64,000 bases of DNA from Thysanoteuthis rhombus (lineage: Eukaryota; Mollusca; Cephalopoda; Oegopsida; Thysanoteuthidae): the NCBI GenBank assembly GCA_963457665.1, contig OY735231.1, forward strand, positions 35,380,837 to 35,444,836. Reading direction: 5' to 3'. The notes below the pieces were generated by a model. The model did not search any database, had not been told where the DNA came from, and saw nothing but the letters and a program-made list of their open reading frames with translations. The first letter of the stretch is position 1, and each line of letters starts with the position of its first letter. Positions 1-64,000 of the stretch are shown one piece after another. The position numbers and the translations under genes are program-made.

Positions 1-1187
1 GTAACGAAAGAATGTCAGAGAAGTTTTTTTGTAAGTCTTTCATGTAGAGAGCATATCAAGATAGTGGTTGAACTTTACACGCATACACAGCATCACATCT
101 TCGAATAAAAACTGGGATTTGTTACTGGTGGTTCATTTTACCTCTATCATAATATCTTGCGTTTCACATTGTTGTAAAGTATCAATTTTTCATCGATCGT
201 CATCATTCGACTAAAAAACAGAACGTTTAGATACAATCAAATGAGTTTTATTTTTGCTTAAGTTCATGCTGAAGCCACACATCAAAGCCACTAACAAAAC
301 CAAGTTTCAACGCTTAATTTGGATATTCTGAGCATGTTGGCTATACATTGAGTATGTTGTATAATGTTAATTATTCTCAAGTAATATTTTGATTTTATTG
401 CCATCAACATCAGGTCTACTTGACTGCGTAACATCACTCGGCGAGAGATTTCCAGCACAAAACTTCTAGAATTATTCACAGTACCTTTTTCATAAATTGC
501 AACAAATCTATTCGTTTGTGTTCGGGTCGCATTTTTTAACTTTGAAGTATAACATACTCAATATTTTCTCACCTACACACTGATATGATAGTTGTCACAG
601 TACAATCGAAAACGATCTTTTTGAATAAAGTTGGTAAAACTAAACACTCCTAATACCATTTAACGACAGAAAACAGAACTAACATTTTAGTCAAACCGAT
701 CTATTGAAAAACATTTTCACCATAACAAATATTGAAAAAAATATTCTTTTTGACGATGTCTTTTATATGCTCTTTTCTTTTCTTTTTTTTCCAGCAAAAT
801 ATAGTAAATATAATTTGAAATAAAATTGAGATCAAATGCTACTTATTTGTGGTTAGAATAAGCTTTTGGATTGAAAGTTGAGTGAGTCTCTATACGACAG
901 TTACGGTTCAAAGTTTTTGGAATTCAACCATTTGTTATTTTGTCGAGGAGTCTCGCTTCCTTTTCAACCTTACTTAAAGGCCACACCAATTTGGCTAGAG
1001 GATTGAAATTTTGAAAATGTATTCCTCATTACGTATAGAAGAAAATTTTTTAAAATTTTTTGAAAATTTTAACTAAATAAGTTTTTAGTGAGGGGTTCAA
1101 TTTGCAGTATAAGTTTATTCTAAATTTCTCGCTTAGTTTGGGCCCGGCATTATTCACGCTTCTATTTATGCCTCCAAGGGGCGGCAG
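1..1187. other. No gene recognised
   Basis: AT-rich sequence with frequent stops in all frames. No splice-bounded exon, RNA gene or mobile-element protein is visible. It lies downstream of the 3' end of gene A. Confidence 0.5.
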
Positions 1188-1240
1188 AAGTAAATTATTC
1201 ATTGATCACCCCTTTTTCCAATTTCTAAATTGATCAGCCC
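1188..1240. repeat. Dispersed repeat family D, copy 1
   Basis: A block reading roughly TTATTCATTGATC, a T-rich stretch, then TTGATC recurs at about 6105, 33735 and 44425 in this window. The copies share the order of motifs but differ by many substitutions, as expected of an old interspersed repeat. Its class is not recognised. Confidence 0.45.
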
Positions 1241-1244
1241 AAAA

Positions 1245-1560
1245 TTCATCATCATCAGTCTTTTATCGTCTGTCGTTGGATATAGACCTTCCCCAGGATT
1301 CGCAACACCTCTCTATCGTGCACGTCGTGGAGCCAATATTTCTGAACCTGTCCAGTCCATCTCGCCTTCTAATATTCTGCCGACCTCGGCTCTGCATTTT
1401 ATCTCTGGGGATCCATGTCAGCTGTTTTTGCAACATATCCAGTCCATTGCCATTTGAGTTTCGTAATGGCTTCCATAAGGTCTCAAACCACTGTTTCTCC
1501 CAAATATAGAGTACTGTCTTGTGGTCTCTCCATGTGTATTTGAACATGATTCTCTCATGT
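1245..1560 (-). mobile_element. RTE-type LINE 3' fragment
   Basis: The minus strand encodes a broken C-terminal tail typical of RTE-clade (HmRTE-like) endonuclease-reverse transcriptases. Readable pieces include TWRDHKTVLYI, WIPRDKMQSRGRQNIR and SWGRSISNDRR, in two frames. The plus strand begins with the short CATCATCA tail that marks the 3' end of this family elsewhere in the window. It is 5'-truncated and frameshifted, so a dead copy. Confidence 0.75.
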
Positions 1561-3422
1561 AAACGATTTGTGAAAGAATGCCAAAATCAGATATGGCTGA
1601 CCATGTGTGAAAGGTCGAAGAGGCACACTGATTTTTATGAAGTTAAGTTGAATTAATGAACGGGGAGTAGCATTGAAGATTGAACAGGTTGGAAGAATCC
1701 GTATACATACTTTGCTCTGATGAGAATAATGGCTGATTTGATGCATGTTTCCAATTCTGATAATGTAAATACAGTAGAGATCACCTTCACAAAATGAGCA
1801 ATGATTTTTTATCCAATGACATTATCAGGAATTATAAGTTTAGACAGAGAAATGGAAACGACGCCGTGAATGACTCTTGTTATAAAATATTGATTACATA
1901 AAAGCATTTTTCAGAGTTATATCTGGAAATTATCTGATGAACTATCTACTGATGCTGAGCTATAAACTGCAGAATATCACCAACGGGTACATTTTGGTTA
2001 CTCTCAGAGGAAAAGATGTAGTAGCCCACTGTTGGTAAATTTGGGTCTTGGGAAAAGAAGGTGAATCTAGTTCACAGAAATGTGAATAAATAAAAAAAAG
2101 TACTCATGTCTATTCAAGACCGTGCTTAGATTGTTTTAATTCAATATTTTGTCGTGATGATATTTTCCATCGAAAATTACTTCGATTATGCGATGATTTA
2201 CGTCTGGCGACAGAGAAATCAAAACTCTTCAATCAAAAATCTTCCAAAAATAAAGCAGACGATATAGAAATAGGATTCGACGAAGAATAATGAATTTAAT
2301 GATCACCTAAATGAAAAAAAAAACAAAAAAAAAAAACCAAAACAAAAAAAAACTAGTAATACTCACTTTTTACTTAAGTATAGTGTAAATTTCACTGCGA
2401 GGATATCTGTTACCTGTGAAAGGTCAAGTGATGTCGCTTGAGTCATTCTCCTTTACCCCTAGGTAATGAGAGCTCATTCTGAAGCATTTCAAGGGGGAGA
2501 TGAAGCTTTTGGGAGCTTAAAATGACGTAACTTGATATTACCAACGATTGCAAAAGTATGTTTAAAATATTGAAACACTGTCAAATGCCAGGCAACACTC
2601 CAGTATAAATAATAATAGGAAACATGGCTTTTTTTAGATGAAATGGTTTTATTTGATCTAATGTATGAAAATAAGTGCAAAGTATATGAAGAAAAATATA
2701 ATCATAATGAAAATCAAGCCATGTTGACTTAGTTTTCAAACTTCTGTGAAGAGATACTTACAAAACTTGTTTATTGAGATAACTTAAAAACATGATTATT
2801 AGAAATGTGTCAACCATCAAAAAATATTTTGTATTGATAACTGGATGACTATCAGAGAAAAGCAGTTTATATCATTTGTCGTCTGCTCCATGCTGAAGAT
2901 ATTTTGATACTTTCAAATCAAATGACTGGTACACACGGGATGGTTGAGATTGGTCTCGTCTGTGTGGGTTGCTTTGCTAGGAATGAACTGAGTCGTCGGT
3001 ATATGAGCTACCATTTCCATTCACCATCTGGTTCTGTAAAAAGGAGACCTCCATCTTATCTTATGGATTGTACAGCCGAGAATGTTTTTGAATAGATCTG
3101 CTTCAGGATGGAAACGTTGCGTTAAGGAGCACAAAGAATGAATTAATTCGTCCGAACTACTCCTGGAAAGGTTTTTTTTTTCTTGCATATATAGTATATA
3201 TTCATTCGAACCTGTACATGTTTTCGATTTATGTACAGATTAATACAAGTTTATTCCATTTTTCAAAAGTTGACCGTTCCAGTAAAACATTCTGTAAGCC
3301 CAAAATGACGTGAAGCGAAATCGCAAGTACCATGATTTTATATTGTAAAATTATTTCGCTTTCTTAGACCAAAACAGCGATGACGATTCCATACTTGTTG
3401 AAGTCGTCAGATGGTGAAAGGT

Positions 3423-3426
<4 letters not shown>
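1561..3426. other. No gene recognised
   Basis: AT-rich non-coding sequence. Only short unsupported open frames occur (for example 2904-3095 plus) and none has splice sites or family features. Confidence 0.45.

Positions 3427-3464
<38 letters not shown>
3427..3464. repeat. (GA)n microsatellite
   Basis: An uninterrupted GA dinucleotide run of about 38 bases, directly readable. It lies about 300 bases beyond the stop codon of gene A. Confidence 0.95.
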
Positions 3465-3468
<4 letters not shown>

Positions 3469-3529
3469 AGAATTGTGCGTTCTGTTGTTTGTATGACTCC
3501 CCGCAAAACAAACGCTGATTGCTTTTCGC

Positions 3530-3535
3530 TTTATT
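3530..3535 (-). promoter_or_regulatory. Candidate poly(A) signal of gene A
   Basis: The minus strand reads AATAAA about 230 bases after the gene A stop codon at 3763-3765. It is the first canonical hexamer I noticed downstream. Transcript data are needed to confirm its use. Confidence 0.4.
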
Positions 3536-3762
3536 TTCCTGGAAGTGGAAAAGTTGCGCGAAGCAAATTTTCGAAAAGCGGGCTATACTTGTTCATGCAA
3601 GCCGTAAGAACCAAAATTTTGGCTCTGGACTAAATAAAAAAAAAAGATTAAAAAGAAAACACTAGAATTTGTTGTATGAAGAAATATAAAGGAAAATTCT
3701 CAGTATAGAACTTCCTACGGGATAAATTTTTTAGGAAAGTTACGGTTTTGTGATTGGCAGAA

Positions 3763-26512
<22,750 letters not shown>

Positions 26513-26614
26513 TTTTTAGTCTTGAATCTCCGGAAAAATTCTCTTTGGTAGATTGGAAGGAGTTCACTTGGAAGATCCCAGTCTGCGACAACACAACGTG
26601 TTTCGTTCTCGCTT

Positions 26615-26622
26615 CTTATATA
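26615..26622 (-). promoter_or_regulatory. TATA box of gene A
   Basis: The minus strand reads TATATAAG about 103 bases upstream of the gene A start codon, a suitable position for a TATA element followed by a roughly 70-base 5' UTR. Gene B has TATATAAA at a comparable distance. No clear initiator motif is seen for gene A. Confidence 0.6.
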
Positions 26623-26833
26623 CGCGCTAACCAGGAACTTCAAAACGAAGCTACGTAACCAATGAGATAATTTCAGAATCGGGAGTGGTGCCTTATCTGA
26701 AGAGGACTACGTGAAATTAGTTTCTCACAACGATTGGATACTATACGGCCGTTGTTTACTAAAGTTTGAATATTGGATGAAAGTAGTGAATCGAAAAAAA
26801 CTTTTAACTAATGCGTTTACTCAATTGCTTTCA

Positions 26834-27252
26834 TCGAAGAAATTAACAATTCATATCCAGCGATCTAAAAGAAGATATTGTTACCCGAAGAGCTTCCATC
26901 AAAGATATTAACCATTCATATTTACTGAACTTGTCCAAGTTTAGCAAAAATGAAAATTAGGAAGATTGTGTAGCACCGAGTGCTTCCATCAAAGAGATCC
27001 ATCATTTATATTCACCAGAATTAGCTTGACCCGGCAAAATTTAAAAGTAAAAAGATTGTGTTGCGCTCCCATCAAAGAAATTCACCATTTATATTCAGTT
27101 AACGTAGTTTAATTCGGCATAATTGTTAAGCAGGAAGATTGCGCTGCGCCATGTGCTTCCATCGAAGAAATTAACCATTTATATTTTCCAAACTCAACTA
27201 TGTCGGGCAAAAAAATGGAAATGAAGAAGATTGTATCGCACCTATCTTTAAA
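26834..27252. repeat. Degenerate 83-91-bp tandem repeat upstream of gene A
   Basis: Five imperfect copies begin ATCRAAGAAATTNACCATTYATAT, at about 26834, 26899, 26989, 27072 and 27162. Each carries AAGATTGT, GCRC and GTGCTTCC-like phrases. The array lies 210-630 bases upstream of the gene A TATA box. Confidence 0.75.
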
Positions 27253-27802
27253 GTGGTGAATTACTGCCTACCTTGAAATTCGGTTTTCGAAATATTGTTT
27301 TTTAAAACTTTGGTTCGAACACTGACTGATTTCTATGGTGATAAATGTACTACTATCTCAGTCAATGTTTTTTTTTTTTTTAACTTCGACGAAAGTCGAT
27401 AGATCAATGAATGTCAAGAAGTTTTTTGTTCAGTCTTAGCGTGAAGTTTTTACCTAAAACACAAACATATGCACAATTCTTGGATATAAACCACCTTGTA
27501 ACAAAGGTTTAGAAGACCAACCAGTGTCCATATTTAGAAAGTCTTTAAAAAAATCTTCCAACAGCTTTACATAATCCTTTTTCATAAATTGGAAGCAAAA
27601 AGTCGTGTGTTTTTTAAAACCTTAGTTCGAACGCTGACTGATTTCTATAGTCAGAAATGTACAACTACCGCAGTGAAAAGTAGATCATTAGAAATCCACT
27701 ATGTATGGTATTTGTCGAGAGTTGATGATAGGGTAATCTATTTTAAGATTTAAGGCCCAACTTCTGATAACTGACAACAAGAATCTCAATGGATAGAACA
27801 TG
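27253..27802. other. No gene recognised
   Basis: AT-rich sequence with a T run near 27367 and two related phrases (GGTTCGAACACTGACTGATTTC near 27310 and TAGTTCGAACGCTGACTGATTTC near 27621), showing an old local duplication. No coding signal. Confidence 0.4.
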
Positions 27803-28135
27803 ATTCTCAGTCCACAGCAGGGCTGTGGCTTACAGTTTCACACCAGTTGCCCAGCGGTTATCGTTGAAGGCTAAGTGACAGTAAGTGTCCTCAGGTCTTC
27901 AGCCCTCCTCTTATCTCATCTCTCCCTCACCTATCACAGCAGTGTTGTGGTTTGTACCTTCACTACCGTTTGGGAGTTTTTTTCCCCTTTCTCCTCTGTT
28001 AGGCCCCTGCTAACAGCTTGGGTCGTAGATCTTATATTTCTAACACTTTCCTCTGTGTTCATGCAGTTCTTAGTAGTGCTGTGGTCTATGCAGTCTCAAT
28101 CCTTCCTTTTATCCTCCAATCTCGCCCTCAGTGTC

Positions 28136-28191
<56 letters not shown>

Positions 28192-28400
28192 GGAATCTCA
28201 CACCAGTAGCCCGGTGGTAACCGCTGGAGTTTGAGTGACAGCAAGTCTCCTCAAGTCTCCAGCCCTCCTCTCGTAGTACTCATAGGTCGCAGTAATTCTG
28301 CAATTTACAGTTTCACACCGGTTGCCCAGTGGTTATCGCTGAAGGCTGAGTGACAATAAGTCTCCTCAGGTCTTCAGCTAACGTCTCCTCTCTCTCTTTC
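27803..28400 (-). mobile_element. R4/Dong-like LINE pieces with internal (ATT)n
   Basis: Read on the minus strand, a 3' UTR block (28400-28192, GACTTGAGGAGACTTGCTGT then ACTGGTGTGAGATTCC) runs into (TAA)n at 28191-28138. A 5'-truncated copy beginning in the end of the ORF (ACACTGAGGGCGAGATTGGA) follows, then its 3' UTR to about 27803. The head-to-tail arrangement through a TAA tract is repeated at 29.3-29.8 kb. Confidence 0.75.
28138..28191. repeat. (ATT)n/(TAA)n microsatellite
   Basis: Pure ATT run of about 54 bases between two R4-like LINE pieces. Confidence 0.95.
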
Positions 28401-28405
28401 ACCTA

Positions 28406-29291
28406 TCATCATCATCATCATCACATCATTGGTGTTTTTAGTCTTCGCAAATTCACAAGCTGCAGCTTTCAATGAAGATCAAGTGACAGCAAATGTCATC
28501 ACTACTACATCATATCACTCTCATTTGTTTTCTACACCCTTACACAGGCAAATTTCAAGTTCAGGCAAGTAAATTAATAATATGTCATAAAAAGTGCAGC
28601 CTGAAAATAATGAAATACGGCGTGCAAATTGGATGATAAATGAATGGATACTGCTCCAGTTGCAGCAAGTATTTTTCTGAGTGAAATCATTTGAAACTTG
28701 ACTGTCAACTGTCAATGAACTATACGTGTATGTCCGCACCTAAAGATAACGTCGATAACCTATAACGTAAGAATCCCCTTTCTCAAAATAATTAATCTTT
28801 TTTTCTCTTCTCGCCGACCGCCACTCCCCCCGATTGCTGGGTCTTTATCAGTAATCTCCACCAGAAAAATCCTGCACATAGCTGTAATCCTTACCGGGGG
28901 ATGGTTGGATGGGGGCTCAGGGATTCTGACGAAATGAACTTGACATCAATTCGTACCAATCATGCAAATTTTGGTCTGGTGGATATGAATGGAAAATCTC
29001 AAGAATGCTTATTTTTTCTCCTTCTCAAATTTTGACGGAATTAACTCCTTCTTCAGGCAATGCTAGAGAAATGCAACAACTTAAGTGATCTGAAACCAAA
29101 CTAATACAATACACTTGATGAAGTTTTCTCTCGGAATGGTGAGCATGGTTCCAGGTCATAGTTGAATTCCCTGCCATATCAGGGGCCGGCAACATGTAGA
29201 TGATTCAGGTGATCTCTTTGGGTTTTGGACCTTTCAGAAAATTTTTAAATCCTATGTATTATTGGCCATTGAGCAACCTGTTCAGTACTTC
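28406..29291. other. No gene recognised
   Basis: Starts with a short (ATC)n run. Pieces of the R4-like 3' UTR may persist near 28440-28510 (AATGAAGATCAAGTGACAGC). The rest is unassigned. Confidence 0.4.
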
Positions 29292-29292
29292 A

Positions 29293-29356
<64 letters not shown>
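29292..29356. repeat. (ATT)n/(TAA)n microsatellite
   Basis: Pure ATT run of about 65 bases, directly followed by the 3' UTR of an R4-like LINE in minus orientation. Confidence 0.95.
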
Positions 29357-29753
29357 GGAATCTCACACCAGTTGCCTGGTGGTAACCGCTGGAGTTTGAG
29401 TGACAGCAAGTCTCCTCAAGTCTCCAGCCCTCCTCTCGTAGTACTCATAGGTCGCAGTAATTCTGCAATTTACAGTTTCACACCGGTTGCCCAGTGGTTA
29501 TCGCTGAAGGCTGAGTGACAGTAAGTCTCCTCAGGTCTTCAGCTAACGTCTCCTCTCTCTTTCGCATATCATGACAGAGCTACGATTCGTTGCAGTCCTT
29601 ATATCTCTAGCACCTTCCTCAGTATCCGTGCAGTTCCCAGCAGTGCTGTGGTTTGTACGGTCTCTATCCTCCCCCTAATCCCGATCTCCTCCAGTCTCTC
29701 CCTCAGCGTTTTGGGGACAGTTCCTAGTGCTCCCACTACGACCGGTACTACCC

Positions 29754-29756
<3 letters not shown>
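29357..29756 (-). mobile_element. R4/Dong-like LINE 3' end, 5'-truncated
   Basis: The minus strand encodes RVVPVVVGALGTVPKTLRER, then LEEIGIRGRIETVQTTALLG and TARILRKVLEI with a stop at about 29599. This is the extreme C-terminus of an R2/R4-group protein. A 3' UTR follows that is nearly identical to 28192-28400 and ends at the (TAA)n tract at 29356. The ORF is open up to (TAA)n at its 5' side. Confidence 0.8.
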
Positions 29757-29817
<61 letters not shown>

Positions 29818-29842
29818 CATTATTATTATTATTATTATTATT
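29754..29842. repeat. (ATT)n/(TAA)n microsatellite
   Basis: ATT run of nearly 90 bases with one C interruption, at the 5' truncation point of the LINE copy at 29357-29756. Confidence 0.95.
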
Positions 29843-29889
29843 AACGCTCCCTTATTCAGGGTTGAGCACTCTTTAAGTGAGGTAACTTG

Positions 29890-30157
29890 TTCATTATAAG
29901 ATTATGCAATGCTCTTCCAACTTAAGAATAGAGTACTCTGGTGGATGGGGAATTCTGCGTGAATAAATACATCGCTTGATTTCAACCTTACTGACCGTCC
30001 AGTTCTGCGTAGGGCTGAGGTAATATGCCAGTCTCTGGGTCTGAAGCGAAGGTTCCGATCCTACCTCGTGATACTTGATTGGATAATGGATCGTCTATAG
30101 CCACACTGAAGAGTTGTAATTCAACGAAACGGCTGTCTGTGGATGACAAAATTATTC

Positions 30158-30160
<3 letters not shown>
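29890..30160 (+). mobile_element. Hammerhead-bearing short repeat, copy H3 (best preserved)
   Basis: Plus-strand copy homologous to H1 and H5 in reverse orientation: TGCAATGCTCTTCC, ACTCTGGTGGATGGGG, ATCGCTTGATTTCAACCTTA, CAGTCTCTGGGTCTGAAG, then the ribozyme near its 3' end. (TA)n follows immediately. The 3' GGATGACA is shared by all copies. Confidence 0.7.
30101..30142 (+). ncRNA. Minimal type I hammerhead ribozyme, intact core (H3)
   Basis: Order on the plus strand: CCACA (30101-30105, helix I 5'), CTGAAGA (30106-30112, CUGANGA box), GTTG and CAAC forming helix II around TAATT (30113-30125), GAAA (30126-30129), C-GGCT-G (30130-30135, one-pair helix III with tetraloop), TC (30136-30137, cleavage after C of the GUC triplet), and TGTGG (30138-30142, helix I 3', 5 bp with CCACA). 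All invariant hammerhead positions that I know are present. Minimal type I hammerheads with a tiny helix III are known from Penelope-like elements and animal retrozymes. Confidence 0.8.

Positions 30161-30227
<67 letters not shown>
30161..30227. repeat. (TA)n(GT)n microsatellite
   Basis: TA run turning into a GT run directly after the hammerhead repeat. Confidence 0.95.
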
Positions 30228-30228
<1 letters not shown>

Positions 30229-30526
30229 CAGTCATTTTCGCGTATGAAAAATCATCAAATCTTCGTTTTTCTGGACATTATTTTGAAGATGTAGATGATT
30301 TCTACTATAACTTACATGCTAAGATTTACGGAGGGCAATGGGAAACCACGATCTGCACACTGATAATTGTTTTCCCGTGAACCATTATTTGACTACTAGT
30401 CCAAAAGGGAAGAGTATACAACTAATGCATCCTCCTGATAGTCACCTGAAACATGGAACCCAACCATGATACTGACCCGTAACAGACTTTCTTTCGCCGA
30501 CACGGACGTTGTTGTCTTTTATCCAT

Positions 30527-30785
30527 TCATCATCATCATCATCATCATCAGTCCTTCGTTGGACATAGACCTTCCCAAGGATTCGCTACACTTCTCTATC
30601 ATGGGCGTTGCGGAGCCTGTACTTTCTGAACTTGTCAAGCTCGTTTCTCCATCTAATATTCTGTCGGCCTGGGTTGCGCATGTGATCTCGGGGGATCCAT
30701 GGTGTGAGTCGTGATGTCCATCGGTTGTCCGCCATTCTTGCAACATGGCCAGCCCACCGCCATTTGAGATTTTTCCATTAACCAT
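30527..30785 (-). mobile_element. RTE-type LINE 3' fragment
   Basis: The plus strand begins with six CATs. The minus strand encodes MLQEWRTTDGHHDSHHGSPE and ITCATQADRILDGETSLTSS, the frame-shifted version of the family tail also seen at 22966-23205. Confidence 0.8.
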
Positions 30786-31734
30786 TTAAAATTAGAGAAA
30801 GAAAAAAATCAACATTCCTGACCAAAGAAACGAAGAACAAATTTCCCTTAATTATCAAGTAAGATGGAACTGTTCAAAAGTCTAATTTTTATAAAATTAT
30901 TTCTGTTCACTCTAGTTTCACTGTATAATAAAATAATGGTAGATTCAAATCTGAAAAATGAGAAATAATTTATTTGTTGATATCATAATGTACTAATTGT
31001 TTTCGTTTTTTGTTTTTTTTGGAGAAAAGTTGTTGCTCCATGGTATAAAACATTTATATAAACACAACCACAATCAATAATTGAATAATTTTAGCATCAA
31101 CATTTGAAGTCAAGTAAAAAATTTCCATCAACGAATAAACATGGTCACATTCATGGAATCACGCGCGTTTTCCACTGAAAAATCCCCATCTGAAATAGAG
31201 TTAAAAATCATCTAAAAATAACCCGATTCTGGATAACCACTTGACCCTTTTTAATTTTTTATTTCTATTTTTGGAAGAGAAGCCTTTGTTGATATTTTGG
31301 GGCATTTTTGTTTGTTTGTTTGTTCCAGCGCTCTTGCTGTACAGCTTTGTGCACAGACTTGAAAAGTGGCATCAGTACCTCACTAGACCAACTGTGAAAA
31401 ATATTTTGGGGTATTTTTTGAGAAAGCTCTGTTGACCATTTCTGAGCCTTATTTTGGTCTTAGACATCCTATTATGACATCATTGGCAGCTTGTAAAAAG
31501 ATTGATCTGAAAAGATTCTTTCCGATGATGTCACACCTCTTAATGACATCACATCTTTCAATGATATGATCACACCTCTTTCTTCCTTCCTTCCTGTTTT
31601 TGTTGTTTAACGTGACTGAGACCACCAAATCGACCAACTGACCAATCGGGAACGCCTAAAAGAGATGTGGAGCCACATCTAAAATAAAACAAAATAGAAT
31701 TTCCTTCTAACAAAAAAGTCTTCGGGAAAATGTC
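30786..31734. other. No gene recognised
   Basis: AT-rich DNA with a related pair of phrases (GTACAGCTTTGTGCACAGACTTGAAAAGTGGC here near 31337) resembling intron DNA of gene A near 11890. This points to another dispersed repeat. No coding evidence. Confidence 0.35.
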
Positions 31735-31860
31735 AGCCGGCAAGGGGCCAGTTCGGCGAAATCCCATTTTGGCAAAAATAGTTTTCGATGAAGCATCTGC
31801 ATGACGAAATCGATGTCAGCTGACTAATTGAAATGGTATTTGACGAAAAGACCGGACATA
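31735..31860. mobile_element. Foldback/MITE-like repeat, copy 3
   Basis: It ends with GACGAAAAGACCGG, the inverse of the CCGGTCTTTTCGTC start of the copy at 16990, and contains ATGTCAGCTGACTAATTGAA like the copy at 21480. Confidence 0.45.
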
Positions 31861-31997
31861 CCGTTTCCGGAAATAGCATCCTGCGAACATTTAAGAGCTT
31901 GAACGAATTGCAAAGATACAGACGAAGAAATTACAAGCTGACGGATGCAAGAAGCTTACAGATGGCTACCACAAACATTTGGGCAGTCATTATTGTT

Positions 31998-32695
31998 CAT
32001 CTTCATCATCATCACCATCATCAGTCTTTTACCGTCCATTGTTGGACATGGACCTTCTTCAGGATTCGCCACACTTCTCTATCATGGGCATCGCAGAGCC
32101 AGTATTTCCTGAATCCGTCTAGTTCATCTCTCCATCTTGTTTTCTGTCGGCCTCGGTTTCTTATGTGATCTCTGCAGATCTATATTGTGAGTCGTGATGT
32201 CCATCGGTTTTCTGTCATTCTTGCAACATGGCCTGCCCATTGTCATTTGAGTTTTTAATAGTTTCTATGATATCACGGCAACATGGCCTGCCCATTGCCC
32301 ATTTCAAATAGATTCAATGACGTCTCTGATTTCCATTTTCTTCCTTACATACTGTGCTGTCTTGTGATCTCTCCATGTAAGGTTGAGCATGATTCTCTCA
32401 TGCGCAAGTTACATGGTTCTCAGTTTGTAGGTTTGTCTCTTGGTTAGGTTCCATGTTTCAGCTCTATAAGTGACTATCAGGAAGATGCATTGGTTGTATT
32501 CTCTTCTTTTCAGGATGATTGAGATCGTCTGGTTTTTGAAAGTTGAGATTGTTCTGCCGAAGGCTTGCGATCTCAAAGTGATTCTTCGCTTGATTTCCTC
32601 CTCTTTTGAGGTTCTCATGGAGATTCGTTGTCTTAGGTAGATGTAGTGGTCTACCTTGCCGAGTTTTGCATCTTTTATCTTCACAAAAAATACTA
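31998..32695 (-). mobile_element. RTE-type LINE 3' fragment, about 700 bp
   Basis: The plus strand begins CATCATCATCACCATCATCA. The minus strand encodes GKVDHYIYLRQRISMRTSKE, SQAFGRTISTFKNQTISIIL and FLIVTYRAETWNLTKRQTYK, then tail pieces in other frames. A local duplication of about 60 bases (ACATGGCCTGCCCATTG at 32226 and 32283) lies inside it. Confidence 0.85.
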
Positions 32696-33310
32696 TAGAA
32701 GAGCGTCAATGAAATATTATCAATTCTTCCTATGAAATTACTATATATATATTAAAACTGTGTTTTTGTTGAAATAATTTGGGTATCCCATTAGAACATT
32801 CTGATGATACAAATTTTGTTGATTTCTATTTATTTCTGGAAAGATTACACAGTCCAAAGCAGGAATTTAAGGGTACCATTTAAAAGTGCCGTAAGAACGA
32901 GTGTCGTGGCGTAGAGAGTTTAATTTGAACATATTTCGCTGGTAATAATGTTGCTATGCCGATTTTCATTCATCCAGCGTCCTGTGACGACCTCAATAGA
33001 TTGCTTTGTCTAGATAACGTAATAATTACGCATTAGTAGCATTTTTTATGTATGATGGCTGGGTTACTATACGTTTAGCGGAACAAGAAAGGTTGACATT
33101 TGGCGTACGCTTTCTTGCAGAACATTGATAAGTATTAAATGATCTTTTTTAAAAATTCATATCATATTTGCTACATATATTTACATGCTAAACAAAAGAT
33201 AGATTTTGTTTCTACTATGTTATTAAAAACCATCAACTAAAACCAAAAGCTAACGACGCAGGTTTCTTCAATTTTCAAGTAGGTCTGACTGACTGGCTGG
33301 CTGGCTATCT

Positions 33311-33311
33311 A

Positions 33312-33371
<60 letters not shown>
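33311..33371. repeat. (CT)n(TA)n microsatellite
   Basis: CT run turning into a TA run that abuts hammerhead repeat copy H4. Confidence 0.95.
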
Positions 33372-33372
<1 letters not shown>

Positions 33373-33472
33373 TCCACAGACAGCTGTTTCGTTGTATTAC
33401 AACTCTCCTGTGTGGTTATAGACAATCCATTATCCCATCCAGTTCCACAAGGCAGGATTGAAACCCTTGGTT
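33372..33472 (-). mobile_element. Hammerhead-bearing short repeat, copy H4
   Basis: On the minus strand it ends with CCACA, CAGGAGA, a perfect GTTGT-AAT-ACAAC helix II, GAAAC-AGCT-GTC and TGTGGATGA. The CUGANGA box has two changes, so cleavage is unlikely. Bounded by (TA)n on both sides (33371 and 33473-33498). Confidence 0.65.
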
Positions 33473-33734
33473 ATATATATATATATATATATATATATCA
33501 CATGTACATGCCACACAAATAGAGGTAGAGGGATGAAAATCTAAACATTTACCAATTATTATGTTTGGAAAAAAATGCGTTTTCTATTTTTTCATCCCCA
33601 CCCCCATAAAAAGGTTTTTATTTATGGGTTTGATTTAGTATGCTAAATTGGTCTATTTGTGTTCATGCTTGTTTTTTTGTTTTTCCAATTCAAATTTTTT
33701 AGTGTTCCCAACCCAACAAAAGACGAGAGAAATA

Positions 33735-33860
33735 GTTTATTTGCCGATCCCTTTTTTCAATTTTTAATAGATCACCCTCAGCATGATTCCTCGTGACGAC
33801 ATTGGTTATACGCATATTTCTATTGAGTGACTAACCAGATCTTTATGTGATCAGGAGAGT
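33735..33860. repeat. Dispersed repeat family D, copy 3
   Basis: Contains TTTTTTCAATTTTTAATAGATC, GACGACATTGGTTATACGC and GACTAACCAGATCT, matching the order of motifs at 6105 and 44425. Confidence 0.5.
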
Positions 33861-33899
33861 TGGTGAAAGTTTTGACCTGTTTATTGTATTAGGTTGTTT

Positions 33900-34880
33900 G
33901 ATTGGAGCGGGAGGTGAGGTGTTCATATCTATGTAGGCGAGGGTCAAGTTTGGTCTGAAATAAGAAAGGTCAATAAGAGGAAGGGTCAGATGGTGTTTGT
34001 TTCTTGTCTCTGTAGATGTTGGGCTTATCTTAGATGATAAGGTCAGTGAGAGGAAGGGGACCGAAACTAAAATAGTCTGATCTTGAGAGAGTGAATTTAA
34101 AAAAAAAAAATTTCTTTCAATAATCGAGAGGTGGTGTGTAGCATTTAATGAATAGATTTTGATATATATGGGGAAGGATGGAATAAGGGTGCGTTGATTT
34201 CTTCTCGAAATCTTTTTGGTTGATGATGGATGATACTTTTTCTCTTAAAAGAGTGGTATGTTTTTGCTCATACTATTTCTTGAAGGAACTGTGGGCTGTT
34301 AGCTAATTCCTTGTATTTATATGCTGTATCTATGTGAATCTGTTAAAAATCGAAGTATTAAGTAGGTTTGCAATCTGAGTGTGACCATACTTTTGTGTTA
34401 TTGAATTACATTAGGATATATAATGGCCGCTTCGATACAATAGCGTGTCGATGAGTCATAGATATGTTGATAAGATTGTCTGGATGGAAGTTATAGTTGT
34501 GGTTGTATATGTTTCTATGTTCAAGCTGGGTGTTTGTCTTTTCTTGTAGTTATAGGGCTCTGATGTTTGTATATCCCTTTCTTGACAGGACTTGGTGCAC
34601 CTCTGAAGTAGTTTGTATCGTAGTCCTTACGCAGAATTGTGTAAACGCCGGCTTCGGGTGGTAACGGTTTGTTTGGTGGTTTGTTTACTAAATCTTTGAT
34701 GGTGGTTGAGGTGTCGGTGGCAATGTGTATTTCCAGCTTGCTTAGGTTGGATCGGAGCTAAGGATAGTGTTGGTTGCGTTAGTGGGTAATATGGTGTATT
34801 TCATGGTGGTTTTGTTTTTCTTTTTGTTTTGTTTGGTGTTAGTTTTGTACATCTCATATGTTGTCCTCTTTGCATGGTAT
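33900..34880 (-). mobile_element. Penelope-like element PLE2, endonuclease half
   Basis: The minus strand reads TKQNKKKNKTTMKYTILPTN, then VNKPPNKPLPPEAGVYTI and KDYDTNYFRGAPSPVKK, then HNYNFHPDNLI and MTHRHAIVSKRPLYI. This is the linker and GIY-YIG endonuclease of a Penelope-like element of a different family from PLE1. The CxxC pair is lost (RKDYD) and several frameshifts occur, so it is dead. It continues at 35385 beyond an RTE insertion. Confidence 0.75.
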
Positions 34881-34889
34881 ATGGAATCT

Positions 34890-35382
34890 TCAAAAAAAAA
34901 AGAAAAGAAAGAAGATCCCATCAATCCTAAAAAGAAGAGTGTACAACCAATGCATCTTCCCAATAGTCACTAATGGAGCTGAAACATGGAACCTAACCTA
35001 GAGACAGATCTGCAAACTGAGAACCATGCAACGTGCACATGAAAGAATTATGCTGGGCCTCACATGGAGAGACCACAAGAAAGCACAGTACATCCAGGAA
35101 AAGACAAGAATCGGAGACATCATAGAATCCATCAAAAAGCTCAAAGGGCAGTGGACTAGCCATGTTCCAAGAACAGCGGACAACCGATGGACGTCACGAC
35201 TCACGACATGGGTCCCCGAGATCACGTGCGCAACAGAGGCCGGCAGAATATTAGATAGAGGGACAAGCTACACCAATTCAGAAAATACTGGCTCTGCGAT
35301 GCCCATGATAGAGAAGTGTGGCAAATCCTGGGGAAGGTCAATATTCAACGACGGACGTTGAAAGACTGATGATGATGATGAT
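34890..35382 (+). mobile_element. RTE-type LINE inserted into PLE2
   Basis: The plus strand encodes CNQCIFPIVT-like sequence, MQRAHERIMLGLTWRDHKKA and IESIKKLKGQWTSHVPRTAD, RWTSRLTTWVPEITCATEAG in a shifted frame, then ends TGAAAGACTGATGATGATGA. It lies between the two halves of PLE2, in opposite orientation, and is less decayed. Confidence 0.85.
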
Positions 35383-35384
35383 TA

Positions 35385-36000
35385 TTCTGAGGACCCTCAG
35401 GTAAAAGCCTAGGATCAATTTTGATTTGATCTTCGGAGTGTGGTGGTCGTTTTTGTTAGAAGATACTAAATTTGCTTATTTCAGCTCAGTGTAATAGGAT
35501 TTCAAGGAAAGGTGGTGTGTTGTTGAACTCTTTTTCTAGGGTGAATCTAATACATGGTTCCACTGGGCTCAATTTAGCTATTAGCGCGTGTGATCTGTGC
35601 GTCTTGGGTATGTATGTACCGAAGCGAAAGTAGGAGGCTGGCGTTATATATGTAAAAGGGCCCGGTTCCAGAAATTTTTGAAAATGAGAAGTTAAAACTC
35701 CACTGTTGGAGATCCCATTGACAATCCATCCCCACATAGACCCTTTTCGTTTCAGACAAAACTTGACTCTCAACTACACGGACAAAACCCAATTTCCACT
35801 CCTACTAAACAACCAAACAACAGGAACATCCCCATCTATTTCCTCAATTTCAATGATGAAAACAGCAACATTTTCTCTGAACTGCTGCAAATTTTTCTCT
35901 GGCTTGCACCCGTCGAAATGCATCAAAACATGCCCATGGAATAATCTAAAAAAATTGAGAAGTGACTCTTGCTTTCTCTTAATTTTTCCTTTTCACCTTC
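35385..36000 (-). mobile_element. Penelope-like element PLE2, reverse transcriptase half
   Basis: The minus strand encodes GVLTSHFQKFLEPGPFTYIT, PASYFRFGTYIPKTHRSHAL and SPVEPCIRFTLEKEFNNTPP then FLEILL, the typical C-terminal part of a Penelope reverse transcriptase. KSKLILGFYLRVLR follows before the RTE insertion point. Where the catalytic YVDD is expected the copy reads YFRFGTYIP, so the active site is deleted. The upstream limit is approximate. Confidence 0.72.
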
Positions 36001-36234
36001 CAATTGCCAGTTTTATTTGTATCTTGTTGGACCACTTCACATTCACAATACAAACATATATATCTAGTCTAGAAAACTTTACAGCTTCAAACGTTAAATA
36101 TATGACCAAACTTTTTATTTAAAAATTTATATAATTCCAGTCAATTATTTCCCAATATCTGTTAATGTAATCTATGTAATTTTTCTACGATGTTTTTTTT
36201 AATGTTCCCACCAGAATTTGATATTAGATATGCA

Positions 36235-36240
36235 TATATA

Positions 36241-36286
<46 letters not shown>
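36235..36286. repeat. (TA)n microsatellite
   Basis: TA run with an initial interruption. Confidence 0.95.
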
Positions 36287-36288
<2 letters not shown>

Positions 36289-37183
36289 TATTAGGATTCG
36301 GATTGAAACTTAAAATAGTAAAAACTGGAGTAGTCCACATCAGCTTCAGCATTTGACTCTATTTTGGATTTCGTCTTTGCATCTGTGCCCACCTTACGAC
36401 TGAATCTGCTCAGACGGGACGGCATAAGGCTCTTTCCCTTAACATGTCGTACTTGACTGATTTAAGACCCCTAAGCCGGAAACCTAGTATCATCGTACAT
36501 TTATTAATTAATATTAATGGCTGGTCCCATGGACATTCCATGGATATTGACAAATAAGGTATCATCTTTACTCTTGCACATACATATCATACCTATATAG
36601 AACAAATAGTACCAATTTTACAATAGATACTTCCATTTCCATAAATTGTTAAAATGGGACCCCATAAAGATTACTGAATCAAACTAATTATAGAAAAACA
36701 CAAGTTAGCTAGAGTTTTCAGGAAATTCAATTGAACATTATAGAGAGCCCTAAAATTGACTCGTTTTTGCTTCTGCATAATTTGTTACGTGGTCACGTGA
36801 TCAGTAAGGGAAACGATCTTTCAGCCAATGGAAATGCAGCAAATAAGCAAGCCGTCAAAAAGGATCCCGTTCAATGAATGCAACCGAGCTTACTAATCAT
36901 TGTTCTATGACTTGGGCTCTGATCAATTCTTTTCATATGATCAACATGTTAATCCCAGTGAAAGGAAAGTCACGGAAATATATGGATTGAGTTTTAAAAT
37001 TTAAAAAAAAAATTATCTTTGAAAAATGCATACTGAATTTGTTTACCGGGGAGAGTATATGTAAAAGAAAAGTAAAAAGTAAAGGAAAGTCACAGTAGTT
37101 TGAGATTATTTGATGTTTAAGAATTTGGATATTTTGTGAAAAAAGTTTGTGTCAATAATTGTATTTCTTGTCTTTATACATAT

Positions 37184-37188
<5 letters not shown>
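36287..37188. other. No gene recognised
   Basis: Unassigned AT-rich DNA. The 210 bases after the TA tract are GC-richer (GACTGAATCTGCTCAGACGG) and could be another repeat, but have no match elsewhere in the window that I can see. Confidence 0.35.
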
Positions 37189-37264
<76 letters not shown>

Positions 37265-37407
37265 ATATTTAGTAAAAATATAAAACAAAGAAATAGAAAA
37301 CAGATTATATCCGTAGTAAATGTTTAATCACATTTTTATTGCCGGTAGCTGATGAGTGCATTAGGTGCGATATGTTGACATTCATCGGATACATATCCTC
37401 GTAATTT

Positions 37408-37470
<63 letters not shown>
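37189..37470. repeat. Two compound (CA)n(TA)n microsatellites
   Basis: CA run into TA run at about 37189-37262 and again at 37409-37470. Confidence 0.9.
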
Positions 37471-37471
<1 letters not shown>

Positions 37472-38329
37472 ATACCTCACTGAAGGATGACAGTCCATTC
37501 CACAAAACTCCTCACAAATCAGGAAAATTTGTTAAGTGAATAATTAAACCTATGGGATTTCAGTGTTTAGTTTCAAATTAGGAAAAACAAAACACTGCAA
37601 GGCAAAATTAGTATTCTTATTACTGTATCTACGTCCTAATCGTTAATGTTGACATAAAAATGGAGGGGACAAAAAGTCGTATGATCTTACAAAATAGTTG
37701 ACACAGACTTGTCTAGACTTAAGCGGAAAAAGCGGAGGTTTATATTATTGACCGAAATTTGATTCACCACCCTCTCTTCCCAAGAAGCTATTTACAAGTC
37801 TTCGTTTCATGTTAATGTGTACCCATCCTTGTATCTATCCTGTTTTCCAGTGTTTTTGTTGAATTCAACCTTATCTACCCATATCTACCATATTTACGAT
37901 GTCGCCTGCTGTTATCACATATTTTTATTTTATTTGATTGTATAGCTTTATTTCTTTCAGGATGACATTACATACCATCATATTAGCTTTTGGAGATTTA
38001 GTTTAAAAAACAAATTTAAAACTTTTTTTCTCCTTTTCTGTCAGGTTCTTTGATAGGGGGATTAAAAAATTCTGGACCATCAAAGACTTTTCATCATTTC
38101 TCTTTTTCCTTTTTATTTGTTCATCGTTTTTAATCACGAATGATTGGGGTTTGTTAAATTCATGTAGTTAATTATTTTATATCGGGTGTCATAATAATGT
38201 AATGTATATTTTTATTTATACTACACATCATTTATTTTTTTTCAAACAAAGGGCCTACTTATGTAGGTTAGTAAAACAAAGGTATTTGACTATGAGGGAT
38301 CAATACGTATAAAAAGTAGACCACTACAG
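37471..38329. other. No gene recognised
   Basis: AT-rich, stop-dense in all frames. No splice-bounded exon or repeat family identified. Confidence 0.4.
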
Positions 38330-39042
38330 CTACCTAGGACAACGAATCTTCATAAAATCCTTACAAGAAGAAGAAATCAAGCGAAGAATCACTATGATGG
38401 TAAGCCGTTAGCGGACCAAGCTCAACCTTGAAAGACAAGAAAATCCCATTAGTCTTAAAAGACGGGTTTATAGCCAACACTCCCTCCAAATACTCACATA
38501 TGGAGCTGAAACATGGAACCTAACCAAGAGACTGACCCAAGAAGAAAAAAATCAAGCGAAGAATCACTCTACGATGGTAAGCCGTTAGCGGACTAAGCTC
38601 AACCTTGAAAGACAAGAAAATCCCATTAGTCTTAAAAAGATGAGTTTACAACCAACACTCCCTCCCGATAGTCACATATGGAGCTGAAACATGGAACCTA
38701 ACCAAGAGACAGATCTAGAAACTGAGAATCCTGCTCCGTACACAAGGAAACCTCACGATCAACACCACATTGACGGATCACAAGACAGTACAATATATCA
38801 GAAAAAAAAGAGTCCAATACATCACAGACTCCATTAGAAAACTCAAATAGGGATGGGCTGGTCGTGTTGCATGAACTGCAGAGAACCGATGGGCATCACG
38901 TCTTACAATCCCCCAGAGATCACATGCATAATCTTGGCCAGTAGAATCCAAGATGGAGAGACGGATGAGACAAATTCAGGAAGGTTCGGCTCTGCCGGAC
39001 GCCAATGATAAATAGGTGTGGCAAATCCTGGGGAAGGTCACT
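38330..39042 (+). mobile_element. RTE-type LINE 3' fragment with internal tandem duplication
   Basis: Family phrases are present (AGACCACTACAGCTACCTAG, CATATGGAGCTGAAACATGG, CAAATCCTGGGGAAGGTCA) but in many frames. About 175 bases starting ATCAAGCGAAGAATCAC are duplicated in tandem (38376 and 38551), copying the start of the region onward. Confidence 0.8.
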
Positions 39043-39844
39043 TATGTTTAGGGCTGGTCTGTCGGATGTTTCAAGTAGGCTATCTTAATTCCCACTTTCT
39101 GAGTCAGTCACAGCAGACGACGATCTTTGACCCTCGACATCGAAGCAGGCAGATAGTTTTTTTTTTCGGTCTGGGAGCACTGAAAATTTTAAAATATAAA
39201 TCAATAGTGATTTCTTTCTTCGCTCTTCTCTTGTTCTGATAGCGAAGAAATCTCTTACTAGTGTCGGTCTTTCGTCAAATCGAAATGGACGAATATTGTT
39301 CAGACTGTTTTTCAATCATTCATTTCCACTGATTGCCCGAAATGTGTGACTTGATAAGATTATTAGAAAAGGAAAAACATAGCTCTTGATGTTGGATAAA
39401 GATTCATTGTTAGTAAAATGTATAAAAACAAAAGGAATACGCAACATTTATTTGTAAGTTCGTAGGATTTATTTCTTTATTAATAAATACATTTGATTAG
39501 ATATTCTGAAATATCAAAATAATCGTCAAAATATCACAATAAAATGATATTTAGCTTCCGCGGATGTTGCAATGAACAATGATATTTGTGCAAAGAAAGT
39601 CAGTTGTATAAATCAGGGATGGTTGTCGTAGAATTAAAATCGTGAGCGTTTATGGTATTAAACTCTAAAGAGAAGCCCTTCATTAAATTACCATTGATGA
39701 ATACGAAGTGGAACATACGAAGCCCTTTGCAGGGTAGTTATCTTGCGTGTTGATATTGCAACTCTGACAAGTTTCTGTATGATGGAGATCTTATATCAGG
39801 CATGATTGTGGAGGAATATTTGACAAAAGGTTTCGGGAATTTGA
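39043..39844. other. No gene recognised
   Basis: Unassigned sequence between two RTE fragments; no coding evidence. Confidence 0.4.
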
Positions 39845-40285
39845 ACGTAACCGATGTATCCTACCGATGGTCACGTATGGAGCCGAAATATGGAACCTGG
39901 CCAAAAGATTGACCCTCAAATTGAGGGCCATGCAACGTGGACATGAAATAATCATGCTCAGCTTCACATTGAAAGATCATGAGACAGCAGAGGATATTAG
40001 AGAACAGACGCGAGTCCGAGACACCATAGAAACTGCTAGAAAACACAAATGGTGATAGGCTGGACATGTTGTAAGAATGACCGATAACTTCAGGACATCA
40101 CAACTCACAACGTGGATCCCCAGAGATCAGGTGCGAGCCTGTGGCTGACAGGAAGTGAGATGGTGTGATGAGCTAGATGAATTAAGAAAGTACCAGCTCC
40201 GTGATGCCCATTATAGAGAGGTCTGGCGAATCTTGAGGAAGGTCTATGTCTGATGATAGACAATGACAGACTGATGATGATGATC
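39845..40285 (+). mobile_element. RTE-type LINE 3' fragment, old
   Basis: The plus strand encodes MVTYGAEIWNLAKRLTLKLR and AMQRGHEIIMLSFTLKDHET, and later the DNA phrases AAGGTCTATGTCTGATGATAGACAATGACAGACTGATGATGATGATC. It is more diverged than the other copies. Confidence 0.8.
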
Positions 40286-40430
40286 AATCTGATCACCCGT
40301 CTGGTTTCTGATCATTTCCCGTGTCTCAACGGATATATGTCTGGAGACACTTGGGTAGGAAATAGAAACACTCATTTTTCAACATTTTTTAAAATTTCCA
40401 GAACGCCATGAATTTCTCTGACATGTAGTG

Positions 40431-40433
<3 letters not shown>

Positions 40434-40515
<82 letters not shown>
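40434..40515. repeat. (TA)n(GT)n microsatellite
   Basis: TA run turning into a GT run. Confidence 0.95.
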
Positions 40516-40517
<2 letters not shown>

Positions 40518-40527
40518 CGCGTGTGTG

Positions 40528-40635
40528 TCTAAAAATTGCGTTATATTATATAGAAACTCATTTGAAATGATTTCCCGTCGTTACACGGTTAATTCATTAG
40601 TGATATATCAGCCGAGTAACAGCGGGAGATTATTT
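40528..40635. repeat. SINE-tail-like repeat, partner of 55760-55870
   Basis: Shares AATTGCGT, TATAGAAACTCA, TTACACGGTTAATTCAT and GATATATCA with 55770-55850. Only the element body is present; the tRNA-like head seen at 55882-55966 is missing. Confidence 0.55.
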
Positions 40636-40923
40636 CAAGTAAGTTTTTAAATAATATAACATAATTCATCATTCATTCTGTCTGAACAAACATGTCCATT
40701 TCTTGTTCTTTGTAGTATGCGTCCGGGCATATCACACATTTCTGGATATCACTCCGCCACGAAATAAAGGACACAAGTTTTTTTGGGTTTTTTTTGACAA
40801 AACTTTTCATGTCTTACCTTCCCCAAATTTTCGCGTCAGAGCAGATGAAAAAATTGGAAAGTCAATTACTCTGTAAATGAGAGTAGAAAAATATACCAAG
40901 AATAACTTCATACGATCAAATGT

Positions 40924-41507
40924 CTACTGTAAAGAAGGTTTATTTTCTATATGTGCCCATCGAGGACTACAAAGCCGTTTTTCAAGCAGGAAAGGCAGGT
41001 AGGATGGTAGGGTTCCATAAGAGTAAAGGATAATGATTCGTTCTTTGGGAACAAGGACATTTTGCACACGACTTATATCGATGCCATCTCCAATAACGAC
41101 CACATAGAGTTGGATGTTTTCATAATGTGTTCGTCTAATTTGTGATATGATTCCGGGGTCATTCAGGTCGATGGTATTGTCCAAAAATAGTAATCCCACT
41201 TGACGAGCATCCCAGAATCTCCTCGGAAATATGTTTAGTTGTAGTTTTCCAAGAAGCGAGCTCAAAGAGCTATACTTGGAATCGACGATATCTTTGATTA
41301 GTTGAAATTTGTCAGTGATAGATCCAATCACAAAGTTTTTAGTGGGCAGGCAGTCATCGAAAATTATGCCATAGCTGAAAGCATTATTACTTCCAACTAC
41401 CTTTATGACTTCGGCTGACGCATTTAGAATTTGATTGGTTTTCTCTTGTCCCAAACGATTTTTACTGACCATAAATACCAAATCTGTCGACCGTGCAACA
41501 TCACAGA
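40924..41507 (-). CDS. Gene B exon 8: degenerate terminal VWA-like domain and stop
   Basis: A 584-nt terminal exon, TTTTCAG acceptor, phase 1, stop at 40924-40926. It begins VCDVARSTDLVFMVSKNRLG, with DxSxS replaced, and retains ARQVGLLFLDNTIDL. Close relative of gene A exon 7. A short hydrophilic tail (RWAHIENKPSLQ) ends the protein. Confidence 0.88.
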
Positions 41508-44500
41508 CTGAAAATTGAACGGAGAAATGGTTTTGATCATCTTACGTTATTAGAATTTTAGAGATTTAGTATTTTCATCGTAATTTTTGACGTGTCATTT
41601 CTTTTAACGTGCTTCCCATCCGTTAAAATCAGTAGCGTAAAGTCAAAATAAAGTATCCATTGAGATTTGAACACGGATTTGATTCACCAGGAGCTGTCAC
41701 AGAAATCTATAACTAGACAGGGCAAAATTCTACAGTCTTATTACCATGGCGTGTATGTCTGGTGAAACGTATTGTAGATTTGAACCCTATTTATTAATAG
41801 GTTCAGTTGGCCGAAATTTTCAATACATTATGAATGAAAAACGAGCATATTTTTCGTCAGGAGCTATTTCTCAATTCAGACTTCACGTTACTGACTTTGA
41901 CAATTGGGGAGCACTAATGCTCGATCATTGTGACAAAATAAAACAATGAAATGAAGAAAGGTAACCAATACTCAATACTTAAACGAGTGTAAATTACTGG
42001 GTAATTTGTTAATCAGTAAATGTTCATTAATTATTGATTTTATTTTGTAATAAAAGAAATCAGATGTAAAATCATTGTACAACCATTCTGATGAGGCAAT
42101 TTACAAATGTAAATGATTGAATGAAAAAGACTTGACCAAAATAGCCACGATTGCTTGTAAAATTGTAACATTATGAAGTGTTGGAGAATTCAAATTGAGG
42201 GCTTTAATGTAAACAGCAAAATATGTTTGATTTAATTTGATGTTGAGAAATTGTCGAACCTGACGGCCGGAATTCCAGAATTGAGAAGAAAGGCTCTAAA
42301 ATAAAATGAACGAAATATTGGAATGCGATCAGGGAGACTTGTAGTGAATCTGGTGATTTTACCTTCCTTCAATATTCCGTTCTGACGTAATCCCCAAAAA
42401 GAATTAACTAAGATATTTCCTATACGAAGTAAGAACCGTGTCTTACCATTTCACCGAAATGTCAGGAAGCTTTCTAACACCATTGGTTATTTAAGTTATC
42501 AAATACAAGGGAAGCCCACAAAATATTTTTAAACACCCGATAATCTTATGTAAACTTATATGATTCGTGTATACGAAAGAAGTAAACGTTACTCACCATT
42601 GAGGTTTTCTCTGTTGACTGTACAAACTTTGTAGGTCAGAAGTCCAGATTTTGAAAGAAGAATGTCATAAGTGTCGAAGGTATACACAAATTCTCTGGGC
42701 GGTTGGCTTGCAATGTCCAGCAGTTTATTCTTATCCACTTTCGGTCCGATTCCAACTACAAAGATCTTCACACCAGAATTTCGGAGCAACTTGGCCTCTG
42801 CTGAAGTCTGTTCATGATCAATTGACATCCCATCGGTGAATATAATGAGAATACGCTCTACCCTAGGGCGGCGTGAAGCATGGTTGAAGACGTATCTTAT
42901 ATAGTTAAGGGCATTGCCGGTCTTAGTTGCTCTTCCCGTCCACTTGATATTTCGAATCTTTTTCAAGGATTCTACTTTGTCCTCACCAGAGTCGAACTTC
43001 AACACGGAAATAAACTTATGATTGAATATAGACACAGCCACTCGGGTCTTTGTGCAGTTAATATCAAATTTATTAATAATGTCTTCAATGATGTGATTCT
43101 CTTTGCTGAATTCATCGATTAGTATGCTTGACGAAGAATCCAAGAGAAAAAATATATCAGCTCTCTCATTTCTGCAGGCTATAAAGAAAGAAAAAATGGA
43201 TATAAGTCATTCTTTGACAGAAATGATAGTTTATGTCAATTATTTAAACACTTAACTGATAATTTATTCGTTTCACATTAAAAGAAATGAAATTTTGTAA
43301 GTATAGTCGTTTTTGTTGTTGGTATATATTAAGCTCCAGCTAGTCTGGCAAAGGTCAAAACGGGGGTGGGGGTATAAGAGCAGTGTAGCACAAAACTTCT
43401 CAGTAAGGAGAGCCTACCTACCTACTTTGAAAATTATCATTTGATATTCTGGCCTTTTACCTGGGATCGAACTCTATCCATAGGGACCAATAGGCAATAC
43501 ACAGCTATCCCAGCCAAGAAGTGGCTGAGATAGTGTACAATTAATATGTGTATACAGAGGAAGCCACTCTTTGTGATCAGTTTGATTACGCGTGATAACA
43601 ATAAACAGCTGATAACATTCAAAAGACATAGAAATCGGAACAATTCAAATTCATTGTTATGAATTCATTCTTTTGAAATTCATCACTATTAACAAATTTA
43701 CATATTATTTTAGCAAAATTTTTATAGATATTTCTGATAATCAAGAATCAATTTTAAATAAAGATTTCGGAGTCAACTGACCATGATAACAATGACCGTT
43801 TAATTACATTATCTTCCTCTGTAGTAATATAAATGAAATAAATAGTTTGTGTAGATGAATTAATAACCTTTTTGTGCAAAATGTATATAAGATACTCTGA
43901 TAGCTTGCTTCGTTGTTGAATATTTATGCATTTCTTGCCAGTGTAAGAGGACTGCTATCAATACCTACGCAAGCCAAATTTTTGAATGATGACTTTTTTA
44001 AAAGTAGGAAGTCCACCTGGAAGACTGGCGTACTCCATATGTACTCGTGCCGTACTAAGCTGAGCTTAGGAAGTGCAGAGTTCTCCTAACGGTTAATTCA
44101 AATTCCGGCTGGAATACATTACTTTGCACTAAAGCCGTTTGGGAAAGACATCAACCTCTCTGAATTTTCCGGGTTGCTCGTACAATGTAATCGAGTACAA
44201 CCTCTCACATGTTACTTGGAGAGGAGACGGACACTGCCAAGTAAGCTCATTGAGCCTAGAAATGCCATAAACGGTCCTAGTGCCTCACCGGTCTACTGAG
44301 GATGATTTGATTTGATTTAGGAAATAAAATAAGTAAATATCATGCGAAATCTTCGGTAGAGCTAAATAGATTTATACAATTGCATTCTTCTCCCGTGGAT
44401 GAAACAACAAATTTTAGTGATCTCTGCCAAAAGTAACTTATTCATTGACCTCCCCTTTTTTCCAATCCTTTAATTGATCGCCACCCAACAAGGCATGCTA

Positions 44501-45600
44501 CTGAAAGACGTTGGTCACGTGAGAGCTTGGTATTTATCGACTAACAAGACCTGTTTTTTCAAAATAAATCTTTAGAGATATTTTTGTTTGCTTAAAAAAA
44601 CGTCAACATGATCACTATTTCTGTGCGCAGTCAAATATGATAATATTACAAAACTTGAAAATAGATCTTACCTCTTTCGCTTTCCTCCGCAGTTATCAAC
44701 TGATCCGTACTTGGTCTTACACTCGGCATCGGTGTGGTCGTGGATCGATATGTAACTACTGGAAGAATTGAAACGATTTTATGATTTAACATATGATCCT
44801 GTGAGAATGGATAAAAAAAATTTCTAATTTTCAACATGGTGCACTAATATGTTTATAAAACTTCACGTGTTGTATTTAAAACATTCTCGTAAAGTTCTCC
44901 TCTGATATCTAAAAGTAAGACGTTCTCGTAAAAAAACCCTTTGTAAGTCAGTTATGGCGTAAATCAATTAGTAAAAAATGACTTAATCTATATGAGAATT
45001 CTTCTGTTCTCAGACCCTAAAAAAGTCTATGATGTTATGTAGCGTAAGATATCGGAACAGAATCGACTGGTTAAAGGAAAACGCTATAATCAAATCATAT
45101 AAATTTATACTCGTCAATAATTGATCAACTGTAGCATCAAAATTTGAATTAAGTAATGTAAAAAAATCTTCATCGACGAATGAATATGGTCAGAATTAAT
45201 TCTATTTATGACATCACCGGCGCTTTTCATTGGAAAACAACGAAAATAGAGTAATGAACATCTCCTGGCAAATCTTGATGCTATCAATAAACTCACCAGT
45301 GTCAGACAAAGAAAAAAGTAATAAAAGCCATTCTCCCTAAAATCAAAAAATATGTCAAGGAAGGGTCTAGTGAAAGACAAAGGCTGATTTTTAAGTCTAT
45401 GGACAAAATCGCATGGCCAGGAGCGCTGGAAAATCCAAACAAATAGACCCTACAGAAATAGGTCAAAAAAGCTTATTTTTTTCAGAAGTGGCTTCGTGAA
45501 GTACTGATGCTAATTTGTAAGTCTATAGACAAAACGGTATGGCCAGCGGTGCTAAAACAAAAAAGAAACAAAACAACAGGCAAACAAACACACAAACGCA

Positions 45601-45655
<55 letters not shown>

Positions 45656-48600
45656 ATAGAACACTTTGCCACGTTTGATGACTACTATTCAGCGACGTAG
45701 TTTGACCAAAGAATGTTATGGATGGCGTGATCAAAGGCCTTTCTATCATATTTAGTGACACTAATCATGTAACCAAGTATGCGTTGTGAATCACATGCTC
45801 AAATTAGTACATGTCTTGGGCTGAGGTCGGTTCGTCAAGGAAACGCTTACATAAAGTTAGTATTCACTGTAACATTCATAGTCGAAGAGCATTCGCTGGA
45901 AATTTATTTCAAGTACCCAGCGATTTAAGTACCTTGCGTGGACACTGCGGCACATGTCGTTGGTGTTGTCCAAAGGATTTGAAGTAAAGAAGCCCTGTTC
46001 GTTGTCCAACCCAGTCGATATGATAGAAATAAAAATCGTCCCTCGTCTGAACATGATTCGGGAAAAGAAAGCCTCGTCCCTTTTTCGGCGTAGACGATTT
46101 GAAATATGTAAACTTTGTCTCTTTTTTTCGAAATTGACTATTTGAAATAATGAAGCCTTGTTTAAACTAAACAATAAGTAAATTTTGCCTCTTGTTCGAA
46201 CTTGATAACTCGAGATAAGGAAGCTTATTCCTTTTTTAATCTCTCCCAATCAACATTTCTAATAAAGCGAAAGCTATCGACCATACAGCATTGAATGGCG
46301 TTTTTTCTTCCTGCTCCATTAAAGAGGCTTTAAATTTTTTTATATCTTTATGTAGTTGCACTACCAACCGACAAAATTAATCTTTTTCCCCCGTGGTACC
46401 GTATATAATTAATTTTAAAAATTCGTCCAGTTCCATTGAGTATGTACTTTAAATTTGGTTGAGCGAATCAGACTTTAAGTATCACATAAAAATTGATGGA
46501 AATCAGATCATTAATATGGAGGTTAGAACCAACAAGGACCCCACATTTTTAGTGAAAGGAGAATTTATATTTGAAATTTGCACCCATGTTCAACCTAACT
46601 GAGGGCTACTCGTACTGTTTAAGGCACTGGGTAGAGTCAAATGATTAGAAAAGTGGTTTAACCGGACATCATCTAGATTACATTCACCCTCGGTCCAAAG
46701 AGCATTTAGCTTACTAGAACACCCCATGCTCACAATTGAACTTCAATGAAACCTACTTGTGTGACAAGTCTGATGAACAACTTTATCCCTGATTTGGTCC
46801 AAGGTTCTATAACTAGGGGCATGGAAGACGAATTTATCTTTAGGCTCGCTGGCAATTCCTCTCAATTCGGAGAAGTTGATAGAATGTCCGATTCCGATGG
46901 CAAAAAGTTGGATGTTTGAATCTCGGCAAGCTTTGGCCGCCACCTGAGTTGCTTCTTTGTCTGTTGAGGCGCCGTCTGTTAGAATAATGGCCAATTGTTT
47001 CACTCCAGGTCTCGAGCCCTTTTCTGGTTTAAACATGGTTTCCTTCAGTTGATTGAGAGCATCTGCAGTATTGGTATTTCCAAGCAGTCGGCTAATTCGA
47101 CTGATTTTCGATTTTAATGTTTCTTTGTCAACCGATTCGTACAAGTCAATCTTCACATGAGCTGAGCTGCTGAAGATTTCAACTCCTATTCTCACCTAAA
47201 GTAAATGAGGAAAAAACAAACAAATCAATAGTTACAAATCATAAACAACACGTAATGATAACTGAATATTTTTAATTTTCCCAACACGGATATTTCAACA
47301 ACGATATCTGAATGTGAACATTAAAACATTAAACTATCTAATACGAAAATATAAAAGAAAATTCCCTTGGAGACTCTATAATCGCTGCAGACATCATGTA
47401 ACGTCTAATATTCATTGAAGTGGAATATGAGGTATTGTTTCATGTCATAAGTATGAAAGCGAAAGAAACACAAGGTCAGTCGATAGACATATGAAGCAAA
47501 AAAGAAAACGGAATAAAACAATTGTAATAGAATAATCAATCGATAGCAATTACCTCCCTTGTTTATGGAGGCTACTTTTTCTATCAGAGATCGTCAATTA
47601 AGTAATTTCATAGTTTACTCACCTGCTCAGGGTCCATACCAATGTCAAGTTTGTCAACCATGAACGTGACAAAACGTAATTGTTTTTGGAAATGTGGCCC
47701 CCAGATACTGGACGAAGAATCCAGAACAAACACAATGTCCGCCGGAAGTCCCAAACATTCTAATTTTGGTTTTACTGAAAGGTTTGAAAAGAAAAGAAAA
47801 TTCTTGTAACGAAGTATCACTGAAAATTTTGGTACTTTTCTATTTTGGTAGTTTTCTAACTAGTTCCGAATAACTGTCACAGAGAACATTATAGAAATAA
47901 AAATAATTCATAGTGGATGGAATGCATTTGTTTAAAACGTTATAATTGCATTGAAATCACATTTCAAGAAATATATCCTTTAGACTCGGTTGAAGATAAG
48001 AAATTATTATTGAAGCACAGATTTGACAAGGAAAGCATCAATAAATTAAGCCTGATTAAAGAGTGTAATAAGAATTAAATGATAATGATAGAAATAATCT
48101 GATGTGAACATTCAAATCCATTACATATAATGAACGCTAGCAGGAAAGATTAGGATTATCTTGGTGATCATGCTTATAAGACGTCAGTCATGAATTGTTT
48201 TTTGTTTCGATATGTTTTACTCGTTAATCCGAATGGAGGAATTCACGGATATATTTGAATTGGGATGTCTCTTTCGTTCTTTTTTCAAATAAATACCGAA
48301 TTCGTTTACTGGGAGTACTGCATAGTTTGAAAAGGTGCACAGAAAGACATTTTTCGGCAAAATTTTATCCCTTTTCCCCACTAGAAGTGTTCTGTGTTAT
48401 GACCCACTAGCCAAGAAAATGAGAGTGTCCATTATTAGGGAAATAAATGTAGAATCGAAATCGGCTGAATTAAAAAGATTGACAGCATTGCTGGGTCTGC
48501 AAGGATACTGAGAGAGGTGCTGGAGACTTCAAAAGACTTGATGTCACTCAATATTCAAAGTAGTTTGAAAAGGTGCACAGAAAGACATTTTTCGGCAAAA

Positions 48601-51327
48601 TTTTACCCCTTTTTCCTACAAGAAGAGTTCTGTGTTATGACCCACAAGCCAAGAAAATGAGAGTGTCCATTATTAGGGAAAATAATTGTTGAATCGAGAT
48701 CGGCTGAATCAAAAAGATCGACAGCATTGCTGGGTCTGCAAGGATACTGAGAGAGGTGCTGGAGACTTCAAGAGACTTGATGTCACTCAATATTCAAAGT
48801 AAACCCCTTGACAGCTCGTATGGGCATACACATGCTTTGATGATAGAATTAATCATGATAACAATACCCAGATCTTTCCAGAGAACTAAAATAAAGAGTG
48901 AGATATGAAGGCAACATATCTTACCATTATTGGTTCCGTTCGGAACCCTCCCGTAGAACGCTGGAAAGAATTGAAAAATTGGGGAAATCGGGATTCTCAT
49001 GAAGATTTGGAAGGATTGAAAGTCGGAAGAAGAAGAGACGACATTTAGACGAGAGCATTACTAAATCAGCAAGAATATATTGAATATACTTGCTGTAACT
49101 TGTTTTCCTGTGAAAGCTGTTTGATATGGTTCATGTAAACACTACAAATAAATATTGATAAAAGCATGACGTTGAGGCCCCCGGGATAATGCTATTTTTG
49201 TCACTATTAATAATATCATATCAATCTACCAGAAAATAGACAATGATAAAAATGTAAGTATACACTTTATTCCATGGTATACTTACACTTACTGCTGCTG
49301 GTTCGCGTGAGGAACCCCTGTAAAATAATAACAATAATAAAAAAAAAATAATAATGATAAAAATGATAATGATAATAATAACATTAATGATATTAATAAC
49401 AATAATAATGATAATAATGATGATAACAATCTTAACAATGATAATAACAATAGTAATGATAATAATAATTATAATAATAGTAATAATGATAATAGGAATA
49501 ATAATGATGGAATCGAACTCTTGGACAGCAAAAATATTAGAGCATTGACCACTAAAGACTGAAACAAATACAAGGAAGTATTCGAATGTAACGCAATAAA
49601 ACGGGAAAAAATGAAAGAGAAAATAAAAAGAGGATTCTCTAGGAGGATAACGAAAACATTAAAGACCATGCAAAATAACAGGAATCTGATAAAAAGGAAT
49701 TAACACATGGGCTGTATCGATAGTTAGATACTCATGACTATTCCTTACATGGTCACAGGAAGAAAGCTTATGAAAATGCACAAGGCCCTACACCCCAGCG
49801 ATGACACGGATAGACTGTATGTGAAGGGAAAAGATAGCAGCAGAGGACTTATCAGCATAGAAGGTCTAGAAATAACAAAAACGGAGAAAACAATGGAGCT
49901 GCATTGCAAATAAGGAAAGAAAATTGGGAAAAGAAAAAAACTGTACGAGGAATTCACAAGACGGAAACTAAATGTTGCAGGTGGGAGATCATGAATATGG
50001 CTACGAAAAGGAAACTTGAAGAGAGAAACGGATTTGCTCATCATGGCAGCCCAAAACAAATGCATTAGGACAAACTATATCAAAACAAAAATCGACAGAA
50101 TACAGACAAACTGCAAATGTTGCTTATGTGGGAAAAAGGATGAAAACATGAATCACATAACTAGTGAATGTAGTCAACTCGCCCAGAAGGAGTATAAGCA
50201 CAGACACGATAGAGTAACAGCAATGATACACTGGGAACTGAGAAAACGAATGGGAATCGACCATACGGAAAAGTGGTACCAGCACAAACCGGAGACAGCC
50301 CTGGAGAATGGAAGTCACAAATTACACTGGGACTTTGACATCCAAACGGACCACCTCATCCAAACGAGAATACAGGACTTGGTAATCGTAAACAAGAAGA
50401 AGAAAACATGCGAAAATAAAGTAGACGTGCTCGTGCCAGCAGACCAGAGAGTAAATAGGAATGAAAAGATGGGAAAAATACCTGGACCTGGGAAATGAGC
50501 AGAAAAAGGTGTGTAACATGAAACTCAGAGTAGTACTAGTAATAATAGGTGCACTCTGGACGGCACTATAGATACTGAAGGCCATATTGGAGGCACTAGG
50601 AGTAAAAAGAAGGATAAAGACTGTACAGACCACAGCACTGCTAAGAACTGCAAGAGTGCCGAGGAAAGAGCTAGAAACATAAGACCTACGACCCCAGTTG
50701 TTAGCGATGGTCTAACAGGGGAAAAATGGAAAAAAAACCCTCTCTCTCCTCAAAAAACCCAAAACAACCCACGCACACACACACAAATGGTGATGGAAGT
50801 GCGAACCGATGCACTTTGTCATAGGTTAGGGAGAGATTAGAGGAGGGCTGAAGACCTGAGGAAACTCACTGTCACAGCCTTCAGTGATAACCACCGAAAA
50901 ACTGGTGTGAAACTGTAAACCACAGCCCTGCTGTGGACTGAGAATGTGGAGACGAGGGCTAAAAATCTTCAGCCCTGGAAAATGGGAGTCATACATTACT
51001 CTAGGACTTGGACATTCAAACTGGCCACCTATCCGAGAGAGAAGACTGGACTTAGTAATCGTAGACAAAAAGAGGAAAACATTATCTTTATATATATATA
51101 TGGATATTGTGTCATCCACAGATAGCTATTTCCATGTATCACATCTCTAGACTTTCAATTATCCCATCAAGTACCACGAGAATTGAAACCTTCACTTCAG
51201 ACCCGGAGGCCGATATCCTACCTCTGGACTACGGAACTGGACAGTCAGTAAGGCTGAATTTAAGCGATATATCATTTACACACAGAAATTCCTCATCCAA
51301 CAGAGTGCACAATTCCTATGAAAGAGC

Positions 51328-51420
<93 letters not shown>

Positions 51421-52932
51421 AATCACGCCTGCAAACTATAGAGTAAATAGGAAAGAGAGTGGAAAGGTGGGGAAAATACCTGGACCTGGCAAATGAGCAC
51501 AAAACGGTATGCAACATGAAAGTCAAGGTAGTACCAGTAATAGTAAGTGTACACGGAACCGTATCAAAGACACTGAAAGTGAGATTGGAGGAACTAGGGA
51601 TGAAAGGAAGGATCGAGACTATACAGATAACAGCACAAAAACTGAGGAAAATGCCAGAAATATGAGATCTACGAGTCCAAGCTGCTAGCAGTGGCCTAAC
51701 TGGGAGAAGGGGAGAGCAAAAAACAAAAAGAAAGACAGCGCTATTGCAACCGTTGAGGGAGATATGAAAGAAGGGCTGGAGTCCCAAGAAGACTTACTGT
51801 CACTCAGTCTCCAGCGATAACCTCCAGGCAACTGGTCTGGAACTGTAAACCACAGCGCTGCTGTGTATTGTGAGAGTGTGAAGAGGAGGACTGGAAACTT
51901 TAGGAGGCTTGATTTCACTTAGTCCCCAGCTGTGACCATCACGTAAAGATAAAAGATGTGGCAGACGAAAAATCATGGAAATGGCTACGAAAAGGGAACC
52001 TGAAGAGAAAAACGGAATCGCTCATCATGGCAGCTCAAAACAGATGCGTTAGGACAAACTATATCAAAACAAAAATCGACAGAACACAGACAAACAGCAA
52101 GTGTCGCCTGTGCAGTGAAAGAGATGAGACCGTAAACCACATAACTAGTGAATGTTGTCAACTCGCCCAGAAGGAGTATAAACACAGACACGATAGATTA
52201 GCAACGGTGATACACTGGGAACTTAGTAAACAAATGAGATTTAACCATACGGAAAGTGATACCAACACAAACTAGAGACAGCCCTGGAGAATGGCAACCA
52301 CAAATTACTCTGGGACTTTGACATCCAAACCGACTACCTCATTTAGGCAAGAAGATCTGACTCGGTAATTGTAGACAGGAAGAGGAAAACCAGTTAAATA
52401 ATAAACGTGCCTATGCCTGCAGACCATAGAATTAAGAGGAAGGAGAGTGAAAATCTGAGGAAAATACTAGGATCTAGCGAGAGAACTGAAGAAAATGTGG
52501 AACATGAAAGTCAGGCTAGTACCAGTAATAATAGGCGCACTAGGAACTGTCACAAAGACACTGAGGGTGAGACTGGAGGAGCTCGGTATAAAAGGAAGGA
52601 TTTAGACAGTACAGACCACAGCACTGTTAGGGAACTGCACGGATACTGAGGAAAGTGCTATAAATATAAGGACTGCAACACTAAATCTTAGCAGTGTCCT
52701 CAAAGAGGAAGGAAAATGAAAGCGGAGATGTGAACCTCAGGACTAGCGTGATAGGCGAGGAGAATTATTGTCACTCAGCTTTCAGCGATGACCACTGGGA
52801 AACTGGTGTGAAACTGTGAACCACATTATTACTGTGGTCTATGAGAATGAGGAGAGGAAGGCTGGAGACTTGAGGAGACTTGCTCTCACTTAACCTCCAG
52901 CAGTAACCACCTAGCAACTGGTGTGAGATTGC

Positions 52933-52970
<38 letters not shown>

Positions 52971-53765
52971 CCTAATAATAATAATAATAATAATCCTAAT
53001 AATAATAATAATAATAATAAAGAAGAAGAAGGAGAGGAAGAAGATCATGTGGTAGTAAATAAACAGAAAAGCACATATCAAGTGAAATGTTTCGCTGTCT
53101 CGGCGGGCCACAGGATGAAGTTGAAAAAAGGTGAAAAGATTGACGTAAGTCAAATCATGGAACATCAGGTTGACTGTATCGCCAGTACTGGATGGAGCCC
53201 TCGAGAAAAAAGGCCGGAGGAAATTGTAATACAGTGAAGAACTGAGGCTATCCAGACGATGGCACCACCAAGGTCTGCCAGAATACTAAGGAGACTCGAG
53301 GAGTATTGAGAAGACTTGCTGTCATCTGATCTCCTATTGCTTCTGGAGTGAAAACTCAATCATAATTATCATAATTAATACGCTTAATAGAAATAATAAC
53401 AAGCGATACTATCGTGACTAAAAGGGAGGAAAGGTATAATTGCTTATGTCTAAAGCAAATGTAAAAAATTGGAAAATCGATTGATAGGTAAAGTTTTTTC
53501 ATGGGTTTTTTGTATGGCACTTCAATCATTCAGTCAACCCAACAATTAGTAAGAAATATTAAAAGCAGTTTAAGAGAGAATGTCTTTTCTTCAAAAGGAG
53601 CAACGATATCACAGTTCATTACAGAATTAATACAAACAAAGTAATTCCGCAATTCCCCCTTCCACAAATTACTAAAAGAGTAAAAAAAAGAGAAGAGAAT
53701 TATACTGTAAGATTACCCACCAGTAGAACTCCCGCGAGTAACACTCTGAATAATGTCGGCTGCAT
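40924..53765 (-). CDS. Gene B: secreted protein with two VWA domains and a degenerate third (spliced, 8 exons)
   Basis: Spliced model on the minus strand: 53765-53721, 49317-49293, 48960-48925, 47774-47623, 47195-46757, 44758-44672, 43178-42597, 41507-40924. The total is 1950 nt, 649 aa; junctions are GT-AG and phases agree. Residues 1 to about 20 are a signal peptide (LFRVLLAGVLL). VWA1 (about 42-232) is split over two exons exactly as in gene A (152 and 439 nt). A Thr/Ser/Pro-rich linker (234-261) follows. VWA2 (about 263-455) lies in a single exon, and the degenerate VWA-like domain ends the protein. Both VWA domains keep MIDAS residues (DSSSS with GNTN and LTDG; DSSSS with GRATKTG and FTDG). 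NGT near residue 32 is an N-glycosylation sequon. Paralogue of gene A. Likely secreted, with metal-dependent ligand binding; the ligand is unknown. Confidence 0.85.
41508..42596. other. Gene B intron between VWA2 and the terminal domain
   Basis: No second exon or mobile element recognised; the open frame at 41746-41949 plus is unsupported. Confidence 0.5.
42597..43178 (-). CDS. Gene B exon 7: complete VWA2
   Basis: A 582-nt exon, TTTATAG acceptor and AATG/GTGAGT donor, phase 1 to 1. It encodes CRNERADIFFLLDSSSSILI, TGRATKTGNALNYIR and ILIIFTDGMSIDHE, ending KVCTVNRENLN. All MIDAS positions are present. Unlike VWA1, the domain is not split by an intron. Confidence 0.92.
43179..44671. other. 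Gene B intron with repeat D copy 4
   Basis: It contains repeat D at 44425-44555 (TTATTCATTGACC, TTTAATTGATCGCC, AAGACGTTGGTCACG). A SINE-like stretch near 44030-44300 (ACTCCATATGTACTCGTGCC) has a weak partner at about 54040. No exon was found here. Confidence 0.5.
44672..44758 (-). CDS. Gene B exon 6: Thr/Ser/Pro-rich linker
   Basis: An 87-nt exon with TTCTTCCAG acceptor and G/GTAAGATC donor, phase 1 to 1, so it can be included or skipped without shifting the frame. It encodes VTYRSTTTPMPSVRPSTDQL and ITAEESER, a flexible linker that may carry O-glycans. Only gene B has it. Confidence 0.75.
45604..45652. repeat. (TA)n microsatellite in gene B intron
   Basis: Pure TA run. Confidence 0.95.
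46757..47195 (-). CDS. Gene B exon 5: second half of VWA1
   Basis: A 439-nt exon, TACTTTAG/GTG acceptor and A/GTAGGT donor, phase 0 to 1. It contains LLGNTNTADAL and LAIILTDGAS, and closes with HQTCHT. Length and phases are identical to gene A exon 6. Confidence 0.9.
47623..47774 (-). CDS. Gene B exon 4: first half of VWA1
   Basis: A 152-nt exon, CCTTTCAG acceptor and CAG/GTGAGT donor, phase 1 to 0. It encodes LECLGLPADIVFVLDSSSS and then IWGPHFQKQLRF. The DxSxS motif is intact and the domain-opening cysteine is present. Confidence 0.9.
48323..48799. repeat. 238-bp tandem duplication
   Basis: 48323-48560 and 48561-48799 are near-identical direct repeats, each beginning TAGTTTGAAAAGGTGCACAG and ending ACTCAATATTCAAAG. 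The tail of each unit (AAGGATACTGAGAGAGGTGC then GGAGACTTCAAAAGACTTGA) resembles the 3' UTR of the R4-like LINE. It lies next to gene B exon 3. Confidence 0.9.
48925..48960 (-). CDS. Gene B exon 3: short spacer with N-glycosylation sequon
   Basis: A 36-nt exon between TTCTTTCCAG and GTAAGATATG, phase 1 to 1. It encodes FYGRVPNGTNN. No equivalent was found in gene A. Confidence 0.65.
49293..49317 (-). CDS. Gene B exon 2: short spacer, two possible donors
   Basis: Acceptor TTTTACAG at 49318, then GFLTRTSS. Two overlapping donors exist (GTAAGTGTAAGT). The first gives 25 nt, the second 31 nt ending at 49287. Both leave phase 1, so either keeps the frame and the second would insert two residues. 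Gene A exon 2 is 31 nt. Confidence 0.65.
49330..49510. repeat. Degenerate (AAT)n/(AATGAT)n tract
   Basis: About 180 bases of imperfect AAT repeat preceding the R4-like LINE copy. Together they resemble the (TAA)n-flanked copies at 28-30 kb. Confidence 0.85.
49515..50960 (+). mobile_element. R4/Dong-like LINE, longest copy
   Basis: In plus orientation the copy runs through late reverse-transcriptase/thumb sequence (MKMHKALHPSDDTDRLYVKG, then KDSSRGLISIEG), the zinc finger and endonuclease ORF at 50016-50498, a C-terminus (RRIKTVQTTALLRTARVPRK-like), and the 3' UTR. It lies in gene B intron 1 and has many frame breaks. Confidence 0.8.
50016..50498 (+). pseudogene. R4/Dong-like CCHC finger and restriction-like endonuclease fragment
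   Basis: A 160-aa open frame. Residues 35-52 form a C-x2-C-x8-H-x4-C finger (CCLC, then NHITSEC). AQKEYKHRHDRVTAMIHWEL and WDFDIQTDHLIQTRIQDLVI follow, then VDVLVPADQRVNRNE, the layout of the restriction-like endonuclease of R2/R4-group LINEs. In active elements this domain cuts the target. The usual (K/R)PD triad is altered (RIQDLV) and the frame is truncated at both ends, so it is a relic. Confidence 0.75.
51110..51329 (-). mobile_element. Hammerhead-bearing short repeat, copy H5
   Basis: Homologous to H1 and H3 over about 220 bases (GGCCGATATCCTACCTCTGG, GAATTTAAGCGATATATCAT, GAGTGCACAATTCC). (TA)n follows it at 51330 and a short TA tract precedes it. On the minus strand the end reads GATGT-GAT-ACATG, GAAAT-AGCT-ATC, TGTGG; the CUGANGA box is not recognisable. 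Confidence 0.65.
51330..51417. repeat. (TA)n microsatellite
   Basis: Pure TA run of about 88 bases. Confidence 0.95.
51420..51950 (+). mobile_element. R4/Dong-like LINE C-terminus and 3' UTR
   Basis: The plus strand encodes NYRVNRKESGKVGKIPGPGK, then MKVKVVPVIVSVHGTVSKTL and KVRLEELGMKGRIETIQITA, followed by the family 3' UTR (GAAGACTTACTGTCACTCAG). Likely the same insertion as the neighbouring pieces, rearranged by the H5/(TA)n unit. Confidence 0.75.
51955..52920 (+). mobile_element. R4/Dong-like LINE copy
   Basis: The plus strand encodes WKWLRKGNLKRKTESLIMAA, SKCRLCSERDETVNHITSEC and AQKEYKHRHDRLATVIHWEL, then frameshifts, the C-terminus, and a 3' UTR ending AACTGGTGTGAGATTGCATAA at the (TAA)n tract. 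The CCHC finger is intact in this copy. Confidence 0.8.
52932..53019. repeat. (AAT)n microsatellite, LINE 3' tail
   Basis: AAT run with two CCT interruptions at the 3' end of the R4-like copy; low-complexity Asn or Ile ORFs across it are not genes. Confidence 0.95.
53721..53765 (-). CDS. Gene B exon 1: signal peptide
   Basis: ATG at 53765, 15 codons (MQPTLFRVLLAGVLL), donor GTGGGT in phase 0. An alternative donor four bases later (GTAATC) would break the phase. Same length and phase as gene A exon 1. Confidence 0.8.
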
Positions 53766-53845
53766 GGCTTTCCTTTATCCAATAGTGAGATGTGAAGTGT
53801 GATCTAACGAGCAAAATCAGTTGACAGGTGTATCCAGGTGGTTTC

Positions 53846-53853
53846 TTTATATA
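53846..53853 (-). promoter_or_regulatory. TATA box of gene B
   Basis: The minus strand reads TATATAAA about 81 bases upstream of the start codon. An initiator-like TCAACT places an A about 31 bases downstream of the first T of the box, the standard spacing. This predicts a short 5' UTR. Confidence 0.65.
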
Positions 53854-54087
53854 CATACGTGATACTTTTGGGGGATATCGAATTATCTAAAAGGTGGGAT
53901 TGTCTTGATTCCGGAAGTGACTATTTCATAACACACACGCACACACATGCACCCACCCACCTTTTGGCGCCACATTGTAGTCCACTTGTTAGTAAGCTGG
54001 TCTCGCAGGTAATTAATACTAGGGAGAGGGTCTAGTCCTCATTGGGTACTCCATACGAGTAGCCTTGTGTCGGAACTAAATCATTTG

Positions 54088-54112
54088 TAATATATATATA
54101 CATATATATGTA
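54088..54112. repeat. Short (TA)n tract
   Basis: Imperfect TA run just before the hammerhead sequence at 54124. Confidence 0.8.
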
Positions 54113-54123
54113 GTGAAAAATGG

Positions 54124-54168
54124 ATTCGCTACACATGTTTCTGCCCTTTAGGGCTTCTTCAAGCGAAT
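54124..54168 (-). ncRNA. Hammerhead ribozyme of a second type, near-intact
   Basis: On the minus strand ATTCGC (54168-54163) pairs perfectly with GCGAAT (54129-54124) as a 6-bp helix I. The core box reads TTGAAGA (C to T). GCCC-TAAA-GGGC is helix II, GAAA is intact, and C-ATGT-G is a one-pair helix III before TA at the cleavage position. It has the same architecture as H3 but is unrelated in sequence; this class matches Penelope-like terminal sequences. Confidence 0.7.
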
Positions 54169-54179
54169 GGTTATTATTA

Positions 54180-54589
54180 TTATAGAGCTGAAGCATGGAA
54201 CGTAACCAAAAAACAGATCTGCAAATTAAGGACTATGCAACGTGCACACAAGAAAATTATGCTGGGCCTCACATGGAGAGACCACAAGACAGCACAGTAC
54301 ATCCGGGAAAAGACTAGAGTCAGGGACATCATAGAATCAAAAAAAAAAAGCTCAAATGGCAGTGGACTGGCCATGTTGCAAGAATGGTGGACACTCGATG
54401 GACATCGCAACTCACGACATGAATCCCCCGAGATCGCTTGCGCAACCGAGGCCGGCAAAATGTTAGATGGAGAGACGAGCTAGATAAATTCAGAAAGTAC
54501 TGGCTGCGCGACGCCCATGATAGAGAAGTGTGGCAAATCCCGGGGAAGGTCTATGTCCAGCGACGGACGTTGAAAGATCGATGATGATA

Positions 54590-54621
<32 letters not shown>

Positions 54622-54622
54622 C
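54180..54622 (+). mobile_element. RTE-type LINE 3' fragment with (GAT)n tail
   Basis: The plus strand encodes MQRAHKKIMLGLTWRDHKTA, QYIREKTRVRDIIES and DGHRNSRHESPEIACATEAG in a shifted frame, then CGACGGACGTTGAAAGATCGATG and a pure GAT run to 54622. Confidence 0.85.
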
Positions 54623-55105
54623 AGCATGTATAATTCATCAGTCTACGTTTGATTATTCAAAGAAAACGTGGCGGATATTATTTAATAACTCAATGGTAAT
54701 CCACTGTTTATTCCAATAGTATTTGTTTGTCTATTTGAATCATTCGCGACGTTGGTTTTCAATAGGATATTAGCCACGAATCCTTTTCTGTTAATCATTA
54801 ATTCCATTTGAAAAGATACTCTTTAATATCCTTATGGATTGTAAACTGCATTAAGGCCGTATAAGTGATCAATCGAACCGTCGCGCTTGTAACAAAAGAA
54901 ACTAAAAAGAATTGAACAACATGAACAACACTTGGAATGATTATTCAAAAATATAGACAGTAGCAAACGTGCCTTTTCTATCCGATTTTTTTTTCAGTCA
55001 TTTATTCAGCTCTTCGTGATAACTTATCTTTTTACGTACAAAGCATCTCTCGTTATCAGATTAACCTGGTGAAACCTGAGACCTGACCACTTGCTGATCC
55101 ATTAC
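54623..55105. other. No gene recognised
   Basis: Unassigned AT-rich sequence. Confidence 0.4.
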
Positions 55106-55120
55106 ACCTAAATCTTTCTT

Positions 55121-55174
<54 letters not shown>

Positions 55175-55211
55175 CACACACTCTCACACACATATGCATA
55201 CACACACACAA

Positions 55212-55268
<57 letters not shown>

Positions 55269-55503
55269 TAAATGGGTGTGTATGTGTTTGTGTGTGATGC
55301 TATACATTCTTTCAATTGGTTTATACATGTGTGTATAATTACATGTGTCAGTAACACACACACACAAACATGCATACACACGCATACACGAGTACTCATA
55401 CACATAGATATATATATGTGCATGTCAGTGTGCGTGTGTTCTGGTTATATGAATCCCAAGTATTTGTATAAAAATAATTTTGTTTATGATGTACATGCAT
55501 GTA

Positions 55504-55548
<45 letters not shown>
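55106..55548. repeat. Microsatellite cluster: (CT)n, (TA)n, (CA)n
   Basis: CT run from about 55115, TA at 55158-55174 and 55229-55261, CA around 55176-55228 and 55355-55405, and TA at 55509-55548. ORFs here are repeat translations. Confidence 0.9.
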
Positions 55549-55553
<5 letters not shown>

Positions 55554-55759
55554 CATTTGAAGAATATAAATACATATGTGTGTGTGTGTAAAATCTTTCA
55601 TAGATGATGAGATGGGCACATACTTAGTGAATAGACGTTTCGTAACAAGTGACCCCATATCAAAGAATGAATACGTATTCACACTTAATGTGTTTTTTTT
55701 ATCGCCAATAAAATCTTTTCATCATTATGTCGGATTTAACCTATCCATCCAATAACAAT

Positions 55760-55966
55760 ATATATATATGATTATAAATTGCGTAGTATTATAGAAACCC
55801 TCAACTGAAACGATCCCCTGTCATTACACGGTTGATGTATCACTTGATCTAGACAGCAGAAATAGAATAAACAAAGAAAATGGTGCTGCTGCAGGAATCG
55901 AACCTAGCAACGGAAGACTATCGCTTTAACGTAGCGTTGCTCCAACATTTGAGCTAAACAGCTGCC
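55760..55966 (-). mobile_element. tRNA-derived SINE
   Basis: On the minus strand a tRNA-like head (55966-55882) has the A box TAGCTCAAATGTTGG and the perfect B box GGTTCGATTCC. It is followed by a body shared with 40528-40635 (GATATACATC-like, CCGTGTAATGACAGGGG, GTTTCTATAATACTACGC). An anticodon loop ACGTTAA with a C at position 33 suggests descent from a tRNA with anticodon GTT, but the head is not a functional tRNA. Confidence 0.6.
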
Positions 55967-56958
55967 ATTAATGCTAAAGCCAAAAAAAAAAACTCTTCAA
56001 ATTCAAATGGAGCAGATGTAAACATATGAGAATTTTGAAAAATTCCTTCACCTGCACTGTGTATGTCATTTCAAAGATTCATTTTTGAATTTAATTTTAA
56101 ATCTTCCCACCAATTATTTACTACAGTCAATTTTTTCATGTTCTGTCACTGAATGGTGCAGATTCTTTTTGTAGGTGTTCCATCAGCATTAATTAAGGGA
56201 TCAGAGAGTTTTCACCTGCCAGGTATAATTAGTCATCATCTATACTTTCAAAGTTCTGGGAATTGAACAACGTGCCTTTTGATGCCGTATCAACTAATTT
56301 AAACCCTTAGCTATCACTCAGTCATTCTGAGACCGTGGTACGAAAAGTATCTGTTTGACTTAATTACTTGTCTGTATCATGACGCGTGATATATAAGTAT
56401 TAATGGGCCTGAATTGATCAAACATTGCTTTAATGAAAATGAAAAATAAGAGCTTCCTAGTTTGTGGACAAAGTGAAAATAATTTCTGCAAAACTGTCCT
56501 CGACTTGTGACGAATTCGGACTGAAAGCAAATACAAATTAAACTAGAATATTCTCAAAGTTAAAAGAGAACCTACAAAATCCAAACATTGGGTCAACAGA
56601 GACTCTTCTGAAAGTTGTATTATTTGTTTTAAAACTACTAATTTAGTCGAATGCTAACTGGGCGACACCATCTGTTCAAGAATTTGCGAATATATCTTTT
56701 TTTTAAAACAACAGAAATGATTCCGTGTACTGGTTGATATACCTATTTTATGAATTTTTATCGTCACTTTTTTTATAATTGTATCTTTCGTGTATTTCTA
56801 GTGCAGGTACAGTGAGTGTTATAAGTTTGAGTTATGCAAAGTTTTTATTCTAAGAAATTTATGATAACATTAGGTTAAATAAGTGGTGAGAGTCTGTAAA
56901 TGGAATTTACATATTCATCAACATACACACAAACTAGTTTACCGTGCTGTAATAAGAT
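55967..56958. other. No gene recognised
   Basis: AT-rich sequence leading into the satellite array. No coding or RNA feature identified. Confidence 0.45.
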
Positions 56959-59443
56959 ATATAGATGCACATTGCATTTTATATACGTTGATAATAGAGA
57001 TGTGCATTGAAATGAGCTAGGACAATAGCTCTCAATACACATTGCATTTTATACACGTGTGTGTTGGAGATTTGCATTGTAGTGAGCTTGGACAATAGCT
57101 TTGTATGCACATTACATTTTATATATGTGGATAATAATGATTTGCATTAAAGTGAGCTTGGAGAATATAGCTTTTAAATCATATTGTATTTTATACACGT
57201 GTGTGTTGGAGATTTGCATTGTAGTGAGCTTGGACAATAACTTTGTATGCACATTACATTTTATATATGTGGATAATAATGATTTGCATTAAAGTGAGCT
57301 TGGAGAATATAGCTTTCAAATCATATTGTATTTTATACACGTGTGTGTTGGAGATTTGCATTGTAGTGAGCTTGGACAATAGCTTTGTATGCACATTACA
57401 TTTTATATATGTGGATAATAATGATTTGCATTAAAGTGAGCTTGGAGAATATAGCTTTCAAATCATATTGTATTTTATACACGTGTGTGTTGGAGATTTG
57501 CATTGTAGTGAGCTTGGACAATAGCTTTGTATGCACATTACATTCTATATATGTGGATAATAATGATTTGCATTAAAGTGAGCTTGGAGAATATAGCTTT
57601 CAAATCATATTGTATTTTATACACGTGTGTGTTGGAGATTTGCATTGTAGTGAGCTTGGACAATAGCTTTGTATGCACATTACATTTTATATATGTGGAT
57701 AATAGAGATTTGCATTAAAGTGAGCTTGGAGAATATAGCTTTTAAATCATATTGTATTTTATACACGTGTGTGTTGGAGATTTGCATTGTAGTGAGCTTG
57801 GACGATAGCTTTGTATGCACATTACATTTTATATATGTGGATAATAATGATTTGCATTAAAGTGAGCTTGGAGAATATAGCTTTCAAATCATATTGTATT
57901 TTATACACGTGTGTGTTGGAGATTTGCATTGTAGTGAGCTTGGACAATAGCTTTGTATGCACATTACATTTTATATATGTGGATAATAATGATTTGCATT
58001 AAAGTGAGCTTGGAGAATATAGCTTTCAAATCATATTGTATTTTATACACGTGTGTGTTGGAGATTTGCATTGTAGTGAGCTTGGACAATAGCTTTGTAT
58101 GCACATTACATTTTATATATGTGGATAATAATGATTTGCATTAAAGTGAGCTTGGAGAATATAGCTTTCAAATCATATTGTATTTTATACACGTGTGTGT
58201 TGGAGATTTGCATTGTAGTGAGCTTGGACAATAGCTTTGTATGCACATTACATTCTATATATGTGGATAATAATGATTTGCATTAAAGTGAGCTTGGAGA
58301 ATATAGCTTTCAAATCATATTGTATTTTATACACGTGTGTGTTGGAGATTTGCATTGTAGTGAGCTTGGACAATAGCTTTGTATGCACATTACATTTTAT
58401 ATATGTGGATAATAATGATTTGCATTAAAGTGAGCTTGGAGAATATAGCTTTTAAATCATATTGTATTTTATACACGTGTGTGTTGGAGATTTGCATTGT
58501 AGTGAGCTTGGACGATAGCTTTGTATGCACATTACATTTTATATATGTGGATAATAATGATTTGCATTAAAGTGAGCTTGGAGAATATAGCTTTCAAATC
58601 ATATTGTATTTTATACACGTGTGTGTTGGAGATTTGCATTGTAGTGAGCTTGGACAATAGCTTTGTATGCACATTACATTTTATATATGTGGATAATAAT
58701 GATTTGCATTAAAGTGAGCTTGGAGAATATAGCTTTCAAATCATATTGTATTTTATACACGTGTGTGTTGGAGATTTGCATTGTAGTGAGCTTGGACAAT
58801 AGCTTTGTATGCACATTACATTTTATATATGTGGATAATAATGATTTGCATTAAAGTGAGCTTGGAGAATATAGCTTTCAAATCATATTGTATTTTATAC
58901 ACGTGTGTGTTGGAGATTTGCATTGTAGTGAGCTTGGACAATAGCTTTGTATGCACATTACATTTTATATATGTGGATAATAATGATTTGCATTAAAGTG
59001 AGCTTGGAGAATATAGCTTTCAAATCATATTGTATTTTATACACGTGTGTGTTGGAGATTTGCATTGTAGTGAGCTTGGACAATAGCTTTGTATGCACAT
59101 TACATTTTATATATGTGGATAATAATGATTTGCATTAAAGTGAGCTTGGAGAATATAGCTTTCAAATCATATTGTATTTTATACACGTGTGTGTTGGAGA
59201 TTTGCATTGTAGTGAGCTTGGACAATAGCTTTGTATGCACATTACATTTTATATATGTGGATAATAATGATTTGCATTAAAGTGAGCTTGGAGAATATAG
59301 CTTTCAAATCATATTGTATTTTATACACGTGTGTGTTGGAGATTTGCATTGTAGTGAGCTTGGACAATAGCTATGTATGCACATTGCAGTTGATGTACGT
59401 GGATAACAGAGATTTGCATCATAATGAGCTTGGCCAATAGCTC
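56959..59443 (+). repeat. 142-bp satellite built of two 71-bp halves, each with an octamer motif
   Basis: Seventeen 142-bp units plus a final half unit. Sixteen units from 57101 are spaced exactly 142 apart with almost no substitutions; the first unit and the last half are diverged edge copies. Each unit is a dimer of a half with GTATGCACATTACATTTTAT and a half with ATCATATTGTATTTTATACA, sharing ATTTGCAT and AGTGAGCTTGGA. The unit length is not a multiple of three, so the 63-aa frames it contains cannot form a continuous repeat protein. Confidence 0.97.
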
Positions 59444-59849
59444 TCTGTTGACTAAAAGACAGAGTTTTAAAAACAGTCTTGTTTTTATTTTTAGTACATT
59501 TTGTTGTTTTTTTTAAAAATAAAAAATTGAATGGAACTATTCTACTACTTTTATACTTCGGCGGTTGCATGAATGGAATTCTCTTTTACTATGTCACAAT
59601 ATCAATCACAGAATACATCTGCACTTTGGTGATAATCATTCTCGTGTATTTTATTTCTGTTTCAATGACTTGTTAATGATATCAATCATTTACTTTTCAT
59701 ACGTTAATACCGTCAGCTCAAGTTATTACAGTGAGTGGCATGTAGATCAACATTGGATATGTAAAATGTAGATATGCGTGGTAGCGAAATGCTTATAAGA
59801 AGAATGTGATCGGCTTTCTGAGTTCGAATCTTGTCTAAGGCTCATCATT
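59444..59849. other. No gene recognised
   Basis: Unassigned sequence between the satellite and RTE fragments; the short frames at 59479-59771 lack support. Confidence 0.4.
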
Positions 59850-60100
59850 ATCATCATCTGCAGCAGCAGCAGCAGCTTTTAAAAGTCCGTCGTTGGCCAT
59901 AAACCTTTCCGAAGATTCGCAAAATCTGTTCATGACAGATTTCCTGAACCTGTCTAAATTGTCACCTAAATCGTCGTCCTATTTTCCGCCGGTCAAAAAT
60001 CTGCCTGTTACTGGGGATTCATTTTGGGAATCGTAATGTCAAGCAGTTGTCTGACATTCTTGCTACGCAGCCAGTCCATTGTCATTCGGGTTTTTCTTCC
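59850..60100 (-). mobile_element. RTE-type LINE 3' fragment, old
   Basis: The plus strand begins CATCATCTGCAGCAGCAGCAGC and follows the reverse complement of the family tail (AAAGTCCGTCGTTGGCCATA, CCATTGTCATTCGGGTTTTT) with heavy divergence. It faces the plus-strand copy at 60200. Confidence 0.65.
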
Positions 60101-60199
60101 CCAGCTCTTATATATTTTGGAAAGTAATGAATTTACATATCTACTCTCTATCAGATATTCAGATATCTTGAGAGAAATGTCTTGTGTCTCGCATTAGAA

Positions 60200-60732
60200 C
60201 ATAACTGTCGAGATAGAAGATGCAAAACTCGGCAAGGTAGACCACTATATCTATCTAGGACGACAAATCTCGACGAGATCCTCAAAAGAGGAGGAAATCA
60301 AGCGAAGAATCACTTTGGGATGGCAAGCTCTCGGCAGAGCAAGCTCAACTTTCAAAAACCAGATGATCCCAATAATCCTAAAAAGAAGAGTATACAACCA
60401 ATGCATTCTCCCGATAGTCACTTATGGGGCTGAAACTTAGAAGCTAACCAAGAGACAGACCTACAAACTGAGAAGTATGCAACGTGCACATGAGAAAATT
60501 ATGCTCAACCTTACGTGGGGAGATCACAAGACAGCACAGTATATAAGGAAGAAAACAGGTGTCTGTGACATCATAGAAACTATTAAAAACTCAAATGGCA
60601 ATGGGCAGGCCATGTTGCAAGAATGAAAAACTGGCTCCACGACGCCCATGAGAGAGAATTGTGGTGAATCCTGGGGAAGGTCTGCGTCGAACGACGGACG
60701 TTAATAGACTGATGATGATGATGATGATCATA
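60200..60732 (+). mobile_element. RTE-type LINE 3' fragment
   Basis: The plus strand encodes RRCKTRQGRPLYLSRTTNLD, EEEIKRRITLGWQALGRASS-like and TFKNQMIPIILKRRVYNQCI pieces in two frames. The tail phrase GGGGAAGGTCTGCGTCGAACGACGGACG and a GAT run follow. Confidence 0.85.
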
Positions 60733-61784
60733 ATGATGATTGAGTCCTTGGGTAAACACTCTCCCTTAACTACTTTACTGCCAGGTGGTGAAAAGCTGTT
60801 ACACTCGTTCCCAACTCTGAAAGGGGCCAGGCGTATAGACAATTATACGTACATAAACTATGGATTAATTTACAATTATGCAGTGTTTATAACGCCCCAA
60901 ATAGCACTTGCCCGTATTGTTATTTCTTTATTTACAAGCTTTCACTTGGTCTGGCACATGGCCAGGAGCTTCTTTGTTTAATTAATCAATTACCTCCCCG
61001 CAGGGGGCAGAATGTGGTTCTAGATTAGTTTTCATTGTTGAGGGGGGCACATGCGTACGCGAGGGCGGCAATTGTTTACAATACTTTATTTTTCCGAGAG
61101 GTCACCCAATTATGTTCTGACCAGGTTCGACGATGCTCAACTTGAGTGATAAAATCGTGGACAATTCCTATCAGTGAATCAACTGTAAGCTGCTCGGCCT
61201 TGTTTTTGTTCCATTATAATAAGAAGATAAACCAATGCTTGCATATATTGAAATATCAACCTTGCTCCATCCATCTATCTATTTATGATTACTGAATTCA
61301 TTTTATATCTTATCTGAAAGATATTTATAAAAGTTAACAGTCTATGTCTTTCGCTTTTCATCATTTATACAAGCAGATAATCTTTAAAAAAAAATGCTGA
61401 CTCAATTCTGTTCTCACTTATTAGACTACTTGTTCAAGTCACGTTACATAAAACATCTTTTTAATCGCAGTGCGATCGGCGATCAGTCACAGTGATGACA
61501 TAATATGCAAAAACAAGTGTGATGTTTACTTTCTTATGACGAAAACGTGAGTTGATTGACTTTATTCCCATGGTATAACTTCTGGGATGTCTTCGAACTG
61601 ATAGCCCGTGTCTTGTGCGTCTTGGTTTTTAAGTTGGAGTCGATGATATGAATACCATAGCCAGTTGATTTACTTAATTTGCAATTATCTTCATATGATT
61701 GTATGTGACTGACACATATTCAAATCCAAGATGCGAAAGACCCGAGCCATCAGTTCAAAGACTCCTTAGAGGTTATTCCATGGG
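60733..61784. other. No gene recognised
   Basis: Mixed sequence without coding evidence; the plus frame across 60661-60981 is partly RTE tail and partly unassigned. Confidence 0.4.
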
Positions 61785-62995
61785 AGAGGAAGCACTCCAT
61801 CCAAGAATGAAAAAAAAAAAGGAAAAGAAACTGGACCAGATAACACCTCTATCAACTTAGTCGGAAAAGCTGGTAAAGTCATCACAAGAAAATTAGCCCA
61901 GCTAATCAATGAATATCCCAAACAGAGTAAGGTCCTGGACGATTGGAACACCGAAATCATCATGCTAGTATATAAAAAGAGGAACCCAATGGATCTAAGT
62001 AACTACAGACCAATCACCATCTCAAGTACATGTACAGACCTTTTACCGAAGTGATCACTTACCAAATCGCCCAAACGCTGTATGAAAACTATGGAAACTG
62101 GCTGGTTTCCGGAGTTACTCGACCATTTACCATCTCCAGTTACTGAATCAACGAGTAGTGAACACAGAAGAATACAGGCCATTGCCTGAAAGTAGACTAC
62201 GAAAGTCATCGACACTATCATACTAAGGACAGACCCTGTCTATGTCAGAGTTCTACAACATATGTACCGACTAAGTGATTCCTTTGTTGAGCTACATGAA
62301 GACTCGGGGGTCCTCCCGGTTAAGAAAAAAAGTATTGAGGAAAAGTGACACCACTTCACTCAAACTCTTCACAGCTCGACTAGCAATGATCTTCCAAAAT
62401 TTATACTGGAATCAGAATTGATGGCAAATAAGTAAATTATCCTGGATTTGCTGAGGATGTCATTCTCTTTGCTGAGAACTTTCATGAAATCCAGATGTTG
62501 TTAGACGAACTGAACAAAAGAAGCAAGAGAGTATGTCTTCACAAGAATTTTTAGTAAAACCAATGTCACATGCAATACACATGGTGAACACAAAGACAGA
62601 ACAATCAATAATCGTAAATGCAGAGCTGAAAAAGTAGACTACAACATCTACCTTAGACAGAGAATATCAATGAAACCCTTAAAAGAAAGAGAAATCAAAC
62701 GAGGAGTCCTCGGTTGACAAGATTTCGGCTGACAAAGCTTAACATTCCAGGACAAACAGTTTTGAAAAAGAGGATTTACAAACAAAGCGTCCTCTCAGTA
62801 GTCTCCTACGAACGTGGATGCCCAGATATATGCGAAATTGTAGCTGACAAAAAGTAAGACGGCATGACTAGTTCAAGAGATGTTTGCGCAGCAGCGTCTA
62901 AAATCAAGGTGTTTGTAGATCTTGGGGAAGATATATGACCAACGACGGACATTAAAAGGATGGTGATGATGGTGATGATGATGATGATGATGACT
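61785..62995 (+). mobile_element. RTE-type LINE, longest copy, with reverse-transcriptase core
   Basis: The plus strand reads ETGPDNTSINLVGKAGKVIT, then TEIIMLVYKKRNPMDLSNYR and PITISS (the RT motif 0/1 region of non-LTR elements). Later TGIRIDGK then NYPGFAEDVILFAENFHEIQ carries the catalytic box, but as FAED instead of the FADD or YADD form. EKVDYNIYLRQRISM and a GATGATG tail complete it. Stops and frameshifts are numerous and internal parts are missing. Confidence 0.85.
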
Positions 62996-64000
62996 TAGCA
63001 CTAGTTACTATGTTTGTGGTTGTATAGAACTACTTTCATTGAGACACAAACAAAGATTGTTTTTAACCACAGTTCAGTAATTCGGTGGGATTGGCTTACA
63101 CAACAATTCAAATGATGTAATCAAAAACCATTAACTTTTAAAGTATGACGTCTGTTAAGCTCTGTTGCATAATTTTGGCGTTTTACTACGTTTTACACTT
63201 CAATGACCTATCTATCTACAGTATGTCAGATTAATCCTACAAGTCGATATTTTCACAATGAATTGGCATTAACCAATCGATGTTGGTAAAATATTGAAGA
63301 AACAGCTGTATTCATTAGAACAGTGCCTCCTATTTATATAATATCTATTTTCATCAGAAATATCAACAACTTGCTTTGGGGTGTTTGGTTTTATTATGAA
63401 AACAAACTAAGGGTAACTTAATGTTTTATTCATAAATGAGTTCAAATGATGTAGGCCAGAGAATCTTATATTTGGTCAATCCAATATCCCACATAACTGA
63501 ATATATTATTTCATGATTTTACATGTTATTATGGGATTTTGGCTCTCTATAATCTTCATCAATCCTTCATCCTTTGATTTTGTTAACGTCCCTACTTTTT
63601 CAGCTTTAACATTATTTGCAGTAGTTTTTATCGCTTCCCATAGATCTTCATTGCTTGAATATTATTTTCCAATGTCGTATTCAATGGTGTGATAATTCGC
63701 TATTGTATTAATATTGGTAGAGTCTGGGGTTTATTCCTTTAATTTGGTGCGTTTGAAACCTTTTTCTGGCAAGGTAGACGATAGTCAACTTTGCAGAACC
63801 TAAGAAGCATTGTTCTGTATGAATACACTTATTAGATTAAATCTTCCTAGTTGTAACCTTTATCACTGAATAAAATGTCTTGTCCAAGAACTTATAACAC
63901 TTCTCTGCTTTTATTTTATACTATCATCTGTTTCAAAACGGCGTATAATTTTACTGCCTCCAATTCTGTCCCGAACGTTATTTCACTCCATATTGTCTCC
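62996..64000. other. No gene recognised
   Basis: AT-rich non-coding sequence to the window end. Confidence 0.45.

Follow-up and report, generated by a model that had tools for sequence, protein, structure and literature searches.

A type I hammerhead ribozyme in a dispersed retrozyme-like element of the squid Thysanoteuthis rhombus

A type I hammerhead ribozyme was identified in a 64,000-nucleotide stretch of the Thysanoteuthis rhombus genome (contig OY735231.1, positions 35,380,837 to 35,444,836; hereafter, the window), near the 3' end of a dispersed element of about 330 bp. The hammerhead is genuine, with a conserved fold. The element is retrozyme-like, and most of its testable features match those of animal retrozymes. 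The conserved fold pattern, the structure of the copies, their target site, and a co-resident Penelope-like element were observed, and they are best explained if the hammerhead processes the RNA of a non-autonomous, retrozyme-type retroelement, which would spread via circular or multimeric RNA with a Penelope-like enzyme. We assign this reading a probability of roughly two in three.

Structure and conservation of the hammerhead

Direct reading confirmed to the base what an earlier note on this DNA had reported at 30101-30142, namely a hammerhead in type I order with an intact core and a GTC triplet, and the adjacent (TA)n tract was found to begin at 30161 (Table 1). The GAAA strand is followed by C GGCT G T C, the last C being 30137, and then by TGTGG (30138-30142), and the type I core CUGANGA...GAAA...UH occurs with three helices in type I order. 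The limits drawn in the note were too short, as helix I extends outward to a second pairing, separated from the inner helix by internal loop 1 (TATAG at 30096-30100 and AT at 30143-30144). Because this outer helix I and loops 1 and 2 are present, as they are in the majority sequences of all three subfamilies, the hammerhead is a full type I form. Thus, the description of the hammerhead as type I, of the animal retrozyme kind, and with a helix III suggesting dimer action was retained, and the description as minimal was not.

Table 1. Coordinates of the hammerhead parts, element copies, and Penelope-like copy in the window
Feature	Position	Strand	Basis or detail
Type I hammerhead ribozyme	30101-30142	+	Direct sequence reading, structural search, Rfam, subfamily comparison
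Helix I, CCACA/TGTGG	30101-30105/30138-30142	+	Sequence read
Core strands CTGAAGA, GAAA	30106-30112, 30126-30129	+	Sequence read
Helix II GTTG/CAAC, loop TAATT between	30113-30116/30122-30125	+	Sequence read
Helix III octamer ACGGCTGT	30129-30136	+	1-2 pairs intramolecular, 8 pairs intermolecular
Predicted self-cleavage site, after C30137	30137-30138	+	Predicted from the hammerhead fold
Outer helix I GTC/GAC	30093-30095 with 30145-30147	+	Commonest pair combinations in all three subfamilies
Post-cut tail up to (TA)n junction	30138-30163	+	Putative start of reverse transcription
Full-length element copy, subfamily 1	29831-30163	+	93% identity with the 30-copy majority sequence
Copy truncated at the 5' end, flanked by (TA)n tracts	33370-33465	-	Core CTGAAGA reads CAGGAGA
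Subfamily 3 copy	23947-24176	-	Hammerhead 23957-23998; helix II GATG/CATC; C-to-T change at the first core base
Subfamily 3-like copy with partial hammerhead deletion	25011-25172	-	(TA)n on both sides
Subfamily 3-like copy, decayed hammerhead	51106-51330	-	(TA)n on 5' side and near 3' side
Penelope-like copy in (TA)n, 5'-truncated (by eye)	18318-19693	+	GIY-YIG frame 18478-19209

A strict structural search (5-bp helix I, CTGANGA, 4-bp helix II, GAAA, helix III of at least one pair, and UH, with G-U pairs allowed) returned this single site on both strands of the window and none in 300 dinucleotide shuffles, and a looser pattern gave four matches in the window against 1.05 expected. A chance motif is ruled out by the empty shuffles together with the many related copies genome-wide. 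In the covariance-model check proposed in the earlier note, no Rfam family reached its gathering score within the window, and an Rfam search of 4501 bases at E ≤ 10 did not list RF00163. For an 81-base piece of the window copy, RF00163 gave a weak match of 22.7 bits (E 7.7e-4), under the curated gathering cut-off of 34, and another copy (L020) scored 21.6 bits; the low score probably reflects the short helix III. A subfamily 2 copy elsewhere in the genome (L001) exceeded the cut-off with 35.6 bits and was the sole match in a genome search in which 73 of 299496 candidates were scored. Rfam matches to SCARNA7, mir-297, and others over TA and TG tracts were taken as low-complexity matches.

The fold was compared in 95 copies of subfamilies 1 (56 copies), 2 (19), and 3 (20), with three copies of more than 12 mismatches (L012, L114, and L115) and three duplicates (L041, L058, and L130) left out. 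Helix II reads GTTG/CAAC in subfamily 1, GTCG/CGAC in subfamily 2, and GATG/CATC in subfamily 3. Its second pair is T-A in 52 of 56 subfamily 1 copies vs A-T in 19 of 20 subfamily 3 copies, and its third pair is T-A in 55 of 56 subfamily 1 copies vs C-G in 15 of 19 subfamily 2 copies, both of which are compensatory double changes. The subfamily queries contained the hammerhead and so favoured query-like copies. The pairs counted here therefore lack independence, and what they record is two double-change events, each passed on to many copies. No covariation between subfamilies was found in helix I. The three majority sequences are identical in the loop TAATA, the core strands, helix I, the outer GTC/GAC, and the octamer ACAGCTGT, and the outer pairs G-C, T-A, and C-G are the commonest combinations in each subfamily. 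A fully intact core was found in 57 of the 95 copies (34/56, 10/19, and 13/20 for subfamilies 1, 2, and 3), and helix I was weakest in subfamily 2, in which pair I-3 was formed in 11 of 19 copies. Small internal deletions within the hammerhead were observed in L139, L143, L151, L154, and the window copy at 25011-25172, as if it were loss-prone.

In the family form, helix III consists of a single C-G pair and the core A-U, capped by the palindromic AGCU. The family octamer is self-complementary, forming one or two pairs within a molecule and eight between two molecules, with a calculated self-duplex energy of -11.1 kcal/mol (-9.7 kcal/mol for the window form). This form of helix III suggests that the predicted ribozyme acts as a dimer. 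The window hammerhead differs from the majority sequence at two positions, A to T in loop II (UAAUU in place of the UAAUA of the three majority sequences) and A to G in the octamer; both changes are compatible with the fold, and neither disrupts the core, helices I and II, or the cleavage triplet, all of which are intact. By nearest-neighbour folding, which ignores tertiary contacts and Mg2+, the best predicted fold of the window monomer was -14.3 vs -6.2 kcal/mol for the hammerhead, and that of the dimer was -32.8 vs -26.9 kcal/mol for the double hammerhead; the predicted best folds of the three majority sequences were likewise non-hammerhead. Within this model, such lowest-energy folds count against easy cleavage. 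Folded as a circle, the unit of one multi-unit locus (L065) was predicted to be only slightly more stable than its own shuffles (z -2.06).

The dispersed element and the ends of its copies

A (TTA)n tract precedes the full-length copy, and a (TA)n tract follows it. From 30 fetched copies, the unit begins at about ATTAACGCTCCC and terminates past the hammerhead in ACACAATTATTTAAT(TA)n. Searching the assembly (2.73 Gb, 514 contigs) with 29840-30160 gave 43 matches, 40 of them scored, and the 39 other copies among these best 40 of 8449 first-look candidates genome-wide were 88-91% identical. Four further copies or remnants lie in the window, all on the minus strand. Very roughly, the genome holds on the order of 10^5 copies: two insertions (L033 and L036, one of which carries two hammerheads) in six 10-kb stretches at round coordinates, 60 kb in all, give an estimate of about 9x10^4 genome-wide, with a Poisson range of about 10^4 to 3x10^5. 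CpG decay is evident in the element body, where 96 of 539 CpG bases were changed (18%) vs 419 of 7282 others (5.8%); because the copies are the best matches to the window, these figures do not date the whole family.

No protein frame of at least 90 aa lies inside the 333-bp copy, and the frames overlapping it (29525-29896 and 29602-29901) are mostly the isoleucine run of (TTA)n. The reverse transcriptase and GIY-YIG frame that marks Penelope-like elements is absent from the 333-bp element. The GC content is 0.42 in the majority sequence and 0.40 in the L065 unit. Successive hammerheads are 303-328 bp apart in L005, L014, L017, L024, L033, L042, and L065 and 365 bp apart in L063.

Copy ends were read in set A of the element loci, which is biased to full-length copies, and in a hammerhead-anchored set (27 distinct loci of 30 fetched and 40 listed), whose query includes 19 nt of tail and favours tail-bearing copies; combined, these gave 57 loci of 60 after the removal of three second-set duplicates of the first set. 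Among the 27 hammerhead-anchored loci, 16 were 5'-truncated at scattered places, six were full, and five ran into a second unit; the 5' ends were scattered along the unit, some lying beyond its start. The 3' alignment ended at consensus 322-334 in 26 of the 27 loci (the exception being L056). As the predicted cut falls after consensus 307 and the query ends at 334, the distance from the cut to these 3' ends is 15-27 nt or slightly more. By eye only, a post-cut hairpin TGTG/CACA was noted as a candidate enzyme recognition site.

A (TA)4 or longer tract was present within 80 nt downstream in 49 of the 57 loci (background 5.9%), within 60 nt upstream in 25 (background 4.8%), and on both sides in 23. 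More than one unit was found in nine of the 57 loci, a count that includes L049, which may be rearranged, and omits L064, which has 22 nt of a second unit; the remainder hold one unit or less. At the four unit joints read (L005, L014, L017, and L065), the upstream unit was incomplete within the aligned stretch and no (TA)n was present; thus, (TA)n appears to be the target site rather than a component of the unit.

A body-anchored set comprised 20 of 40 listed copies, the previously unfetched ones in list order. The AT-rich tail past the cut was reached in 18 of these, with the cut joint itself present in 16 and deleted in two (L143 and L154). Of the other two, L136 ended at most a few bases from the predicted cut, which is where a copy of a cut RNA template would end, and L152 stopped earlier than the cut. 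The tail-spanning copies could not have been templated by a linear cut monomer but could have come from circular, multimeric, or uncut RNA.

Other repeats and frames were noted in the window and the fetched loci. A satellite array at 56965-59433 holds 17.4 copies of a 142-bp unit (97% alike), and a tandem duplication at 48323-48801 has a 239-bp unit (94% alike). On the minus strand, an exon-like frame at 12718-13278 matched the von Willebrand factor A domain (PF00092, E 1.6e-24), and frames resembling it by eye only lie at 9241-9783, 42592-43206, and 46746-47195; Pfam gave no match for the minus-strand frames 3766-4332 and 40927-41541. Positions 2705-2825 of L024 matched 5S rRNA with 40.7 bits (cut-off 38), possibly as a 5S-derived repeat. 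In the assembly, the hemocyanin domain PF14830, which is molluscan, gave 52 matches, as against none in 14 control genomes. One hemocyanin exon scored 531 bits (best domain) against 6r83, which we take to be squid hemocyanin, and 328 and 313 bits against the other two aligned sequences. These hemocyanin results strongly support a molluscan source and make a squid-like cephalopod probable.

The Penelope-like element and the proposed mechanism

The GIY-YIG frame of the Penelope-like copy in the window was identified at E 5.2e-5, and this copy retains a decayed minimal hammerhead at about 19588-19623. A genome search scored 150 matches of 12774 candidates, 16 of which have stop-free frames of at least 798 aa. 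The stop-free frame of one of them (L068) matched reverse transcriptase (E 1.1e-13) and, with 19.9 bits, fell just under the GIY-YIG cut-off of 22.6; its positions 1-3601 contain an 828-aa open frame with an apparent inverted piece of the same element ahead (by eye). At the 3' ends of the first 20 of 149 listed matches, the window's own excepted, the minimal hammerhead CCACTGATGATGGGA(A/G)(A/G)AATCCCGAAACATGTATGG was found with at most three mismatches in 19 (not in L076). In 18, an 82-87-nt tail separates it from (TA)n, with the ending ACACATT...TATATA; L077 has the hammerhead and no (TA)n. The minimal hammerhead of this genome is that of the Penelope-like element and not the one at 30101-30142. 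Lunse et al. reportedly described Penelope-like elements with minimal hammerheads in 2017.

Six fetched Penelope-like 5' regions contained no upstream hammerhead or tail. The tail of the window's Penelope-like copy is open for 24 codons; the idea that it opens the frame of the following unit was rejected, as later copies have stops (by eye) and the six 5' regions are tail-less. Between the element and the Penelope-like 3' sequence, only (TA)n and a short ACACA were seen in common. A LINE-like copy at 22620-23202, a single copy named by eye and without a Pfam match, ends in (TGA)n, not (TA)n. The Penelope-like element is favoured as the putative helper because of the shared (TA)n end and because Penelope-like reverse transcription in vitro starts inside the template and cuts AT-rich DNA (PMC11167929).

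In the retrozyme explanation, cleavage, circles, and the enzyme are the parts that we infer. Multimeric or read-through transcripts would be cut at C30137, with pairing of two hammerheads via the self-complementary helix III octamer giving the most efficient cleavage, and a host ligase would close the unit as a circle. Reverse transcription, probably by the enzyme of the co-resident Penelope-like element, would be primed from a nick in genomic (TA)n and begin 15-27 nt downstream of the cut, at a narrow spot within the AT-rich stretch. An early stop would leave 5'-truncated copies, a stop after one lap at the AT-rich stretch would leave full monomers, and more than one lap would give multi-unit copies. 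Against this explanation, single or truncated copies prevail among the 57 loci, in contrast to the tandem repeats described for published animal retrozymes, and uncut multimeric RNA accounts for the copies as well as circles do. The non-hammerhead best folds, the copies with a broken core, the end of L136 near the cut, and the six Penelope-like 5' regions lacking an upstream hammerhead or tail also weigh against it.

It is unlikely, though worth weighing, that the template was such uncut multimeric RNA, a route proposed for Penelope-like elements, with the hammerhead acting elsewhere, for example in transcript trimming, and circles arising as a by-product. The copies span the cut, as the body-anchored set documents, and the Anolis PAc element was inserted in vitro without need for a ribozyme (PMC11167929). 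However, mostly single-unit loci mean that multimeric transcripts would need a source, and a ribozyme maintained via compensatory changes is probably important for spread. An ordinary SINE, in which a LINE enzyme would copy a linear Pol III transcript and the hammerhead would be carried along, is improbable. Dispersed copies of about 330 bp that are often 5'-truncated, and a mid-element segment resembling tRNA by eye (TAGGGCAGAGG...GGTTTCGATCC), fit this origin, but no tRNA match to the element was obtained (Rfam, 10 loci at E ≤ 1; ARAGORN, 30 loci; one copy at E ≤ 10), and the single tRNA found (L011) lies outside the element. As Rfam and ARAGORN found no tRNA-related head on the element in these loci, a tRNA-derived SINE was rejected; the multi-unit loci, the 5' ends beyond the unit start, the compensatory helix II changes, and the (TGA)n end of the LINE-like copy also argue against SINE mobilization.

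A narrower form of the retrozyme explanation, which we hold tentatively, takes the retrozyme as a circular-RNA passenger of the resident Penelope-like element with a ribozyme that is dimer-dependent by design. The enzyme would nick (TA)n and start inside the circle at the post-cut AT-rich stretch, giving 'one-lap' copies; owing to ACAGCUGU, self-complementary and kept in three subfamilies, multimers would cut themselves and the monomeric circle would stay intact. If true, this would answer why animal retrozyme circles do not open themselves, a block whose mechanism is left unexplained in PMC7229834. The odds are about even that the window copy itself is an inert fossil, that is, a true family member that neither is transcribed nor cleaves. 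Its two differences from the majority hammerhead, the non-hammerhead predicted folds, and the loss of a core base in 22 of 56 subfamily 1 copies speak for this; its intact core, helices I and II, and triplet, with both changes fold-compatible, speak against it.

Comparison with known systems

Metazoan non-LTR retrozymes give RNAs of 170-400 nt with a GC content below 45-50% (Cervera and de la Pena 2020, PMC7229834). The squid element resembles them, as described there, in its type I hammerhead, its short unit (about 330 bp, with hammerheads 303-365 bp apart in eight loci) that has no long frame, its low GC, its many copies, the multi-unit copies at nine of the 57 loci, and the hammerhead-bearing Penelope-like elements in the same genome. 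It differs from those descriptions in being mostly dispersed as single or 5'-truncated copies without predominating tandem arrays and in that its copies sit in (TA)n and end at almost the same point past the cut. Retrozymes seem promoterless, and the animal repeats are described as having no motif that identifies a helper (PMC7761336); a Penelope-like helper was proposed from co-occurrence and shared type I hammerheads (PMC7229834). The (TA)n target and the layout (hammerhead, tail, (TA)n) that the element shares with one Penelope-like element with long open frames name a concrete candidate helper.

The element is like Penelope-like elements in having a hammerhead near its 3' end, a post-cut tail, and an AT-rich target, and for one such element hammerhead cleavage was not required for insertion in vitro (PMC11167929). 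Unlike Penelope-like elements with minimal hammerheads, it showed no protein frame and carries a non-minimal hammerhead.

The giant squid (Architeuthis) genome was reported to contain 235 hammerhead 1 ribozymes, which were classed as cis-regulatory elements with no retroelement named in the available text (PMC6962438), and squid and cuttlefish genomes were reported to contain almost no SINEs (PMC13218726). No description of a cephalopod retrozyme was found among the papers listed in a search of the open-access literature, and the words 'hammerhead' and 'retrozyme' are absent from the main text of an octopus repeat paper (PMC13282606) and of the cuttlefish genome paper (PMC13218726). The present element suggests that small retrozyme-type elements may go unclassified in squid and cuttlefish genomes.

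Unlike the squid form, invertebrate hammerheads are reported to have a mostly stable helix III (PMC7761336). The squid form resembles the amphibian HHR_Amex1, or newt satellite, hammerhead, which has a 1-bp helix III, a palindromic tetraloop, and loops 1 and 2 and is reported to work best as a dimer (PMC7229834); the hosts belong to different phyla, and the likeness rests on helix and loop layout, not on body or loop sequence. What is new in the present case is the host, the copies that lie in (TA)n mostly as single units, the proposed link to the resident Penelope-like element, and a helix III of dimer style, which places an amphibian-type hammerhead in a mollusc.
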